A DNA stretch of 64,000 nt, taken from contig NZ_BCNQ01000005.1 in assembly GCF_001515525.1 (NCBI RefSeq), forward strand, positions 1 to 64,000. Reading direction: 5' to 3'. Shown here piece after piece: positions 1 to 64,000 of this stretch. The position numbers and the translations under genes are program-made. Numbering within the stretch: position 1 is the first letter of the stretch; each line of letters opens with the position of its first letter. The notes under the pieces were generated by a model, which did no database searches, was not told where the DNA came from, and saw nothing but the letters and a program-made list of their open reading frames with translations. The stretch is from Piscicoccus intestinalis NBRC 104926 (GTDB taxonomy: Bacteria > Actinomycetota > Actinomycetes > Actinomycetales > Dermatophilaceae).

Positions 1-1
1 C

Positions 2-1402
2 GGCACCGGCGGGGGCGAGTTGGCCGACGCGGTCGCGGCCTACCGCGGCGGTTACCTGCCGGAGGAGCGCCGCGACCTCGAGGAACGCCTGCGCGACGGG
101 CGGTTGCGAGGGCTGGCCGCGACGAGCGCGCTCGAACTGGGCATCGACATCAGCGGGCTGGACGCGGTGGTCATGGCGGGGTGGCCCGGCACTCGTTCGG
201 CCCTGTGGCAGCGGGCCGGCCGGGCGGGGCGCAGGGGCCGCGACAGCCTGGCGGTGCTGCTGGCCTCCGACGACCCGCTCGACCACTATCTCGTCGCGCA
301 CCCCGACGCGGTGCTCGCGGAACCTGTCGAGGCGTGCGGACTCGACCCGGCCAATCCCTACGTGCTGCTCCCGCACCTGGCGGCGGCCGCCACCGAGGTG
401 CCGCTGACCGCGGCAGACGAGAGCGTCTTCGGGCCGGGCACGCTGGAACTGGCGGCCGAACTCGAGCGACGCGGCCTGCTGCGTCGCCGACGCGACGGCT
501 GGTACTGGACCCGGCAGGACCGGGCCTGCGGCCTGACCAGCCTGCGCGGGAGCGGCTCCAGCGTCGCGATCGTGGAGAGCCGCAGCGGCAGGGTGCTCGG
601 CACCGTCGATGTGCCTCGCGCCGACGCGGTCGTGCACACCGGAGCGGTCTACGTGCATCAGCAGCGCACCTACGTCGTCACCGAGCTCGACCTGGAGTCG
701 GGGACCGCCCTCGTCGTGGCGGGCGACCCGGGTTGGCGCACCCAGGCCCGCTCGGTGAGCTCCTTCGACATCGTCGGGGTGATCGACGAACACCGCGCCG
801 GCCCGATCAGCGTCAGCCACGGCCACGTGATCGTGCGCGAGCAGGTGACCTCGTTCCTGCGGCGCACCCCGGCGGGCGACGTCATCGGCGAGCACCCTCT
901 CGACCTGCCACAGCGGCGGCTGCCGACTCGCGCCACCTGGTGGACGGTCACACCGGAGGCGCTCGCGGCCGCCGGGATCTCCGCGGACGACATCCCGGGG
1001 GCGGCGCACGCCGCCGAGCACGCGGCGATCGGGCTGCTGCCGCTGCTGGCGACCGCCGACCGGTGGGACATCGGCGGGGTCTCCACCGCCTGCCACCCCG
1101 ACACGGGGTTGCCGACGGTGCTCATCTACGACGGGCACGCCGGTGGGGCCGGCATCGCCGAGCGCGGCTTCGGGCGGCGGCACGCCTGGCTGCGCAGCAC
1201 CCGCGAGACCGTCGCCTCCTGCCCCTGCGAGCGAGGCTGCCCGGCCTGCGTGCAGTCGCCCAAGTGCGGCAACGGCAACGAGCCCCTGGACAAGGCCGGG
1301 GCCGTGCGGCTGCTCGACCTGCTGCTCACCGAGTGCCCGGCGCCCACGTCGCAGGAGGATGGGGCGCAGGACCCCGCAGATAGAGACCGTCGGGCCAGCT
1401 AG
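2..1402 (+). CDS. DEAD/DEAH-box helicase with C-terminal DUF1998 (5' end outside window)
   Basis: This is the C-terminal ~466 residues of a superfamily 2 helicase; the reading frame is open from base 2, so the start lies upstream. The visible part begins in the second helicase domain: TSALELGIDISGLDAVV is followed by the motif VI segment QRAGRAGRRGRDS. A long DUF1998-type region follows, ending in a four-cysteine cluster (CPCERGCPACVQSPKC, about 1219-1263) that in this family binds zinc or an Fe-S cluster. It matches the actinobacterial helicase that habitually sits next to a tad secretion locus (the helicase/secretion-neighbourhood family). That context is repeated here, because the tad pilin genes converge on it from the other strand. 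Related YprA/MrfA helicases act in DNA repair; a repair role here is inference. Confidence 0.85.
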   Translation, partial: GTGGGELADAVAAYRGGYLPEERRDLEERLRDGRLRGLAATSALELGIDISGLDAVVMAGWPGTRSALWQRAGRAGRRGRDSLAVLLASDDPLDHYLVAHPDAVLAEPVEACGLDPANPYVLLPHLAAAATEVPLTAADESVFGPGTLELAAELERRGLLRRRRDGWYWTRQDRACGLTSLRGSGSSVAIVESRSGRVLGTVDVPRADAVVHTGAVYVHQQRTYVVTELDLESGTALVVAGDPGWRTQARSVSSFDIVGVIDEHRAGPISVSHGHVIVREQVTSFLRRTPAGDVIGEHPLDLPQRRLPTRATWWTVTPEALAAAGISADDIPGAAHAAEHAAIGLLPLLATADRWDIGGVSTACHPDTGLPTVLIYDGHAGGAGIAERGFGRRHAWLRSTRETVASCPCERGCPACVQSPKCGNGNEPLDKAGAVRLLDLLLTECPAPTSQEDGAQDPADRDRRAS

Positions 1403-1527
1403 GACGAGCACCACGGCCGCCCGCGCGAGCGACTCGGCGGCCTGCGCCGCTCGCGCGACCACCCCCGACATCCACACACTGAACTGTGCGTTATCCGGGC
1501 GCAGGCTGTGGTCAGGTCCCGGCGCGG

Positions 1528-2094
1528 TCATCGTCGGCCCCGCGGTGCGGCCTTCTGCAGGTCCGCGGAACCCGCCACCGCGCTCGACCGGGCCGGGCCG
1601 AGCCGGGTCAGCGGCGCGGGCAGGCGCACCACCGCCTCCACGCGGACCGAGCCGGGTGACCCCAGCGCCCGCTGCGCCCCGCGCTCGCCCGCGCCGGTCT
1701 CGCTCGCCGCACCGGTGGCCTCGCAGGCCCGGACGCGGGCTCCGTTCTCGGCACCGACGCGTCGCGCGACCGAGCAGGCGGTCACCTCGTCCGCGCCGCG
1801 CAGGAGCCTGGCCGCGCCGGCGAGCGACGCCAGGTCGGCGGCGGCCCGCGCCCGGTGGGTCGCCGTGATCGTCACGCCCAGGAGGAAAGCGGCCGTCATG
1901 AGCGCCAAGGTGGCGCCGATGATCGCCAGCGCCAACATCGAGCCGCTACCGGTCTCGCCGCTCCACCTGGCCGGCCGCGTGGCGAGATCGGCACGAGGCT
2001 CGGGAACGGGTTCGCCGTCCAGAGCCGGCGAACGCCTGGCGGTCTCGGGTGCCTCGCGGGGCCGAGGCGCGCCGCGCGGGCGTCGGCGGCTCAT
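1528..2094 (-). CDS. TadF/Rv3654c-like pilus assembly protein
   Basis: The 188-residue product has a proline/arginine-rich N-terminus, one membrane segment (about residues 52-74, starting GSMLALAIIGATLALMTAAF) and a small secreted domain with two cysteines. This is the shape of the TadE-like protein found in the helicase/secretion neighbourhood of Actinobacteria (Rv3654c type). Its ATG overlaps the stop of the upstream tadE gene (ATGA, 2091-2094), so the two are translationally coupled. It should be a minor, membrane-anchored component of the Flp/Tad pilus. Because tadA, tadB and tadC are broken or missing in this window, its function is doubtful unless they exist elsewhere. Confidence 0.75.
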   Translation of the reverse strand: MSRRRPRGAPRPREAPETARRSPALDGEPVPEPRADLATRPARWSGETGSGSMLALAIIGATLALMTAAFLLGVTITATHRARAAADLASLAGAARLLRGADEVTACSVARRVGAENGARVRACEATGAASETGAGERGAQRALGSPGSVRVEAVVRLPAPLTRLGPARSSAVAGSADLQKAAPRGRR

Positions 2095-2450
2095 CGGGGA
2101 CGCTCCCGCGGCAGAACCGCGCTGGCCTGCGCGTCCGGCCCGGTCGGCATCCAGCCACCGAGTCGTCGCGCGGGGGCGCGGACGACGACCGTGACGACGT
2201 CGCGCCCGGAGATCGTGACCGCGGCGTCGGGCGGAGCCAGCCGCCGCGCGACCTGGCGGGTCTCGCGGACGGAGTCGCCCCTCGATGCGGACCGGGCGGC
2301 GGCCCGGGCCGCATCGAGGCAGCGGATCTCGTCGACGACGAAGCCGAGCACCGAGCAGGCCAGGGCGAGAATCAGCGCGACCGCGGGCATGGCCGCCGCG
2401 AACTCTGCGGTCACCATGCCCTGGTCGTCCCGGGCTCGGCGAACGCTCAC
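2091..2450 (-). CDS. TadE family pilus protein
   Basis: The 119-residue product begins VSVRRARDDQGMVTAEFAAA. The G-M-V-T-A-E-F segment followed by a hydrophobic helix (about residues 12-34) is the TadE/pilin-like signature, with the conserved Glu at position +5 of the processed form. The start chosen is GTG at 2450, which overlaps the stop of the upstream pilin gene (GTGA). Longer in-frame starts would read through the pilin gene and are unlikely. TadE pseudopilins are membrane-anchored minor components of Tad/Flp secretion systems. The gene is the middle member of a tightly overlapping trio (DUF4244 pilin, tadE, tadF-like). Confidence 0.8.
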   Translation of the reverse strand: MSVRRARDDQGMVTAEFAAAMPAVALILALACSVLGFVVDEIRCLDAARAAARSASRGDSVRETRQVARRLAPPDAAVTISGRDVVTVVVRAPARRLGGWMPTGPDAQASAVLPRERPR

Positions 2451-2665
2451 TTGATCACGGCCAGCGCGGTCTTGAACAGCGCCTCGATGAGGTGCTTGAC
2501 CATTCCGGACTTGATGACCGCCATGAGAACCGCCGCGAACGCGCAGGCGGCGAGGGTACCGACGGCGTACTCGGCGGTGGTCATGCCCGCCTCGGCCGAG
2601 AGTCGCAGGCGACGCACGAGGGCGGCGGTGGAGGTCCGGGTGCGTCGCACGAGGGTGACAGACAT
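2447..2665 (-). CDS. DUF4244 Flp-type pilin
   Basis: The 72-residue product has a short basic N-terminus, a processing-site-like G-M-T-T-A-E-Y segment (about residues 27-33) and then a hydrophobic helix running almost to the C-terminus. This is the organisation of actinobacterial DUF4244 proteins, the presumed major pilin of tad loci. A ribosome-binding sequence (GAAGGACAC in coding sense) lies just upstream of the ATG at 2665. It is first in the surviving 3' part of the tad locus and overlaps tadE by four bases. Normally tadC would lie directly upstream; here there is ~250 bp of gene-free DNA and then the mobile element. Confidence 0.8.
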   Translation of the reverse strand: MSVTLVRRTRTSTAALVRRLRLSAEAGMTTAEYAVGTLAACAFAAVLMAVIKSGMVKHLIEALFKTALAVIK

Positions 2666-2912
2666 GTCGTGTCCTTCCGAAGGGTTGGTGTGCTTGCGCC
2701 GCCATCGTGCGGTCGTCGTCGATGTCGGCGCGCAGCCCGCGACCGCGGGCTGTGGACGACCGACACCCCCCGAACACGCCTGTGGATAAACGCACGCTGC
2801 GGCCGGACTGGGGGTCGAGTCGAGAGCCCGATGGGGAGCCGGTTGACGACCCCGGCCGAGGGGCCGAGGCCGTCAGCGGGCGGTTGCTCCCGGACCGAAC
2901 AGGAGGACGGAC
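2666..2912. other. Gap between pilin gene and mobile element; probable left junction
   Basis: No gene is recognisable in these 247 bp. The part next to the pilin gene looks native: it carries a TGTGGATAA box at 2781-2789, which recurs upstream of other accessory genes in this window. The part next to 2900 holds the recombinase ribosome-binding site (AGGAGG at 2901). I could not find remnants of tadC, tadB or the missing 3' half of tadA in any frame. The left end of the mobile element must therefore lie between about 2790 and 2900, but no clear direct repeat shared with the right junction near 8750 could be seen. Confidence 0.4.
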
Positions 2913-3620
2913 ATGCGGGCAGTGGGCTACGTGCGGATCAGCAAGGCAGACCGAGGCGCCACCGAGGACCAGCAGCGGCTGAGCTTGCGGCAGCAGGCCG
3001 ACACCATCCGCGCGGCGTGCGAGGCCAAGGGCTGGGAGCTTCTGCGGATCGTTGAGGACTTCGCCCTGTCAGGCAACGACAGCGAGCGTCCCGGCTTCAT
3101 CGAGGTAACCGAGGCGGTGACCAGCGGCGAGGCCGACGTGGTCGTGGTGCGGCACGTGGACCGCCTGTACCGGAAGGGCTGGCGCCTGCTGAAGCTCGTG
3201 GACCCGGTCGCCGAGGGTGGCGACGGGTGGAACGTCTACAGCGTGGAGCAGGCGTTCGACACCACCACGCCCGAGGGCTGGTTCGCCTTCGCCCAGTTCG
3301 CCCTGTTCGGTGACTTCGAGCGGCGTCTCACCGCCAAGCGGACCAAGCTCGCCCTCGCCCAGCTCCGCAAGGAGGGGAAGCACACCGGGCGCAAGAGCCT
3401 CATCCCTGTTGAGGTTGAGGACCGCATCGCCGCGCTGGCTGCCGAGGGCATGAGCGCCAGCGCGATTGCCCGCCTGCTGACCGACGAGCGGGTGCCGCGC
3501 CCGACCACTGGCACCGCCCGGAAGGGCGAGAAGGCCGCTCGCACCACGGTCTTCCACTGGGACCACAGCCACGTGCTCGGCGCGATCCGCCGCGCCGGCG
3601 TGCGCTCTCGCGCCTCCTAG
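2913..3620 (+). CDS. Serine recombinase (resolvase/invertase type)
   Basis: The 235-residue site-specific recombinase has an N-terminal catalytic domain beginning MRAVGYVRIS, with Arg8 and the nucleophile Ser10. It continues with VVVRHVDRLYR and FGDFERRLTAKRTK, which hold the conserved active-site arginines and Asp. A helix-turn-helix follows (about residues 165-215, SASAIARLLTDERVPRP). It is longer than a classical resolvase (~185 aa) but much shorter than large serine integrases (400-700 aa), lacking their zinc-ribbon/coiled-coil region. It starts at ATG 2913 with AGGAGG eight bases upstream. As the first gene at the left edge of the phage-like block, it is the obvious candidate for moving the element, although a C-terminally truncated large integrase cannot be excluded. 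Confidence 0.85.
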   Translation: MRAVGYVRISKADRGATEDQQRLSLRQQADTIRAACEAKGWELLRIVEDFALSGNDSERPGFIEVTEAVTSGEADVVVVRHVDRLYRKGWRLLKLVDPVAEGGDGWNVYSVEQAFDTTTPEGWFAFAQFALFGDFERRLTAKRTKLALAQLRKEGKHTGRKSLIPVEVEDRIAALAAEGMSASAIARLLTDERVPRPTTGTARKGEKAARTTVFHWDHSHVLGAIRRAGVRSRAS

Positions 3621-3880
3621 GTTGCTCGGCTCGGGTCGGGGCTCCATCGTTCGACTCGTTGCCTCGCTTTCGCGAGCACCGCTCGCCCCACCGTCCCCTC
3701 ACTGGCGGTGGGGCGATTGGCGTTTTGGGCGCGTAAGCGTTGCTTGGGCACAAGTCGAAGCGACATGCTTCGACTCGTAGGGCCAGCTGGCCCAGCAGCG
3801 TGGCCCAGGTGGGCGGGAACCGAGGAAGTAGCGAGCAGAGCTCGCGACAACCCATCCGAGACACCCACCTAGGAGCACCA
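3621..3880. promoter_or_regulatory. Intergenic region with three inverted repeats (terminator and operator-like)
   Basis: Between recombinase and capsid gene there are three symmetric elements. First, 10-bp arms at 3684-3693 and 3706-3715 with a 12-nt loop, which suits a terminator after the recombinase. Second, perfect 9-bp arms AGTCGAAGC/GCTTCGACT at 3753-3761 and 3767-3775 around GACAT, which looks like a protein-binding site. Third, a perfect 14-bp palindrome GGGCCAGCTGGCCC at 3780-3793. The capsid gene ribosome-binding site (AGGAG) follows at 3871. A compact switch between recombinase and structural gene expression is possible but is inference. Confidence 0.55.
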
Positions 3881-4969
3881 ATGGCACGCGGCTACAACTC
3901 GATGGCCGACGTCGTGAAGACGACTACGGACGGGCAGGACCTCAACGAGGTCTGGGCCGAGTTCCAGCAGACCATCGCCATCCGCAACCAGCGCCGCAGC
4001 GCGCTGGCGGACCTGTTCACCTTCCGCACCACGCTCGCCACCGAGCTGGTCCCGCAGGCCCTCACCGGCGACGACTTCGACGAGGCCAGCGAGTACGGCG
4101 TCCCGACCGGCATCCGGCCCACCGCCGACACCGTCAAGGTCGGCTACCCGCACAAGTGGTACGACAAGGCCACGCGCTTCACCTGGCAGTTCCTCTCCCG
4201 CGCCAGCTCGGCGCAGGTCGCGAGCGTGCACGCGTCCGCGCTGGAGGCCGACAACAAGCTCATCTTCGACAAGGTCATGCGGCGGGTGTTCAACCCGACC
4301 ACGTGGCAGAACGAGGACGGCACGTCGGTCTACGGCTTCTGGAACGGCGTGGACGGCCAGCCGCCCGCCAACCAGTGGGGTGAGACCTTCGCGGCCAACT
4401 ACACCCACTACCGGACCTCCGGCGCGGCCAACCTCACCAGCGCCGACGTGGACGAGCTGGTCGGTGCGGTCGAGTCGCAGGGCTTCGGGCTGCGCGAGAA
4501 CGGCGACCGGATCATCGTCCTCGTCAACCCCGAGCAGGCGGACGTCATCGCGAGCTTCACCCGCGCCGGCGGCGCGAAGCACGACGCGATCCCCTCCACG
4601 GACGCGCCCGCGTTCATCACCGCCGAGACCATCGAGGGCGCCCGTCCTCCGGGCGAGTTCAACGGGCTCACGGTCAAGGTCGCCTACGGCGACGCGTGGG
4701 TGGTCGAGGACCGTGGCATCCCGGCTGGCTACATGGTCGCGCTGGCGACCGGTGGCCCGAACAGCGAGCGCAACCCGCTGGGCTTCCGCGAGGAGGCCGT
4801 GCCGAGCCTTCAGGGCTTGATCCAGGTCGGTGGCGGCAGCGCCGACTACCCGCTCATCAACTCGTACTACCTGCGCGGCTTCGGCGTGGGCACGCGGCGC
4901 CGTGGCGCGGGCGCGGTCATGCAGATCACCGCGAACGCGGTCTACGCCACGCCGGCGAAGTACGCCTGA
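3881..4969 (+). CDS. Phage major capsid protein
   Basis: The 362-residue protein starts at ATG 3881 with AGGAG ten bases upstream. Its sequence has the character of actinophage HK97-fold/encapsulin-like major capsid proteins: a helical N-terminus (residues ~1-60), an extended central region rich in Asn/Trp/Tyr (KWYDKATRFTWQFLSRA), then an A-domain-like segment with RIIVLVNPEQADVIASF and a glycine-rich C-terminal beta region. No prohead protease, portal, large terminase or tail gene accompanies it, so it is a lone structural gene on a small element, as in phiRv1-like islands or capsid-carrying satellites. The assignment rests on recognition of the overall pattern; a profile search against phage capsid families would settle it. 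Confidence 0.7.
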   Translation: MARGYNSMADVVKTTTDGQDLNEVWAEFQQTIAIRNQRRSALADLFTFRTTLATELVPQALTGDDFDEASEYGVPTGIRPTADTVKVGYPHKWYDKATRFTWQFLSRASSAQVASVHASALEADNKLIFDKVMRRVFNPTTWQNEDGTSVYGFWNGVDGQPPANQWGETFAANYTHYRTSGAANLTSADVDELVGAVESQGFGLRENGDRIIVLVNPEQADVIASFTRAGGAKHDAIPSTDAPAFITAETIEGARPPGEFNGLTVKVAYGDAWVVEDRGIPAGYMVALATGGPNSERNPLGFREEAVPSLQGLIQVGGGSADYPLINSYYLRGFGVGTRRRGAGAVMQITANAVYATPAKYA

Positions 4970-5051
4970 TGAACCCCGGTCCGGCGAGGGTTGCTGCCCT
5001 TCTCTCGCCGGACCGGTCAAGGGCAGCAAGGGCAGGCTCAGGAGGTCAACC

Positions 5052-5447
5052 ATGACCAGCAACAACCTCACGACTGACACGATCCTCGGCGCCGTGGAGA
5101 CCGGCGCGATCCTGTGGCCGCACAACGAGCAGGCCACCGAGGACATCGGCGTCGAGATGGCCGTTCTCGCGGCTCTCGACAAGCCGACCGACGCGCCGAC
5201 CGGCAAGGCTCTGCACCGGCGGGCCGGCGCCCACTTCTCGCAGGTTCGCCCGCTGCTCGTTGGGCTCAACCGCACCAACTGGACGCTGCGCGACGTGGAC
5301 GAGGCGCCGTGCGACCGGTGCGACCGCGACGTGTCGTGCCGCCACACCCTCCGCGTCCCGGCAGGCGCCACGGTGGTGGAGCTTCACGTCTGCGAGCGAT
5401 GCCGCGACCAGCTGGACGGCTCCTTCCGCGCTCTGGTGTGGAGCTGA
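5052..5447 (+). CDS. Small zinc-ribbon phage-type protein
   Basis: The 131-residue protein starts at ATG 5052 behind AGGAGGTC. The first ~80 residues are helical without recognisable motifs. The C-terminal third carries CDRCDRDVSC...HVCERCRDQL, two CxxC pairs plus a cysteine and histidine, suggesting a zinc ribbon. It lies between the capsid gene and the small-terminase-like gene, and its stop is only two bases from the next start, so the three genes probably form one transcript. A DNA- or protein-binding role in packaging or regulation is inference; I do not recognise the family. Confidence 0.6.
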   Translation: MTSNNLTTDTILGAVETGAILWPHNEQATEDIGVEMAVLAALDKPTDAPTGKALHRRAGAHFSQVRPLLVGLNRTNWTLRDVDEAPCDRCDRDVSCRHTLRVPAGATVVELHVCERCRDQLDGSFRALVWS

Positions 5448-5449
5448 TC

Positions 5450-6079
5450 GTGGCGCGACGCAAGAGCCACGGAGACGAGTGGTACGCGGCCCACCCGGAG
5501 GTCGTGCGATGCAAGGAGCTGTTGAAGACGACCGGCCAGCAGTGCGCGATGGAGGCCCATCCCGGCGCAACGGTCTGCTTCAAGCACGGCGCGAACCTCC
5601 CGCAGGTGCAGGCGGCTGCCGCCCGGCGGATTCAGGGATCGGTCGAGGATGCCGTCAAGCGGCTACAGGCCATGCTGGACGACCCGAGCGTGGAGAACCG
5701 CGAGAAGGTGAAGATCCTCCACGACTTGCTGGACCGTGGCGGGCTCGGTGCGACGAACAAGCTCCTCGTCGGCGTGGCCGAGCTGGACCCGGTCGAGACT
5801 CTGTTCCGCGACCTACTCGGCACGCCGGGCGCGCTGGCGCTGCCCTCCACGGGCGAGGTCTCCGACGCCGAGCTTGCCAAGCGGCGCGCGGCTTGGGCCG
5901 AGCTCGTCGGCGGTGATGACGGCGACGTTGTTGACGCCGAGCTGGTCGAGGAGCCCGCCGAGGACAGGGCGCCCGACGCGATCGAGGCCCGCAACGTCGA
6001 CCGTCCGCAGGCGTCCGCCAAGATGCCCAAGCGCGTCGCGGCGGACCTTGCGGCGCTCCAGAAGGCGGACCTGTGGTGA
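5450..6079 (+). CDS. Small-terminase-like / zinc-finger phage protein
   Basis: The 209-residue protein has its likely start at GTG 5450, two bases after the preceding stop; GTG 5438 is an overlapping alternative. The N-terminus carries a cysteine/histidine finger (RCKELLKTTGQQC...TVCFKHGANLPQV), followed by a helical segment AAARRIQGSVEDAVKRLQ and a repeat-like KVKILHDLLDRGGLG. The C..C..C..HG..PQV pattern followed by helices is common in phage proteins encoded near small terminase subunits. The C-terminal ~70 residues are acidic and probably disordered. It could recognise DNA for packaging, which would suit an element that borrows a helper phage's large terminase; that role is inference. Confidence 0.55.
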   Translation: MARRKSHGDEWYAAHPEVVRCKELLKTTGQQCAMEAHPGATVCFKHGANLPQVQAAAARRIQGSVEDAVKRLQAMLDDPSVENREKVKILHDLLDRGGLGATNKLLVGVAELDPVETLFRDLLGTPGALALPSTGEVSDAELAKRRAAWAELVGGDDGDVVDAELVEEPAEDRAPDAIEARNVDRPQASAKMPKRVAADLAALQKADLW

Positions 6080-6294
6080 GCCGGCGCCGTCGCCGCACAT
6101 AGAGCTCCCGCGCCCGGCGTTGGACTGGTTCGAGTTCCCTTCTCGCCGGGCGCGGGCCTATAGCACAGGCGCGCCGTCTCGAGTCTTGAGACGCCCATAG
6201 CGCGTTGTCGGACCCACCTGCGAAAGTTGCTCTTGGCCGGCCTGTCGTCGTTGAGACGGGTCGTTTTTGGCTCAAGATGAGGGAGGGTTGCCAG
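6080..6294. terminator. Hairpin after the capsid block and leader of the methyltransferase gene
   Basis: A perfect inverted repeat (13-bp arms CCCGCGCCCGGCG/CGCCGGGCGCGGG at 6107-6119 and 6144-6156, 24-nt loop) follows the phage-type gene block and probably ends its transcript. A second small dyad, CGTCTC...GAGACG (6175-6180 and 6188-6193), lies upstream of the methyltransferase gene and could be its operator. GGGAGGG at 6281-6287 sits seven bases before the GTG chosen as the methyltransferase start. Confidence 0.5.
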
Positions 6295-7875
6295 GTGACG
6301 GAGGTCCGCGTGTCGGAGGCGATGCTCCTCATGGAGCGGAAGGCGTACGGCGCCTTCTATACGCCGAAGGACGCAGCCCACTACATGGCCTCGTGGGCAA
6401 TGCGCACCGAGGGTGACGTCCTATTGGAACCCAGCATCGGCGACGGCTCCTTCATCGCCGCCGCGCGCGACGTGGCGGCAGCTCGTCGGTGGCAACAGCC
6501 GCGCTTCATCGCCGCCGAGCTGAACCCGCGCACGGCTGCTGAGGCTGTGACATGCGGGTTGGTCGCCCCGGACGAGCTCGCCGTTGGCGACTTTCTACGA
6601 GCGCCCATCCGTCCGGTGCAAGCCGCGATCGGAAACCCGCCGTACGTTCGCCTTCGGGCGCTCCCAGCAGAGCAGGCCGAGACCGCTCTCCGGGCGTCGG
6701 GCGCCGACCTTGGCGCGCCGATGTTGACGAGTGGCAGCGTGTGGATGCCGTTCGTTTCCCGCACGGCGCGCTTCCTCGGGCCGGACGGTCGCATGGCCCT
6801 GGTGCTGCCGTGGGACATGACGTACGTGAAGTACGCCCGTCCGCTGTGGCGCTACCTCGCGGACACGTTCGGCGCCCTCCGCGTGGTACGGGTGCGCGAG
6901 CGCCTGTTCCCGGAGATCGGCCAAGACGTGCTCCTGCTGTTCGCGGACGGCAAGGGGCGCACCACCGACACGGTCGCGTTCGAGGCTCACAGCACCGTCG
7001 AGGACCTGATCGCGGGCACACCCGAGACGACGTCCGCCGTAGCGATCAACCGGATCGTCGCCGGCGACCGCGCCTTCCAAGAGGCGCTGCTGCCCTCAGG
7101 CGTCGCTGAGCTACTGGCGTCCACCCGCTCATGGACCGTGCCTGCGCGCGAGCTGGTTACGTTCAACATCGGCTACGTCACCGGCGACAAGCACTTCTTC
7201 CACCCTGGGCCGGAGCACGACCTCCCCGAAACGAGCTTGCGCCCTGCGCTCACCAACGCGCGCGGCATGCGCGGTAGGGGCCTCTACACATCTCGGCTGG
7301 ACGAGTCGGCCACCGCCACGCTGTGGCTGCCCGGCGACGAGCTTACGGAGGCCGAGGAGGCATACGAGCGGCGCGGGAGACGGCTGGGCGTGCACAAGGC
7401 GTACAAGTGCCGCGTGCGCGATCCGTGGTACCGGGTACCCGGCGTGAAGGTCCCCGACTTGGTGCTGTCGGTGTTCTCGTCGCTGCCGGTCCTGATGGTC
7501 AATGACGGCGAGTACGTCGCGACGAACAGCCTGCTGTGCGGCTACCTCCAGCAGGGCGACGCGGACTCCTTCGCCGCGAGTTGGTACACGTCGCTCACGC
7601 TGCTGAACGCCGAGCTGGAAGTCCACTCGCTCGGAGGAGGCGTGCTGGTCCTCGTGCCCAACGAGGCTGGCAACGTGCGAGTGCCCAAGCCGAGGACCGT
7701 CCCGAAGAAGCTCCTGCCCACAGTGGCCAAGGCTCTCCGCGCTGGAGACCTCCGAGGGGCGTACGCGGCAGGCGACGAGGCACTGGCGCGGAAGTACGGC
7801 GCCGACGCGGTCGAGCTGCTGCGTGAGGGCATCGCCGTGCTCGAAGCGTGGCGGGTGGCGAAGCCGCTCAGCTGA
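6295..7875 (+). CDS. N6-adenine DNA methyltransferase of a restriction-modification system
   Basis: The 526-residue protein carries GAFYTPKDAAHYMASW (SAM-pocket entry), EPSIGDGSFI (motif I) and the catalytic motif IV NPPYVRLRAL at about residues 110-120. This order is typical of gamma-class N6-adenine methyltransferases of the Eco57I/TaqI kind. The C-terminal half would hold the target recognition region. GTG 6295 was chosen because GGGAGGG stands seven bases upstream and the protein begins just before the conserved GAFYTP motif; in-frame starts at 6205 and 6277 are alternatives. The gene converges on, and overlaps by eight bases, a putative restriction endonuclease, giving a self-contained modification/restriction pair carried as cargo on the phage-derived element. 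Confidence 0.85.
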   Translation: MTEVRVSEAMLLMERKAYGAFYTPKDAAHYMASWAMRTEGDVLLEPSIGDGSFIAAARDVAAARRWQQPRFIAAELNPRTAAEAVTCGLVAPDELAVGDFLRAPIRPVQAAIGNPPYVRLRALPAEQAETALRASGADLGAPMLTSGSVWMPFVSRTARFLGPDGRMALVLPWDMTYVKYARPLWRYLADTFGALRVVRVRERLFPEIGQDVLLLFADGKGRTTDTVAFEAHSTVEDLIAGTPETTSAVAINRIVAGDRAFQEALLPSGVAELLASTRSWTVPARELVTFNIGYVTGDKHFFHPGPEHDLPETSLRPALTNARGMRGRGLYTSRLDESATATLWLPGDELTEAEEAYERRGRRLGVHKAYKCRVRDPWYRVPGVKVPDLVLSVFSSLPVLMVNDGEYVATNSLLCGYLQQGDADSFAASWYTSLTLLNAELEVHSLGGGVLVLVPNEAGNVRVPKPRTVPKKLLPTVAKALRAGDLRGAYAAGDEALARKYGADAVELLREGIAVLEAWRVAKPLS

Positions 7876-8662
7876 AGTAGTCGAGCCAGATGTTGCGCTT
7901 CTTGAACGTCTCCACGAGCCGGTCAACGAACGTGCTGATCTGCATGTCCCGCTCATCGAGGGGGACGGCGCCTTGCACGAGGCCGTCCTTGATCTCCGGC
8001 AGCGGTGTCGTGTCGAAGTCGACCACCATGTAGGCGAACTGGTCGTAGATGCCTCGGATGTCCTTGTACTGCGTGCCATCGCGACCGGCGATCGCGCTGT
8101 ACATCCGGGCGTAGCGCGGGTGGTCGGGGTGCTCGTCGACGATGACCTTCTGACCCTTCCGCTTGGCCGACTTCTTGCTGAGGACCGGGTGCAGGTACAC
8201 GTAGCCGTAGACCGCCATAGGGAAGCGATCCTGGAGGCTGATGCACTCGCCGATGATCCCTTGGTAGTACTCCAGCACGTTCTGCCCGACCGAGCTCATC
8301 TGGCTCCGTACGCCGATGCTCATCAGCACGCCGTTGTCGGGGTGGATGACTGCAACGTCGGCGTCCTTCGGCTTGTGTGAACCGAAGAGCTTCGCCTCCT
8401 CCTTGACCTCCACGCCCTGCTTCCGAGCCTCGTCGGTGAGGCGCCCGCGCAAGTCGTCCGCGATGTAGCGGTGGAGCATCTTGATGAAGCCCTGACTGCG
8501 TACGGCGCCGATCGGGTCAGCGTCGTACTTCGCCTTCATGTCGCGAAGGACGTCCTCCAGGGTAGGAGCGCTGATCGGTGCTGCCGCGACGGCTGTCGGC
8601 GTGGACTCGGTGGCCTCGGCCACGTCTCCATCCTCGAACTCCAACTGGTCATCGTCAGTCAC
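7868..8662 (-). CDS. Putative type II restriction endonuclease (PD-(D/E)XK-like)
   Basis: The 264-residue protein is encoded tail-to-tail with the methyltransferase (8-bp overlap). After an acidic, flexible ~35-residue N-terminus there is a segment KPKDADVAVIHP, then VLMSIGVRSQMSSVGQN and the helix YYQGIIGECISLQDRFP. An Asp followed ~15 residues later by a V-x-R on a beta strand, with Gln and Ser-Ser-x-x-x-N downstream, resembles a variant nuclease core of the kind found in restriction enzymes that aim at one cognate methyltransferase. The start is GTG 8662 with no ribosome-binding sequence, so the message may be leaderless. An 11-bp inverted repeat (8667-8697) lies five bases upstream. The assignment rests largely on context. 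Confidence 0.6.
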   Translation of the reverse strand: MTDDDQLEFEDGDVAEATESTPTAVAAAPISAPTLEDVLRDMKAKYDADPIGAVRSQGFIKMLHRYIADDLRGRLTDEARKQGVEVKEEAKLFGSHKPKDADVAVIHPDNGVLMSIGVRSQMSSVGQNVLEYYQGIIGECISLQDRFPMAVYGYVYLHPVLSKKSAKRKGQKVIVDEHPDHPRYARMYSAIAGRDGTQYKDIRGIYDQFAYMVVDFDTTPLPEIKDGLVQGAVPLDERDMQISTFVDRLVETFKKRNIWLDYFS

Positions 8663-8666
8663 TGTG

Positions 8667-8697
8667 GGACCGTATCGAGCCTGCGCCGATACGGTCC
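8667..8697. promoter_or_regulatory. Inverted-repeat operator upstream of the restriction gene
   Basis: Perfect 11-bp arms GGACCGTATCG and CGATACGGTCC (8667-8677 and 8687-8697) flank a 9-nt spacer, ending five bases before the GTG of the endonuclease gene. This position, overlapping the expected promoter or 5' end of the message, fits a repressor site that delays restriction until modification is complete. Binding by the methyltransferase or by a host factor is inference. Confidence 0.5.
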
Positions 8698-8716
8698 ACC
8701 GAACGCCGCAACCGTC

Positions 8717-9307
8717 TCACAACAGCATTACCTGTTCCACTCGCGGCGACGTTCCACCCGAGATGACGAAGGAGTGCCGGCCGCGAACGATCGCGTCGAG
8801 CACCGGCATCCAGTCGGGCGGCATCGATCCGCTGCGCTGAAGGTGTTCCAGGGTGCTGATGCGTCGCCGCGGAACCCGCAGGCTGATGTGGGCGGCGCCG
8901 TCGACGAGCGGCGGCAGCATCGCGTGCAGCCGCACACCGGACGGCAGGAGTCCGTCGACGAACGGGCTCGCCTCGTCGAGGCGCCGCCTGGCCAGACCCG
9001 CCAGCCGCACCGCGAGCCGGCGAACCGCCTGGGCGTCTCCCAGGTCGCAGGCGACCGGCTCGAGACCCGCGCCGCGGTCGACCCACACGCCGTCGGTGCC
9101 GTTGACGAGCACGTCGGTGACCGCCTCGTCGAGCAGCAGCGGCTCCAACGGACCGGCCCCGAGCACCGCGTCGCCGAGTTCGGTGGTGGCGTCCTCGACT
9201 CCCCCGCGGCCCAGCGTCAGGGCGGATCGGGCCACGACGTCGTCGACGCGTCGAGGAGTGGGCGCGTGCCCTGCCCGGATGTGCTCCCACAGCACGGATT
9301 GGTTCAT
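8717..9307 (-). pseudogene. tadA: tadA (CpaF-family ATPase), truncated at Walker A by the mobile element
   Basis: The 196-residue reading frame matches the N-terminal domain of secretion ATPases of the TadA/CpaF family: LGAGPLEPLLLDEAVTDVLV, VRRLAVRLAGLARRRLDEAS, PFVDGLLPSGVRLHAMLPP and HISLRVPRRRI. It stops where the nucleotide-binding loop should begin. The protein reads FVISGGT and then continues with ten unrelated residues to a stop, instead of GSGKTTLL. The junction is at about 8750/8751. Walker A, Asp box, Walker B and the whole catalytic domain are absent, so the product cannot be an active ATPase. Its ATG overlaps the cpaE stop (ATGA). The rest of tadA, tadB and tadC are not found on the far side of the insertion. 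Confidence 0.85.
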
Positions 9308-10026
9308 GCTGCCCTCCCCAGCGGCACCCGGATCGACTCGAGGACCTGGTCGGCGGCCTCGGCGAGCGCGCCTCGACCGCCCGGCACCCGTCCCCGTCTG
9401 AGATCCGCGGTGACTCGGTCGTCGTCGGACAGCACGGCGACCACCCGCAGCCCGAGGGCATCACACACAAGTGCCGGCAGATCCTCCGGGGAACCACGAG
9501 CCACCCGCTGCACGATGGACCAGGCGACGCCGCTCGCCTCGAGCGCCCTGGCGTGGACTCCGGCAGCCGCCAGCTGGGTCGGCCCGAAACCGCACACGAT
9601 GAGCCCCTCGTGCAGCAGGGCGGCAGCCACCCCGAACTCCGGCGCTGACAGCTCCGGCAGGTCGACGACGATGAGGTCGCAGTAGAAGGCCAGGTTGTCG
9701 ATCACCGCCCGGATCGCGTGAGCATCGGGCGCGGCGGCGGACGTGCGCTCGAAGGAGACCGCGGGCACCCCGGCTCCGCGCGGCAGCCTCGGCAGGATGT
9801 CTGGGATGTCGAGGCGTCCACGCGCTCGAGCCAGATCGGGCCAGCGCAGCCCCGGCTCGTGATCGACCCCCAAGACCACGTCGAGTCCACCGCCGTGCCT
9901 TCGCAGATCGACGAGCGCGCAGACGGCGCCCCGTTGCCGGGCGCGCACCCCCAGTGCGGCCACGAGGCAGGAGGCACCAACGCCACCCGAGGCGCCGCTC
10001 ACGCCGATGATCCGAGCTCGAGTCAT
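9304..10026 (-). CDS. CpaE-like MinD/ParA-family septum-site/pilus protein
   Basis: The 240-residue P-loop protein of the helicase/secretion-neighbourhood CpaE family begins MTRARIIGVSGASGGVGASC; GASGGVGAS is a deviant Walker A lacking the usual final lysine. LVDLRRHGGGLD and DLIVVDLPEL form the following strands. ATG 10026 was chosen because it sits directly before the P-loop strand; earlier in-frame starts would add unconserved sequence and run into a promoter-like region. CpaE-like proteins position tad pilus machinery. It is coupled to the broken tadA by a four-base overlap. A TGTGGATAA box lies at 10080-10088, 54 bp upstream. Confidence 0.8.
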   Translation of the reverse strand: MTRARIIGVSGASGGVGASCLVAALGVRARQRGAVCALVDLRRHGGGLDVVLGVDHEPGLRWPDLARARGRLDIPDILPRLPRGAGVPAVSFERTSAAAPDAHAIRAVIDNLAFYCDLIVVDLPELSAPEFGVAAALLHEGLIVCGFGPTQLAAAGVHARALEASGVAWSIVQRVARGSPEDLPALVCDALGLRVVAVLSDDDRVTADLRRGRVPGGRGALAEAADQVLESIRVPLGRAA

Positions 10027-10167
10027 GAGGTCACGGTGCGGCACCGACACGGCCGGAGGCGAGGGGGCAGAGCGCGACCTGTGGATAAACACCACCCCGT
10101 CCGCGCGCCTGTGGATGATTTCGGCACGAGCGGTTCGCTCCTGGCTCGAAAAAGGGGCAGACATACG

Positions 10168-10201
10168 GGTGGCCCCCGCTGGGGGGACAGCGGGGGCCAC
10201 C
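10168..10201. terminator. Strong hairpin (13-bp arms)
   Basis: Perfect arms GGTGGCCCCCGCT and AGCGGGGGCCACC flank an 8-nt loop. It lies upstream of cpaE and could end transcripts arriving from either direction. There is no long U-tract, as is common in very GC-rich actinobacteria. Confidence 0.5.
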
Positions 10202-10730
10202 AACGCGCCAAGCCCCGGGGGGGAGGAGCTGGTGCGCCGCGCTCAACCCGTAGGGAGCGCTGACATCATTGTGTAGGTCGGACGCCCGATAAGCAAACGG
10301 CTGTGATGGCATCCGGCGACCAGGATACGCAACGCCTTTTCGGCGCCTCACGGACGTCTGGACCAGTCGGTGAGAAACCGCTGATCTGCGACTTTGTGAA
10401 CTTCCAACGCGACGACTGACGACCAGTCGACTTCACATCTGCAGCGCTGTGACACACAGTTTGCGCAAAACTAGCGGAGCATGGTGTAACGCTTTGAGGT
10501 GACCGCACGATGTGCACCGAATGGCGCTGCTGTGCAGCGAGGCGGGCCCAGACCCACCGCTGGCAAGCCGCCGAGGACTCTGGTCGCCCTGACTCGATTC
10601 CGGCCTCATGGCCCAGCTGGCTCTGGTGGCGCGCACGGCGCCGACGGCCCAGTCGGTCAGGACGACCGAGGGCATTACCTCGACCGACCAGGTGGCGCCA
10701 CCGCAAGCGTCGGCAGCCGTGACGCAGAGC

Positions 10731-10757
10731 GAGGGCACCTCGTTGCGAGGTGCCCTC
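10731..10757. terminator. Strong hairpin (12-bp arms, 3-nt loop)
   Basis: Perfect arms GAGGGCACCTCG and CGAGGTGCCCTC flank TTG. A hairpin this tight is terminator-like, yet no protein gene ends next to it, so it may terminate an unrecognised transcript in the 10.2-10.7 kb stretch. Confidence 0.5.
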
Positions 10758-11237
10758 GGGTCGTGGACTCCACCGGTTACCAAGCGTGCAATCTGAGCCG
10801 TCCGGGGGCACCTGGCCCCGCGGACCTGTCCATCAGTGGACCGACCGCGAGTGGGTGCCGGTATCGTTCACGACCGGCGGCGGCTAACCGCCGTCCTTGC
10901 TCATGATTATGCTCCCGACCTGGGGCTTTGGGAAGCGGAAGCAAGAAATCCATCGCTCGGAGTCGGTCCGGCCGCGTGTCCCGCCGGTCGATGCGGGGCG
11001 GGGCGCCCCTTGCCACAAACCACCCACACTGGTGTGTGAATCATCCCGTGAGAGCAGAACCGCTCACCAGGCGGACATTCCGGAGTGTGACCAAGAACGC
11101 CTTCGGAGTGATTCGGTTGGAGGCTCAGTGGACTCGTGGCAGCCTCCGAGGAGCTGTGGATAACGCGCGTCACGAGTCGGTGCACCTGAGTAACGTGACG
11201 CGTTGCCACGCTCCACCTGCCCCTCCAGGAGCTCTTC

Positions 11238-13436
11238 GTGCCCACTGACGCCACCCGCCGGCCCCACCATCGAGCCCTGCCCGGCCACCGGTCGAAAACT
11301 CCCGCCCGGGTGCTCGGTGCCGCGATCTTCATGGCGCTGTCGGCCGTTCCGGCCGCGGCCTATGCGGCCGACGGTGCGGAGACCGATCTCCCGGATGAGG
11401 CCGTCGTCGATGCCCCCGCGCAGTCGACCCATGAGACGGGCGAGTCGGGCGCCTCGGCGAAGCCCGAAACCCAGGCCCCGGAGGAGCACGCGCCCGAGAC
11501 CGAGCGGGCGGCCAAGTCCGAACACGCAGCCGAGGCCGGGCAGGCATCCGATCACGCAGCCGAGGTCGAGCAGGCAGCCGAACCCGAGCACGAGCCGGAG
11601 CGCGCAGCCGAATCCGAGCAGACAGCCGAACCCGAGCCCGAGCGGACAGCCGAGCCCGAGCAGGCGCGCGAGGCCGAGCACGTAGCCGACGAGGCCTCCG
11701 AAGCAGACCACGAGCGCGAGCAGAAACCCGACACACCGACCGAGGCGCGACCCGAGCATCAGAGCGACTCCCAGCCGGAAGACCAGCACGCACCCGAGCC
11801 CGAGCACGCAGCCGACAAGGCGCCCGAACTCGCCGAGACAGACCACGAGCACGAGCAGAAGCCCGACGCACCGACCGAGACGCGACCCGAACAGCAGAGC
11901 GACTCCCAGCCGGAAGACCAGCACGCACCCGAGCCCGAACACGCGCCCGAATCCGCCGAGGCGGCTGGTGACGAACCCGAGTCCGATGCCCGGCCGGAGG
12001 CTGAGGCCGGGAGTCGTTCTGAGTCTTCACCTCAGGCTCCGGAACAGCCCTGGGCAGAATCGACGCCCTCGGCGGGCGGTGACGACCAGCCCGCGCGGTC
12101 CGTCACCCACCACGAGACTGCGACCGACGCCGGCTCCGCCAGCGACTCACGCGCCGAGTCAACTGAGCCGGGAGTGTCTGCCGAGGGCGCCGACAGCGAT
12201 CACCGCTCTGAGGCAGGCACACCGTACGACCGCGACAGCCACGGCGATGTCGCTCCACGCGAGTACCCTCAGGACGAGCCGCACCTGACGACGAACTCGC
12301 CCGAGGGTGATTCGAATGTGGCTCTTGCACAAAACGCTTGGTCTCCGCTGGCGGCGCCGGGCAAGGGCATCGACGACCTTCGCCCTGCGACGGATCTGTC
12401 CGGCGAGGGGTCGTGGAAGCGTGTCGCGGAATCAGGGGCTGACGTCGCGGACGGACGCGGAGCCGAGTCCTCTGAACGGCAGTCGTGGGACGCATCGGGC
12501 GAAGATCGTCGCGATGCCGGCCCCATCGTCGTCCGGCCCGCGGAACTGGCCGAGGCGCAGGCGGCGCGACCTGGCGAGAACGCCGCCGCGACCGTCGGCC
12601 CCGTGCGCGGAGCGGGCTCGCCACCCGCTCAAGATGTCGACGAGCTGCGATTCGGTGGGGCCGGCACGCGTTGGGTGGAAGTGGACGCTGACGTGATCGG
12701 TCCCGCGGCCGGCGCGGCTGATGCTCTTGTCGGCCAGGCCACGAAGGCCCTCGGCGGCACGCCCGTCCTCACCGACCTCCCACCCGGCCAGGCGAAGAAG
12801 CTCGAACGCGACGCCGAAAGCGCGACCTGCCACCCGGTCAGGCGAAGAAGCTCGACCGCACCGCCGACCCCAAGCTCGACCTCCTCCTCCCACCTGGCCA
12901 AGCGAAGAAGTTCGACCGCACCTCCGAAACCGGGTCCGACCTGCCGCCCGGCCAAGCGAAGAAGGCCGACCGCGCCGACGAAGCCGACGAAACTGTGCGC
13001 GACCTGCCGCCGGGTCAGGCGAAGAAGCTGGACCGCACCTCCGACCACGAGCCCGACCTGCCACCCGGTCAGGCGAAGAAGCTCGACCGTACCTCCGACC
13101 ACGAGCCCGACCTGCCACCCGGTCAGGCGAAGAAGCTCGTCCGCAGCACGACGCGCGCAACCGAGGAGCGCGCGGAGCCCGCCACGCAGAAGTACCGCTC
13201 GCCGGTCGAGACCGCGGTCGAGGCTCAGGTCAGCGCGGCCAGGGACGCGGTCGACCGGCTCAGCGCTCCCAGCCGGCAGGAGTCGGCACCGGCGCCGTCC
13301 TCGGCACCGGCGCCGTCGTCGGCGCCATCGTCCACGGCACGCACGAGACCGTCCACGCCCAACGAGACCCGCGCACCTGAGCAGACGCCGACCCGCGCAC
13401 CTGAGCCGACGCCGTCGACCACCCGAGACGAGGTGA
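11238..13436 (+). CDS. Secreted acidic repeat protein, N-terminal part (frameshifted at ~12.81 kb)
   Basis: The frame starts at GTG 11238 behind AGGAG (11226). An N-terminal signal peptide (ARVLGAAIFMALSAVPAAAYA, cleaved near residue 42) is followed by ~300 residues dominated by Glu, Pro, Ala and Gln. These include a 45-residue repeat present twice (DNA copies about 11704-11811 and 11839-11946). A lower-complexity region leads into the first LPPGQAKK repeat at 12774. At 12807-12823 the true frame is lost: the residues that follow are the next repeats read in the wrong frame up to a stop at 13436. Adding one C there (AGCGCGAC to AGCCGCGAC) restores SRDLPPGQAKK and joins this part to the downstream frame, giving one protein of ~1157 residues. 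Likely an extracellular stalk or surface protein. Confidence 0.65.
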   Translation: MPTDATRRPHHRALPGHRSKTPARVLGAAIFMALSAVPAAAYAADGAETDLPDEAVVDAPAQSTHETGESGASAKPETQAPEEHAPETERAAKSEHAAEAGQASDHAAEVEQAAEPEHEPERAAESEQTAEPEPERTAEPEQAREAEHVADEASEADHEREQKPDTPTEARPEHQSDSQPEDQHAPEPEHAADKAPELAETDHEHEQKPDAPTETRPEQQSDSQPEDQHAPEPEHAPESAEAAGDEPESDARPEAEAGSRSESSPQAPEQPWAESTPSAGGDDQPARSVTHHETATDAGSASDSRAESTEPGVSAEGADSDHRSEAGTPYDRDSHGDVAPREYPQDEPHLTTNSPEGDSNVALAQNAWSPLAAPGKGIDDLRPATDLSGEGSWKRVAESGADVADGRGAESSERQSWDASGEDRRDAGPIVVRPAELAEAQAARPGENAAATVGPVRGAGSPPAQDVDELRFGGAGTRWVEVDADVIGPAAGAADALVGQATKALGGTPVLTDLPPGQAKKLERDAESATCHPVRRRSSTAPPTPSSTSSSHLAKRRSSTAPPKPGPTCRPAKRRRPTAPTKPTKLCATCRRVRRRSWTAPPTTSPTCHPVRRRSSTVPPTTSPTCHPVRRRSSSAARRAQPRSARSPPRRSTARRSRPRSRLRSARPGTRSTGSALPAGRSRHRRRPRHRRRRRRHRPRHARDRPRPTRPAHLSRRRPAHLSRRRRPPETR
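12774..13143 (+). repeat. Seven LPPGQAKK repeats in the secreted protein gene
   Basis: Seven copies of a D-L-P-P-G-Q-A-K-K-(L/F/A)-x-R unit are encoded in tandem with spacers of variable length. The first is in one reading frame (12774) and the other six in the frame shifted by one base (from 12824). Short LPPG-x-AKK motifs occur in various exported bacterial proteins. The last copies are nearly identical at DNA level, which favours slippage and recombination. Confidence 0.8.
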
Positions 13437-14710
13437 AGGAGGCCGAGCCGCCGGCCGTCGCGGCGACCCCGGCGCCGAGGTCCACTCCGCCGAAGCCGGC
13501 CTCGCCCTCATGGTCGTGGCCTGTCCCGGGCCTGCCGTCGTCACTTCCTTCGTACAGCGAGCATCACCCGGCCGGCCCGGCGCCCACGCCACAGAACTCT
13601 GTGTCACCCGCACCCGCGCCGGCTCACTCGACCACCCCTGAGCCGGCGAGCACCCCTGTCAGCACCCCGACGAGCACGTCTGCGCCGATCGCCCCGCGGG
13701 GCCGGTGGCTGGCGCCGTCGACGGCGGACACCGCCGGACGCACCGGCCACGGGGTCGCCCCGGTGCTCGCGGCCACGGGCGGGCCGCAGGTCGCCGGTCC
13801 TCATCACCCCGCCGCGCCGCAGGTCACGCCCCGGCTGCCCACGCCGTCCGGGCCTGGCGCCCCCACGCAGCGCTCATACCCGGACCTGTCCTCGCGGCAC
13901 TCCGCACCAACCTGGCGCAGCGGCACCCACCTGAACGAGCCCAACGCCGATTCCCTCCGCCGCGCACAACAATTGGCGACCGACCGGGGCCGGCCGTTCG
14001 ATGTGGTGGCGGCCCGCCTCCTCGCGCGCACGTGGGAGGACATCGCCCGCCCGACGTCCGCCCTGGGCGTCTTGAGCCGGGTGCCCGGGCGCAAGGTGCT
14101 CGAGGTGCCGGTGCTGCCGGACGCCGGCGGCAGCCTGACGTCCTGCGCCAAGGGCCGCTACCACGGGTACTGGCGGCAGTTCGCCCAAGCCGTCGAGGCG
14201 AACGGTCTCGGCGACGCGATCATCGACCTGCGACCCGACACCGCCGATCTCGCGGCGAAGAACCCCGCCGAGTACGCCGCCTGCTACCGCCGGGTCGTGC
14301 AGTCGCTGCGCAGCAGCCAACCGCGCATGCAGACCCAGTGGAGCGTTCCGCGGGGCATCCAGCCCGGTCAGGATCCGCTGCTGTCGTGGCCGGGCGCCGA
14401 TGTCGTCATGATCGTCGGGGTCGACGCCGTCGACACCGGCAACGACTGGGGCCGCACGATCAACGGCCGTTACGGCCTGAACTGGTGGGCCGATTTCGCG
14501 GCGCGCAACGGCCGCCAGATCGCCCTGGCTCGCTGGGGCCTGTTCCCGGGCTCGGCGACGTCACACACAAACGCGCCGTACATCCAGAACATGCATGATT
14601 GGCTGGTGCGCGCCCAGGTCCGCAAGCAGCTTGCATATGAGGCATTCACCGCCCCGGACGATTTCACCGGGGCGGGCCCCGCCGTTTACCGAACGCTGTT
14701 CTCGGGCTGA
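12995..14710 (+). CDS. Secreted protein C-terminal part with degenerate GH26-like domain
   Basis: This is the downstream frame of the gene begun at 11238; its coding sense extends back to about 12824, and the ATG-like start at 12995 is internal. After four repeats comes a Pro/Ser/Thr-rich linker (~230 residues) and then a ~260-residue domain resembling glycoside hydrolase family 26. Matching segments are GYWRQFAQAVEANGLGDAII, YAACYRRVVQSLRSSQP, WPGADVVMIVGVDAVD, YGLNWWADFAARNGRQIALA and YIQNMHDWL. Both catalytic glutamates expected in GH26 appear lost: the nucleophile position of the family's (A/P)EWG motif reads ARWG here, and the acid/base segment reads IIDLRPDT rather than RxGxEFNG. It is probably a non-catalytic carbohydrate-binding fold. 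Confidence 0.65.
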   Translation: MRDLPPGQAKKLDRTSDHEPDLPPGQAKKLDRTSDHEPDLPPGQAKKLVRSTTRATEERAEPATQKYRSPVETAVEAQVSAARDAVDRLSAPSRQESAPAPSSAPAPSSAPSSTARTRPSTPNETRAPEQTPTRAPEPTPSTTRDEVKEAEPPAVAATPAPRSTPPKPASPSWSWPVPGLPSSLPSYSEHHPAGPAPTPQNSVSPAPAPAHSTTPEPASTPVSTPTSTSAPIAPRGRWLAPSTADTAGRTGHGVAPVLAATGGPQVAGPHHPAAPQVTPRLPTPSGPGAPTQRSYPDLSSRHSAPTWRSGTHLNEPNADSLRRAQQLATDRGRPFDVVAARLLARTWEDIARPTSALGVLSRVPGRKVLEVPVLPDAGGSLTSCAKGRYHGYWRQFAQAVEANGLGDAIIDLRPDTADLAAKNPAEYAACYRRVVQSLRSSQPRMQTQWSVPRGIQPGQDPLLSWPGADVVMIVGVDAVDTGNDWGRTINGRYGLNWWADFAARNGRQIALARWGLFPGSATSHTNAPYIQNMHDWLVRAQVRKQLAYEAFTAPDDFTGAGPAVYRTLFSG

Positions 14711-14713
14711 TCC

Positions 14714-16627
14714 ATGGCGTTCGACCCCTACAGTCTCCCCGACGAACCGATCGTGGCCATCGACCTCGCGCTCGATGCCACCGGCGAGGAGCGGGCGACC
14801 GTCGACGGGCAGCCCGTCAGACGCCGCTTCGGGGAGTCGGCCCGGGCGGCCGCGGTGCGCACGGTCGCGACGATCGTCGACGACCTGCCCGCGCTGCAGC
14901 CCTCCGGACGCCGACCGGCCGGGGTTCGGGCCCGCATCAACGGCAGCGGATTTCGCGACTACGACATCGCGGTCGATCGGGACGCCCGGCTGTACGTGCC
15001 GATCGGTGCGGCCGCCGACGAGCCCGAGCCCGAACCGGCTCCGCCCGCGACGCCCCTGCCGTTCGGCCCCGATCTGCGCTCCCCCGGCCCTTCCGCGCCA
15101 CCCGACGCGCCACCCGACGCGGCGCTCGGCGACACCCACGGCGAGTCCGCCGCTCAGGGGCCGCGCGGTTGGAGTCGCACGTTCCTCGACGATCGAGCCG
15201 ACCCGCAGGAGCAGACCGGGTCGACCGCGGGCGCCGCGTCGGGCGCCGCACCCGCGGGACCGGTACGCCGTCGCGACGTGAAACGGCGCCGACGCCGGTG
15301 GGGCCGACGTCCGCCACCCGACGGACTCATCGCCACCCCGCCCAAGCAACTGTCCGCGGACCGGTTGGCCGGGCTCGTGCGGGCCGCGCGTGATCTGCGC
15401 CCCGTCACCTCCGAGGCCGACAACGACGAGTCCCCCGGTCGCGAGCCCGAGGCGGGCCCGCCCCCGCCCGGCCAGCGACGCACCCGTCCGGCGGTTGTGG
15501 CCGTCGTCATCGCGGCCCTGCTCATCGTGGGTGCGATCGCCGCGATCGTCACCGCGATCCTCGAGCCGGACAGCCTGCACGCGGGCAGCGCGAGCGGCAC
15601 CGCACAGGCCACCGCCTTCCCGGGCTCGGTCGCCCCCGGCTGGAGCACGACCCCCCGGTGGGTCTCCCCGACCCTGGAAGAGGGCGGCGGCCGGATCCTC
15701 GCCGTCGACGACGCGGTCGCCTACGTCACTGCGGACCACCGCCTCGAAGTCGTCGACGCCCTCACCGGCTCCCCACGCTGGCGGGCCCAACTGCCCAAGG
15801 GCGACCTGCGGGGCGGCCTGGCGTTCACCACGATCGGCGGCACGGGCGTCGTCGCCGCACAGCTCGGCGACACGCTCATCTGGTGGCAAGCCGACGACGG
15901 CTCCGACCGGCGCACGCTCGCGCTGCCGCAGGGGGCCCGCACGACCTACCTCGGCGAATCGCCGCTGGTCGGCATCGACGAACGCACGGTGGCAGTGCTC
16001 TCCGGCGACAAGCTCGCCCAGGTCGCCGTGCCCGCCGGGGCGTACGCCCTGGCCGCCGACAACACCGGCCGCGTGACCGCCGGCTCCGGCGCCGGATGGT
16101 TTCGCCTGACCGCCGGGGCCGCTGCGACCAAGCCGACCGCATGGGAACGGGCCGCACCCGACGACGAGGCCCCGAACACCAACCCGACGGTGATCGGCTA
16201 CCTCGGCGACTCCGTCGTCACGCTCTACCCGGCCGACCGCAACGGCGACCAGCACGTCGTCGTCTACACCGACGCCGCCGAGGGCCCGACGATGCGGGTG
16301 AGCTTTCGCGGCAAGGCGGTGGCCACCGACGGCGCCGGGCAGCCCTGGTGGCCGTCACCCGCCGGCACGTGGGGCGTGCTCGGTCGCACGCTGATCGACC
16401 TGGAGGCGGGCAGCGTCACCGACCTCGGCGCGTGGACCACGACGTGGATCACGCAGGACCGCGCCTACGGCACCGTCGACGGCGACTCCGTGCAGGCCGG
16501 CCCGAAGGTGGACCGCGCGCAGATCGGCGCCGATGTGACGATCCCGGAGATCGTCACCGACGCGGGTGCCGCCGTGCGAGCTCGCGTCGACGACCAGGAC
16601 CGCCTCTACCTGCTGCCGCCCGCCTGA
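14714..16627 (+). CDS. Membrane-anchored beta-propeller-like protein
   Basis: The 637-residue protein starts at ATG 14714, three bases after the secreted-protein stop, so the two are probably co-transcribed. It has a small N-terminal domain (~100 residues), a Pro/Arg-rich disordered stretch, one transmembrane segment (about residues 257-280, AVVAVVIAALLIVGAIAAIV) and an extracytoplasmic domain with repeated four-strand motifs such as AYVTADHRLEVVDALTGSPRW and LGDTLIWWQADDGSD, suggesting a PQQ-like propeller. I do not recognise a specific family. Its pairing with a secreted stalk protein suggests a shared surface role. The last 22 bases overlap the convergent MFS gene. Confidence 0.65.
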   Translation: MAFDPYSLPDEPIVAIDLALDATGEERATVDGQPVRRRFGESARAAAVRTVATIVDDLPALQPSGRRPAGVRARINGSGFRDYDIAVDRDARLYVPIGAAADEPEPEPAPPATPLPFGPDLRSPGPSAPPDAPPDAALGDTHGESAAQGPRGWSRTFLDDRADPQEQTGSTAGAASGAAPAGPVRRRDVKRRRRRWGRRPPPDGLIATPPKQLSADRLAGLVRAARDLRPVTSEADNDESPGREPEAGPPPPGQRRTRPAVVAVVIAALLIVGAIAAIVTAILEPDSLHAGSASGTAQATAFPGSVAPGWSTTPRWVSPTLEEGGGRILAVDDAVAYVTADHRLEVVDALTGSPRWRAQLPKGDLRGGLAFTTIGGTGVVAAQLGDTLIWWQADDGSDRRTLALPQGARTTYLGESPLVGIDERTVAVLSGDKLAQVAVPAGAYALAADNTGRVTAGSGAGWFRLTAGAAATKPTAWERAAPDDEAPNTNPTVIGYLGDSVVTLYPADRNGDQHVVVYTDAAEGPTMRVSFRGKAVATDGAGQPWWPSPAGTWGVLGRTLIDLEAGSVTDLGAWTTTWITQDRAYGTVDGDSVQAGPKVDRAQIGADVTIPEIVTDAGAAVRARVDDQDRLYLLPPA

Positions 16628-17898
16628 TCCGGGTCTCCCAGCGCTCCGGGCGTTCCCGGGCTATCCGGGCCGGTCGGGCCCGTCTCCGCCACGGCCTGCA
16701 GGGTCGGCATCGTCTCGCGCGCCGGCACCCACGCCAGCGCGCCGATGAGCAGCACGGCCGCGGTCACCGCGAACGCGGCCGGGAAGCCGACGGCGTCGGC
16801 GACCCAGCCGGTGAGGACCGGGCCGAGGATCGCCCCGCCGTCGGTGGCCATCTGGAACGTCGCGAGCACCTTGCCCCCCGAACGCCCCTGTCCGACGACG
16901 TCGGCGACGGCGGCCTGCTGGGCCGGGTTGACGATGCCGGCACCGGCTCCGGCCAGCAGCGAAAGCAGCAGGAACGGCACCGGCGAGTGCGCCATCCCGA
17001 AGGAGACGGTGCCGACGGCGCTCACGAGGAGCCCGAGGATCACCAGTCGACGCCGGCCGTGCGCGTCGACGAGCCGCCCGGAGACCTGCAGCGCCAGCGC
17101 ATTACCCACCGCGAAGATCGTCAGCGCGAACCCCGCCCACGCCGCGCCCAGCCCGGCGGAGGAGGCCGCGAACAGCGGCACGAGCGCCACACGCACCCCG
17201 AAGTTCGCCCACCCGTTGGCGAATCCCCCGACGAGCGCTGCCCGGTAGGCGCTGTCGCGCAGGGCCTCGGTGACCGACAACGCCGGAGGCGGAGTGCTCC
17301 CCGGCGGTGGCCGCAGCGCCGCACCCTTCAGGAAGACCGCGACCACGCCCGCCGCGATGACGAGCGCCACCGCGTAGATGACGAACGGCACGCGGTACCC
17401 GAAGCCCGCGGTCAGGCTCCCGAGGATGGGTCCGGCGATGCCGCCGATGAGGAACGCGCCCGCGTACGCCGACGACACCCGCCCCCGGATGGTCGGCGGC
17501 GCCAACCGCACGATGAGCCCCATCGCGGAGACGGTGAACATCGTCGATCCGACGCCGCCGAGCCCGCGGAAGATCAACAGCTGCCAGTAGCCGCCGGCCA
17601 CGGCGCACGCCCCGGTGGAGGCGGCGACGATGAGCAGCCCGGCGAGGTAGACGGGCCGCTCCCCCAGCCGCGTGATGAGCACGCCCCCGGCGGGCGCGAA
17701 CACGAGCCGCATGAAGGCGAACGCGCTGACGATGATCGACGCCGCCGCGACTCCCACGTCGAAGCTCGCGGCGTACTGCGGCAGCACCGGCGCGACGAGG
17801 CCGAAGCCGATCGCGATGACGAACGCGGACGCGATGAGGACGCGGATCTCGCGCGGAATCGGTGGGCGCGCGCTCGCGGCGGCGGTCTGGCTGCTCAT
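16606..17898 (-). CDS. MFS transporter (12-TM drug/metabolite exporter type)
   Basis: The 430-residue protein has the alternating hydrophobic profile of a major facilitator with twelve membrane helices. Family signatures are visible: YRVPFVIYAVALVIAAG in the first half, and the loop 2-3 region RLGERPVYLAGLL with its counterpart RLVDAHGRRRLVILGLL in the second half. ATG 17898 (MSSQTAAASARPPIPREIR) was preferred over a longer start because the extra residues are unconserved and arginine-rich. The C-terminus is a Gly/Pro-rich tail. The substrate cannot be told from sequence; it resembles MdtG/TetA-like efflux pumps. It is transcribed towards the propeller gene and overlaps its end by 22 bp. Confidence 0.8.
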   Translation of the reverse strand: MSSQTAAASARPPIPREIRVLIASAFVIAIGFGLVAPVLPQYAASFDVGVAAASIIVSAFAFMRLVFAPAGGVLITRLGERPVYLAGLLIVAASTGACAVAGGYWQLLIFRGLGGVGSTMFTVSAMGLIVRLAPPTIRGRVSSAYAGAFLIGGIAGPILGSLTAGFGYRVPFVIYAVALVIAAGVVAVFLKGAALRPPPGSTPPPALSVTEALRDSAYRAALVGGFANGWANFGVRVALVPLFAASSAGLGAAWAGFALTIFAVGNALALQVSGRLVDAHGRRRLVILGLLVSAVGTVSFGMAHSPVPFLLLSLLAGAGAGIVNPAQQAAVADVVGQGRSGGKVLATFQMATDGGAILGPVLTGWVADAVGFPAAFAVTAAVLLIGALAWVPARETMPTLQAVAETGPTGPDSPGTPGALGDPDQAGGSR

Positions 17899-17989
17899 GG
17901 CCGTGTCAGTATCGCCCCTCCGGCGCGCCGCGCACGCCCCGGCCGCCACTGCCGCCGCGTTGTCGGCGACCGACGCGCCCTCAGCGCCC

Positions 17990-20089
17990 TCAGTGCCCGT
18001 CGCGGACGCGGCGCAGGTCGACGAGCAGCGCGGCGGTGATGTCGCTGCCCACGGCGTTCAGGCTGGCGACGTCGACGGCCTCGTGCCGCTCGGCGACCGA
18101 CGGCTCCTCCCGCGTGGTCACGTCACCCGTGTCGAGTCGCGCTGCGGCGCTGGCCAACTCGAGCCGCAGATCCGGGGCGAGCACCCCACCCCGGCGCGCG
18201 CCGCGCCGGCCCACCTCGACCGCATACCGTTCCGTGCGGGCTGCGACCGCGTGGTCCTCGGTGGTCAGCATGACCGCGGTGCGGGACAGCAGCGCGAGCC
18301 CCCGGTCGAAGTCGCCGTCGCCGACGTCCGCGACGGCCCGGCGCAACAGCGGCCGATCGTCGCGCACCGCCTGATCGCACAGCAGCGACAGCTGCAGGCC
18401 GAGCAGCCGCTCGCGGGTTCGCGAGGCCCCGGAGTCGCGGCCGAGCGGCACGACGAGCTCGCCGCCCGCCGCGGCCTGGCCCATCGTGTCGAGCATCTCG
18501 CGGCCGCCCTCGTCGGGCGTGTGCACGGTGTCGCGCAGCGGCACGACCCGGATCATCGCCGACGCGAGCAGCGCGAGCACCGCCAGCGGCAGCGCCGCGA
18601 GGAAGACGTCGTGCAGCGCGTCGGCGAGACCGAACCGGACCGCCTCCGCGATGGCCGGCGGCAGCTGCGCGAGCGCGGACGGGTCGAGCACCGATCCCGC
18701 GTCGAGCCCACCCTCCGGCATCGCCGCGGCCGCGCCCGGGGGCAGGTGCGAGACGATCGCCTCGCCCATCCGGCTCGACAGGATCGTGCCGAAGACCGCG
18801 ATGCCGACCGTCGAGCCGACATTGCGGAAGAACTGCGTGGAGGCGGTGGCGACGCCCAGATCCCGGCGCATCACCGAGTTCTGCACGATGAGCGTGTAGA
18901 CCTGCATGCACATGCCCAGCCCGATGCCGAAGACGATCATCGCCGCGGTGAGCTGCAGTTGCGTGGCCCCGTACTCCAGTCGGGTGAGCATCCACAGGCC
19001 GACGCCCATGATCGTGGGGCCGAGGAGCGTCAGCCCCTTGTACCGCCCCGTGCGAGTGATGAACAGGCCCGACAGGATGCTCAACCCGATCATGCCGACG
19101 CTCATCGGCATGACGATGAGACCCGAGTTGGTCGCGTTCACGCCGAGCACGCCCTGGGCGTACACCGGGATGTAGATCAGCGCGCCGAACATCATCATCG
19201 ACACCGCGAAGCTGGCGATGTTGGAGAACGTGAAGATCGAGCTGCGGAACAGGCTCAGCGGGATGACCGGCTCCGCGGCGCGCAGTTCGACGGCGACGAA
19301 CGCCGCGAGGAAGAGCGCACCGACCACGTACATGCCGATGATCTGCGCCGAGGTCCACGCGTACGTCGTGCCCCCGAACGAGGTGGCCAGCAGCAGGAGC
19401 ACGAGCGCGATCGTCAGCGTGACGATGCCGGCCACGTCGACCTTCGCGTCGCGGGGCGTGTGCGGCAGCCGCAGGAAGCGGTGGATGGCGACGAAGGCCA
19501 CGATGCCGACCGGCAGGCTGATGAAGAACAGCCAGCGCCAGCCCCAGTGGTCGGTGACGAAGCCTCCGATGAGCGGCCCGGCGATCGAGGTGAAGCCGAA
19601 CACGCTGCCCATCAGGCCCTGATACTTGCCGCGCTGCCGCGGCGGGATGATGTCGCCGATGATGGTCTGGGACAACGGCATCAGCGTGCCCATGCCGGCC
19701 CCCTGCACGGCGCGGGCGAGGACGAGGAACCAGAAGTTCTGGGCGATGCCGGCCAGCAGTGAGCCGGTCATGAACAGCAGCAGCCCGCCGAGGTAGAAGC
19801 GGCGGCGGCCATAGAGATCGGAGAGCTTGCCGACGATCGGCACGGCGACCGCGGAGACGAGCATCGCGGCGGTGGCGATCCACGAGTAGTGCTCCATGCC
19901 ACCGAGTTCGGCGACGATACGCGGCATCGCCGGGGAGACGATGGTCTGGCTGATGGCCGCGACGAACATGCCGAGCATGAGCCCGGCGAACACGCGTTTG
20001 CCGGTGCGGTCGAGGCGGTACCCGGCCGCGGCGTCCGCGTCGTCGGGACGAGCGGCCTGCGCCGGGGCCGCGGGGGAAGACGAGGTCAC
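17990..20089 (-). CDS. DHA2-family (14-TM) MFS multidrug efflux transporter
   Basis: The 699-residue protein starts at GTG 20089 with GAAGGA six bases upstream. DHA2 signatures are clear: SPAMPRIVAELGG in TM1, KLSDLYGRRRFYLGG in loop 2-3, LVLARAVQGAGMGTLMPLSQ, and the antiporter motif GPLIGGFVTDHWGWRWLFFI. About 500 residues form 14 helices. A further ~180-residue cytoplasmic tail (from about residue 515) is helical and charged, with no motif I recognise; it is unusually long for the family. The gene is divergent from a TetR regulator with under 100 bp between them, the usual arrangement for a repressor-controlled efflux pump. Confidence 0.85.
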   Translation of the reverse strand: MTSSSPAAPAQAARPDDADAAAGYRLDRTGKRVFAGLMLGMFVAAISQTIVSPAMPRIVAELGGMEHYSWIATAAMLVSAVAVPIVGKLSDLYGRRRFYLGGLLLFMTGSLLAGIAQNFWFLVLARAVQGAGMGTLMPLSQTIIGDIIPPRQRGKYQGLMGSVFGFTSIAGPLIGGFVTDHWGWRWLFFISLPVGIVAFVAIHRFLRLPHTPRDAKVDVAGIVTLTIALVLLLLATSFGGTTYAWTSAQIIGMYVVGALFLAAFVAVELRAAEPVIPLSLFRSSIFTFSNIASFAVSMMMFGALIYIPVYAQGVLGVNATNSGLIVMPMSVGMIGLSILSGLFITRTGRYKGLTLLGPTIMGVGLWMLTRLEYGATQLQLTAAMIVFGIGLGMCMQVYTLIVQNSVMRRDLGVATASTQFFRNVGSTVGIAVFGTILSSRMGEAIVSHLPPGAAAAMPEGGLDAGSVLDPSALAQLPPAIAEAVRFGLADALHDVFLAALPLAVLALLASAMIRVVPLRDTVHTPDEGGREMLDTMGQAAAGGELVVPLGRDSGASRTRERLLGLQLSLLCDQAVRDDRPLLRRAVADVGDGDFDRGLALLSRTAVMLTTEDHAVAARTERYAVEVGRRGARRGGVLAPDLRLELASAAARLDTGDVTTREEPSVAERHEAVDVASLNAVGSDITAALLVDLRRVRDGH

Positions 20090-20122
20090 GAGCGTCCTTC
20101 TCGGGTCGGGGGAAAATCTTGG

Positions 20123-20137
20123 TTGCACTCTCTGCAA
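20123..20137. promoter_or_regulatory. Possible TetR operator in the divergent efflux promoter
   Basis: TTGCACTCTCTGCAA (5-bp arms, 5-bp spacer) lies between the divergent DHA2 transporter and TetR genes, where both promoters must be. Its location fits autoregulation and control of the pump. The arms are short, so the call is tentative. Confidence 0.4.
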
Positions 20138-20186
20138 AGTTACACCCGATGCAGCTATTCCCTCGATGCGTTCTAAGCTGACGAGC

Positions 20187-20813
20187 GTGACGGCAGCGGC
20201 ACCCCTGGGCCTGCGCGAGCGCAAGAAGCAGCAGACACGCTCGCTGCTGCACCGCGCCGCCCTCGACCTCGTGCTCGAGCACGGCCCCGACGACGTGACC
20301 GTCGACCAGATCGCGGCGAAGGCGCAGGTCAGCACCCGCACGTTCTTCAACTACTACGCGACCAAGGACGCGGCGATCGCCGGGGTGACGCCCGAGTTCG
20401 CCGACCTCGTCGTCGCGGACTTCACCGCGGCGGCACGCGACGCCGGGGTGCTGACGGCCCTGGAGCGGGCGCTCGCTCGCCGCGTCAGCGGCCTGGCCAG
20501 CGACGGCGCCCTGCGCCGGCAGCGCGCCGAGGTCTTCCAGCGCTGGCCGCAGCTGGTGCCGGCGCTCAGCGGCCCGTTGACCGGCATGGAACGGGCGCTG
20601 CGGGAGGCGGTGGCGGCGCACCTGGGGGTCGACGGACGCGTCGATCCGCGCCCGGCGCGCTATGTGCTGTGCGCCACGGCCGTGCTGCGCTCGGCGCTGT
20701 CGACCCCGGGCGCCGACCTGACCGTCTCCGTCGCGGAGGGCTTCGACGCGCTGCGCGCGGGGCTGCCGGACCTTGCCGGCGCGGCGCACGAATCCACCGA
20801 CACCAGGCCGTAA
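20187..20813 (+). CDS. TetR/AcrR family transcriptional regulator
   Basis: The ~208-residue protein has an N-terminal TetR DNA-binding domain: LRERKKQQTRSLLHRAALDL, then DVTVDQIAAKAQVSTRTFFN with the recognition helix and YYATKDAAI. The C-terminal ~140 residues are helical and variable, as expected for ligand binding. GTG 20187 gives the usual distance to the HTH; ATG 20166 adds seven residues and is equally possible. It is divergent from the DHA2 exporter and likely represses it, with de-repression by a substrate of the pump (inference from arrangement). Confidence 0.85.
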   Translation: MTAAAPLGLRERKKQQTRSLLHRAALDLVLEHGPDDVTVDQIAAKAQVSTRTFFNYYATKDAAIAGVTPEFADLVVADFTAAARDAGVLTALERALARRVSGLASDGALRRQRAEVFQRWPQLVPALSGPLTGMERALREAVAAHLGVDGRVDPRPARYVLCATAVLRSALSTPGADLTVSVAEGFDALRAGLPDLAGAAHESTDTRP

Positions 20814-20923
20814 CTCGTCACTGCGCACGCTCACGCCGAGACGGACCGGGCGATCTTGTCGGGGGTCGGTGTTTGGATGCTGTTTCAGGAACCACCCCGA
20901 GGCACGCTCGATCGGAGACAGCC

Positions 20924-23455
20924 ATGACCGTCCGGCTCCCACAGGCCCACGACCCGTCCGCCTGGGCGGGTGCGGGGTGGCCCCTCGGCGCGCACTACGA
21001 CCCGGCCGCCTCGAGCGTGACGTTCGCCGTGCACGCGCCCGCGGCCACCCGGGTCCAGCTCGAGCTCTACGCCACCGCGATCGGCGCTGCGGCGTTCGGG
21101 TCGTTCGAGTGCGCCCGCGGCGACGACGGCGCGTGGCGCGCCCAGGTCGACAACGTCGGCCCTGGCGCGCTGTACGGCTTTCGCTGCTGGGGGCGCAACT
21201 GGGGGTTCGAGCCGGGCTGGGCGCCCGGCAGCGCCGTCGGATTCCGCGCCGACCTCGACGAGGACGGCAACCGATTCAATCCCAACAAGCTGCTGTTCGA
21301 CCCCTACGCGCGCGAGCTCAGCCACAACCTGCTCGACCCGGGCATCGCGGCCGCGGGCGCGGACGGCGGCTGGTTCGGCACCGGCGGCCAGGAACACCAC
21401 GGCCGCCCCCGCAGGGGGCTCGACACCGGGCCGTACGCCCCCAAGGGTGTCGTGCTCGCGAGCGAACCGAGAACGTTCCGCCGGCCCGCCATCGACCCGC
21501 ACGACGCCGCGATCTACGAGGCGCACGTGCGCAGCCTGACGCGCCACCCGAGCGCCCTGCGTCTCGGTGAGCTGTTCGCGCACACACCGGGATTCGAGGC
21601 GGTGCGCAACGTGCCCCGGGAGCTGCAGGGCACCTACGCCGGGGCCGCCCACCTCGCCCCGTACCTGGCGGCGCTGGGGCTGACGACCATCGAACTGCTG
21701 CCGGTCATGGAGATGGACTGCCTCGGCGACGACGCGACCACCGACTCCGGGCCGACGAACTACTGGGGGTACCAGACGCTCGCGTTCTTCGCGCCGAACC
21801 GCCGGTACGCGGCCGACCGGTCGCCGGGTGGGCCGACGCGCGAGTTCCGGGCCATGGTCGACGCCTTCCACGACGCCGGGCTGGAGGTGTACCTCGACGT
21901 CGTCTACAACCACACCGGGGAGGGCGGCCACTGGGGTGACGACCTCGACACCACCGGCTTCACCAGCCTCGGCGGCTTCGCCACCGCCGAGTACTACGTG
22001 CTGACCGACGAGCACCGCCTCGTCGACGGGGCCACCGGATGCTCCAACCAGGTGAACTTCTCGGCTCCCGCCAGCCAGCGTCTCGCGCTCGACTCGCTCG
22101 CCTACTGGCACGACGAACTCGGCGTCGACGGCTTCCGGTTCGACCTGGCCCCCGTGCTCGGGCGGCGTCCCGACGACGCGGCCCGCGACGACTGGGGCGC
22201 CCAGCGGCGGTTCTTCCCCACGCACCCGCTGCTGACCGACATCGCGCAGTGGGCGCAGGAGCAGCGGATCGAGGTCGTGGCCGAGGCGTGGGATCTGTGG
22301 GGCTATGAGGTCGGCAACTTTCCCGCGGGCTGGGGCGAGTGGAACGGACGGTTCCGCGACGCCGTGCGCGCCTTCGCGAAGGGCGACGGCAATGTGCAGG
22401 CCTTCATGGACCTGTTCAACGGCGACTTCGCGCACTTCCACGATCAGGGCGGACCGGCCAAGTCGATCAACTTCGTCACCGCGCACGACGGGTTCACCCT
22501 CATGGATCTCGTCTCGTTTCCCGCCAAGAACAACGCCGTGGGGCCGCCGTTCGGGCCGAGCGACGGCGGCGCCGACACCAACCTGTCGTGGGATTCCGGC
22601 GGCGACCAGGCGTTGCGCCGGGCCCGCGCCCGCGCGTTGCTGGCGATCCTGTTCCTCGCCCGCGGCGTGCCGATGATCGTCTCCGGCGACGAGTACGGCC
22701 GCACCCAGAACGGCAACAACAACCCGTGGGCGATCGACACGGCCGGCATCTGGAACAACTGGGCGCAGGCCGTCAGCCGCACCCCCACGCGGCTGGCGGT
22801 CGACCCGACCGACCCGGGCGCCGGCGGCTACTTCGACGTCTTCGGGGCCGCCGCTTCCCCCGACGGGGTCAACCCGGTGTTCGCGTTCACCCGCGCGGTG
22901 GCGCGGCTGCGGCGGGAGCATCCGGCGCTGCGGCAGCGCGAATGGGGCGACGCCGCCCAGGGTGGCGACGACGTCTCCTACCTGTTCGCCGCACCCCACG
23001 GCGGCACGCCCGCGCCGGGAGACCGTGCCGTCGCCGTGCGCATCGACGCCTCCCACACCGGCGGCGGCGATCTGCTCGTGCTCGTCGCGATGACCGATGA
23101 GCCCTGCCGATTCGTCGTGCCGGCGGCGACGCCGGGGCGCTCGTGGCGGCGGATCCTCGACACCGGGGTCGAGGCGGAGGCCGAGGGCAACGCCTGGCCG
23201 CTGGGCACCGCCCAGCCTGTGGCGGGCGACTCGGGCGACGCGGGTGACTCGGGCGACTCGGGCGACTCGGGCGACTCGGGCGACTCGGGCGACTCGGGCG
23301 AGACAAGAGGGCGAGCGCAGGTGGGAGTAGGCGTGGGCCACCGGCCTGCCCGCCGACGATCCGCGCTCAGAGCCAGCCGACGTGGCCGCGCAGCAGCGTG
23401 TACCCGACGAAGGCGACGACGTCGAGCAGCGTGTGCGCGACGACGAGCGGCATGA
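20924..23455 (+). CDS. glgX: Glycogen debranching enzyme GlgX with aberrant C-terminus
   Basis: This is a GH13 isoamylase-type enzyme that cleaves alpha-1,6 branches of phosphorylase-limited glycogen in the cytoplasm. An N-terminal CBM48 domain (PLGAHYDPAASSVTFAVHA) precedes the barrel: LDVVYNHTGEG (region I), VDGFRFDLAPVLG (nucleophile Asp), VVAEAWD (acid/base Glu) and NFVTAHDGFTL (region IV). GlgX hallmarks GWNGxFRD-like WGEWNGRFRDAVRAF and GDEYGRTQNGNNN are present. ATG 20924 follows GGAGA. The normal ending is lost: after about residue 765 the frame enters a 9-bp tandem repeat encoding (GDS)n, then an arginine-rich tail to 23455 that overlaps the convergent CPBP gene by 89 bp. The catalytic part looks complete. 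Confidence 0.9.
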   Translation: MTVRLPQAHDPSAWAGAGWPLGAHYDPAASSVTFAVHAPAATRVQLELYATAIGAAAFGSFECARGDDGAWRAQVDNVGPGALYGFRCWGRNWGFEPGWAPGSAVGFRADLDEDGNRFNPNKLLFDPYARELSHNLLDPGIAAAGADGGWFGTGGQEHHGRPRRGLDTGPYAPKGVVLASEPRTFRRPAIDPHDAAIYEAHVRSLTRHPSALRLGELFAHTPGFEAVRNVPRELQGTYAGAAHLAPYLAALGLTTIELLPVMEMDCLGDDATTDSGPTNYWGYQTLAFFAPNRRYAADRSPGGPTREFRAMVDAFHDAGLEVYLDVVYNHTGEGGHWGDDLDTTGFTSLGGFATAEYYVLTDEHRLVDGATGCSNQVNFSAPASQRLALDSLAYWHDELGVDGFRFDLAPVLGRRPDDAARDDWGAQRRFFPTHPLLTDIAQWAQEQRIEVVAEAWDLWGYEVGNFPAGWGEWNGRFRDAVRAFAKGDGNVQAFMDLFNGDFAHFHDQGGPAKSINFVTAHDGFTLMDLVSFPAKNNAVGPPFGPSDGGADTNLSWDSGGDQALRRARARALLAILFLARGVPMIVSGDEYGRTQNGNNNPWAIDTAGIWNNWAQAVSRTPTRLAVDPTDPGAGGYFDVFGAAASPDGVNPVFAFTRAVARLRREHPALRQREWGDAAQGGDDVSYLFAAPHGGTPAPGDRAVAVRIDASHTGGGDLLVLVAMTDEPCRFVVPAATPGRSWRRILDTGVEAEAEGNAWPLGTAQPVAGDSGDAGDSGDSGDSGDSGDSGDSGETRGRAQVGVGVGHRPARRRSALRASRRGRAAACTRRRRRRRAACARRRAA
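23228..23299 (+). repeat. 9-bp tandem repeat in the glgX 3' end
   Basis: Eight consecutive units of GACTCGGGC (one varied) encode Gly-Asp-Ser repeats at the end of glgX. Because the unit length is a multiple of three, copy-number change keeps the frame. The usual GlgX C-terminal strand is missing downstream. Confidence 0.9.
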
Positions 23456-24136
23456 CGCGGCGGGTGCGGGCGTAGACGACGCCGAGCAGCAGGCCCATCG
23501 CGAGGTTGCCGACACCGCCTCCGAAGCCCTGGTACAGGTGGTAGGTGCCGCGGATGAGCGCGGAGACGACGATGATCGTCGGCAGTCGCCAGCCCGCTTG
23601 GCCCCAGCGGGTGAACAGGTAGGCGACCATGACGATCTCCTCGAGCACGGCGTTCTGCGCCGCGGCGAGCACGAGCACCGGCACGGCCCACCAGGTCTGG
23701 TCGAGGTTCGCGGCGGCGATCGTCGTGTTCAGGCCCATCGCCCGCGCGGCCAGGTACAGGCCCAGACCCGGGACGCCGATGATCGCGGCCAACGCGGCCC
23801 CGTGCAGCAGGTCGCGGCCCGGGCGGCGGCCGTCGGCGCCCACCAGCGCGCGGGCCCTGGCGTCGTCACGGGTCAGCAGGTGCAGGGCAAGCAAGGCCGG
23901 AACGAGCGCGATCCCGATGCCCGCCAGCTGATAGGCGAGGTCGAGCCACGGGCGGTCCGGGTGACCGCCTCGTTCATCGCCGTCGTCTGGTCGCCGAGGC
24001 CGACCTGCTCGGTGAGCTTGCGGATCAGCGCGAGCACCGCCCAGATGGCCGACGCCCCGAGTGAGACGCCGAGCACGAGCGCCGTCTCGGTGACGAGCTG
24101 GCGACGGTTCGCGTCGGTGCGCGGCAGCCGGTTCAC
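23367..24136 (-). pseudogene. CPBP-family intramembrane protease, frameshifted
   Basis: Two adjacent frames together encode a CPBP (CAAX protease/bacteriocin-processing) membrane protein. The N-terminal part starts at GTG 24136 (VNRLPRTDANRRQLVTETAL) and the C-terminal part runs to 23367. The C-terminal part carries the conserved AVLEEIVMVAYLFTRWG (Glu-Glu motif), SALIRGTYHLYQGFGGGVGN and PLVVAHTLLDVVAFVGY (catalytic His). The frame breaks at about 23960, where GTCACCCGGAC in coding sense would need one more C to read VTPDRPWLDLAYQLAG. Members are six- to eight-helix proteases with the active site inside the membrane. Whether the break is real or a sequencing error cannot be decided here. Confidence 0.75.
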
Positions 24137-24255
24137 ACAGGTCCTCTCGCCGGGCCGGTCAGGTTGTTCCATGATGCGACGTAGGCTGCCCGCATCGACG
24201 CAACGTCTGCGGCGCCGCTCGGGACGCCGACAGACGCCGACGACGGGGAGGACCG

Positions 24256-25091
24256 ATGGACCTGGGACGACCGATGGAGCTCGCCACCGACCTGGACATG
24301 ACCGGCCACGCCGGCTACATGTACGGCTGCCGCTGGCAGGGAGCCGGGAGCGCCCGCCGGAGTATGTCGTGCTGCTGTGCCACGGCTACGGCGAGCACAT
24401 CCGCCGCTACGACTGGGTCGCGGAGCGGTTCGTCGACGACGGCGCCGCGGTGTACGGCGTCGACCATGTCGGGCACGGCCGCAGCGAGGGCGAACGGGTG
24501 CTCATCGACGACTTCGACCCGGTCATCGCCGACTTCCGGCTCATGCACGACCGCGCGGTCCTCGAGCACCCGGGCACCCCGGTCGTTCTCGTCGGGCATT
24601 CGATGGGCGGGATGATCGCGGCCCGCTACGCCCAGCTGCACGGATCGGACCTCGCCTGCACGGTGCTGTCGGGGCCGGTCATGGGGCACTGGGCCGCGCT
24701 CGAGGCGCTGCTCGGCGCCGACGAGATCCCCGACGACCCGATCGACCCGGACGTGCTGTCACGGGTGCCGGCCGTCGGTCAGGCGTATCTGGAGGATCCG
24801 CTCGTATGGCACGGGCCGTTCAAGCGCCCGACCCTGGAGGCGCTGGGCCGCTGCATCGAGTCGATCCAGGCCGGCGGGCCCATCGGGCATCCCGTGCTCT
24901 GGCTGCACGGCCGCGACGATCAACTCGTCCCGTACGAGGGCAGCGCCGCTGGCTGGCCCGTCGTCCGCGGCGAGAGCGGTCAGGACAAGAGCTACGACGG
25001 GGCCCGCCACGAGATCTTCAACGAGAGCAACCGCGACGAGGTGCTGGACGACGTGATCGGCTTCGTGCGCGACCACCTTCCGCCCGCGTGA
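24256..25091 (+). pseudogene. Monoacylglycerol-lipase-like alpha/beta hydrolase, frameshifted
   Basis: The product of two adjacent frames has the full set of hydrolase motifs: VVLLCHGYGEHIRRYDWVA (oxyanion loop), VGHSMGGMIAARYA (nucleophile Ser), WLHGRDDQLVP (Asp) and SYDGARHEIFNES (His). This matches the actinobacterial monoacylglycerol lipase/lysophospholipase group of ~280 residues (Rv0183 type). The N-terminus is read from ATG 24256. The frame breaks near 24350, where GAGCGCCCGCCGGAG would need one more C to give SAPPEYVVLL. The body from about 24360 is intact. The stop overlaps the thioesterase start (TGATG), so the two are coupled and may act together in acyl-chain metabolism. Confidence 0.75.
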
Positions 25092-25963
25092 TGGCGGCCC
25101 CCGAGGGCACCGACTCCGACCAGGCCGCAACCTCCGCGCAGCACCCTGAGACCCCCGAAGACCCCGAGAACCCGCTCGGGTTGCCGGCCGAACCGGGTGC
25201 CTACTACGTCGCGCTCGGCGACGGCACGTACCAGCCCACCCTGCACGCCCAGGGCGCGTGGCTGCGGCACGAGCAGCACATGGCGCCGGTCACCGGTCTC
25301 GTGGCGCACTGCCTGCAGCGGTTCAACGATCGCGACGACCTGCAGCTGGCCCGGCTGTCGCTGGAGATCCTCGGGGTCATCCCGGCGCGGCCGACGCGGG
25401 TCGACTGCGAGACGGTCCGTTCCGGGCGCACGATCGAGCTCGACGAGGCGACGGTGACGATCGACGGCCGGGTGGCGATCCGGGCGCGCGCCTGGCGCCT
25501 GTCCCGGCAGGACACGGCGGAGGTCGCCGCCGACGACACCCCGCCGTTGCCGGAGCCGGAGTCGATGCCGCCCGCCGACCTGGCCCAGGTGTGGGGCGGC
25601 GGGTTCATCTCCTCGCTGGAGGTGCGCACCGACCCCGACGGCGAGCCGGGCCGCGGGCGCGCCTGGGTCCGCCCACGCCAGACCCTCGTCGAGGGCGAGC
25701 CGGTGCACCCGGTGGCCGCGTATCTGGGCGTCGTCGACACCGCCAACGGGGTTGCGACCCGGCTCGATCCCCGGCGCTGGATGTTCCCCAACACCGACCT
25801 GAGCATCTACCTCTACCGCAAGCCGGCGCCCGGCTGGGTGGGCTTCGAGACGTCCGTGGCGATCGGCGCCACCGGCGTGGGCCTGACGACCTCGCGACTA
25901 CACGACGCGCGGGGCCCGGTGGGGCGGGCCGAGCAGATTCTCACCGTTCGGCGCATGCCCTGA
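25091..25963 (+). CDS. Acyl-CoA thioesterase-like double-hotdog protein
   Basis: The 290-residue protein starts at ATG 25091, overlapping the stop of the lipase-like gene by one base. The N-terminal half (QGAWLRHEQHMAPVTGLVAH, LARLSLEILGVIPARPTRVD, ELDEATVTIDGRVAIRARAW) and C-terminal half (GRGRAWVRPRQTLVEGEP, NTDLSIYLYRKPAPGWVGFE) both have hotdog character, as in the TesB-like 4HBT_3 family common in Actinobacteria. The conserved VxFPNTDLSIxxxR-like block supports this. It probably hydrolyses acyl-CoAs; the chain length is unknown. Confidence 0.75.
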   Translation: MAAPEGTDSDQAATSAQHPETPEDPENPLGLPAEPGAYYVALGDGTYQPTLHAQGAWLRHEQHMAPVTGLVAHCLQRFNDRDDLQLARLSLEILGVIPARPTRVDCETVRSGRTIELDEATVTIDGRVAIRARAWRLSRQDTAEVAADDTPPLPEPESMPPADLAQVWGGGFISSLEVRTDPDGEPGRGRAWVRPRQTLVEGEPVHPVAAYLGVVDTANGVATRLDPRRWMFPNTDLSIYLYRKPAPGWVGFETSVAIGATGVGLTTSRLHDARGPVGRAEQILTVRRMP

Positions 25964-26040
25964 CCCGCCGGACCCTTCCGAGGAACGTGGGGTCGACGAT
26001 GCCGCCTGCTCCGATCGGTTGTGGCGGTTAGTCTTCGGGA

Positions 26041-26967
26041 ATGGACCTCACGTACCGAGTGCTCAACGTGTTCACCGACGGCAAAGACCCGTTCACCGGC
26101 AACGGCGTGGCGGTCTTCGAGGACGGGTCGGACCTGACCACCGAACAGATGCAGACCCTGGCGTTCCAGGTGAACATCGAGACGGTCTTCGTCCTGCCGA
26201 AGAACAACGGCGACGAGGCCACCGTGCGGTTCTTCTCCCCCGAGAAGGAGACGGGGTTCGCGGGCAGCGCCTCGCTGGCGACGGCCGCGGTGATCCGCGA
26301 GCTGCGCGGCGGCGAGGGCGACGTCACGCTCATCGAGGAGCGCGAGGAGGACGCGTCCGCCGAGGGCGACGGGGCCGACACCTCGACTCGGGGTCACCGC
26401 CTGCGCGAGGGTGAGGTACCCGGCTCCTACACGGTGCTGCAGCGCGATGACCTGTGGGTGCTCGACGTGCACGAGCCGCAGGCGGAGACGCTGAAGGCGA
26501 CCCCGCAGATCCTCGCCTCGCTCGTCGGGCTGAACACCGACGCCATCGGCGGTGACGTGATGACGGTCGGCAAGGGCGCGGGCGGCATCGTGCTGCCGGT
26601 GCGCACGGTCGAGGACGTGCGCAACACCCGCCTCGACGCCCGCATGCTGCACTCCTACGCGATGCTGCTCAACACCGAGCCGCGGGTGTACGTGTGGGCC
26701 AACTCCGAGGACGAGGCGGGCACGATCGTCTCGCGTATGTTCTACGGCCCCCGCGGTGGTGTGCTCGAGGTCGCCGCCACCGGTACCGGCGGCACGAACC
26801 TCGGCGCCTACCTGCTCGCCCACGGCGAGCGCGGCATCCGCCGCCGGGTCATCCAGGGTCGCGTCGCCGGCCGGCGATCGCTGCTCGACCTGCGCATCGA
26901 CCACAGCGGCGAGGTCTTCGTCGGCGGCCACGTCGCAGAGGTCGCCCGCGGCCGGTTCACGGTCTGA
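26041..26967 (+). CDS. PhzF family isomerase-like protein
   Basis: The 308-residue protein has the PhzF fold signature. It starts YRVLNVFTDGKDPFTGNGVAVF, has Glu in NIETVFVL at the catalytic position, RFFSPEKETGFAGSASLATA (the P-x-x-E-x-x-x-x-G block) and late GGVLEVAATGTGGTNLGAYL. Members isomerise or epimerise small metabolites; true PhzF acts in phenazine synthesis, but no other phenazine gene is near, so this is one of the many orphan homologues. It ends just before a nested palindromic element shared with another locus. Confidence 0.85.
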   Translation: MDLTYRVLNVFTDGKDPFTGNGVAVFEDGSDLTTEQMQTLAFQVNIETVFVLPKNNGDEATVRFFSPEKETGFAGSASLATAAVIRELRGGEGDVTLIEEREEDASAEGDGADTSTRGHRLREGEVPGSYTVLQRDDLWVLDVHEPQAETLKATPQILASLVGLNTDAIGGDVMTVGKGAGGIVLPVRTVEDVRNTRLDARMLHSYAMLLNTEPRVYVWANSEDEAGTIVSRMFYGPRGGVLEVAATGTGGTNLGAYLLAHGERGIRRRVIQGRVAGRRSLLDLRIDHSGEVFVGGHVAEVARGRFTV

Positions 26968-26981
26968 CTCCCCCCACGTCC

Positions 26982-27051
26982 CTGAGAACTGCGTGTCGTG
27001 GTCGGAACTGCAGTCCGGACTGCAGTTCTCACCACGACACGCAGTTCTCAG
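26982..27051. repeat. Dispersed palindromic element, copy A
   Basis: Perfect 21-bp inverted arms (26982-27002 and 27031-27051) enclose a second perfect palindrome, GAACTGCAGTCC/GGACTGCAGTTC (27005-27028). It lies between the convergent phzF and ykoC genes. A related element sits at 31783-31847, also between convergent genes, sharing ACCACGACACGCAGTTCTCA and the flank GTCGTTGGG. It probably acts as a bidirectional terminator and may be a mobile REP/MITE-like unit. Confidence 0.8.
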
Positions 27052-27097
27052 CGTCGTTGGGAGGCGGTTGGTGGGGAGGGGGCTGCGTGAGGAGGCG

Positions 27098-27853
27098 TCA
27101 GGGTGCCAGGTGAAGCGCCCAGGGCAGCACGGAGAGCGCGACGCACAGCACGATGAGCACGGAGTCGGCCGGCAGCCAGGGCGCGGGCAGCGCCCAGGTG
27201 CGGCGGTGCCCGGGTCGAGCGAGCAGCCCGTACCCGCGGGCCTCCATCGCCAGTGACATCTGCTCCGCCTGGCGCAGCGCCTGCACGAGCAGCGCGAACG
27301 TCATCGACGCGTAGTGCCGCGCCTGCGAGACCGGAGACCGAGTCGGCCCCAGCCCCCGCGCGCGGCGGGACCGCGCCAGCGTGCGCCAGTCGTCGGCGAG
27401 CGTGTCGAGCCGCTGCAGCCCGGCGACCGTCGCGAGCACGGGCCGCGCGGGGATCCGCAGCCGTTGGCCCAGCTGGTCCCCGAGCGCCGAGGGGTCGATG
27501 AACGCGGCGAACACGACGCCCGGCACGACAAAGTACGCCACCCGCACACCGGTGAGCACCGCGGCCTCGAGGTCGCGCGGGCTGGCCAGGTACCAGTTCG
27601 ACCACGTCACCGACGCGAACGCGATGAGGCCCGGCAGCAGCCGCAGCCACCCGACCCGGTACCGCCCGGCGAGGACGACGAGCACGACCGCGAGCACCGC
27701 GCCGGCCCACGCCCCGGCCCGCAGGTCCGGGATCGACAGCCCACCGGCCATGAGCACGAACGAGCCGAGCAGCAGCGACAGCGGCCCGGCCCGCCCCAGC
27801 AGCCCGACCGGGTTGACCGACCGGTCCGGGGCCGCCGCGAACAGCTCGCTCAT
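27098..27853 (-). CDS. ykoC: ECF transporter transmembrane (T) component YkoC/CbiQ-like
   Basis: The 251-residue membrane protein of the CbiQ/EcfT family has five or so helices (SLLLGSFVLMAGGLS, AVLAVVLVVLAGR, AYFVVPGVVFAAFI) and two cytoplasmic Ala-Arg coupling motifs, TLARSRRARGLG and SLAMEARGYGL, which contact the ATPases. It starts at ATG 27853, overlapping the ykoD stop (ATGA). It is the third gene of a TPP-riboswitch-controlled operon (ykoE, ykoD, ykoC), so it should power uptake of a thiamine precursor such as hydroxymethylpyrimidine. Confidence 0.85.
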   Translation of the reverse strand: MSELFAAAPDRSVNPVGLLGRAGPLSLLLGSFVLMAGGLSIPDLRAGAWAGAVLAVVLVVLAGRYRVGWLRLLPGLIAFASVTWSNWYLASPRDLEAAVLTGVRVAYFVVPGVVFAAFIDPSALGDQLGQRLRIPARPVLATVAGLQRLDTLADDWRTLARSRRARGLGPTRSPVSQARHYASMTFALLVQALRQAEQMSLAMEARGYGLLARPGHRRTWALPAPWLPADSVLIVLCVALSVLPWALHLAP

Positions 27854-29364
27854 GCCACCCTCCCGCCGCGCAGCGTCAGCGAGTCGTGGGCCCGCGCCGC
27901 CAGCGCGTCGTCGTGCGTGGAGACGGTGACACCGGCTCCCGCCGTGGCCGCCGCCAAGACGACCCCGGCGACCGCGGCCCACGTGGCGCGGTCCTGACCG
28001 ACCGTCGGTTCGTCGAGACAGATCATGGCCGGCCGGTGCGCGACCCCGCAGGCGACCGCGAGCCGGCGGGCCTCGCCGCCGGACAGCGCGTACGGGCTGC
28101 GGTCGAGCAGGGGCTCGAGCCCGAGCGCCCCCGCGAGCGTCTCGGCGACGTCGGGGTTCCCGGCGGCCGAACCGCGCGACTCGCCGAGGGCGGCCACCGT
28201 CGCGCGCAAGCAGTCGCGCACGCTGGCTCCGACGACGACGGCCGACGACTCCTGCGGCACCCAGCCGACTCGCGCCGCGAGCTGCTTGCTGCGCCACCGA
28301 TAGGGCTCGGACGGCAGCCCCGCCGCCAGCCGCGAACCGGCCTCGATCGAGCCTCCGACCGGCCGGGTCAGTCCGCACAGCGCGCTGACCAGCGTCGACT
28401 TACCCGCTCCTGAGGAGCCTCGCAGCGCGAGCACCCGACCGCCGCGCACCAGGGCGTCGACCCCGTCGAGCGCGACCCGCGGGGGTTCGACGCCGAGCCG
28501 GGCGCCCGCGAAGCGCACCGGGGCCCGGTGCTCCACCCGCACCCCGACCGCCCGCATGAGCTCGTCGTCGCCCTCGACGGCGGGGGCGAGCAGGTCCGGG
28601 TCGATCGCCAGCGGTTCGGGATCGGGCAGCCCCGGCACCCAGACCCCGGCCGCGGCGAGCGAGTCGCCGTACCGCGCGAGCGTCGAATCCGCGGGTCCGT
28701 CGGCCACGATCCGGCCGTCGTCGTCGAGCACGACGAGCCGGTCGACCATCGGCAGCCAGCCCTGCAGCCGGTGCTCGACGACGACGAGCGCGGCCCCGCT
28801 CTCCTGCACGACCCGCGCCACCGCCTCCCGCACGGCCGCGGCCGACTCGGGGTCGAGCATCGACGTCGGCTCGTCGAGCAGCACGAGCTCGGGTCCGGCC
28901 GCGATGACGCCCGCGAGCGCGAGTCGCTGGGCCTCCCCGCCGGAGACCGCGTTGCTCGCGTGCCGCGGCCCGTACGGAAAACGCACCGACTCCAGCGCCG
29001 CGAGCACCGCCCGCTCGATCCGGTCGCGGGGCAGGCCGAGGTTCTCGCACGCGAACGCCACATCGCGCCCGACGGTCTCGGCGACCCGGGCGTCGCGCGG
29101 ATCCTGCAGCAGCAGACCGACGCTCGCCCCCACCTCGGAGACGGGCCGGCCGGCCAACCGCACCTGCCCGCCCAGCTCACCGCCTCCGTTGACGTGCAGC
29201 ACGCCGGCCAGCGCCCGCAGCAGGGTCGACTTACCGGAGCCGGACGGCCCGGCGAGCAGCACCCGCTCCCCTGGCTCGATCCGCAGGTCGATGCGGTCGA
29301 GCACCGGCGCGGCCGCCCCGTCGGGGGTCCACGTCAGCCCGCGGGCCGCAACGAGCGGGCCCAT
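27850..29364 (-). CDS. ykoD: ECF transporter duplicated ATPase YkoD
   Basis: The 504-residue protein contains two ABC ATPase domains. The first has Walker A GPSGSGKST (residues ~40-48), signature SGGEAQRLALAG and Walker B LVLLDEPTSMLD. The second has GSSGAGKST (~315), signature LSGGEARRLAVA and Walker B MICLDEPTVGQD. It serves as both energising subunits of the ECF transporter. Its ATG at 29364 directly abuts the ykoE stop at 29365, and its own stop overlaps ykoC, so all three subunits are made from one message. Confidence 0.9.
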   Translation of the reverse strand: MGPLVAARGLTWTPDGAAAPVLDRIDLRIEPGERVLLAGPSGSGKSTLLRALAGVLHVNGGGELGGQVRLAGRPVSEVGASVGLLLQDPRDARVAETVGRDVAFACENLGLPRDRIERAVLAALESVRFPYGPRHASNAVSGGEAQRLALAGVIAAGPELVLLDEPTSMLDPESAAAVREAVARVVQESGAALVVVEHRLQGWLPMVDRLVVLDDDGRIVADGPADSTLARYGDSLAAAGVWVPGLPDPEPLAIDPDLLAPAVEGDDELMRAVGVRVEHRAPVRFAGARLGVEPPRVALDGVDALVRGGRVLALRGSSGAGKSTLVSALCGLTRPVGGSIEAGSRLAAGLPSEPYRWRSKQLAARVGWVPQESSAVVVGASVRDCLRATVAALGESRGSAAGNPDVAETLAGALGLEPLLDRSPYALSGGEARRLAVACGVAHRPAMICLDEPTVGQDRATWAAVAGVVLAAATAGAGVTVSTHDDALAARAHDSLTLRGGRVA

Positions 29365-30027
29365 TCAGCGGGCGCTGCGGGCGAGCTGTTCGCGCCCCGG
29401 CGGGAACGGGCGCAGGGCACCGGCCCCCGCGAGCGCCCGCACGAGCGCCCACCCGCCGATGCCCGCGACGACGACACCGGAGACCACAGCGAACACCAGC
29501 GCGAGCAGCTTCCACTCGAACGCGAATTCGGCCTGGTACGCCCACCATTCGTAGAAGACCAGCTCGAACGTCGCGGCCAGGGCACCGGCCAGCATGACGA
29601 CGCCGACTCCGAAGCGACGCCACCGGAACGCCGCCAGCGCGAGTTCGACCCCGAGCCCCTGCAGCACCCCGGAGACGAGCACCCCCGGGCCCCACTGGTT
29701 GCCGAGCAGCATCTCGACGTTGGCCGCGATGAGCTCGGTGAACAGCGCGGCCCCGGGGCGGCGCACGACGAGGCCACCGACGACGGCCGGCAGCAGCCAC
29801 ACGCCGAGGGTGAGGCTCTGCGCCGGCGGGAACGCGAGCCCGGCGATGACGAAGGGGTAGAGGAACATGTCCCAGCCCCAGAAGGCGACGCCGAAGGCGA
29901 CGGCGAGCACAGCGAGCGTGACGAAGTCGATGCCGCGCCAACTCGTGGGTCGCCCGGTCGCCGGGATGTCGCCGGTGGGTGACGCCGCGGACCCCGAGGA
30001 GGCCGACGATGATTCGGTGCGTGACAC
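29365..30027 (-). CDS. ykoE: ECF transporter substrate-binding (S) component YkoE
   Basis: The 220-residue membrane protein has about six helices. It shows the YkoE family pattern WRGIDFVTLAVLAVAFG, AQSLTLGVWLLPAVVGGLVV, RRPGAALFTELIAANVEM and QWGPGVLVSGVLQGLG. It starts at GTG 30027 with GGGAGAG a few bases upstream. YkoE proteins bind thiamine precursors (hydroxymethylpyrimidine). The TPP riboswitch directly upstream on the same strand (30112-30197) independently supports the thiamine assignment. The N-terminal ~30 residues are a disordered Ser/Thr-rich extension. Confidence 0.9.
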   Translation of the reverse strand: MSRTESSSASSGSAASPTGDIPATGRPTSWRGIDFVTLAVLAVAFGVAFWGWDMFLYPFVIAGLAFPPAQSLTLGVWLLPAVVGGLVVRRPGAALFTELIAANVEMLLGNQWGPGVLVSGVLQGLGVELALAAFRWRRFGVGVVMLAGALAATFELVFYEWWAYQAEFAFEWKLLALVFAVVSGVVVAGIGGWALVRALAGAGALRPFPPGREQLARSAR

Positions 30028-30078
30028 GTAACTCTCCCGTGGTCGAGGCGGATCGCTCCGGCTGCCTCGGGGAGGCCA

Positions 30079-30099
30079 CGATCGTCGTCGCGACGATCG
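30079..30099 (-). promoter_or_regulatory. Hairpin downstream of the TPP aptamer
   Basis: Perfect arms CGATCGTCG/CGACGATCG (30079-30087 and 30091-30099) flank a 3-nt loop, placed between the TPP aptamer and the ykoE ribosome-binding site. It is well placed to be the riboswitch expression platform (attenuator), although no U-tract follows and control of translation is equally possible. Confidence 0.45.
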
Positions 30100-30111
30100 A
30101 GCCCGAGATGG

Positions 30112-30197
30112 CCCGACTCCCTACGCCGGTGTGAACCGGATCAGGTTCGAGGGTCTGCGGTCGCCCGCACTCTCAGCGCCTGGTGCGCTCCCCTGTC
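30112..30197 (-). ncRNA. TPP (THI-box) riboswitch
   Basis: Read on the minus strand, the element begins ACAGGGGAGCGC, contains GCGCTGAGAGTGCGG with the invariant CUGAGA, and ends with CCTGATCCGGTTCACACCGG followed by CGTAGGGA. These are the conserved cores of the thiamine pyrophosphate aptamer in the right order and spacing. It lies ~85 bases upstream of ykoE and should switch off the ykoEDC operon when TPP is plentiful. Confidence 0.95.
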
Positions 30198-30352
30198 GTG
30201 TGTCCGTGCACCGTAGCACCGCCGGTTCCGGCGTGGGGACAGCGTGAGCGTGGTCACGCCCGACCCGCCGCCGCCGGGCCCCGCTCGCCCACGGACGCGG
30301 GCGCTGGCAGACTCGACCCGAGCACTACACCCGTTCGCAGGAGGAGAGCCCC

Positions 30353-30631
30353 ATGGGCGAGAAAGTCTTCAAGCTGCTGGGCACCGGCCTGGCGATCGCA
30401 GCCGGCGTCGCTGCCAAGCAGGTGGCCACGCAGGGCTGGAAGCTCGTCATGAACGACGACCCGCCGGCCAACCCGGAGGACCCGGACACCCAGATGTGGG
30501 AGGCCGTCACCTGGGCCCTCGTTTCGGGCGCCGCGATCGCGTTGGCCCGCCTCGTCATGACGCGCAAGTGGACGCAGTACTACGCCAAGTCCACCGGCAG
30601 CATCCCCGAGAACGCCGACTCCGTCAGCTGA
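30353..30631 (+). CDS. DUF4235 membrane protein
   Basis: The 92-residue protein starts at ATG 30353 behind GAGGAG. It has two hydrophobic segments (LLGTGLAIAAGVAAKQVAT and AVTWALVSGAAIALARLVMT) separated by an acidic loop, NDDPPANPEDPD. This is the layout of the DUF4235 family of small actinobacterial membrane proteins of unknown function. It stands alone, divergent from the ykoEDC operon. Confidence 0.8.
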   Translation: MGEKVFKLLGTGLAIAAGVAAKQVATQGWKLVMNDDPPANPEDPDTQMWEAVTWALVSGAAIALARLVMTRKWTQYYAKSTGSIPENADSVS

Positions 30632-30816
30632 CCTCGGTTCCCGCGTGACGGCGGCCCCCGACGAGCGCGTCGGGGGCCGCCGTCGTGTTCGGTTCGGCCC
30701 CGCCTCCGGTATGACCGCACGGCCTCGCGGGCGCTCGGCCGCGCCCTTGCGGGGCGTTCTGCGGAAGGTCGCGGTCACAATGGAGCGAAGCGCCCGACCC
30801 CCAGAGAGGACCCCTG

Positions 30817-31782
30817 ATGAGCCGGACCGAGACCGACACGGCCGAAGTGGTCTGCGCGCGCGGCGAATCGACGCCGGGCGTGCAGGTGCTGGTGGCTCGC
30901 GACGTGCCGCTCGGCGGGCCGCGCGCGATGACCGTGCGCCGCACCCTGCCGCACCGGGAGCGCTCGTTCGTCGGCGCGTGGTGCTTCGTCGACCACTACG
31001 GCCCCGACGACGTGTCGGTCACCGGCGGCATGGACGTGCCGCCGCACCCGCACACCGGCCTGCAGACCGTGAGCTGGCTGTTCGAGGGCGAGATCGAACA
31101 TCGCGACTCCGGCGGGGTGCACGGCATGGTGCGCCCCGGCGAGGTCAACCTCATGACCGGCGCGCGCGGCATCTGCCACTCCGAGGTCTCGACGCCGGAA
31201 ACGAGCACGTTGCACGGCGTGCAGCTGTGGGTCGTGCTCCCGGAGGCCGACCGCGACCTGCCGCGCAACTTCGAGCACTTCGCAGCCCCCAGCGTCGAGG
31301 TCGCCCCGGGGGTGCGGCTGCGGGTCTTCCTCGGCGAACTCGCCGGCCAGTCGTCTCCGGTGCGCACGCAGACGCCGCTGCTCGGCGCCGAGGTGCTCCT
31401 GGAGGCGGGCACGACCTGGGAGGTCGATGTCGAGGAGGCGCACGAGTACGCGGTGCTCGTCGACTCCGGTGACGTGGAGTTCTGCGGTGAGGCGGTGCCG
31501 CAACACGGCCTGGGCATCGTCGACCCCGGCCGCGCGACGCTGACGCTGCGGGCGAACTCGGCGGCCCGGCTCGTGCTGCTCGGCGGGGAGCCGTACGAGG
31601 AGCAGATCGTCATGTGGTGGAACTTCATCGGCCGCGACCACGACGAGATCGTCGCCCTGCGCGAGCAGTGGGAGACGCACTCCGAGCGGTTCGGCGAGGT
31701 CGTCGGCTACGAGGGCAAGACCGCGAGGCTGCCCGCCCCCGCCATCCCCGGCGCCACCCTGCGCCCCCGCCGTCAACCGTGA
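30817..31782 (+). CDS. Pirin family bicupin protein
   Basis: The 321-residue protein starts at ATG 30817 behind AGAGAGGA. The N-terminal cupin carries the metal ligands in MDVPPHPHTGLQTVSW and FEGEIEHRDSGG, then VNLMTGARGICHSE, all typical of pirins. The C-terminal cupin is less conserved and ends EEQIVMWWNFIGRDHDEI. Pirins bind iron; some are quercetinases, others redox regulators, and the role here is not known. The gene ends one base before a palindromic element and converges on a MerR regulator. Confidence 0.85.
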   Translation: MSRTETDTAEVVCARGESTPGVQVLVARDVPLGGPRAMTVRRTLPHRERSFVGAWCFVDHYGPDDVSVTGGMDVPPHPHTGLQTVSWLFEGEIEHRDSGGVHGMVRPGEVNLMTGARGICHSEVSTPETSTLHGVQLWVVLPEADRDLPRNFEHFAAPSVEVAPGVRLRVFLGELAGQSSPVRTQTPLLGAEVLLEAGTTWEVDVEEAHEYAVLVDSGDVEFCGEAVPQHGLGIVDPGRATLTLRANSAARLVLLGGEPYEEQIVMWWNFIGRDHDEIVALREQWETHSERFGEVVGYEGKTARLPAPAIPGATLRPRRQP

Positions 31783-31847
31783 AACTGCGTGTCGCGGTGA
31801 GGACTGCGACACGAACAGCAGTCCCGACCACGACACGCAGTTCTCAG
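31783..31847. repeat. Dispersed palindromic element, copy B
   Basis: Outer arms AACTGCGTGTCGCGGT/ACCACGACACGCAGTT (one mismatch) and inner arms GGACTGC/GCAGTCC form one long hairpin starting immediately after the pirin stop. It shares its right arm and flank with copy A at 26982-27051. It lies between convergent genes and probably terminates both. Confidence 0.75.
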
Positions 31848-31865
31848 GGTCGTTGGGCGGGCGGC

Positions 31866-32672
31866 TCAGGGGCGGGTGACGGGTTGTTGCAGCTCGGTGA
31901 CCCATCCGGACTGGTCGTCGAGGGGCTCGGCGCGCACGTACACCTCGCGGCACGGGCCGCTGGGGGTCCAGCCCTCGGCGTCCACCCAGCGGCTCAGGGC
32001 CTGCCACGAGGCGTCGATGCCGCTCATCTCTCCGAGGTGCACGCCGCAGACGGCGTGCTCTGCGGCGGGCAGGGTGAGCACCTCGAAGCCGTCGGTGGGC
32101 GGTCCCGCGTAGTCGTAACCGACGCGCATCTGCAGGCCCGCTTCGGTCATCTCGTACGTGGCGACCCCGGTGTGCGGGCAGCCGCCCGCGGCCGTGATGG
32201 CCTCGGCGACCTGCGCGAACAGCGGCTCGACCACCCCGGCGATCTCGCTCTGTTCCGTGGCCACACCCGGTCGCACGGCGACGGGCCGGGCGGCCAGCGA
32301 TTTCACGACGTAACCGGACTCGGACATGTGATTCTCCCTCTCGATGATCCGTAGGCGGTGTTCGACCCCGGCGAGGCGTAGCCGCGCCCGGGCCTGTTCG
32401 GTCTCCAGCTCGGCGCGCCGGGCTCTCAGCATGCCGCGCAGCTGCTCGGCGGGCAGTTCGTCGCGCAGGATGAGGGCCACCTGGTCGAGCGTGAACCCCA
32501 GGTCCTTGAGCGCGACCACCCGGTTGAGGGCCGCCAGCTGGTCGGCGCGGTAGCTGCGGTAGCCCGTGGACTCGTCGACGCGCGCGGGCCGCAGCAACCC
32601 GATCGCGTCGTAGTGGCGCAGCATGCGCACCGACACCTGCCCGAAACGGGCGAAATCCGAGATCGACAACAC
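31866..32672 (-). CDS. MerR family regulator with GyrI-like effector domain
   Basis: The 268-residue protein has an N-terminal MerR winged helix (SISDFARFGQVSVRMLRHYD, YRSYRADQLAALNRVVALKD), then a coiled linker (EQLRGMLRARRAELETEQAR). The C-terminal ~150 residues form a GyrI/BltR-like effector-binding domain (YVVKSLAARPVAVRPG, LTLPAAEHAVCGVHLG). It starts at GTG 32672. Such proteins activate genes in response to amphipathic small molecules. No obvious target gene is adjacent on the same strand. Confidence 0.85.
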   Translation of the reverse strand: MLSISDFARFGQVSVRMLRHYDAIGLLRPARVDESTGYRSYRADQLAALNRVVALKDLGFTLDQVALILRDELPAEQLRGMLRARRAELETEQARARLRLAGVEHRLRIIERENHMSESGYVVKSLAARPVAVRPGVATEQSEIAGVVEPLFAQVAEAITAAGGCPHTGVATYEMTEAGLQMRVGYDYAGPPTDGFEVLTLPAAEHAVCGVHLGEMSGIDASWQALSRWVDAEGWTPSGPCREVYVRAEPLDDQSGWVTELQQPVTRP

Positions 32673-32925
32673 CCCTCAGTTGTCACCCCTGCCACCGTGT
32701 GAAGGTCAAGCCCCGCCCGCCCCTCGGGCACAGCTGGTACCCCATCCCGCCCGGGGTACGTGACACGCGAGCAGCCGTCGTTCGGGTGAGTTCGGGTGAG
32801 CCCGTGCCACACGCGCCAGTCGCCTTCGCCGCGACCGGGCGGGCATGTGACACTGGCGAGCGACGAAAACACCTGCTCATGCACGAACTGCGCGCGTGAC
32901 GCCCGCCGCTTCCGATTGGACTGCC

Positions 32926-34341
32926 ATGGCTGCACACCCCGACCCCGATCCGCGCCCCGACCGGCCGGTCGACCGCGACGGCAACCCCGTCGCGCACACG
33001 GCCGGCGCGTCACATCCTGGAGCCGGGCCGGGCGCCACCGCGCTCATCGACCCGACGATCGCCTCGCACCGGCACGCCGAACACGCGGTGCCCTACTCGC
33101 TGCGGGTGGCGGCCGGCATCGGCTGGCGGCTCATCATCGTGGCGGTCGTGCTGTGGGGGCTGCTGCGGGCGCTGGCCATGACGAAGACCGTGGCCATCCC
33201 GGTGGCGATCGGTCTGCTGCTCACGGCCCTGGCCATGCCGCTCATGGTGCGTTTCAACCACAAGTTCGGCCTGGGCCGCCACCTCTCGGCGGCGATCACG
33301 ACGCTCGGCAGCTTCGCGGTGGTCGTGGCGCTGATCTCCGTGGCCGGTAACCAACTCGTCTCCGGCATCGCCGACCTGTCCGGTCAGATCCAGACCGGCG
33401 TGCAGCAGATCCAGGACTGGCTCGCCCAGGGCCCGTTCGCGATCGGCAGCGACCAGATCAACCAGGCCATCACCGCCGCGCAGACCTGGCTGCGGGAGAA
33501 CGGCGCCGGCCTGACCAGCGGCGCCCTGTCGGGAGCCTCCACTGCGGGTGAGGTGCTCGTCGGCGCGATCATCGCGCTGATCTGCATGTTCTTCTTCCTC
33601 GCCGAGGGCGACTCGATCTGGTCGTTCTTCGTGCGGATGATGCCCAAGCCCGTGCAGGAGCCGGTGTACGAGGGCTTCCGTCGCGGCTGGGTGAGCCTGG
33701 GGTCGTACGTCAAGACGCAGGTGCTCGTCGCGTTCATCGACGCCTTCTTTATCGCCCTCGGGGCGTGGCTCCTCGGGCTGCCGCTGGTCATCCCGCTGGC
33801 GCTCATCATCTTCTTCGCCTCCGCCGTGCCGATCGTCGGCGCCGTCGTCTCCGGCGCCCTGGCGGTCGTGCTGGCGCTCGTCGTGCAGGGCCCGATCATC
33901 GCGCTGGCGATGCTCGGTGTCGTCATCGGTGTGCAGCAGCTCGAGAGCCACCTGCTGCAGCCGCTGCTCATGGGCAAGGCCGTCTCGCTGCACCCGCTGG
34001 CGGTGCTGCTCGGCGTGGCGGCGTTCTCGTTCCTCTTCGGCATCGTCGGCGCCCTGTTCGCCGTGCCGGTGCTCGCGGTGACCAACACGGTCATCCTCTA
34101 CTGGACCGGGCACGACAAGTTCCCGCTGCTGGCCCACGGCCACTCGGCGGTCGCCGACTCCGCGAAACACCTTGTCGCGCAGGAGAAGGACGACCCCGAG
34201 ACGGGCACGAAGGGCGCCCGCGAGAAGCACCGGTACATCGGCGACGTCACCCCGCTCGTGCTGACCGCCAAGGCGCAGCAGGATGTCGATCGCTCCGAGC
34301 GCAACGCCCGCGAGCAGACCGGCGACGACCGGACCGCCTGA
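32926..34341 (+). CDS. AI-2E family transporter
   Basis: The 471-residue (from ATG 32926; GTG 32896 is an alternative) membrane protein has about eight helices and the AI-2E family features: a first hydrophobic pair near residues 55-110, a soluble insertion (NQLVSGIADLSGQIQTGVQQ), and C-terminal blocks GLPLVIPLALIIFFASAVPIVGA and GVQQLESHLLQPLLMGKAVSLHPL. Members are exporters or antiporters of varied function; the quorum-sensing name comes from one E. coli member and should not be taken literally. Neither start has a good ribosome-binding site. Confidence 0.8.
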   Translation: MAAHPDPDPRPDRPVDRDGNPVAHTAGASHPGAGPGATALIDPTIASHRHAEHAVPYSLRVAAGIGWRLIIVAVVLWGLLRALAMTKTVAIPVAIGLLLTALAMPLMVRFNHKFGLGRHLSAAITTLGSFAVVVALISVAGNQLVSGIADLSGQIQTGVQQIQDWLAQGPFAIGSDQINQAITAAQTWLRENGAGLTSGALSGASTAGEVLVGAIIALICMFFFLAEGDSIWSFFVRMMPKPVQEPVYEGFRRGWVSLGSYVKTQVLVAFIDAFFIALGAWLLGLPLVIPLALIIFFASAVPIVGAVVSGALAVVLALVVQGPIIALAMLGVVIGVQQLESHLLQPLLMGKAVSLHPLAVLLGVAAFSFLFGIVGALFAVPVLAVTNTVILYWTGHDKFPLLAHGHSAVADSAKHLVAQEKDDPETGTKGAREKHRYIGDVTPLVLTAKAQQDVDRSERNAREQTGDDRTA

Positions 34342-34392
34342 GTCGCACCTCGCTCGCTAGGCTGCGGTGGCCGATCAGGAGGAGAGGGGCCA

Positions 34393-35265
34393 ATGAAGGT
34401 CGTCACCACCCGCGCCGAGCTCGCCCGCGCCCGAGCCGAGGTCGGCAGCCTCGGGCTCGTGCCGACGATGGGTTACCTGCACGAGGGGCACCTCAGTCTC
34501 GTGCGCGCGGCCCGCGGCGCCAACGACGCCGTGGCCGTGTCGATCTTCGTCAACCCCACCCAGTTCGGTGAGGGCGAGGATTTCGAACGCTATCCCCGCG
34601 ATCCCGAGCGCGACCTCGCGCTGCTCGCGGCGGAGGGCGTCGACCTCGTGTGGACCCCGACCGTCGACGACGTCTACCCGCCGGGGTCGGCCACGCGCGT
34701 GTCGGTCTCCGGGATCACCGACGTGCTCGAAGGCGCCTCCCGCCCGGGGCATTTCACGGGCGTGGCGACGGTCGTCGCGATCCTGCTCAACGCCACCCGA
34801 GCCGACCGGGCCTATTTCGGGCAGAAGGACGCCCAGCAGGTGCTCGTCGTGCGGCGCATGGTCGAGGACCTGGCGATCCCGACCCGGATCGTCACTGTGC
34901 CGACGTTCCGGGAGGCCGATGGGCTGGCGATGAGCAGCCGCAACGTCTATCTCGACGAGACCCAGCGCGCTGGTGCGACGGCGCTCGTCGAGGCGCTGCG
35001 GGCCGCCTGCCGCGAGTGGACCGCGGGGGTGCGCGACGGTGACGCCCTGCGCGCCGCGATGACCGAGGTGCTGGCGCGGCAGCCGCAGGCGCGCCCGGAC
35101 TACGTCAGCGTGGCCGATCCCGACTCCCTCGCCGAGCTCGACACCGTCGACCCGACCCGCGGTGCGCTGTGCTCGCTGGCCGTGCGATTCGGCACGACCC
35201 GCCTCATCGACAACCTGCTGCTGGAGCCGGAGCCGGCACCGTGCGGGAACAGCGCGGGCCGGTGA
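34393..35265 (+). CDS. panC: Pantothenate synthetase PanC
   Basis: The 290-residue enzyme condenses pantoate and beta-alanine using ATP. Signature segments are LVPTMGYLHEGHLSLV (the HxGH nucleotide-binding motif), VSIFVNPTQFGEGEDF, GHFTGVATVV, AYFGQKDAQQ and AMSSRNVYL (KMSKS-like loop). It starts at ATG 34393 with AGGAGAGG just upstream. panB lies 0.7 kb downstream on the same strand, with a membrane-protein gene between, so the second and final steps of this branch of pantothenate/CoA synthesis are clustered here. Confidence 0.95.
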   Translation: MKVVTTRAELARARAEVGSLGLVPTMGYLHEGHLSLVRAARGANDAVAVSIFVNPTQFGEGEDFERYPRDPERDLALLAAEGVDLVWTPTVDDVYPPGSATRVSVSGITDVLEGASRPGHFTGVATVVAILLNATRADRAYFGQKDAQQVLVVRRMVEDLAIPTRIVTVPTFREADGLAMSSRNVYLDETQRAGATALVEALRAACREWTAGVRDGDALRAAMTEVLARQPQARPDYVSVADPDSLAELDTVDPTRGALCSLAVRFGTTRLIDNLLLEPEPAPCGNSAGR

Positions 35266-35329
35266 GGCGTCGTTACAGGTAAGTCCGTGTCGCGTCCCGC
35301 GACCCCGTCTGCCCACAGGTGACGAGCTC

Positions 35330-35893
35330 ATGAATCAGTCCTCCTTCCCCCACGGCGACTCCCGCAACGCATCCGACGACCCGCGCTACTCGGCGCCCAT
35401 CCCGCCCTACCAGCCGGCGGACGAGCGCCCGCACGACGAGAGCGGGCCGCGCAGCGAGCCGCGCTACGTACGCGCCGAGCCGATGCCGCCGCGCTCCGCC
35501 TTCCCCGGTTTCCCGGGCTTTTCGGGTTTCCCGGGGGCGCCCGGTCACCAGGGCAACTCTGGCTCCACCGGAAACCCGGGCAACCCCGGCAGCCCCGGCC
35601 ACCCCGGCATGCCGCCGATCTTCACCGCGACGAACGCGCAGGGCCAGGTCGTGCTGCCGCGCAAGTCGCTGCTGCTCGCGGTGCTGCTGGCGGGGGTGCT
35701 CGGCCCGCTGGGCATGCTGTACTCCACGTTCCTCGGCGCGTTCGTCCTGACCGGCGTGTGGTTCTGGACCGTGCTGCTGTTCCAGGGGTTCGCGCCGTTC
35801 GCGTGGGTCTGGGGCATGGCGTGGGCGCTGTGGGCGGCGCACCGCAAGAACGAGCGACGCCGCATGATGGAGACGTACATGTCGCAGTGGTGA
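35330..35893 (+). CDS. Membrane protein with Gly/Pro collagen-like N-terminal region
   Basis: The 187-residue protein starts at ATG 35330. The first ~110 residues are hydrophilic and end in a Gly-rich stretch of GFPG, GNPG and GSPG-type triplets (about 35505-35610). Two hydrophobic segments follow ([20 protein letters not shown] and [20 protein letters not shown]), then a basic tail. I do not recognise the family. It lies between panC and panB on the same strand, but a link to pantothenate metabolism is not evident. Confidence 0.6.
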
Positions 35894-35942
35894 GGCGGTC
35901 TCCCGCCGAACCGCCCGGGAGTCCGACCGGCCGGAGGAACAC

Positions 35943-36785
35943 GTGAGACTCACAGTGCACGGGGTGCTCGATCGCTATCGCCGCGGTGAGCGCCTGACGA
36001 TGGTCACGGCCTACGACTACACGGCGGCCCGCATCATCGACCGCACGGACATTCCGCTGGTGCTCGTCGGCGACTCGCTCGGCATGGTGATGCAGGGCCG
36101 CGACTCGACGCTGCCGGTGACCCTGGACGACATCGAGTACCACACGCGAGCGGTGGTGCGCGGGGCGCAGCGGCCGCTGGTTGTGGCCGACCTGCCGTTC
36201 CTGACCTACAGCACCCCCGACGACGCGCTCCGCAACGCCGGCCGGCTGATGGCCCAGACCGGCTGCGGCAGCGTGAAACTCGAGGGCGGACTCCCGTTCG
36301 CGCCGACGGTGCGGCGGCTCACCGAAGCGGGCATCCCGGTGATGGGTCATCTGGGGTTCACGCCGCAGTCGGTGCACCAGATCGGGATGCGGGTGCAGGG
36401 CCGCAGCGTGGAGGCGGGGGCCCGGCTCGTGCGCGACGCGCAGGCGCTCGCGGAGGCGGGCGCCTGGGGCATGGTGCTCGAGCTCGTGCCGGCTCCGCTG
36501 GCCAGGCTCGTCACGCAGCGGGTCGACGTGCCGACGATTGGGATCGGCGCCGGCCCCGACTGTTCGGGTGAGGTGCAGGTGTGGCACGACGTGCTCGGGC
36601 TGTACGACGACTTCGTGCCGCGGCACACGCGGCGGTACGCGACGCTGGCCGACACGGCCGCCGAGGCGCTGAGCGCCTACGAGTCCGATGTGCGGGCGCG
36701 CGAATTCCCCACGGCGGCCAATTCGTCCACGCTCGATGAGGAGACGTTGGCGGCGATCGAGGCTGCGCTGGACTCGACGCCGTGA
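35943..36785 (+). CDS. panB: 3-methyl-2-oxobutanoate hydroxymethyltransferase PanB
   Basis: The 280-residue enzyme makes ketopantoate from ketoisovalerate and methylene-tetrahydrofolate. Family blocks are all present: [28 protein letters not shown] (metal-binding Asp), [31 protein letters not shown] (catalytic Glu) and [18 protein letters not shown]. It starts at GTG 35943 ([17 protein letters not shown]). Its stop overlaps the GTG of a MobA-like gene, indicating translational coupling of the two. Confidence 0.95.
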
Positions 36786-37399
36786 GCGATGTCGGCGACG
36801 TGAGCGACGTGAGCGGGGGCGGTCTGGCGGGCGACCCGGCTCCGGTCGCGGCGGTGGTGTTGTGCGGGGGCACGTCGCGGCGGTTCGGGGGCGTCGACAA
36901 GACGGCGCAGGCTCTGGGTTCGGTGACGGTGCTGGATTCGCTGCTCGACGCGCTGCCGCCGGAGTGGCCGGTGACGTGCGTGGGGGTGCCCCGGCCCACC
37001 GGCCGGCCGGTGACGTGGACGCGGGAGGACCCGCCGCTGGGTGGCCCGGTGGCCGGGATCGCGGCGGGGCTGGGCACGGTCGAGGCGCCGATCGTCGTCG
37101 TCGTGGCCGGCGACCAGCCGCTCGCGGGGGCGGGCGCGTGTCGGGTGGCGCAGGAGTTGGCGCAGGCGCCGGCGGACGTCGATGTCGCGGCCCCGCTCGC
37201 CCGCGACGGCCGGCCGGCGATGCTGCTGGCCGCCTATCGGCGCGAGCCGCTGGCGGCGGCCTTGCGCGGTCCGGTGCGCGACGTCGGGGTGTACCGCACG
37301 TTCGCGGGGTTGCGGGTGCGCACGATCGACCTGCCTCCCGAGCATGTGTGGGACGTCGATACCCGCGAAGACCTCGAGCGGCTGCGGGCCCGGGCCTGA
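36782..37399 (+). CDS. MobA-like molybdenum cofactor guanylyltransferase / NTP transferase
   Basis: The 205-residue nucleotidyltransferase has the loop [18 protein letters not shown] (GGxSxRxG..DK), [14 protein letters not shown] and VVAGDQPLA (metal-binding Asp), matching MobA and related NTP transferases. It starts at GTG 36782, four bases inside panB. A molybdenum cofactor role would fit the nitrate reductase genes 25 kb downstream, since MobA makes the bis-MGD cofactor of NarG; this link is inference. Other nucleotidyltransferases of the same fold cannot be excluded. Confidence 0.7.
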
Positions 37400-37490
37400 G
37401 ACCGCCCAGGCCTGAAGCCGCGAGGAGCCGGGCCGACCGGGGCGGCGGAAGCACCTGCCCTCGGGGTTCGGCGCAGGTAGGTTCGGCTGC

Positions 37491-38471
37491 ATGAAGGCCG
37501 TGACGATTCCCGAACCCGGTGAGGCCGACGCGCTCGTGCTCGCCGACGTGCCAGACCCGAAGCTCGGCTACGACGAGGTGCTGGTGGAGGTGGTGGCGGC
37601 CGGCGTGAACCGGGCCGACATCATGCAGCGGCGAGGGTTCTACCCGCCACCCAAGGGCGCGAGCGAGTATCCGGGGCTGGAGGTCAGCGGGCGGGTCGTC
37701 GAACTGGGCTCGGGAGCCGACACGTCGTTCCGGATCGGCGACGAGGTGTGCGCGCTGCTCGACGGCGGCGGCTACGCGCAGCGGGTGGCGGTGCCGGTGG
37801 AGCAACTGCTGCCGATCCCGAAGGGCGTGGGCCTCGTCGATGCCGCGGCGCTACCGGAGGTGGCGTGCACGGTGTGGAGCAACGTGTTCATGACCGCGGA
37901 CCTGCAGCCGGAGCAGCTGCTGCTGGTGCACGGAGGGTCGAGCGGGATCGGCACGATGGCGGTGCAGCTCGCGCACGCGCGGGGTTCGCGGGTCGCGGTG
38001 ACTGCGGGCTCGCAGGACAAGTTGGAGGCGTGCCGGGCCCTGGGCGCCGACATCCTCATCAACTACACGGAGACAGATTTCGTCGAGGCGCTGCGCGAGG
38101 AGACCGACGGCGCGGGGGCGGACGTCATCCTCGACGTGGTGGGCGCGAAGTACCTGTCGCGCAACGTGGCGGCGCTGGCGGTCAACGGCCGGATCGTCGT
38201 GATCGGGATGCTCGGTGGCCGCAAAGGCGAACTCGACCTGGGGACGCTGCTGAGCAAGCGGGGCGCGATCGCGGCGACGTCGCTGCGGGCCCGGCCGCCG
38301 GCGGAGAAGGCGGCGATCGTGGCGGCGACGTACGAGCACGTGTGGCCGCTCATCGCGCAGGGCAGGGTGCAGCCGATCGTGCACGAAGTGCTGCCGCTGG
38401 AGCGCGCCGCCGACGCGCACCGGATCCTCGAAGGCAGCAAGCACATCGGCAAGGTGCTGCTGACGACCTGA
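37491..38471 (+). CDS. NAD(P)H:quinone oxidoreductase, zinc-independent MDR family
   Basis: The 326-residue medium-chain dehydrogenase/reductase of the quinone oxidoreductase (PIG3/QorB-like) group. GVNRADIMQRRGFYPPPKGA and YPGLEVSGRVVELGSG are typical of PIG3-type enzymes. The Rossmann motif is HGGSSGIGTMAVQLAHARG, and zinc-ligand cysteines are absent. It starts at ATG 37491. It should reduce quinones or enones with NADPH in the cytoplasm. It stands alone downstream of the MobA-like gene. Confidence 0.85.
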   Translation: MKAVTIPEPGEADALVLADVPDPKLGYDEVLVEVVAAGVNRADIMQRRGFYPPPKGASEYPGLEVSGRVVELGSGADTSFRIGDEVCALLDGGGYAQRVAVPVEQLLPIPKGVGLVDAAALPEVACTVWSNVFMTADLQPEQLLLVHGGSSGIGTMAVQLAHARGSRVAVTAGSQDKLEACRALGADILINYTETDFVEALREETDGAGADVILDVVGAKYLSRNVAALAVNGRIVVIGMLGGRKGELDLGTLLSKRGAIAATSLRARPPAEKAAIVAATYEHVWPLIAQGRVQPIVHEVLPLERAADAHRILEGSKHIGKVLLTT

Positions 38472-38589
38472 CCGACGCGGCCGTGAGCACGCGACGTCCC
38501 GTCAGTGCGGGCGCGCGACCGGTCGCGCGCCCGGCGCATTCGGCGCGTTCGGCGGTGAGCCCCGCGGACGCACAGGGGCTTCACCGATC

Positions 38590-40280
38590 TCAGAAGGGCG
38601 GGGGTTCGGCACCCAGCGCCTGCTGCCGGGGCGCGGTGGCGGCGCGACTCGCTCGTGCGGCGGTGAGTTCGTCTCGCAGACGGGTGATCTCGTCGCGGAG
38701 CCTGTTGAGTTCGCGGGGGTGGGCGATGGCGTCGTAGTCGATGGCTTGGAGGTCTTCGGCGTCGATGAGGACCTTGCGCGGTTGCCGGTCTCCGGGGTGC
38801 TCGTGAGGCTGCCCGCCGGTCTGCTCGATGGGGCGGTCGGCGCCGGGCACGCCGGAGCGCTCGGCCGCTTGGTCGCCGGGTTCGGCGTCAGACGCGGCCG
38901 ATGCGTCGCCGCGGTCGTCCACGTGGAGCCCGAATTCGCGGTAGTCCATCGGGAACGTCGGGTAGACGCGTCCGTCGGGTAGTCGCCATTCGACGACCCC
39001 GTCGGGGGTGATCCGGGCGGCCCAGTGCCGGCGGGTCTTCTTCGCGTGATGTCGTTCGCACCCATCAGCGATCGTGTCGCCCCGAGTCGTACCGCCGTCA
39101 CGGACCTCGACGACGTGGTCGAGCTGGCACCGCGCGGCGGGTATGGCGCAGCCGGGCGCCCGGCAGACCCCGTCGCGGTCGCGGACCGCGCGGGCCATCC
39201 GCGGCGGCGGTGCATACGACTTGGAGACCTGCGCCATCGCGTACCCCTTGATCGGGTCAGCCACCAGCCGCTGCCACGTCGACCCGGCTGCGAACGCGAC
39301 CTCGCGCACGGTGTCGGCGTCGACAGCGACACCCTCGACCGTGCCCGGCTCCTGGTTGAGCCCGGCCAGGAAGCGAGAGACACGACGACCGACACCGTCG
39401 CGGCCGGCCACCCGCCTTCGCCGGGGTGGTCCACGGCGGTGGGCGCGTCGGCGTGCGGCTGACCGAACAGCAGCAGGTCGAGGGCGACGTCGTAGCGCAG
39501 CTGCGCCAAGGTCCGCGGGTCACCGCCGGCTCGCGCCGCACGCGCGATCGCGTCGACCCGCCGGAACGCTCCCTGGCAGCGGGCGTCCGCGCCGCTGACC
39601 CCGAAGCTGCCGGCGCCGTCGTCACCGATCGTGACCCAGGCGTCCCGCTGCCGCGCCGCGCGAGCCCGCCGGGCGCGGGTGTTGACGTGCTTGACCATCT
39701 CCCGGCGCTTCTTGCGACAGAACGCCCCCTGCCCCAACGGCGCCCCCGTCGCAGCGGCCTTCTGACTCGCATACGCGAGCACCGCGTCGCACACCTTCTG
39801 CCCTGCCTCCGGCGTCACTTCGGGCGCGTCGAGTTCACGCACCAGCGCACACCCTTGGCCGAACGTGATCGCGCGGGCCGCGACCGCTTCCTTGATCGGG
39901 ACCGCGACCGACTCCGGCGCCACCCCGAGCGCAACCCGACCGTGCCATGTCCCGGCCGGCCCACCCAGGGTCGCGACCGCGGTGTCGACGATGCAGGCGC
40001 GGGCCTGGTCCAACAACACCCCTGCCGACTTGCGATGCCGCGGGGCCAACCGGCCCTGGTCGATCTGTTCGTTCTGCACCGCCAGGTCCGCGGCCGCCTG
40101 GGCCTGCGCCAACTCGCCCGCGGCATCCGCGGCCTGCACATCAAGCTCGTCATACGCCTGGGAAATCTCCCGCAACAGCACCCACCCGCCATTCTCGGGC
40201 TGGTCACGCAAATCCCGTGCGGCCGAAATCAACCGCGAAATCGCCGCGCCATCAGGCCGCGGAGCCGCCCCCACAGACAT
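38590..40280 (-). pseudogene. DUF222/HNH endonuclease (13E12 repeat family), frameshifted
   Basis: Two adjacent frames encode one protein. The N-terminal DUF222 part starts at ATG 40280 behind AGGGGGG and continues to about 39390. The C-terminal part carries the HNH nuclease: VRDRDGVCRAPGCAIPAARC, QLDHVVEVRDGGTT and ERHHAKKTRR. The frame breaks near 39390, where GCTTCCTGGCC in coding sense needs one more C to give SLASLAGLNQEPG, the expected family sequence. Proteins of this family are abundant, often repeated in actinobacterial genomes; in M. tuberculosis the related REP13E12 copies host the phiRv1 prophage. A C-terminal coiled coil (ELNRLRDEITRLRDELTAAR) follows the HNH domain. Confidence 0.8.
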
Positions 40281-40781
40281 CACACGCCCCCCTTTCCTCT
40301 GGGCTGAGTCAGTTTCGAGCAACAGTTCGATTCTTACTCATCAGCCAGTGCGAATCTAGACCCCAACGAGACTCTGTGGATAACCCGGCAACATGTGAGG
40401 CCAGGTCGAGGCAGGTTTTCGGCGTGCATCTCCTCCCCCTGAGGAACTCCCGCGGCATTGCCCGAGAATCATCGTCTGCGACTTTTCCGCCATCGATAAC
40501 ATCCTCCCTCCGCACAACTCTTTACACCGCCACGAAAAGGCTTTCTAGACACGCATCGCCCGTCGCCCGGGCGGCAGCAAGCGACAGAGATTGCGTCATT
40601 CCAACCGCCGCCAGAACCAGACCGACCCGCAACGACGCGCGCCCGTCGGGTCCGAGCCGATGCCGATGGCCAGCGAGCGACACACCCCAGACCCTTGCCA
40701 CGACCGCCACTCATGAGGTTATGTGTCCCATAACTTCTCGACGCGAGACGAGAGGTGCCCCCGAACTGGAGGAGACCGCCC
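40281..40781. other. Gene-free region between the HNH gene and the sulfur leader
   Basis: No protein gene is recognised here. It contains a TGTGGATAA box (40375-40383) 95 bp upstream of the HNH gene, and an inverted repeat GTTATG-TGTCC-CATAAC (40718-40734) ~50 bp upstream of the leader peptide gene. The latter is a plausible operator or part of the promoter for the dioxygenase transcript. No RNA gene was matched. Confidence 0.5.
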
Positions 40782-40877
40782 ATGCCCCACAGCTGCCGGC
40801 GCCCGAACGCGCCGCGGCTGACGTCGCGCCGGTACCTCGATCTGCTGATCCTGACGTCGTCGCTCTGTTGCAACTGA
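40782..40877 (+). CDS. Cysteine-ending leader peptide (attenuator uORF)
   Basis: A 31-codon ORF with a strong GGAGGAG ribosome-binding site (40768-40774) and ATG 40782. Its product contains LTSRRYLDLLILTSS and ends L-C-C-N-stop. It closely follows the pattern of actinobacterial putative leader peptides (LxSRRHVDLLRVxSALCR) found in front of sulfur-assimilation and transport genes, where ribosome stalling at the terminal cysteine codons is thought to sense cysteine supply. It lies 67 bp upstream of a TauD/AtsK-type dioxygenase that releases sulfur from organosulfur compounds. The cysteine/stop codons are part of an 18-bp unit that is duplicated immediately downstream. Confidence 0.75.
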   Translation: MPHSCRRPNAPRLTSRRYLDLLILTSSLCCN

Positions 40878-40907
40878 CTGACACAAAAGTGCAACTGACT
40901 GACACAA
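40869..40907 (+). promoter_or_regulatory. Tandem 18-bp repeat at the leader-peptide end
   Basis: TGCAACTGACTGACACAA occurs twice (40869-40886 and 40890-40907), 21 bp apart, i.e. on the same helix face. The first copy contains the final Cys and Asn codons and the stop of the leader peptide. The repeats may be binding sites for a regulator or may duplicate the attenuator element; both are inference. Confidence 0.6.
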
Positions 40908-40944
40908 CAGCCACTCGACGACAGAGACCCCAGGAGCAATCAGC

Positions 40945-41856
40945 ATGACCATCACCGCCACCGGCGCCCAGATCACCCGCCTCACCGACCGCATCGGCGC
41001 CCGGCTCACCGGCCTCGACCTCACCGGCGACCTCGACGAGCACACCGTCGCCACGCTGCGCGAAGCGCTGCTCGCGCACAAGGTGCTCGTCATCCCGAAC
41101 ACCCCGCTTGACCTCGACCGCCAGCGCCGCATCGCGGCCGCGCTCGGCCCGCTCACGCTGGCCCATCCCACGGTCTCCGCGGCCCCCGGCGCCCCGGAGG
41201 TGCTCGCGGTCGACAGCGAGCGCAATGTGGCAAACAGTTGGCACACCGACGTGACGTTCATCGTCAACCCGCCGGCGATCAGCACGCTCGCGGCCAAGAT
41301 CATCCCGCCGTTCGGCGGCGAAACGCTCATCGCCGACACCGCGGCGGCCTACCGCGAACTGCCCGAGCCGCTGCGCGCCCTGGCCGACTCGCTGCGCGCC
41401 GTGCACACCAACGTGCACGACTACGTGACGAGCGGCGACAACGACCAGTACGAGGACGCCGACGACGACTACCGCTCGGAGTTCATCGCCACCCGCTTCG
41501 AGAGCGAACACCCGCTCGTGCGGGTGCACCCCGAGACCGGCGAACGAGGCCTGTTCCTCGGCGGTTTCGCGCAGCGGATCGTCGGCCTCGGCGGGCAGGA
41601 CTCCCGCGACCTCATCCGGCTCTTCCAGAGCCACATCACCCGCCCGCGCAATGTCGTGCGCGTCACCTGGGAGCCCGACCAGCTCGTCATCTTCGACAAC
41701 CGGATCACCCAGCACTACGCGATCGACAACTACGCCGGCCTGCCCCGCAAGCTCACCCGCGTGACGGTCGGCGGCGACATCCCGGTCGGCGTCGACGGCG
41801 CCCGCAGCCGGGCCCTCACGGGCGATTCCTCGCACTACAGCCCGATCCCGGACTGA
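40945..41856 (+). CDS. TauD/AtsK family Fe(II)/2-oxoglutarate dioxygenase
   Basis: The 303-residue enzyme carries the iron-binding HxD in SWHTDVTFIVNPP and the distal His in ITQHYAIDNY, with the 2-oxoglutarate-binding Arg in the C-terminal block KLTRVTVGGD. Its layout strongly resembles mycobacterial alkylsulfatase Rv3406 and TauD (ALLAHKVLVIPN, YRELPEPLRALADSLRAVHT, HPLVRVHPETGERGLFLGG). Such enzymes oxidise taurine or alkyl sulfates to free sulfite or sulfate when sulfur is scarce. It starts at ATG 40945 with AGGAG nine bases upstream. The upstream leader peptide with terminal Cys codons suggests cysteine-responsive control. Confidence 0.85.
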   Translation: MTITATGAQITRLTDRIGARLTGLDLTGDLDEHTVATLREALLAHKVLVIPNTPLDLDRQRRIAAALGPLTLAHPTVSAAPGAPEVLAVDSERNVANSWHTDVTFIVNPPAISTLAAKIIPPFGGETLIADTAAAYRELPEPLRALADSLRAVHTNVHDYVTSGDNDQYEDADDDYRSEFIATRFESEHPLVRVHPETGERGLFLGGFAQRIVGLGGQDSRDLIRLFQSHITRPRNVVRVTWEPDQLVIFDNRITQHYAIDNYAGLPRKLTRVTVGGDIPVGVDGARSRALTGDSSHYSPIPD

Positions 41857-41951
41857 CCCGGCCACACCAACCCCCGAACAGCCCACAGACGACCCGACGG
41901 CCCGGCTCGCACGAAGCGAACCGGGCCGTCGGCCATCTGCCAGGCAGGGGG

Positions 41952-44657
41952 TCAGCGGGTGTCGGAGCCGCCCTCCTCCTCGACCGCGGCGCGACCGGCC
42001 TCCAGGCGCGCCACCGGAACCCGGAACGGCGAGCATGAGACGTAGTCGAGCCCGACCTGGTGGAAGAAGTGCACGGAGGCGGGGTCGCCGCCGTGCTCAC
42101 CGCAGACACCGAGGTGCAGCTCGGGCCGGGTCTCGCGGCCCTCCTTGGCGGCCAGCTGCACGAGGCGGCCGACGCCGGTGGTGTCGAGCGACTCGAACGG
42201 GCTGATCTTGAAGATGCCGCGCTCGAGGTAGTTGCTGAAGAACTCGGCCTCGACGTCGTCCCGCGAGAAGCCCCAGGTGGTCTGGGTCAGGTCGTTGGTG
42301 CCGAAGCTGAAGAACTCCGCCGACTTGGCGATGTCGCCGGCCGTGAGGGCGGCGCGCGGCAGCTCGATCATCGTGCCGATCGGGATCTGGGTGAGGTCGA
42401 CCCCGGTGGCCTCGGAGACCTCGGCCTGCACAGCGCGGATCGCGTCCTTCATGATGTCGAGTTCGTGCACGTCGCCGACGAGCGGGATCATGATCTCCGG
42501 CTTGGGGTCGCCGCCGGCCTTGGTGCGCTCGGCCGCGGCCTCGCAGATGGCCCGGGCCTGCATGGTGAACAGACCCTTGATCGACAGGCCGAGGCGCACA
42601 CCGCGCAGACCGAGCATCGGGTTCTGCTCGTGCAGGCGCTCGACGGCGGCCAGCAGCGTCCGGTCCTTCTCGCTGACCTCCTCACCGGACTTGTCGGCCA
42701 CCGCCACGCGGGCCGTCATCTCGGTGAGGTCGGGCAGGAACTCGTGCAGCGGCGGGTCGAGCAGCCGCACGGTGACCGGCAGCCCGTCCATCGCCTCGAA
42801 GATCTCGACGAAGTCGCCTCGCTGCAGGGGCAGCAGCGCGTCGAGCGCGGAGCCGCGCTCCTCGGGCGTGTCGGCGAGGATGAGCCGCTCGACGAGGGCG
42901 CGACGGTCGCCGAGGAACATGTGCTCGGTGCGGCACAGGCCCACACCGGTGGCGCCGAAGCGGCGCGCGCGGGCGGAGTCGGGCCCGTTGTCGGCATTGG
43001 CGCGCACCCCGAGGGCGCGGTGCTTGTCGGCCGCGTCCATGATCCGGGAGACGGCGCGCACGAGGTCGTCGGCCTCGATCTGCTCCGGCGTGAGTTCGCC
43101 CTCGAAGTACTGCACGACGGGCGGCGCCACGACCGGCACCTCGCCGTCGAAGACCTCGCCGGTGGTGCCGTCGATGGAGACGAGGTCGCCGGCCTTGAGC
43201 GTGCGCCCGTCGGGCAGGCCGACGGTGCCGTTCTTCGTGTCGACGTCGAGTTCCTCGGCGCCACACACGCAGGTCTTGCCCATGCCGCGGGCGACGACCG
43301 CGGCGTGGCTCGTCTTGCCGCCGCGGCTGGTGAGGATGCCCTGGGCGGCGATCATGCCGCCCAGGTCGTCGGGGTTGGTCTCGCGGCGCACGAGGATGAC
43401 CCGCTCGCCGGCGGCGGCCCGCTCCACGGCCTCCGCGGAGTTGAACACCATGTGGCCGGTCGCCGCGCCCGGGGAGGCGTTCATGCCCTTGGCGATCTTC
43501 TTCTTCGTGGCGGCCGGGTCGAACTGGGGGAACATCAGCTGGGCGAGCATGTCGCCGTCGACGCGGCGCAGCGCCTCGGCCTCGTCGATGACGCCCTCGT
43601 CGATGAGCTGGCAGGCGATGACGAAGGCCGCGCCCGCGGTGCGCTTACCGACGCGGGTCTGCAGCATCCACAGCTTGCCCTCTTGCACCGTGAACTCGAT
43701 GTCACACAGGTCTTTGTAGTGACCCTCGAGCGTCGACATGATGTTCATCAGCTCGTCGTAGGACTTCTTGTCGAAGCCCTCGAGGTCGGTCAGCGGGATC
43801 GTGTTGCGGATACCGGCGACGACGTCCTCACCCTGCGCATTCTGCAGATAGTCGCCGTACACGCCCTGCGCGCCGGAGGCGGGGTCGCGGGTGAACGCGA
43901 CGCCGGTGCCGGACTTGTCGCCGAGGTTGCCGAAGACCATCGTGCAGACGTTGACGGCCGTACCCAGCTCGGCGGGGATGTTCTCGCGCTTGCGGTAGAG
44001 GATCGCCCGCTCGCTGTTCCAGGAGTTGAAGACGGCGCGCACCGCGGCGAGCAGCTGCTCGCGGGGCTCCTGCGGGAAGTCGTTGCCCGTCTCGTTCTTG
44101 ATGATGCCCTTGAACTTCTCGACGATCTCCTTGAGGTGATCGACCGTGAGTTCGGTGTCGCTGGCCGCGCCGGCGTCGCGCTTGGCCTCGTCCATGACGT
44201 CTTCGAACAGGTCACCCTCGAGCCCGAGCACGGTCTTGCCGAACATCTGCAGCAGGCGGCGGTAGGAGTCGTACGCGAAGCGCGGGTTGCCGGACTGCTT
44301 GGCCAGGCCCTCGACCGAAGTGTCGTTGAGGCCGATGTTGAGCACCGTCTCCATCATGCCGGGCATGGAGAACTTGGCGCCGGAGCGCACGGAGAGCAGC
44401 AGGGGGTCGTCGCCGCCACCGAGCGTCTTGCCGGCCGCCTGCTCCAGGGCCGTGACGTGCTCGTCGATCTCGCCGGCGAGCGATTCGGGCTCTTGACCGG
44501 TGGTCAGGTACTCGCGACATGCGTCGGTCGTGATGGTGAATGTCGGCGGCACCGGGATGCCCATATTGTGCATTTCAGCAAGGTTTGCCCCCTTGCCGCC
44601 TAGTAGGTCTTTGAGGTCCTTGTTGCCCTCTGACAGGTCATAGACATAGGCCGACAT
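41952..44657 (-). CDS. ppdK: Pyruvate, phosphate dikinase
   Basis: The 901-residue enzyme interconverts pyruvate, ATP and phosphate with PEP, AMP and PPi. The N-terminal ATP-grasp domain contains LLGGKGANLAEMHNMGIPVPP. The swivelling domain has GGKTSHAAVVARGMGKTCVCG with the phosphorylated His. The C-terminal PEP/pyruvate barrel has VGLCRTEHMF, MIPLVGDVHEL, GTNDLTQTTWGFSRDD and LHLGVCGEHGGDPASV. ATG 44657 follows GGGAAGGGAC. Length and motifs match full-length bacterial PPDK. It may serve gluconeogenesis or PPi-dependent glycolysis. It is transcribed away from the TPR gene with 120 bp between. Confidence 0.95.
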   Translation of the reverse strand: MSAYVYDLSEGNKDLKDLLGGKGANLAEMHNMGIPVPPTFTITTDACREYLTTGQEPESLAGEIDEHVTALEQAAGKTLGGGDDPLLLSVRSGAKFSMPGMMETVLNIGLNDTSVEGLAKQSGNPRFAYDSYRRLLQMFGKTVLGLEGDLFEDVMDEAKRDAGAASDTELTVDHLKEIVEKFKGIIKNETGNDFPQEPREQLLAAVRAVFNSWNSERAILYRKRENIPAELGTAVNVCTMVFGNLGDKSGTGVAFTRDPASGAQGVYGDYLQNAQGEDVVAGIRNTIPLTDLEGFDKKSYDELMNIMSTLEGHYKDLCDIEFTVQEGKLWMLQTRVGKRTAGAAFVIACQLIDEGVIDEAEALRRVDGDMLAQLMFPQFDPAATKKKIAKGMNASPGAATGHMVFNSAEAVERAAAGERVILVRRETNPDDLGGMIAAQGILTSRGGKTSHAAVVARGMGKTCVCGAEELDVDTKNGTVGLPDGRTLKAGDLVSIDGTTGEVFDGEVPVVAPPVVQYFEGELTPEQIEADDLVRAVSRIMDAADKHRALGVRANADNGPDSARARRFGATGVGLCRTEHMFLGDRRALVERLILADTPEERGSALDALLPLQRGDFVEIFEAMDGLPVTVRLLDPPLHEFLPDLTEMTARVAVADKSGEEVSEKDRTLLAAVERLHEQNPMLGLRGVRLGLSIKGLFTMQARAICEAAAERTKAGGDPKPEIMIPLVGDVHELDIMKDAIRAVQAEVSEATGVDLTQIPIGTMIELPRAALTAGDIAKSAEFFSFGTNDLTQTTWGFSRDDVEAEFFSNYLERGIFKISPFESLDTTGVGRLVQLAAKEGRETRPELHLGVCGEHGGDPASVHFFHQVGLDYVSCSPFRVPVARLEAGRAAVEEEGGSDTR

Positions 44658-44734
44658 GCGGGTCCCTTCCCAACTGAGCGTCCTCTTCGACGCCACGAGC
44701 GTAGGCAGTCACACTATTGGCGCCCGGGGCCCTA

Positions 44735-44763
44735 GGTCCTCAGTTCCCGGGGAACTGGGGACC
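44735..44763 (-). terminator. Hairpin after the TPR gene
   Basis: Near-perfect 14-bp arms (GGTCCTCAGTTCCC / GGGAACTGGGGACC, one mismatch) lie 17 bases beyond the stop of the minus-strand TPR gene and before the ppdK promoter. It probably ends the TPR transcript. Confidence 0.5.
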
Positions 44764-44779
44764 CATGGACGCCGGCCGG

Positions 44780-45196
44780 TCAGCGGGCGCGCTCGCGCAG
44801 GCAGACCATCGATTCGTGCGCCGGCCCGAGGAGCGCCTCGAGGCGGGGCAGCAGGGCGGCGGCCTCGGTGTGCCGGCTGCGCCGCTGCAGCACGCGGGCC
44901 AGCAGCACGCCTGCCTGGGCGTCGGTGGGGTCGGCGTCGAACGCCTCCCGGGCCAGCTCCTCGGCGGCCCCCAACCGGGCGGCGTGGAAGTAGGCGCGGG
45001 CCAACTCGGCACGCACGACACCGACCTGCTCGGGGGCCGACTCCCGCACCTGGGTCAGCAGCGTCTCGAGCACCGGCACCGCCCGACCCGGGCGACGCTG
45101 GTCGAGTAGCTCCTGCGCCCAACGGAACTCGTCGTACTCCGACCACCGCTCCGGGGAGTCGCCCTGGGAGAACGCCGTCACGCGGGTGTTGTCCAT
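44780..45196 (-). CDS. Tetratricopeptide repeat protein
   Basis: The 138-residue protein starts at ATG 45196 with GGAGGAG directly upstream. It is all-helical with TPR-like pairs (FRWAQELLDQRRPGRAVPVL, VRAELARAYFHAARLGAAEE, GVLLARVLQRRSRHTEAAAL), about two and a half repeats. Short cytosolic TPR proteins of this kind are common in Micrococcales. The function is unknown; it probably mediates protein contacts. It ends before a hairpin and is followed by ppdK on the same strand. Confidence 0.75.
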   Translation of the reverse strand: MDNTRVTAFSQGDSPERWSEYDEFRWAQELLDQRRPGRAVPVLETLLTQVRESAPEQVGVVRAELARAYFHAARLGAAEELAREAFDADPTDAQAGVLLARVLQRRSRHTEAAALLPRLEALLGPAHESMVCLRERAR

Positions 45197-45286
45197 CTCT
45201 CCTCCATCGCTACGACTTTGATAGTGGCTCTCAACACGGAGGTCACGGTCGGCATTCCCGCGCAGTGGCCGCACCGCTCAGGCCGC

Positions 45287-46612
45287 TCACGACGGGGCGA
45301 GCATCGCGGTGAGCGCCGCGACGTACATCGCCGGGTCGTCGGCGCCGCACATCTCGCGGGCAGAGTGCATCGACAGCATCGGGGCTCCGACGTCGACGGT
45401 GACCACGCCGGTCAGCGCGGCGCTCATCGGCCCGATCGTCGAGCCGCACGGCAGGTCCGAGCGCACGACGAAGCGCTGCATGGGCACCCCCGCCTGCTCG
45501 CAGGCCAGCGCGAACGCCGCCGCGCCCGGGGCGTCGCTGGCGTAGCGGCCCTTGGCGTTGACCTTGAGCACCGGGCCGCCGTTGATCGCGATGCGGTGTT
45601 CGGGTTCGTGCCGCTCGATGTAGTTGGGGTGGGTCGCGTGCGCCATGTCGGCCGAGCACACGAGGCTGTCCGCGAGGGCCCGGTGCAGGTCCTCCCGGTC
45701 GCCGCCCCGGGAGAGCACGACGCGTTCGAGCAGGGTCGGCAGGAAGCTGCTGAACCCGCCTCGGTCGGTCATCGAACCGATCTCCTCGTGGTCGAACAAC
45801 ACGAGCAGGGGGATGCGCCCGCCGTCGCCGGCCAGCGCGGCGTCGGCGGCGATGAGCGCCTGCACCCCCGCGTAGGCGGTAGCGAGGTTGTCCAGCCGCG
45901 GGGCCGCGACGAGGTCGGCGTCGCGCCCGAATCGCGTGGCGGGCGTGAGGTCGTGGGTCATGAGGTCGTGCGCCAGCACGTCGCGCTCCGGCACCTCGAG
46001 GCGGTCGGCGAGAAAGGCCCGCAGGCTCGGACCGGCTCCGGCGGAGGCGCCCCAGACCGGCGCGAGGTGCTGCTGCTCGTTGAGCCGCACCCCCTCCTGC
46101 GCCGACGCCCGGTCGAGGTGGATCGCCAGATGCGCCACCCGCAGCAGGGGCTCGTCGACGAGCACGAGGCGCTGGGCGATACCGCCGGGCGCCTCGGCGT
46201 CGCGGATCGCGACGCGGCCGGAGAGACCGAGGTCGCGGTCGAGCCACGTCGTGATGAGCGGACCGCCGTACACCTCGACGCCGAGCTGGTCCCACTCCAG
46301 CCGGGTGACATCGGGATTCGGCTTGATCCGCAGGTTCGGGGAGTCGGTGTGCCCGCCGAGCACCCGAAAGCCCGCGCTCGACGGCAGGTCACCGACGGCC
46401 TCGGTCGACCAGGCGGCCAGCGAGCCGGCGCGGCGCACGTAGTGGCGTCCGGAGCCGGGCCAGGGGTCGGTCTCGCGCAGCTCACTGAACCCGGCGGCCT
46501 CCAGCGCGGCGACCGCGGTCTGCACGGCGTGGAACGGGGACGGGGATGCGTCGATGAAGTCGCACAGGCCGGCGACGTGATCGAGACGGGCTGCGGCGTC
46601 GGGCGTCGGCAT
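45287..46612 (-). CDS. M18 family aminopeptidase
   Basis: The 441-residue cytosolic zinc aminopeptidase of the aspartyl-aminopeptidase (ApeB) family. Visible motifs are FIDASPSPFHAV at the N-terminus, GGHTDSPNLRIKP (first zinc-ligand His and Asp), APRLDNLATAYAG (bridging Asp), FDHEEIGSMTDRGG (catalytic Glu-Glu) and HATHPNYIERHEPEHRI with APMLSMHSAREMCG (last His). The length is normal for bacterial M18 enzymes. It starts at ATG 46612 behind GGGGGA. It is divergent from bpa, which also belongs to intracellular protein turnover. Confidence 0.92.
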   Translation of the reverse strand: MPTPDAAARLDHVAGLCDFIDASPSPFHAVQTAVAALEAAGFSELRETDPWPGSGRHYVRRAGSLAAWSTEAVGDLPSSAGFRVLGGHTDSPNLRIKPNPDVTRLEWDQLGVEVYGGPLITTWLDRDLGLSGRVAIRDAEAPGGIAQRLVLVDEPLLRVAHLAIHLDRASAQEGVRLNEQQHLAPVWGASAGAGPSLRAFLADRLEVPERDVLAHDLMTHDLTPATRFGRDADLVAAPRLDNLATAYAGVQALIAADAALAGDGGRIPLLVLFDHEEIGSMTDRGGFSSFLPTLLERVVLSRGGDREDLHRALADSLVCSADMAHATHPNYIERHEPEHRIAINGGPVLKVNAKGRYASDAPGAAAFALACEQAGVPMQRFVVRSDLPCGSTIGPMSAALTGVVTVDVGAPMLSMHSAREMCGADDPAMYVAALTAMLAPS

Positions 46613-46707
46613 TCCCCCACGATACGGACGCGGCGCGGGGAGCAGGAGCTCGCGGGCGCGGGTGGTCCGGGGTGTCGAGTCAGGGGCGGGTCGGGCACGA
46701 TGGGTGG

Positions 46708-47334
46708 ATGACCGATCCGACCTCTGCCCAGCAGCCCGCCTCCGGCGCGGAGCCCGAGGAGCCCGCCCGGGGCGACCGCGAGCGCGTCGTCGTCGTCACC
46801 GAGGGTGGCATGGGGGTGCACGACCCCGAGCAGGACAAGGCCCCGGCCGACCTCATCGAGCAGCCCGCGAAGGTCATGCGGATCGGCTCGATGGTCAAGC
46901 AGCTGCTCGAAGAGGTGCGCAACCAGCCGCTCGACGACAAGGGTCGGGCCCGGCTCGCCGAGGTGCACCGCCGCTCGATCCGCGAGCTCGAGGACGGTCT
47001 GGCGCCCGAGCTCGTCGAGGAGCTGGAGCGGATCAGCCTGCCGTTCACCGAGGACTCCCCCAGCGACGCCGAGCTGCGGATCGCCCAGGCGCAGCTCGTC
47101 GGCTGGCTCGAGGGGCTGTTCCACGGCATCCAGGCGGCGCTGTTCGCTCAGCAGATGGCCGCGCAGCAGCAGCTGCAGCAGATGCGGCGAGCCCTGCCCG
47201 GCTCCGTCGTGCCCGGGCAGCCGGGCCAGCCCGGGCAGCCGGGCCAGCCAAGCGGGCCGGGCCAGCCGGGTCAGCCCGGCCAACCGGGATTCGGAGCGCC
47301 CGGGGACGGCGGCCCCACTGGTCAGTACCTCTGA
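46708..47334 (+). CDS. bpa: Bacterial proteasome activator Bpa
   Basis: The 208-residue protein matches the Rv3780/Bpa family. There is a disordered acidic N-terminus with VVVVTEGGMGVH, then the helical core QPAKVMRIGSMVKQLLEEVR, PLDDKGRARLAEVHRRSIRE and AQLVGWLEGLFHGIQAALFA. A PGQPGQ-rich linker precedes the C-terminal GQYL. In M. tuberculosis the GQYL end docks the dodecameric Bpa ring on the 20S proteasome and allows ATP-independent degradation of unfolded proteins. ATG 46708 was chosen as the start of the conserved acidic N-terminus. It implies that the organism has a Pup-proteasome system. Confidence 0.92.
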   Translation: MTDPTSAQQPASGAEPEEPARGDRERVVVVTEGGMGVHDPEQDKAPADLIEQPAKVMRIGSMVKQLLEEVRNQPLDDKGRARLAEVHRRSIRELEDGLAPELVEELERISLPFTEDSPSDAELRIAQAQLVGWLEGLFHGIQAALFAQQMAAQQQLQQMRRALPGSVVPGQPGQPGQPGQPSGPGQPGQPGQPGFGAPGDGGPTGQYL

Positions 47335-47400
47335 GGCCCGCGTCGCCGGACGCCGTCGAACGCCCCTCAACGCCCCGGCAGCTCACGCCCGGGCGGTCGG

Positions 47401-48852
47401 TCAGGGCTGTGGGGTGCGCTCGGGAGTGGGCTTGGGGCCCCAGACCTCGTCGAGCACGCCGCGGGGGCGCTGCGACAGGTGGTCGAGGTCGAACTCGGCG
47501 TCGGACACGTTCGGCGCCCGGTCGAGGTCGCGCAGGGTCGCCATGGCGTACTTGCCGAGCAGGAACAGCGCGATGAGGTTGACGACCGCCATGAGGGTCA
47601 TCGCGACGTCGGCGAGCGACCACACGGTCGACAGGCTGACGAGGGCGCCGACGACGACGGCGATGACGACGCCGGTGCGCAGCACGATGTCACCGATGCG
47701 CCCGCCGCCGAGGTAGTCGACGTTGATCTCGGCATAGGTCGTGTTGCCGAGCACCGAGGAGAACGCGAACACGAAGACGAGCACGGTCATCACCGGCACC
47801 ACCCAGGTGCCGAGTTCGGAGGCGAGCGCGTTCTGCGTGAGGGCCGCGCCGGCCTGCTCGCGGGTGGTCACGCCGGGGGTGTAGATCTCGGGGCCGGCGA
47901 GCAGGATCATCGTCGCGGTGGCGGTGCACACGATGATCGTGTCGACGAAGACACCGGCGGCCTGGATGAGGCCCTGGTGGGCGGGGTGGCTGACGGTGGC
48001 GGTCGCGGCCGCGTTGGGGGCCGAGCCCATGCCCGCCTCGTTGGAGAACATGCCGCGCTGGACGCCGTTCATGAGGGCTGCGGCCATACCGCCCGCGACG
48101 CCGGCCAGCGCCTGGTCGAGACCGAAGGCGCCGCGGAAGATGTCGGAGATGACCCCGGGCACGGCGGGCAGGCTGGTCAGCACGACGAAGACGGCGAGCA
48201 GGAAGTACACCAGCGCCATGACGGGCGCCACGATCTCGGTGACCCGGGCGATCGACTTCAGCCCGCCGAAGATGATGACGCCGGTGAGGATCGCCAGGCC
48301 GACGGCGGTGACCGTCGGGGAGATCCCGTGACCCGACTCCAGAACGGAGGCGATGGTGTTGGCCTGCACCATGTTGAACGACAGGCCGAAGGTGAAGATC
48401 AGCAGGCACGCGAAGAGGGCGCCGAAGCCGCGTGAGCCCAGGCCGCGCTGGATGTAGTAGGCCGGGCCGCCTCGGAACGTGCCGTCGTGGTGCGGCTGCT
48501 TGTACAGCTGGGCCAGCGTGGCCTCGGTGAACGCGGTCGCCATGCCGATGAGCGCCATGACCCACATCCAGAAGATCGCGCCCGGGCCGCCGAGCGCGAG
48601 GGCGATCGCGACGCCCGCGATGTTGCCGGTGCCGACCCGGCTCGCGAGGCTGATGCAGAACGCCTGGAACGACGAGATGCCCTCGCCCGCGTTCGAGCGC
48701 GACCCGAGGATGACCCGCAGCATCTTGCCGAACGAACGGAACTGCACGCCACGCGACCAGACGGTGAACAGGATTCCGGCGAGCGCCAACATCGGCACCA
48801 GCACGTAGGTGGCCAGGAATTCGTTCAGCGGGCCGGTGATGAAGTCGAGCAC
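47401..48852 (-). CDS. Alanine/glycine:cation symporter (AGCS family)
   Basis: The 483-residue membrane protein has about eleven helices and the AGCS hallmarks: SSFQAFCISLASRVGTGNIAG, IFWMWVMALIGMATAFTEATLAQLYK, FRGGPAYYIQRGLG, RGMFSNEAGMGSAPNAAATA and a late EINVDYLGG. Family members (DagA/AlsT/YaaJ) import alanine or glycine with Na+. It starts at GTG 48852 with GAGGAGGG upstream. It converges on bpa with ~65 bp between. The C-terminal ~40 residues are a soluble tail. Confidence 0.92.
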   Translation of the reverse strand: MLDFITGPLNEFLATYVLVPMLALAGILFTVWSRGVQFRSFGKMLRVILGSRSNAGEGISSFQAFCISLASRVGTGNIAGVAIALALGGPGAIFWMWVMALIGMATAFTEATLAQLYKQPHHDGTFRGGPAYYIQRGLGSRGFGALFACLLIFTFGLSFNMVQANTIASVLESGHGISPTVTAVGLAILTGVIIFGGLKSIARVTEIVAPVMALVYFLLAVFVVLTSLPAVPGVISDIFRGAFGLDQALAGVAGGMAAALMNGVQRGMFSNEAGMGSAPNAAATATVSHPAHQGLIQAAGVFVDTIIVCTATATMILLAGPEIYTPGVTTREQAGAALTQNALASELGTWVVPVMTVLVFVFAFSSVLGNTTYAEINVDYLGGGRIGDIVLRTGVVIAVVVGALVSLSTVWSLADVAMTLMAVVNLIALFLLGKYAMATLRDLDRAPNVSDAEFDLDHLSQRPRGVLDEVWGPKPTPERTPQP

Positions 48853-49028
48853 AGCGCGCCCTCCTCGGGTAGTTCAGCGAATGTTGTCGCTGGAAACTAT
48901 CGGACCCACGTTTCTGAGAGTTTTCACAACCGTCGATGTGACCGATTCGTCACCGGCCACGATGCGGGGCCGACACACCGGAGGCGGGGTCGAGCGCGTG
49001 TCTCGACCCCGCCACCGACTGAGCGATC

Positions 49029-51203
49029 TCAGGCGATCGGGAAGCGCTCCCAAACGCGGTGGTGCCCGAGCAACTCGATGACCTCGACGGCGACCTGCCC
49101 GGAGTCGGTGCCGGCGACCACGCCCGGACCGGCGCCGATCCCGACCGCCGTGAGGGCGTCCTCGGCGTGCACCGCGCCGATCGCCTTGGCGTGCCGGTAC
49201 GCCTCCTGCAACAGCAGGGCGACCCGCGGGTCCAGCGCCGGGCGCTGGGCCACCGGCGCCCCGGCCTTCGCGTCGGAGGCGGGGTGCGCGTCCGCCGCGG
49301 GGGCGGGCGCACCGACGACCAGCACCGCGTCGAACTCCACCGATCGCGCGGCGGCGAACGTGCGCTGCACCGCCACCTCGTCGCCGCCGAGGAACCCGCC
49401 GTGCGGCGCCACGACCAGCGCGGTGATATCGGCGCCGGTCAACTGCTCGACGGCCGTCGCCACGAGCCCAAGGTCGCTGGTCTCGTCGGCGACGATGCCG
49501 ACAACCCGGCCCGCGACCGGGTACGACTCGTCACGCAGCTGCGACAGGGCCGGGCTGAGCCGCTCGTCCGCGGCGGCGCCGGTGGCCTTGGGCGCCGGCA
49601 TCCCGAGGCCCTGTGCGACGGTCTCGCACAGCTGCTCGTCGATGTTCGCGAGCGCCACGAGCTGCCGCTCTCGCACCGTCTGCTCGAAGCACTTGGCGAG
49701 TTCGAACGTGTACGCGGCGGCGACGTGGGCCTGCTCGGTCGGGCTCAGGCTCCGGTAGAACATGCGCGGCTGGGAGAAGTGGTCGGCGAAGCTCTGCGGA
49801 TGACCCCGCCCGACCTCCCCGGAGACGGGCCGGCTGACCTCCACGTACGCGTGCTGCTGCGCGGTGGCCGGGAAGGGGTTGCCGCCGTCGAGGGAGTTCG
49901 GGTGGTACGGCGCCACCCCGGAGTGCACGGCGTGCTGGTGGAAGCCGTCGCGCAGCATATCGTTGACCGGCGCGTGGCTGCGGTTGATGGGGATCTGCGA
50001 GAAGTTCGGGCCGCCCAGGCGGGTCAGTTGCGTGTCGACATAGGAGAACAGCCGCGCCTGCAGCAGCGGGTCGTTGGTCACCTCGATGCCGGGCACGAGG
50101 TGACCGGGGTGGAAGGCGACCTGTTCGGTCTCCGCGAAGTAGTTCGTCGGGTTGGCGTCGAGGGTCATGGTGCCGACGATCTGCACCGGAGCCAGTTCCT
50201 CGGGGATGATCTTCGTCGGGTCGAGCAGGTCGACCCCCTCGAAAACCTCGTCCTCGGTGTCGGGCACGACCTGCAGTCCGAGGTGCCACTGCGGGAAGGC
50301 TCCCGCCTCGATCGCGTCGGCGAGGTCGCGGCGGTGGAAGTCGGGGTCCATGCCCTGGGTGAGCTGGGCCTCCTCCCAGACCATCGAGTGGATGCCGTTG
50401 ACGGGCTTCCAGTGGAACTTGGCCAGGCTCGTCGACCCGTCGTGGTTGCTGAGCCGGAAGGTGTGCACGCCGAAGCCCTCCATCATGCGGAACGAGCGCG
50501 GGATGCCCCGGTCGGACATGTTCCACATCGTCAGGTGCTGCGCCTCGGTGTGCAGGGAGACGAAGTCCCAGAACGTGTCGTGGGCGCTCTGCGCCTGCGG
50601 GATCTCCCGGTCCGGGTGGGGTTTGCCGGCGTGCACGATGTCGGGAAACTTGATGCCGTCCTGGATGAAGAAGACCGGCATGTTGTTGCCGACCAGGTCG
50701 AAGGTGCCCTGAGTCGTGTAGAACTTCGTCGCGAAGCCGCGGGTGTCGCGCACGGTGTCGGCCGAGCCGCGCGAGCCGAGCACGGTGGAGAACCGCACGA
50801 ACACTGGCGTCGTCGCGTTCTCCTCGAGAAAGCCGGCGCGGCACACGGAGGCGGCGTTGCCGTTGGCCACGAACGTGCCGTGGGCGGCGGCGCCGCGGGC
50901 GTGCACGACCCGCTCGGGGATGCGCTCGTGGTCGAAGTGCGTGATCTTCTCGCGCAGGTGGTGGTCCATGAGCAGCGTCGGGCCGCGCCGACCGGCCTTG
51001 AGGGAGTGGTCGGTGTCGGGCAGGCGCAGCCCCTGCGAGGTCGTCAGGTACTCGCCGCGCTGGGCGCGGGCGTCGGCGGGCTGGTCGCCGTTGGTGCCGG
51101 TGGCGCTGATCGGGCGGGGCGCGCGCTGGTCGGGCTTGGGGGGCAGCGGTCCGCGGGGGTCGCGGGGTTCGTCGAAGGACGGGGAGGATGCGTCGGCGGG
51201 CAT
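49029..51203 (-). CDS. katE: Large-subunit monofunctional catalase (HPII/KatE type)
   Basis: The 724-residue haem catalase carries active-site His in RVVHARGAAAHGTF, Asn in FDLVGNNMPVFF and haem-ligand Tyr in RLFSYVDTQLTRLGGPNF. The extra C-terminal ~160 residues (YPVAGRVVGIVADETSDLGL, ALVVAPHGG) form the flavodoxin/GATase1-like domain that defines large-subunit catalases. It starts at ATG 51203 with AGGAGC upstream. A second, small-subunit catalase is encoded at 59625, so the window carries two different catalases; KatE types are often stationary-phase enzymes. Confidence 0.93.
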   Translation of the reverse strand: MPADASSPSFDEPRDPRGPLPPKPDQRAPRPISATGTNGDQPADARAQRGEYLTTSQGLRLPDTDHSLKAGRRGPTLLMDHHLREKITHFDHERIPERVVHARGAAAHGTFVANGNAASVCRAGFLEENATTPVFVRFSTVLGSRGSADTVRDTRGFATKFYTTQGTFDLVGNNMPVFFIQDGIKFPDIVHAGKPHPDREIPQAQSAHDTFWDFVSLHTEAQHLTMWNMSDRGIPRSFRMMEGFGVHTFRLSNHDGSTSLAKFHWKPVNGIHSMVWEEAQLTQGMDPDFHRRDLADAIEAGAFPQWHLGLQVVPDTEDEVFEGVDLLDPTKIIPEELAPVQIVGTMTLDANPTNYFAETEQVAFHPGHLVPGIEVTNDPLLQARLFSYVDTQLTRLGGPNFSQIPINRSHAPVNDMLRDGFHQHAVHSGVAPYHPNSLDGGNPFPATAQQHAYVEVSRPVSGEVGRGHPQSFADHFSQPRMFYRSLSPTEQAHVAAAYTFELAKCFEQTVRERQLVALANIDEQLCETVAQGLGMPAPKATGAAADERLSPALSQLRDESYPVAGRVVGIVADETSDLGLVATAVEQLTGADITALVVAPHGGFLGGDEVAVQRTFAAARSVEFDAVLVVGAPAPAADAHPASDAKAGAPVAQRPALDPRVALLLQEAYRHAKAIGAVHAEDALTAVGIGAGPGVVAGTDSGQVAVEVIELLGHHRVWERFPIA

Positions 51204-51507
51204 AACGGGCTCCTGTACTGCGTCGGTGCGACACGTTCAGGCCCGAGGTCCGGCTCAGAGGGGACGGCGCGGACGGCAAAGGGTCGACCGACTCGACGCC
51301 AGAGCGCGACCGGCGTGCGACCGACAAGCGACCGACGTGCGACCGATTCGGACTCCCGGGCGGCACGAACGGCCGGGGCTGGACCGCGCGTGGAAAACGA
51401 GGTCGGCCGGTGGCCGCCTCGACTTCCCCTTGCCCTATCGCGCGCCGGTCATGCGCCGGAGTCGGATCAATCCCGGCTTCGGGTCACACCGGGCCGGTGC
51501 TGCCGGC

Positions 51508-52482
51508 TCATTCGTAGAGCACGTACTCCGGGCGCGGCGTGAGGGCCAGCACCTCCTGCGGCGTCATGAGCTTCCAGCTGGGGCGGGCGGTATCCTCTTG
51601 GTAGAACAGCTTGAACCCGGGGTGCACATGGGCGGGCTTGACCTTCATGATCGCGTTCCACGTCTCGGTCTTCATCGACTTGGAGCCGATGCCGTCGACG
51701 CTGACGATGTTGACGACGCCCGGGTGCTGCTTGAGGTTCTCCGGGCCGCGCACCCAGTTGGTGCGGATCATGTGGTAGAGCACGACCTTGTCCGGCAGGT
51801 CGTTGTCCTTGACGAGCTTGGAGACGTACTGGTTGACCTGGTCGAGCTCGGTGCCGCTCGTCGAGCCGAAGGTGCGCATCGGCTCCTGGTTGGGGCCCAT
51901 CCGCCACTCGGGGTCCATGGCGAGGCCGACGTCGGGCTCCTTGAGGAACTTCTCGTAGGCCTTGACCTCGGTCGGGAAGTCGGAGCGGCCGGGCTGGATG
52001 GCCAGCAGCAGGTAGCCGTCGACCTTGCGCACCGCGTCGAGGTGCTCCTGAATCTTCGCGTCGGTCGAGCGCGTGCGGCACTTCGGGGCGTTCTTGCAGG
52101 GGTGCACCATCGTGGCGATGTACTCGAGGGTCGGCATGATCTTGCGACCGTCGACGGCGTAGGGCTTGGCCCGCTCGATGATCTCCTTCATCCGGTCGTC
52201 GATGTCGCCGACGCCCGCGCGGCCCAGGCCCGGGCCGCTGCCGATGATGCCCGAGTAGCCGACGAGCCGGTAGGTCGGGAAGATCTGACGACCGCCGCCG
52301 GGCAGTTCCTTCGGCGTGGGCGTGGGGGTCGGCGACTGCTCATCGACCTGAGCGTTGACGGGCATCCCGGTGCCGTTGGCGGTGGGATTCTCGGGGGCGA
52401 TCGAACAGGCGCTCAGCGCGAGGGCGCCGACCGCGCTCACGCTCACCAGCACGGGGGCGACGGCTCGCCGACGGGTCCTCAT
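51508..52482 (-). CDS. Putative lipoprotein of unknown function
   Basis: The 324-residue protein starts at ATG 52482 behind AAGGAG. A signal peptide with lipobox (VSAVGALALSAC, lipidated Cys near residue 26) is followed by a Thr/Pro-rich linker and a ~260-residue domain. The domain contains FPTYRLVGYSGIIGSGPGLG, LLLAIQPGRSDFPTEVKAYE, VGLAMDPEWRM and LYHMIRTNWVRGPENLKQHP. The alternation of strands and helices with acidic/histidine ends suggests a TIM-barrel-like fold, but I do not recognise the family. It should be anchored on the outer face of the membrane. Confidence 0.7.
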   Translation of the reverse strand: MRTRRRAVAPVLVSVSAVGALALSACSIAPENPTANGTGMPVNAQVDEQSPTPTPTPKELPGGGRQIFPTYRLVGYSGIIGSGPGLGRAGVGDIDDRMKEIIERAKPYAVDGRKIMPTLEYIATMVHPCKNAPKCRTRSTDAKIQEHLDAVRKVDGYLLLAIQPGRSDFPTEVKAYEKFLKEPDVGLAMDPEWRMGPNQEPMRTFGSTSGTELDQVNQYVSKLVKDNDLPDKVVLYHMIRTNWVRGPENLKQHPGVVNIVSVDGIGSKSMKTETWNAIMKVKPAHVHPGFKLFYQEDTARPSWKLMTPQEVLALTPRPEYVLYE

Positions 52483-52777
52483 GTCGCTCCTTACACATCG
52501 ACCGGTGTCGCGCGCCATCGTATGGCGGCGCTCGCCGAGCGCCCGGGACCGACCCGCGCAACGGGAATACGGACAATCCGCGCCGCGCGGACGCACGACC
52601 GCGGGACGGGCACCCCCTCGCCCCGGCGCAGCGGGCCCCCGGCTCGGGAGGCACCCTCGGGAAAATCGCCATATCGACGATCCCGATCCGTCGATCGAGG
52701 GTGAATCCCCTGGTCAGCGCGCGGCGCCGGGGCGTCGCGATCGTCGATTCGGTGAATCCTTCGCCGGCAACGCAGGG

Positions 52778-53779
52778 TTAGGCCGCCCTGCCGGTTCCGT
52801 ATCCGTGCGCCCGACGCACGTACGCCGCTGCCCTGGCCATGCTGCGAACCCACTCAGGTTTGTCCAAAACCTGGGACAGCGTGACAGGCAGAACCAGCCA
52901 GTCGCGCCCGGTCAGCTCCGCATAACGCGTCAGGTCAGCCTCGAAATCCGATGGGCTGCCGTGGAATTCGTAACTGTTTGCCTCGAAGACGATGCGCCGC
53001 AGCGGATCCCCGAGATCGGCGAGCGCGGCGAAGCCGTCGCCGCTGATCTCGAGCTGCGGCACCAGGGTCAGCTCGGACACGTCGAGCAGAACGGCCCGGA
53101 GGGCGGATTCGAACGGGTTGGCCGCGCGCGGGTCGGCACAGGCACCGACCCGACGCACCTGCGCCGCGTTGACCCCGCCGCCGGCGGCCGTGGCTTGCAC
53201 CAGCTCGCTCGGGCCGACCGCGCCGCTGCGCAGCGCCGAGTCAGCGATGGCGAGCGCCTCGGTGAACGGCAGGTCCCGCGCGCAGTCGGCGACCGTGGCC
53301 AAGGGGCTGCGCACGGCATCCCGCAGTTCGTCCTCCGTCAACACGCTTCGACGGGCGGTCACCACGCACGTGTCGACCCCGACGAGCCCCCGGCGTCCGG
53401 TAGGCAGCGCGATCTCCAGGGTCGACGGCTCCCGCAGAATCGGCCAGTCATGGTGGGCGGCCGCGCAGCGGTGGGAGAGGGCACCGCCACAGGCCTGAGC
53501 CAGCCGGTGCCGCGCGGTCAGCGCCGCGACCTCCTCGGGGGTCGGCTCCTCGTCGTTCCAGGTGGCCCAGGAGCGCGCGAGGCGCCGGTCGCCGAGACGC
53601 GGATCGGCATCGGTCGTCAGGCCGTACCGTCCGTGGCGCAGTCGCCGGATCGAGCCGTCGGCCACCGCCCCGCGCACCGTACCCACCGACGTGGCCGCAA
53701 CGAGCACCGACCGATCGGCCACGCCGCCGGCAGCGACGAGCGCCTCGAGCAGTTCACGGCGGCGGGAGGGGCGGGGCAT
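52778..53779 (-). CDS. AbiEi-type protein with C-terminal DUF559 nuclease-like domain
   Basis: The 333-residue protein has an N-terminal winged helix typical of AbiEi type IV antitoxins (RRELLEALVAAGGVADRSVL, RRLRHGRYGL), a middle transcription-factor-like domain with ALSHRCAAAHHDWPI, and a C-terminal DUF559/Vsr-like part. The last includes FESALRAVLLDVSELTLVPQ, ADLGDPLRRIVFEANSYEFHG (Asp, Glu-x-N instead of E-x-K) and FEADLTRYAELTGRDWLVL. Such fusions are abundant in Actinobacteria and usually stand alone, as here: no AbiEii toxin is adjacent. The start is ATG 53779. A TGTGGATAA box lies 52 bp upstream. Confidence 0.75.
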   Translation of the reverse strand: MPRPSRRRELLEALVAAGGVADRSVLVAATSVGTVRGAVADGSIRRLRHGRYGLTTDADPRLGDRRLARSWATWNDEEPTPEEVAALTARHRLAQACGGALSHRCAAAHHDWPILREPSTLEIALPTGRRGLVGVDTCVVTARRSVLTEDELRDAVRSPLATVADCARDLPFTEALAIADSALRSGAVGPSELVQATAAGGGVNAAQVRRVGACADPRAANPFESALRAVLLDVSELTLVPQLEISGDGFAALADLGDPLRRIVFEANSYEFHGSPSDFEADLTRYAELTGRDWLVLPVTLSQVLDKPEWVRSMARAAAYVRRAHGYGTGRAA

Positions 53780-53920
53780 GCGACGAGCCTGGCGCACCCC
53801 GCGCAACCGTGTCCGAGCGGCGGCGGCTTCTGTGGATAACTCGGCTCGAGGTCGCGGCCGGGTTCCGGCACCGCGCCTCGGCCGACTGAGACCCAGAGCG
53901 GATCTTCCCTCGGGGCTTCG

Positions 53921-53959
53921 CCGGCGCCTCCGGCCGGCGCCTCCGGCCGGCGCCTCCGG
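53921..53959. repeat. 13-bp tandem repeat
   Basis: Three exact copies of CCGGCGCCTCCGG followed by a partial fourth. Each unit is close to palindromic, so the tract can form alternative hairpins. Confidence 0.9.
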
Positions 53960-54140
53960 CCGGCGTCGCCAGACGTGGCCCCGAGCTGCTCAACAAGTAC
54001 GTCGGCGAGACCGTGGTCGGCCGCCGCCGGGCCGGGTCGGCGGCCGGGCCGGTCGAGAGGTATCGCCGGATCGACACTCCCGATGGAGGCTCGAACCACA
54101 AGTGCCCTGCTCGGGCGTCGTCGAACCGGATCGGGATCGT

Positions 54141-54276
54141 CGTTTCGGCGATTCGGCAATTCCGCGATTCCGCGATTCGGCGATTCGGCGATTCGGCGAT
54201 TCGGCGATTCGGCGATTCGGCGATTCGGCGGGTCCACGGGTCCACGGGTCCACGGGTCCGCGGGCCAGCGGGCCAG
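54141..54276. repeat. 8-bp-period tandem array of two linked unit types
   Basis: About 17 consecutive octamers: eleven of the CGATTCGG type (54141-54228, first four varied) run directly into six of the CGGGTCCA type (54229-54276, last two varied to CGGGCCAG). The phase of eight is kept through the change of unit. It ends six bases from the stop of the C26 hydrolase gene. Confidence 0.9.
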
Positions 54277-54282
54277 CGGCCC

Positions 54283-55101
54283 TCAGGCCCCTGACGCCCT
54301 CATCCGGTCGCGGGCGGCGGCGACGAGCGCCGCGAAGAGCCGCGCGTCCGCGCCGTTCTCGGGATGCCACTGCACGGCGAGGGCGAACTGCGCGGGCTCA
54401 CCGCCGGCGCCAGGCGGGCCCGACGTGTCGGCCTCCATCGCCTCCAACGTGCCGTCGGCGGCGAAGGCCGCGGGCCGATAGCCCGGGTGCGCCAGCACCG
54501 ACTGGTGATGGGCGCAGTGGCCCTCGACGACGTCGCCGTGCGGGCTGTGACCCCCGCCGAGGACCGCGGCGAGGCGGGTGTCGGCCACGACGCGGATCTG
54601 GTGCCGACCGAAGGTGCCCGACCCGGGCGCGTGGGCGCCGTGCCCGACGCGGTCGGGCACGTGCTGCTCCAACACGCCGCCCGCCTCGACCGCCATGATC
54701 TGCATGCCCCGGCAGATGCCGAGCAGCGGCAGCTGCGCCGCCCGCGCGGCCCGGGTGAGCAGCAACTCGCTGTGGTCACGGTCCGGCCGCGGCGGTTGGG
54801 TGGCCGGGTGCGGCCGCCGCCCGTAGCGCCCCGGCGCGACGTCCGCGCCGCCGGTGATGATCAGGCCGTCGAGCCGACCCACGAGTTCCTCGGCCAGGCG
54901 TGGAGTCAGATCGGCGCGGGGCGGCACGAGCACCGGCAGCGCCCCGCACGCCTCGACGGCCCGCACGTAGTCGTGCGGTAGGAGGGCGGTGCGCTGGGCG
55001 ACCCACTCGCCCCGGTCGATCGCTTCGACGTAGGTGGTGAGTCCGATGAGAGGCGAGCAGTCGGGTGGGCTCAGGCGACGCGGGTGAACGTCGTGCGCCA
55101 C
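54283..55101 (-). CDS. Class I glutamine amidotransferase-like hydrolase (peptidase C26, PuuD-like)
   Basis: The 272-residue protein resembles gamma-glutamyl-gamma-aminobutyrate hydrolases. It has PLIGLTTYVEAIDRGEWVAQ, DGLIITGGADVAPGRYG, LLGICRGMQIMAVEAGG with the nucleophile Cys, and FALAVQWHPENGADARLF with catalytic His and Glu. HHQSVLAHPGYRPAAFA supplies the family's conserved HHQ motif. The GTG at 55101 is the only in-frame start near the conserved N-terminus; it overlaps the end of the DUF2249 gene by 31 bp, so the two are probably co-transcribed. The substrate is likely a gamma-glutamyl amide from polyamine or related catabolism. Confidence 0.85.
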   Translation of the reverse strand: MAHDVHPRRLSPPDCSPLIGLTTYVEAIDRGEWVAQRTALLPHDYVRAVEACGALPVLVPPRADLTPRLAEELVGRLDGLIITGGADVAPGRYGRRPHPATQPPRPDRDHSELLLTRAARAAQLPLLGICRGMQIMAVEAGGVLEQHVPDRVGHGAHAPGSGTFGRHQIRVVADTRLAAVLGGGHSPHGDVVEGHCAHHQSVLAHPGYRPAAFAADGTLEAMEADTSGPPGAGGEPAQFALAVQWHPENGADARLFAALVAAARDRMRASGA

Positions 55102-55361
55102 TCGTCGTCGCTCTCGCTACTGCCTGCCTCGACGAGGTACTGGCCGCCGAACTGGCCTTCGATGAGCGTGCGCACGAGGTCCGGCGACTCGTCGGTGATG
55201 ATGGTGGCGCCGCCTCCGGGAGTCAGCCCGATGAGCACCCCGAAGATCGCCGCCTGCCGGATCTGCGGATCGATCGTCCGCGCGTCGAGCTCCGGCACAC
55301 GGCGCGCCCCGGAGCCGCATCCGCCCGCTCCACAGCCGCAACCTCCACATTCGGCGCTCAA
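55071..55361 (-). CDS. DUF2249 domain protein with Cys/Gly-rich N-terminus
   Basis: The 96-residue protein (TTG 55361 behind GGGAGG; ATG 55400 is an alternative) begins with a striking cysteine-rich stretch CGGCGCGAGGCG, a potential metal site. The DUF2249 fold follows: VPELDARTIDPQIRQAAIFG, LTPGGGATIITDESPDLVRT and EWRTTFTRVA. DUF2249 proteins commonly accompany respiratory and nitrogen-oxide genes. It is divergent from a Cys-containing regulator across ~57 bp and upstream of the C26 hydrolase gene on the same strand. Confidence 0.7.
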   Translation of the reverse strand: MSAECGGCGCGAGGCGSGARRVPELDARTIDPQIRQAAIFGVLIGLTPGGGATIITDESPDLVRTLIEGQFGGQYLVEAGSSESDDEWRTTFTRVA

Positions 55362-55418
55362 AATAACCTCCCGGCGCTCGATAATCGCACGGCGCGACAT
55401 TGTAAATACACTGGTCTG

Positions 55419-56231
55419 GTGACCGAAACGTCCGACGCCACCGTGGCGGGGCTGGGGCCTCGACCGGTGCGTCTCAACCACGATCCCACGACCCAGCTGT
55501 CCGCAGCCAGGACGGGGGTCCTCGACGCCTTGTCGGAGACGACGGAGCCGGTCACAGTGCAACAGCTCTCCGCGGGGCTGGGGCAGCACACCAACACGGT
55601 GCGCGAGCATCTCGACGCCCTCGTCGCCATGGGGCTGGCCAACCGCATCCCCGGGGTCGCCACCGGCCGGGGGCGGCCGCCGATCCACTACCGCGCGGTG
55701 CCACCGGAGCGGTCCCGCCCGCAGCTGCGCGAGTACGCCACGCTCGCGTCGGTGCTCGCCGAACAGATCAGCCGCACGAGCCGCGACCCCGTCGGCGACG
55801 CGATCGCCGCCGGGCTCCTGTGGGGTAATGCCCTCGGCGCCAAGGGACCGGACGGCCGCGAGGGTGCCCGCAGCCGCACGATCGAGGTCATCGACAGCCT
55901 GGGGTTCGATCCGGCGGAGCGCCCCGACGGCTCGGTCGACCTGCGGCAATGCCCGCTGCTGGAGGCCGCCAAGCAGAACCCGACGATCGTCTGCGGCGTG
56001 CATCTCGGCATGGCGCAGGCCCTGCACATGGCCCACGGCGCCCCGGCAGAAGAGGTCTCGCTGGAGCCGTTCGCCAAGACCGGCGCGTGCATCCTGCGGT
56101 TCCGCCAGAACGGCTCCGCCGGACCGGCCTTCGTTCTCCCACCCGCCGATACCAGCGCGGATGCCAGCGCGGATGCGACGGCGAGCCGCACGAGCCCCGC
56201 AACTGCCGACCCGGGCGAGTCACGGAACTGA
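55419..56231 (+). CDS. ArsR/COG2345-type regulator with C-terminal cysteine sensor region
   Basis: The 270-residue protein starts at GTG 55419. The N-terminal winged helix (GVLDALSETTEPVTVQQLSA, HTNTVREHLDALVAMGLANR) is followed by a ~120-residue domain with LRQCPLLEAAKQNPTIVCGVHLGM and FAKTGACILRF. The three spaced cysteines resemble SufR-like and COG2345 regulators that bind a metal or an Fe-S cluster. The gene is divergent from the DUF2249 gene, whose promoter it probably controls. The promoter-like ATTGTAAATACAC lies between them. The C-terminal ~40 residues are Ala/Ser/Thr-rich and probably disordered. Confidence 0.75.
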   Translation: MTETSDATVAGLGPRPVRLNHDPTTQLSAARTGVLDALSETTEPVTVQQLSAGLGQHTNTVREHLDALVAMGLANRIPGVATGRGRPPIHYRAVPPERSRPQLREYATLASVLAEQISRTSRDPVGDAIAAGLLWGNALGAKGPDGREGARSRTIEVIDSLGFDPAERPDGSVDLRQCPLLEAAKQNPTIVCGVHLGMAQALHMAHGAPAEEVSLEPFAKTGACILRFRQNGSAGPAFVLPPADTSADASADATASRTSPATADPGESRN

Positions 56232-56363
56232 CAGACTGATACCTGCCACCGGGCTGCGACACTGGGACCGGTCAAGTCCTACGCCACCGGCGAGGGGTCG
56301 TCGAGGCGTCGGGCGGGCCAGACGATGACGCCTACCGCAAGACGACCAACGAGGTGCTTCACG

Positions 56364-56963
56364 ATGCTCGTGCGCGAGATCATGACCTGCCCGGCTTTCA
56401 GCGTGCACAGGGAGTCCTCCCTGAACGAGGCCCTGCAACTCATGGCAGAGCGCAAGGTCACCTCGTTGCCGGTCGTCGACGACGAGGACGTGCTCGTCGG
56501 GGTGCTCAGCGAGATCGATCTGCTGCGCCGCGCGGTGGAGGCCGATCGCCGGGCCCACGCGACGCCCGTGCACGAGAGCGAACCGCTGCCGGAGTCGGTC
56601 GGCGAGATCATGACGCCGAACCCGCGCACGACGACCGAGAGCAGCGACGTCGCAGACCTCATCACGTTGTTCACGACGAGCAGCTTCAAGAGCCTGCCGG
56701 TGGTGCGGGGCCGCCGGCTCATCGGCGTCATCAGCCGCAGCGACGTCATCCGCGCGCTGTGGCGCAGCGACGAGGAACTCACCGCCGACCTGCGCGCGGT
56801 CTTCCACGACTACGGCCAGGACAGCTGGAACATCGAGGTCCATCACGGCGTCGTCCAGGTGACCGGCACGGGCACCACCCGCGAACGCGACATCGCCGCG
56901 GCGATCGCGCACTCCGTGCTCGGCGTGCGTCGGGTGCACGTCACACCACCCGTCGAGGCCTGA
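56364..56963 (+). CDS. CBS-pair and BON domain protein
   Basis: The 199-residue protein has two CBS domains (REIMTCPAFSVHRESSLNEA / TSLPVVDDEDVLVGVLSEID and GEIMTPNPRTTTESSDVADL / SLPVVRGRRLIGVISRSDVI) and a C-terminal BON-like domain (WNIEVHHGVVQVTGTGTTRE). CBS pairs bind adenine nucleotides and BON domains bind phospholipids or other surfaces; actinobacterial CBS-BON proteins are often induced in hypoxia or dormancy. ATG 56364 is preferred (MLVREIMT); ATG-less upstream extension to 56325 is possible. It is just upstream of a two-component pair on the same strand. Confidence 0.85.
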   Translation: MLVREIMTCPAFSVHRESSLNEALQLMAERKVTSLPVVDDEDVLVGVLSEIDLLRRAVEADRRAHATPVHESEPLPESVGEIMTPNPRTTTESSDVADLITLFTTSSFKSLPVVRGRRLIGVISRSDVIRALWRSDEELTADLRAVFHDYGQDSWNIEVHHGVVQVTGTGTTRERDIAAAIAHSVLGVRRVHVTPPVEA

Positions 56964-56975
56964 ACGCGGCCGGCT

Positions 56976-58328
56976 GTGGGGTTCGACGGGTACGACGAGC
57001 CTGAGCGACGCTCGCGGGCGCGGCGGTCGAGCCGCACGCCATCGGTCTCCGGACCGGCCTGGCGCGTGCTGCGGCGCCTGTTGTTTCCGCGCCCCGAGAC
57101 GACCCTGGCCGGGTTGGACCGGGTGTTCCTGTACATCGTGCTCGCGCTGCGCACCATCGACGTCACCAAGCTGATCCCCGCGGTGCTCGGCACCGCCGGC
57201 CGCTCCCCGCAGCCGGCGCTCAGCCTCGGGCTGGGCACCCTGTTCGTCGTGTGGAGCGCGGTGCTCATCGTCATCGGCCTGCGGGACGGCTCGCTGGGTC
57301 GGCGCGGCTGGCTCGTCAAGGTCGACGTGCTCATCAGCTGCGTGTGTCTGCTCGCGGTGCTCGTCATCACGCCGCCGGAGCTGCGCATCAGCCAGTGGGA
57401 CGCCTGGGGCGGTTCGGTGACGTACACGTCGGCGCTGTTCGCGGGCATGGCCCTCAAGCGGCACCGCAGCCGGCTGCTCGCGGCGCTGCTGCTGTGGGTG
57501 TGCGCGGTGATCCCGACCGGTTTCGTCTCCGGGCACCCCGACATCGTGCTCATCGGCTGGACGAATTCGCTGGTGTACCCGGCCTACACGGCGGTGGGCT
57601 GGCTGGTCTCGGACTACTTCCGGCGGGTGGCGGAGGCCACCGACGAGGCGCGCCGGCTCGCGACGGAGGCGGCGGCACGGTCCGCGGCCGAGGCGGAGGC
57701 AGCCCGGCACCGGGCGCTGCTACACGACCAGGCCACGATCCTCGACCTCGTGGCCCGGGGCATCGAGGACCCGACGCTCGCCGACTCCGAGCGGCGGCAG
57801 GCGGCGGTGGAGGCCCGCAAGGTCGCCGCGTTCATGACCGAGCCGCCGCTGACGACGGCGCCCGCGCAGGACACTGACCTGGCGTCGCTGGCCCGGGCGG
57901 ACGCGCACGACTTCGCCGATCTCAACCCGGTGGTCAGCGTCGACCTGGCCGAGGGCACCGTGGTGCGCGCGTCGGTCGCGACCGTCGTCGGCTCGGCGCT
58001 GACGACCCTGCTGCACAACGTGCGCCGGCACGCGCAGTCCGACCTGTGCGTCATTCACGCCGACGCCGACGCGGGCGCCTGGGAGCTGACGGTGCGTGAC
58101 GACGGAGTCGGTTTCGACCGTGAGAACAGCCGCATCGGCTACGGGCTCGGCGAGCTCGTCGAGCGGGCCAGCACCCGCGCGGGCCTCGACGTGCGGGTGG
58201 AGTCGGCGCCGGGCGAGGGCACGACGGTGACGCTGCGCGGAGGCCCGGAGACCACCGTGCGAGAAGAGCGCGCGTCGGGTGAGTCGATGACGGGGCCGAA
58301 GGGACGAGCGACGCTGTGGTCCTCCTGA
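56976..58328 (+). CDS. Membrane-bound sensor histidine kinase
   Basis: The 450-residue protein starts at GTG 56976, 12 bases after the CBS-BON gene. About six membrane segments occupy residues 45-205 (RVFLYIVLALRTIDVTKLIP, TLFVVWSAVLIVIGL, VDVLISCVCLLAVLVI and others). A coiled linker (EATDEARRLATEAAARSAAE) precedes HRALLHDQATILDLVARG with the likely phospho-accepting His. The HATPase domain follows (LTTLLHNVRRHAQSD N box, VRDDGVGFDRENSRIGYGLG G boxes). It overlaps the downstream response regulator frame and surely works with it. The stimulus is unknown. Confidence 0.85.
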   Translation: MGFDGYDEPERRSRARRSSRTPSVSGPAWRVLRRLLFPRPETTLAGLDRVFLYIVLALRTIDVTKLIPAVLGTAGRSPQPALSLGLGTLFVVWSAVLIVIGLRDGSLGRRGWLVKVDVLISCVCLLAVLVITPPELRISQWDAWGGSVTYTSALFAGMALKRHRSRLLAALLLWVCAVIPTGFVSGHPDIVLIGWTNSLVYPAYTAVGWLVSDYFRRVAEATDEARRLATEAAARSAAEAEAARHRALLHDQATILDLVARGIEDPTLADSERRQAAVEARKVAAFMTEPPLTTAPAQDTDLASLARADAHDFADLNPVVSVDLAEGTVVRASVATVVGSALTTLLHNVRRHAQSDLCVIHADADAGAWELTVRDDGVGFDRENSRIGYGLGELVERASTRAGLDVRVESAPGEGTTVTLRGGPETTVREERASGESMTGPKGRATLWSS

Positions 58329-58594
58329 CGGCGCGGCCGGGAGCCGCGAGAGCGGCCCGAGTGGCTGGCGAGGCCCCGGGACTTTCCTGGGTAGGCAGAC
58401 GACCCTGCAGCGGTCAAGATATCCAGGTGGCCGCAGGAGACACGGGAACCACTCCCCCCGGGGGGCGAGGCAATCGCCACGCGCCGGAACACGATCCGCG
58501 ATCCGGCCGCGCCCTGGACACAGGCCCGGAGACGGGTGGGCCGGCCGCCGAGGAGCAGCGTCGCCGACCTGCCGGGGCACCGTTGATCTTCGGC

Positions 58595-59392
58595 ATGGGT
58601 GCGTCTCCCGGTCGGCACTCCGCGCGCCGATCGGCCTCCGGCGGGTCGGGCGGTTCGGGCGGGATGGCGCGCGGCTCGGCACCGGACCGGCTCTCGATGT
58701 CGGGGATGCCGTCGTGGTACAGCTCGGACGGGCCGCGCTCGAGCGACGACGTGACGGTGGCCTGCGTCGACGACGACACGCTCATCCGGGAGGGCGTGGC
58801 GCGGCTGCTGCCCGGGCTGCGGGTGGTGGCGACCTACGAGACGGTGGAGGCACTCATCGAGGCGCAGCCGTCGGTGGATGTCGTGCTGCTGGATCTGTGG
58901 CTGCGGGAGCCGGACGGCGACGCGGGTCTGCGCCAGGGGGCGTCGGGAGTGACGACGGTGCACCGCGCGGGTTACCGGGCGCTGATCTACACGAACGAGC
59001 GGCGCCGAGAGGTGCTCGCGGGTTGTCTCGCCTCCGGTGCCCTGGGCGTCATCCACAAGTCGGAGTCGCTGGAGACGATCGTCGACGCGGTGCGTCGCGT
59101 GGCCATCGGTCAGGTCGTCATCACGACGGCCCTGGCCGGCCTGGCCGAGGTCGTCGAGCGCCGCGGCGGCATGCCGCACCTTTCACCGCGCCAGGTGGAC
59201 GTGCTGCGCGGCCGAGCCCGCGGTGAGACGTACAAGTCGATCGCGACCAGGCTCGACATCGCGCCGAAGACCGCCGAGGAGTACATGGGCGAGGTGACCC
59301 GCCGGTTCTCCGACTTCCTGTGCAACCACTCCGCCGCCGACCTCGAACGGCACCTGGGCATCGGGTTCGGCGACCTGCTCAGCGATCGCTGA
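58595..59392 (+). CDS. NarL/LuxR-type response regulator
   Basis: The receiver domain has [13 protein letters not shown] (acidic pair), [10 protein letters not shown] (phosphorylated Asp), ALIYTNERR and GVIHKSE (Lys). The C-terminal LuxR-type helix-turn-helix is [20 protein letters not shown] with [12 protein letters not shown]. The start is uncertain: the frame is open back to 58316, inside the kinase gene, but the first ~90 residues would be low-complexity. ATG 58595 is a compromise; ATG 58664 or 58697 also precede the receiver. It is the partner of the upstream kinase. Likely targets, given the neighbourhood, are katA or the nar genes, but no binding sites could be shown. Confidence 0.8.
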
Positions 59393-59624
59393 GCACGCCG
59401 ACCCGCGGCCACGGAGCCGTAGTCAGCTAAGGCTAAGTTTTCTGGATTCATTCAAGTCCTGCGGCTACCGTGGGGTGCGAGGGCGGCTCGTGCTCATCGA
59501 CGAGCACACGAGGCCCCGGGGCATCGGCCGAATCGCGGTGCCCCCCAACCTCGGTCGCGCAGCACCTGGGAGTCGCCGCGTGGGCCGCCCACGGAAACCG
59601 CACGATGACGAAGGAGAGCACCCC
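59393..59624 (+). promoter_or_regulatory. katA promoter region
   Basis: No gene is present. An AT-rich patch at 59421-59455 contains the direct repeat GCTAAGGCTAAG followed by TTTTCTGGATTCATTCAAG, unusual in this GC-rich background and a likely promoter or metal-regulator (Fur/DtxR-like) site. AAGGAGAG stands before the katA ATG at 59625. Confidence 0.4.
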
Positions 59625-61115
59625 ATGGCTCAGCACCAGGATCACGACTACGCGGGATTCGACCCGAGCATCCCCTCGACCACGGAGGTCGGCGCGCCTC
59701 GGGAGTCCGACGCCAACTCGCTGTCGGTCGGCCCCGACGGCCCGCTGCTGCTGCACGACGTCGCGCTCGTCGAGAAGCTGGCCCGTTTCGACCGGGAGCG
59801 AGTGCCGGAGCGCAGCCCGCACGCCAAGGGCTCCGGCGCGTTCGGTGAGTTCGTCGTCACCGGCGACGTCTCCGCCTACACGAAGGCCAAGTTTCTGCAG
59901 CCGGGCGCGACGACCCCGATGCTGGCGCGTTTCTCCACCGTGGCCGGCGAGCTGGGCTCCCCCGACACGTGGCGCGACGTGCGCGGTTTCGCGCTGAAGT
60001 TCTACACCCAGGACGGCAACTTCGACATGGTCGGCAACAACACGCCGATCTTCTTCGTGCGCGACCCGATGAAGTTCGCCGACTTCATCCACTCCCAGAA
60101 GCGGCTGCCCGACTCCGGGCTGCGCTCGAACAACATGCAGTGGGACTTCTGGTCGCTGTCGCCGGAGTCGGCGCACCAGGTGGCCTACCTCATGGGAGAC
60201 CGTGGCCTGCCGCGCTCGTGGCGGCACATGAACGGCTACTCCTCACACACCTACCTGTGGGTCAACGAGGCGGGCGAGAAGTTCTGGGTGCAGTACCACT
60301 TCCACACCGACCAGGGCGTGGAGAACATGACCAACGAGGAGGCGGCCAAGATCGCGGGCGCGGACGCGGACTACCACCGCCGCGACCTGTTCGACGCCAT
60401 CGCACGCGGCGACTTCCCGTCGTGGACCCTGCACGTGCAGGTCATGCCGTACGAGGACGCGAAGACCTACCGATTCAACCCGTTCGACCTCACCAAGACG
60501 TGGTCGCACAAGGACTACCCGCTCATCGAGGTCGGCCGGTTCACCCTGAACGCCAACCCCTCGAACCACTTCGCGCAGATCGAGCAAGCCGCGTTCAGCC
60601 CGTCGAACACGGTGCCGGGCACCGGCGTCTCCCCCGACAAGATGCTGCTGGGCCGCGTGTTCTCCTACCCGGACGCGCACCGCAACCGCATCGGCACCAA
60701 CTTCAACTCCCTGCCCGTCAACGCGCCGGTGGTGCCCACCAACTCCTTCGACAAGGAGGGGCAGATGCAGTACCACCACAGCGGCAACGCCCCGGTGTAC
60801 GCGCCGAACTCGTACGGGCGCGCGTTCCAGGACCAGCAGGGCAAGGTCGACAACGGCTGGGAGACCGACGGCACCCTCGTGCGCGCCGCCTACACCCTGC
60901 ACGCCGAGGACGACGACTTCGGCCAGGCGCACACCCTCGTGCGTGAGGTCTACGACGACGCCCAGCGCGAGCGCCTCGTCGACACCGTCGCCACGATGCT
61001 GGAGGCCGGCGTCGAGGAGCCGGTGCTCTCGAACGTGTTCGCCTACTGGCGCAACATCGACGACGAGGTCGGCGCCTCGATCGAGAAGACCTACCGCGAG
61101 CGCACCTCCGCGTAA
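59625..61115 (+). CDS. katA: Small-subunit monofunctional catalase KatA
   Basis: The 496-residue haem catalase starts at ATG 59625 behind AAGGAG. It has the active-site His in [11 protein letters not shown], Asn in [16 protein letters not shown], and the haem-ligand Tyr block [17 protein letters not shown]. It also shows [20 protein letters not shown] and [12 protein letters not shown], and lacks the C-terminal GATase1-like extension seen in KatE. It degrades hydrogen peroxide in the cytoplasm. It lies downstream of the two-component pair and convergent to narI, across a repeat-rich gap that contains a strong hairpin. Confidence 0.95.
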
Positions 61116-61655
61116 GCGCCGCTCGCCACGCGCCCTGCAGGTCGGTCACCAGTTGCCCGGCCTGCAGGGCGTTCCGCGTCCGTGGCCAGAGCCTGGGCGG
61201 ACTTCAGCGTCCGGAAGGCGCTCTGCCAAACGCGCGGTATATCGCCCGTCTGGCATAGCGGAGTCAGCGTCAATGGTCGCACCGTGGCGGTGGGCCCTGC
61301 GGTCGGCGGCCTCGTTCGGTTGCCCCGCGTCGGGGCCGCGCGGCGGGCGGTGGGCCCGAAGGGAGGCTGGCTGAGCCTGAGCCTGGCGGATGGTCGCCGA
61401 CCGCAGAGGTGACGCGCGCAGACAAAGGAGCGTGGCGGGCGGTGGGCCCTAAGGGAGGCTGGCTGGGTCTGGCGGGAGCCCGACCGGAGCGCTAGCGCAG
61501 GTCGGGCGGATGGTCGCCGACCGCAGGGCCCACCGCCCGCCACGCGGTCCCCAACGGCCGCCCGCCCCAACGGCCAGGCATCACCCGGGCCGACCCCGAA
61601 CAGCGCTATGCCAGACGGGCGACATATCGCCCGTCTGGCATAGCGGAGTGCAACC
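61116..61655. repeat. 540-bp nested repeat cluster between katA and narI
   Basis: This gene-free stretch holds several related repeats. A GGCGGGCGGTGGGCCC...AAGGGAGGCTGGCTG...GATGGTCGCCGACCGCAG block occurs twice (about 61345-61407 and 61434-61525). A perfect 20-bp inverted repeat GCGTGGCGGGCGGTGGGCCC pairs 61430-61449 with 61526-61545. A ~43-bp palindromic unit occurs at 61604-61645 (perfect) and about 61220-61261 (degenerate). It separates two convergent genes and looks like accumulated small repeat units rather than coding DNA. Confidence 0.75.
61604..61645. terminator. Perfect 19-bp hairpin between katA and narI
   Basis: Perfect 19-bp arms (61604-61622 and 61627-61645, CGCTATGCCAGACGGGCGA and its complement) flank a 4-nt loop, 11 bases beyond the narI stop. 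It should terminate the nar operon and, from the other side, katA read-through. A degenerate copy lies at about 61220-61261. Confidence 0.75.
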
Positions 61656-62387
61656 TCAGCGGCGGGTGAGCTCGCTGCGCTCCCAGCCGCGGCGGGCGTC
61701 GCGGGCGCCGAGGTGGCCTTCGGGCTTGGAGCGGTAGACGACGAACGGGCGCCAGAGGTACTCCAGCGGGGCGCTGAACACGTGCACGAGCCGGGTGAAG
61801 GGCCAGAGCGCGAACAGCAGGCAGGCCATGAGGGTGTGCAGCTGGAAGGTGAGCGGGGCGGCGCTCATGAGGTCGGGGTTGGGGTGGAGGGTGAAGAACT
61901 GCCGCCACCAGATGGAGACGCCCTCGCGGTAGTCGTAGTGGGAGACGATGTTGCCGAGCACGGTGTTGGCGAGGCCGAGCAGGATCACGGCGGCGAGGAA
62001 GACGTACATGATCTTGTCGTTGGCGGTGGTGGCGGCGAAGACGGGGCCGGTGAATCGGCGTCGGTAGATGAGGATGATCATGCCGAGCACGGTGCAGACG
62101 CCGGCGACGGCGCCGATGGAGATGGCCATGAAGTGGTACATCTCCTGGCTGATGCCGACGGCCTGGGTCCACGACTTGGGGATGACGAGGCCGAGGAAGT
62201 GGCCGCCGATGACGAACAGCAGGCCGAAGTGGAACATCGGGGAGCCGATGCGCAGCAGTTTCGATTCGTACATCTGGGAGCTGCGGGTGGTCCAGCCGAA
62301 CTTGTCGTAGCGGTAGCGCCACCAGTGTCCGACCAGGAAGGTGATCAGACACATGTAGGGGATGATGACCCACAAGAAGACTGCCAT
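61656..62387 (-). CDS. narI: Respiratory nitrate reductase gamma subunit NarI
   Basis: The 243-residue membrane cytochrome b subunit has five helices. MFHFGLLFVIGGHFLGLVIP and MYHFMAISIGAVAGVC supply haem-ligand histidines, and AAPLTFQLHTLMACLLFALWPFTRLVHVFSAPLEYL carries the second ligand set. It anchors NarGH to the inner face of the membrane and passes electrons from menaquinol. ATG 62387 follows GAGGGCG and lies two bases after the narJ stop. It is the last gene of the nar operon and is followed by a strong hairpin. Confidence 0.93.
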   Translation of the reverse strand: MAVFLWVIIPYMCLITFLVGHWWRYRYDKFGWTTRSSQMYESKLLRIGSPMFHFGLLFVIGGHFLGLVIPKSWTQAVGISQEMYHFMAISIGAVAGVCTVLGMIILIYRRRFTGPVFAATTANDKIMYVFLAAVILLGLANTVLGNIVSHYDYREGVSIWWRQFFTLHPNPDLMSAAPLTFQLHTLMACLLFALWPFTRLVHVFSAPLEYLWRPFVVYRSKPEGHLGARDARRGWERSELTRR

Positions 62388-62389
62388 GA

Positions 62390-63139
62390 CTACGCCCTCA
62401 CGAATTCGCTCGAAAAACTGCCGGACTGGTATGCCTCCATGCCGACTTCCTCGTCGGGAGGGCCGGTGGCGATGAGCTTGCTCACGGCGTCGCGGTCGCT
62501 GCCGACCAGGACGGGGAAGGTGCCGGTGAGGGCCTCGATGGCGGCCAGGTAGGCGGAGCTGCGGTCGGCGAGCGAGATGCGCAGCAGCTCGATGCCAGCC
62601 CGGTGGTCCAGGAGCAGCACGCGGCCGACGGCGGGGTCGACGGTGGCGGTGAACTCCAGCAGCACGCACAGGTGGTCGGGCAGTTCGTCCTCGGAGAGGT
62701 CGACACCACTGGCCTGATACGCCTGCTTGATGTCGAGCAGCGCCATGCCGCGCTTACGAGTGTCGCCGTAGCCGTAGTAGCTCAGGTGCAGGCAGCAGCG
62801 GCGGCGCAGGTCGAAGGTCTCGACGTACTCCCGTTCGAGGGCCTCCAGCGGGGTGTGCTGGAGCCGGTCGAGCAGCGGCAGGAGGGTGCGCGCCGACTTC
62901 ACGCCGTGGCCGGCGGCGCCGTCGACCGCCTCGCGCAGCAGCGGGAGCCGGTCCTGCAGCTGCCGGGTCGGGTAGTCGAGCACGAGCGAGAGCACCTGGT
63001 ACAACTGCCGGGTCGCGTCGTCGACGTGCACGCCGGCGGCGCGTTCGTGGGCCGGCCGGCGGGCGGGCGCCGAGCCCGCGGCGTCCTTCGGCTGCGCGGA
63101 CTTGGGAGGCCGGCGCAGCAGAGTCAGCGGGATCCTCAT
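62390..63139 (-). CDS. narJ: Nitrate reductase assembly chaperone NarJ
   Basis: The 249-residue helical chaperone inserts the molybdenum cofactor into NarG before membrane attachment. Recognisable segments are QLYQVLSLVLDYPTRQLQDR, EYVETFDLRRRCCLHLSYYG and DTRKRGMALLDIKQAYQASG, followed by DELPDHLCVLLEFTAT, all typical of NarJ. The N-terminal ~40 residues are an unconserved basic and Pro/Ala-rich extension. Its ATG at 63139 overlaps the narH stop (ATGA), so narH, narJ and narI are translationally coupled. Confidence 0.92.
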   Translation of the reverse strand: MRIPLTLLRRPPKSAQPKDAAGSAPARRPAHERAAGVHVDDATRQLYQVLSLVLDYPTRQLQDRLPLLREAVDGAAGHGVKSARTLLPLLDRLQHTPLEALEREYVETFDLRRRCCLHLSYYGYGDTRKRGMALLDIKQAYQASGVDLSEDELPDHLCVLLEFTATVDPAVGRVLLLDHRAGIELLRISLADRSSAYLAAIEALTGTFPVLVGSDRDAVSKLIATGPPDEEVGMEAYQSGSFSSEFVRA

Positions 63140-64000
63140 TGGGTCAGGCCTCCCTCGCGGTCGGCGGGCGTACCCATCGCGTCGGACTCCTGACGGCGCT
63201 TGGTCTCCGCGAACGTCTGGATGGCCACCGGCACGGGGCCGCCGCGGCCGGAGTCCTGGCCGAACGGGCTGCCTCCGCCGTATTCGGAGACGGCGCAGTC
63301 GGTGGCGAGTTCCTCGAGGCGGTGGGCGTCTTCGGCGTGGGCGGTGGGGATGACGTAGCGCTCGTCGTACTTGGCGATGGCCAGGAGGCGGTACATGTCG
63401 TACATCTCCTCCTCCTCCATGCCGACGGCGGCGGGGATCTCGCCGCGGGGGTCGCGACCGAGGTTGATGTCGCGCATGTACGAGCGCATCGCCGCGAGCT
63501 TCTTCAGCACGCCCTCGACGACGGCCACGTCACCGGCGGTGAACAACTCGGCCAGGTAGCTGGTGGGAATGCGCAGGCTGTCGATGGCGGCGAACAGCAC
63601 GTCGCTGTCTTCACCGTCGACACCGGTCTTGGTGACCTCGTCGACGATCGGGCTCAGCGGCGGGATGTACCAGACCATCGGCATCGTGCGGTACTCCGGG
63701 TGCAGCGGCAGCGCCACCTCGTACTTGTTGATGAGCGCCCACACCGGAGACCGTCGGGCCGCCTCCAGCCAGTCCTCCGGGATGCCGGCGGCGACGGCCG
63801 CGCGCTGCACCTCGACGTCGTCGGGGTCGAGGAAGCACTCGCGCTGCGCCTGGTAGAGCGCCTTGTCGTCGGGGTTGGCGGCGGCTTCCGCGACCTTGTC
63901 GGCGTCGTAGAGCACCAGGCCGATGTAGCGCAGCCGGCCCACGCAGGTCTCGGAGCAGACCGTGGGGATGCCGACCTCGACGCGCGGGAAGCAGAACGTG
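63136..64000 (-). CDS. narH: Nitrate reductase beta subunit NarH (5' part outside window)
   Basis: This is the C-terminal ~288 residues of the iron-sulfur subunit; the frame runs off the end of the window. Visible are the last cysteine cluster TVCSETCVGRLRYIGLVLYD and the NarH-specific blocks YQAQRECFLDPDDVEVQRAA, SPVWALINKYEVALPLHPEY, RTMPMVWYIPPLSPI and KKLAAMRSYMRDINLG. NarH carries one 3Fe-4S and three 4Fe-4S clusters linking NarI haems to the molybdenum site in NarG. narG should lie upstream, beyond base 64000. Confidence 0.95.
   Translation of the reverse strand, partial: TFCFPRVEVGIPTVCSETCVGRLRYIGLVLYDADKVAEAAANPDDKALYQAQRECFLDPDDVEVQRAAVAAGIPEDWLEAARRSPVWALINKYEVALPLHPEYRTMPMVWYIPPLSPIVDEVTKTGVDGEDSDVLFAAIDSLRIPTSYLAELFTAGDVAVVEGVLKKLAAMRSYMRDINLGRDPRGEIPAAVGMEEEEMYDMYRLLAIAKYDERYVIPTAHAEDAHRLEELATDCAVSEYGGGSPFGQDSGRGGPVPVAIQTFAETKRRQESDAMGTPADREGGLTQ

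What the first reader, a model, noticed from the sequence alone, without database searches (positions are those of the whole stretch)
2790..8750. Six-kilobase phage-derived element: recombinase + lone capsid gene + restriction-modification cargo
Seen: a serine recombinase, a major-capsid-like protein, a zinc-ribbon protein, a small-terminase-like protein, then a convergent methyltransferase/endonuclease pair, all between two broken ends of a tad locus. No portal, large terminase, protease, tail or lysis gene is present. Known comparators: phiRv1/phiRv2 of M. tuberculosis (small, recombinase plus capsid genes) and capsid-carrying phage satellites in other phyla. Inference: a minimal satellite-like or domesticated element that supplies its own capsid and specific packaging subunit, borrows the rest from a helper phage, and carries host-protective restriction-modification. 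The combination with so few structural genes is unusual.
Basis: partly seen in the sequence, partly recalled or inferred. Interest (0 to 1): 0.8.

Follow-up and report, generated by a model that had tools for sequence, protein, structure and literature searches.

The report
Truncated lone-capsid phage satellite in tadA
This stretch of an actinobacterial chromosome is a damaged copy of a small phage parasite that carries one shell gene, a DNA-packaging adaptor and a small recombinase; relatives in other actinobacteria likewise lack most other particle genes, so they probably borrow those from infecting phages.

Summary
The genes are as described. The capsid matches solved phage capsids (E 1e-63); the TerS family matches solved small terminases (E 2e-9). 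Of 31 loci with this capsid in named bacterial genomes (26 near-full, 5 fragments), none has a detectable large terminase, portal, protease or scaffold gene; the 80 viral contigs tested all have two or more other structural genes. One branch of the capsid tree separates 28 satellite from 58 phage capsids (support 94, unrooted). Of 21 near-full loci not used as seeds, 21 have the TerS and 20 the small recombinase. So this is an actinobacterial lone-capsid satellite family, not prophage decay. But the window copy is no complete six-gene element: relatives inserted in tadA carry a large serine integrase (6 of 7; the seventh is cut by its contig) and mostly replication genes. Here these are missing together with the 3' half of tadA, tadB and tadC, so the left part appears deleted and the copy is probably immobile alone. 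Integrase-plus-capsid islands were already proposed in Mycobacterium, and SaPIbov5 Ccm is a characterised satellite capsid homologue: a new variant of a known kind. Helper, particles and packaging are untested.

The parts
2447..2665 (-). DUF4244 tad-locus gene (host), first intact host gene left of the element
   Evidence: PF14029 1e-20; a similar gene lies after tadA and two tadB/tadC-like genes in same-genus genome G001 (L032, by eye)
2666..2899 (.). Deletion junction zone: in relatives the large serine integrase, replication genes and, on the host side, tadA 3' half, tadB and tadC would lie here
   Evidence: no useful alignment to L015 or L032; no tadA 3' half and no PF00482 match found in the own genome
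2913..3620 (+). Small serine recombinase (235 aa), conserved core gene of the satellite family
   Evidence: Resolvase 6.7e-29; 69% aa identity to L015; HMM found a match in 27 of 28 near-full loci
3881..4969 (+). HK97-type major capsid protein (362 aa)
   Evidence: phrog_3990 1e-90; 8giu 1.1e-63
5052..5447 (+). Zn-ribbon protein, function unknown
   Evidence: C87, C90, C114, C117 invariant in the 15 rows; model pLDDT 84.5, no fold match at E 0.001; HMM found it in 17 of 28 near-full loci
5450..6079 (+). Small terminase subunit (TerS) with N-terminal zinc motif
   Evidence: PHROG TerS families; PDB small terminases 6w7t, 7joq; HMM found it in 28 of 28 near-full loci
6295..7875 (+). Type II N6-adenine methyltransferase (cargo); ORF opens at 6205, GTG at 6295 is a likelier start
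   Evidence: PDLC03267 2.8e-67; M_Eco57I_C 1.8e-9
7868..8662 (-). Type II restriction-endonuclease-like protein (cargo)
   Evidence: PDLC03558 3e-13 over residues 114-218; no match in solved structures
8748..8761 (-). Attachment junction in the Walker A codons of tadA
   Evidence: same codons interrupted in L007 and L015, L054 and L037; homology to tadA of G001 ends at 8750
8717..9307 (-). tadA 5' half, truncated host ATPase gene
   Evidence: TIGR03819 1.3e-53 over profile positions 11-187 of 340

Best explanation
The window holds the right-hand part of a member of an actinobacterial lone-capsid satellite family. Shown by sequence: relatives integrate into tadA (Walker A codons, or a second site upstream) with a large serine integrase, or elsewhere; most carry primase-polymerase and/or AAA helicase genes; they carry a small serine recombinase, a capsid protein, often a Zn-ribbon protein, a small terminase and variable cargo; no large terminase, portal, protease or scaffold gene was detected in them. 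Inferred: when a siphophage with a related capsid infects, the satellite excises and replicates, its capsid protein assembles (alone or mixed with the helper's) on the helper's scaffold and portal and is matured by the helper's protease, making a shell suited to about 11 kb, and its TerS directs the helper's large terminase to satellite DNA; helper tails finish the particle. The small serine recombinase may resolve multimers. The restriction-modification pair protects the host against other phages. The window copy has lost its integrase and replication genes with the neighbouring tad genes, so it probably cannot move alone, though its capsid, TerS and restriction-modification genes are still open.
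For: TerL, portal, protease, MuF and scaffold: 0 of 31 genome loci each; the same test finds two or more other structural genes in 80 of 80 viral contigs (TerL in 46, portal in 50, protease in 68). HMM sample of 394 class genomes: 9 with a match including the own; of 7 loci fetched, 6 near-full, each with capsid + TerS + small recombinase and no other structural gene detected. Of 21 non-seed near-full loci, TerS in 21 and small recombinase in 20. Capsid tree: one branch separates 28 satellite from 58 phage capsids (SH-aLRT 94; shuffled mean 24 changes, 0 of 500 as low). Capsid dN/dS at most 0.21 in five of six related pairs. Same tadA cut in L007, L015, L054, L037. Missing tadA-3'/tadB/tadC. 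Seven of ten cargo proteins of relatives match defence models. Relatives of the TerS lie within about 550 bases of a record end in 9 of 10 phage records found. Precedent for a satellite capsid homologue: Ccm of SaPIbov5 (PMC8569155, abstract and passages).
Against: No helper, excision, replication or particle has been shown. No satellite of this family was confirmed in IMG/VR with the TerS query; the 80 capsid contigs are all phage-like, and the new contigs were not classified. IMG/VR favours contigs with several viral genes (recalled), so the contrast with genome loci is partly built in. Ten of the 31 genome loci are cut by a contig end on one side (L057 with 0.1 kb left of the capsid). Three of 31 carry one further structural gene (L048 minor tail, L051 tape-measure piece, L054 minor capsid). 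One related capsid pair has dN/dS 0.56 (L046/L047) and the distant pair window/L036 has 0.62, so selection on the window's own capsid is not shown; the ORFs were taken stop to stop. The tree has no outgroup. The deletion could in principle be an assembly error; reads were not available.
Confidence: 0.8

Rival explanations
1. Remnant of an ordinary prophage that lost most of its structural genes.
For: The window copy is truncated on the left, and a second copy in the same genome (contig C141) has a capsid gene broken by a stop or frameshift, with transposase-like genes nearby (the latter by eye).
Against: Relatives in many genera have the same core and lack the same genes; satellite and phage capsids separate by one branch; no locus with this capsid plus TerL or portal was found in the bacterial genomes examined.
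Confidence: 0.08
2. Domesticated anti-phage island: the capsid acts as a dominant-negative shell protein that spoils incoming phages of the same capsid family, without transfer of the island. (Overlaps with the best explanation for the window copy, which may be immobile.)
For: Capsid under purifying selection in five of six related pairs; defence cargo; no integrase or replication gene found in the window copy.
Against: A small terminase is conserved with the capsid (28 of 28), which points to packaging; relatives keep integrase and mostly replication genes and use several sites.
Confidence: 0.15
3. The six genes are a complete minimal element moved by the small serine recombinase.
For: The small recombinase is the only recombinase of the element and is conserved.
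Against: It co-occurs with a large serine integrase in six of seven tadA relatives (the seventh, L053, is cut by its contig) and with tyrosine integrases in nine other loci; the window lacks tadA-3', tadB and tadC, as after a deletion.
Confidence: 0.07

Closest known systems
Candidate PICIs of Mycobacterium, including phiRv1/phiRv2 (PMC10654092; section 9 read, other passages seen)
   Same: Chromosomal islands defined there as integrase plus major capsid gene; tyrosine integrases at tRNA genes or serine integrases elsewhere; some with helicase and terminase genes; induction by phages not demonstrated.
   Different: That survey is of Mycobacterium, with highly diverse capsids, and some islands carry scaffold genes. 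Here one capsid group, with a nearly constant trio (small serine recombinase, capsid, TerS), runs across many actinobacterial genera, and tadA is a repeated site. Whether my Mycobacterium loci are among that paper's islands was not checked.
SaPIbov5 Ccm, cos-type SaPI (PMC8569155; abstract and passages seen)
   Same: A satellite encodes a homologue of the helper's capsid protein and uses the rest of the helper's particle.
   Different: Different phylum and capsid; Ccm occupies the pentamers and has an N-terminal delta (scaffold-like) domain, while six of the seven annotated phages with the present capsid have a gene annotated as scaffold.
Capsid-forming PICIs (definition as given in PMC10690885, passages seen)
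   Same: The satellite makes its own capsid protein and TerS.
   Different: cf-PICIs also encode portal, protease, head-tail connectors and large terminase. Portal, protease, large terminase, stopper and tail-terminator homologues were tested and not found here.
MulchRoom/MiniFlayer satellites of Streptomyces (PMC10690885, passages seen)
   Same: Actinobacterial satellites with their own capsid gene.
   Different: They have large terminase, portal and scaffold genes and no recognisable primase; a primase or helicase gene was detected in 21 of 28 near-full loci here.
PICMIs (PMC10803314, title and start of abstract seen in a search listing)
   Same: Small chromosomal satellites of phages.
   Different: PICMIs encode no genes for capsid remodelling.

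Membership tests
Phage satellite (broad sense) | Integrated element with integration and replication genes, lacking a full particle set | tested here: met
   met by most relatives; in the window copy no integrase or replication gene was found
Phage satellite (broad sense) | Mobilisation by a helper phage | not testable with these tools
   needs infection experiments
Mycobacterium-type candidate PICI (PMC10654092) | Integration machinery plus major capsid gene in one region | tested here: met
   relatives; window: only a small serine recombinase remains
PICI (broad) | Own small terminase | tested here: met
PICI (broad) | Stl- or AlpA-like master regulator | not tested
   short HTH-like ORFs seen by eye in several relatives
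Capsid-forming PICI | Portal, protease, large terminase with the capsid | tested here: not met
   0 of 31 genome loci and none in the window
Ccm-type capsid redirection | Satellite capsid homologue incorporated into helper-derived shells | not testable with these tools
   capsid homology shown; incorporation needs mass spectrometry or cryo-EM
Ordinary prophage remnant | Capsid grouped with those of complete phages, or integrated prophages with the same capsid | tested here: not met
   tree
phiRv1/phiRv2 | Homologous capsid and large serine integrase | not tested
   phiRv sequences were not compared
Type II restriction-modification | Adenine methyltransferase plus endonuclease pair | tested here: met
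   PADLOC matches for both; activity and catalytic residues not tested

The most novel reading that the evidence does not exclude
An old, widespread actinobacterial satellite lineage in which a single satellite-specific capsid protein replaces or reshapes the shell of virulent siphophages with related capsids, while scaffold, portal, protease and large terminase come from the helper; and in which a small serine recombinase, kept beside a separate integrase, has a dedicated role in the packaging cycle, such as cutting replication products to unit length.
Probability: 0.35. Interest if true: 0.75.

Novelty: new variant of a known kind. Interest (0 to 1): 0.58.

Why it matters
It turns a single odd locus into a family with a sharp rule: in the bacterial genomes examined this capsid occurs in lone-capsid islands or fragments, while in phages it comes with a structural module. 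That makes it possible to test how little of a particle a satellite must encode, whether one capsid protein is enough to redirect assembly on a helper's scaffold, and what a conserved small recombinase does beside an integrase. The named phages carrying the related capsid (for example Microbacterium, Gordonia and Arthrobacter phages) offer helper candidates. The family also repeatedly disrupts tadA, a pilus ATPase gene, and carries antiphage cargo.

Tried and rejected
Capsid search with the single protein P0002 confirmed nothing in genome contigs or viral contigs; the seven-row alignment worked. No plasmid record holds the capsid. The Zn-ribbon protein has no convincing relative by PHROG, BFVD or PDB fold; it is not the gene that follows the capsid in the phages, whose seven products as printed are rich in acidic residues and lack its Cys pairs (by eye). 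Fold search of the TerS model gave mostly unnamed or uncharacterised phage proteins first and named small terminases only at E 0.08 and above; the model's pTM was 0.42, so the TerS call rests on profiles. I looked for the satellites in IMG/VR with a TerS alignment (220 stretches matched a pattern, none confirmed) and with satellite-only capsid alignments; the new loci from those two (L154-L164) were not classified. The left junction zone matches nothing usefully. The idea that the small recombinase alone is the integrase was dropped after the large serine integrases were found in relatives. Rows dropped: capsid fragments L062-L066 from the tree; 87 phage capsids thinned to 58 by identity and k-mer similarity. 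Only the best 80 of 323 confirmed viral contigs were kept by the tool. In the reference set for I labelled three unannotated or loosely annotated genes by position or product: Suzy gp10 as scaffold, Suzy gp4 (hydrolase) and Mopey gp13 as protease. The ten cargo proteins were picked by eye. The small-recombinase HMM also recognises the resolvase domain of large integrases; I counted the best-scoring HMM per ORF, and its weakest counted scores are 84-102 bits (L037, L038, L039, L054).
Full report
The window encodes, in order, a 235-aa serine recombinase, a 362-aa capsid protein, a Zn-ribbon protein, a TerS-like protein, an adenine methyltransferase and, convergent to it, an endonuclease-like protein. 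The capsid matches PHROG 3990 'major head protein' at 1e-90 and two solved capsids at 1e-63 and 3e-60. The TerS-like protein alone is a weak match, but of 27 family members 16 match one and 12 another small-terminase PHROG, and their profile matches two solved small terminases at 1.7e-9 and 5.1e-9. In phages its relatives lie within about 550 bases of a record end in 9 of the 10 records found, where terminase genes often lie (the last point recalled). The methyltransferase and endonuclease match PADLOC type II models. GC content is 0.63-0.71 in the 500-base windows of the element; it is 0.73-0.78 in those left of 2500 and 0.72-0.74 at 8751-10250, but also 0.63-0.69 at 10001-11500, so composition alone does not mark the borders.

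The right border is an insertion into tadA. The gene is cut in the Walker A codons at 8750. A same-genus genome, G001, has tadA uninterrupted across these codons, followed by genes that look like tadB, tadC and DUF4244 (names by eye). Two relatives from other genomes, L007 and L015, are cut at the same codons, with the other half of tadA on the far side; so are L054 and L037. Three others, L036, L053 and L058, are cut further upstream in tadA; for L053 only one side is on the contig. In one Nocardioides MAG contig (L036/L037) a single tadA appears split by two satellites, one at each site. In L015 the element lies in the opposite orientation to tadA compared with L007 and the window, which is unexplained.

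The left border shows that the window copy is incomplete. Of seven tadA relatives (L007/L060, L015, L036, L037, L053, L054, L058), six carry a large serine integrase at one end and the seventh (L053) is cut by its contig; a primase- or helicase-type gene was detected in five (Pfam Resolvase plus Recombinase domains for L007 and L015). In the window the sequence jumps from just upstream of DUF4244 (2665) to the small recombinase (homology to L015 starts at 2900). The own genome has no match to the tadB/tadC family PF00482 (13 of 14 control genomes match), and the only match to the tadA family PF00437 is a weak one inside a gene that looks like ClpB. That second search did not report the window's own tadA half either, so its sensitivity is limited. 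The genome is 97.8% complete in 336 contigs. A deletion that removed integrase, replication genes, tadA-3', tadB and tadC is the simplest reading; an assembly error cannot be excluded.

The family. A seven-row capsid alignment found 31 loci in named genomes, 26 near-full and 5 fragments (L062-L066): Nocardioides, Demequina, Arthrobacter, Hoyosella, Terrabacter, Microbacterium, Agromyces, Mycobacterium, Micromonospora, Rathayibacter, Quadrisphaera and others. Ten of the 31 are cut by a contig end on one side. Proteins of seven annotated phages that carry this capsid family were compared, at E 1e-4, with these loci and with the best 80 of 323 viral contigs. None of the 31 genome loci has TerL, portal, protease, MuF or scaffold homologues; three have one other structural gene each (L048, L051, L054). 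All 80 viral contigs have two or more, which shows that the test works; but IMG/VR favours contigs with several viral genes (recalled), so the contrast is partly built in. HMMs from eight seed loci find the small recombinase in 27 and TerS in 28 of 28 near-full loci (window, L015 and L036-L061); without the seven that were seeds or copies of seeds, 20 and 21 of 21. The Zn-ribbon gene was detected in 17 of 28, a primase-polymerase or helicase gene in 21 of 28 (in L037 the hit belongs to the neighbouring element), a tyrosine integrase in 9 of 28. Some elements without tyrosine integrase lie beside a comM/yifB-like gene (L014/L043, L038, L045; recognised by eye); L038 has a large serine integrase at the far end (Pfam), and L042 and L048 show part of one at the locus end (by eye).

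A check that does not depend on sequence patterns: an HMM search of 394 genomes of the class found 9 with a match, including the window's own and G315, already known. Of the seven others, fetched, six are near-full and all six have capsid, TerS and small recombinase and no other structural gene detected; one of these, L177, is probably the same locus as L053 (equal contig length). The seventh, L183, is a capsid fragment. A search of 396 genomes of the phylum gave 4 with a match, the own genome included, of which one was new, a fragment. Earlier, with the single protein, 3 of 186 family genomes and 6 of 396 order genomes matched, the own genome included; one of the latter, G211, holds only a capsid fragment, with a candidate defence gene nearby.

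Capsid tree: 28 satellite and 58 phage capsids, labelled by source, are separated by one branch (SH-aLRT 94; shuffled labels need 24 changes on average, 0 of 500 as few). The tree has no outgroup, so either side could be the older. dN/dS of the capsid in six related pairs was 0.04, 0.08, 0.13, 0.19, 0.21 and 0.56; in the distant pair window/L036 it was 0.62 (ORFs taken stop to stop). So most related copies are under purifying selection, while for the window copy this is not shown beyond its open frame. Together these results disfavour prophage decay as the origin of the family.

Cargo. Of ten cargo proteins picked by eye from relatives, seven matched PADLOC models: a second type II restriction-modification pair in L014, a TIR-domain-type protein and a PDC-S35-like protein in L036, an AriA/GajA-like ATPase in L042, PDC-S21 in L018 and PDC-M34A in L053; three (L015, L048, L058) matched nothing. 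The restriction-modification pair of the window was not found in the other loci searched.

How it may work. The annotated phages with this capsid have, around the capsid gene, a scaffold (annotated in six of seven) and in most a protease or MuF-type gene. A satellite with only capsid and TerS must obtain the rest from a helper. The closest characterised precedent is Ccm of SaPIbov5, a capsid homologue that redirects helper assembly (PMC8569155, abstract and passages). No step from excision to particle formation has been shown for this family. The phages with this capsid are the natural helper candidates; that they are virulent is suggested by the absence of integrated copies in these searches, not tested.

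Place among known systems. Integrase-plus-capsid islands were described as candidate PICIs in Mycobacterium, including phiRv1 and phiRv2 (PMC10654092, section 9). cf-PICIs and the Streptomyces satellites carry more particle genes (PMC10690885, passages). The listings of nine literature searches showed no description of this family across actinobacterial genera; none of them asked for tadA as an integration site, and the library holds only part of the literature. I therefore rate it a new variant of a known kind, with the window itself a truncated copy.

Noticed in passing
L008 (own genome contig C141), 3142-11139: A second, degraded satellite in the same genome: capsid split by a stop or frameshift, Zn-ribbon, TerS, HTH-like genes, transposase-like genes and a primase-polymerase-like gene.
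   Followed up: partly
L036/L037 (Nocardioides MAG contig JAOPXC010000399.1): Two satellites in one contig appear to split a single tadA gene at two different sites, each with its own large serine integrase.
   Followed up: partly
L015 3650-15006 versus L007 2824-13856: Elements at the same tadA codons lie in opposite orientations, unusual for a serine integrase unless the crossover core is symmetric.
   Followed up: no
L018 7285-10091: A remnant with only the start of the capsid gene and a match to the end of the small recombinase, next to a PDC-S21 candidate defence gene.
   Followed up: partly
L054 11127; L048 11838; L051 12890: Single extra structural genes (minor capsid, minor tail, a tape-measure piece) near the satellite capsid.
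   Followed up: no
window 11238-13436: Long ORF rich in Glu, Ala and Pro right of the tad locus; strong AT skew.
   Followed up: no
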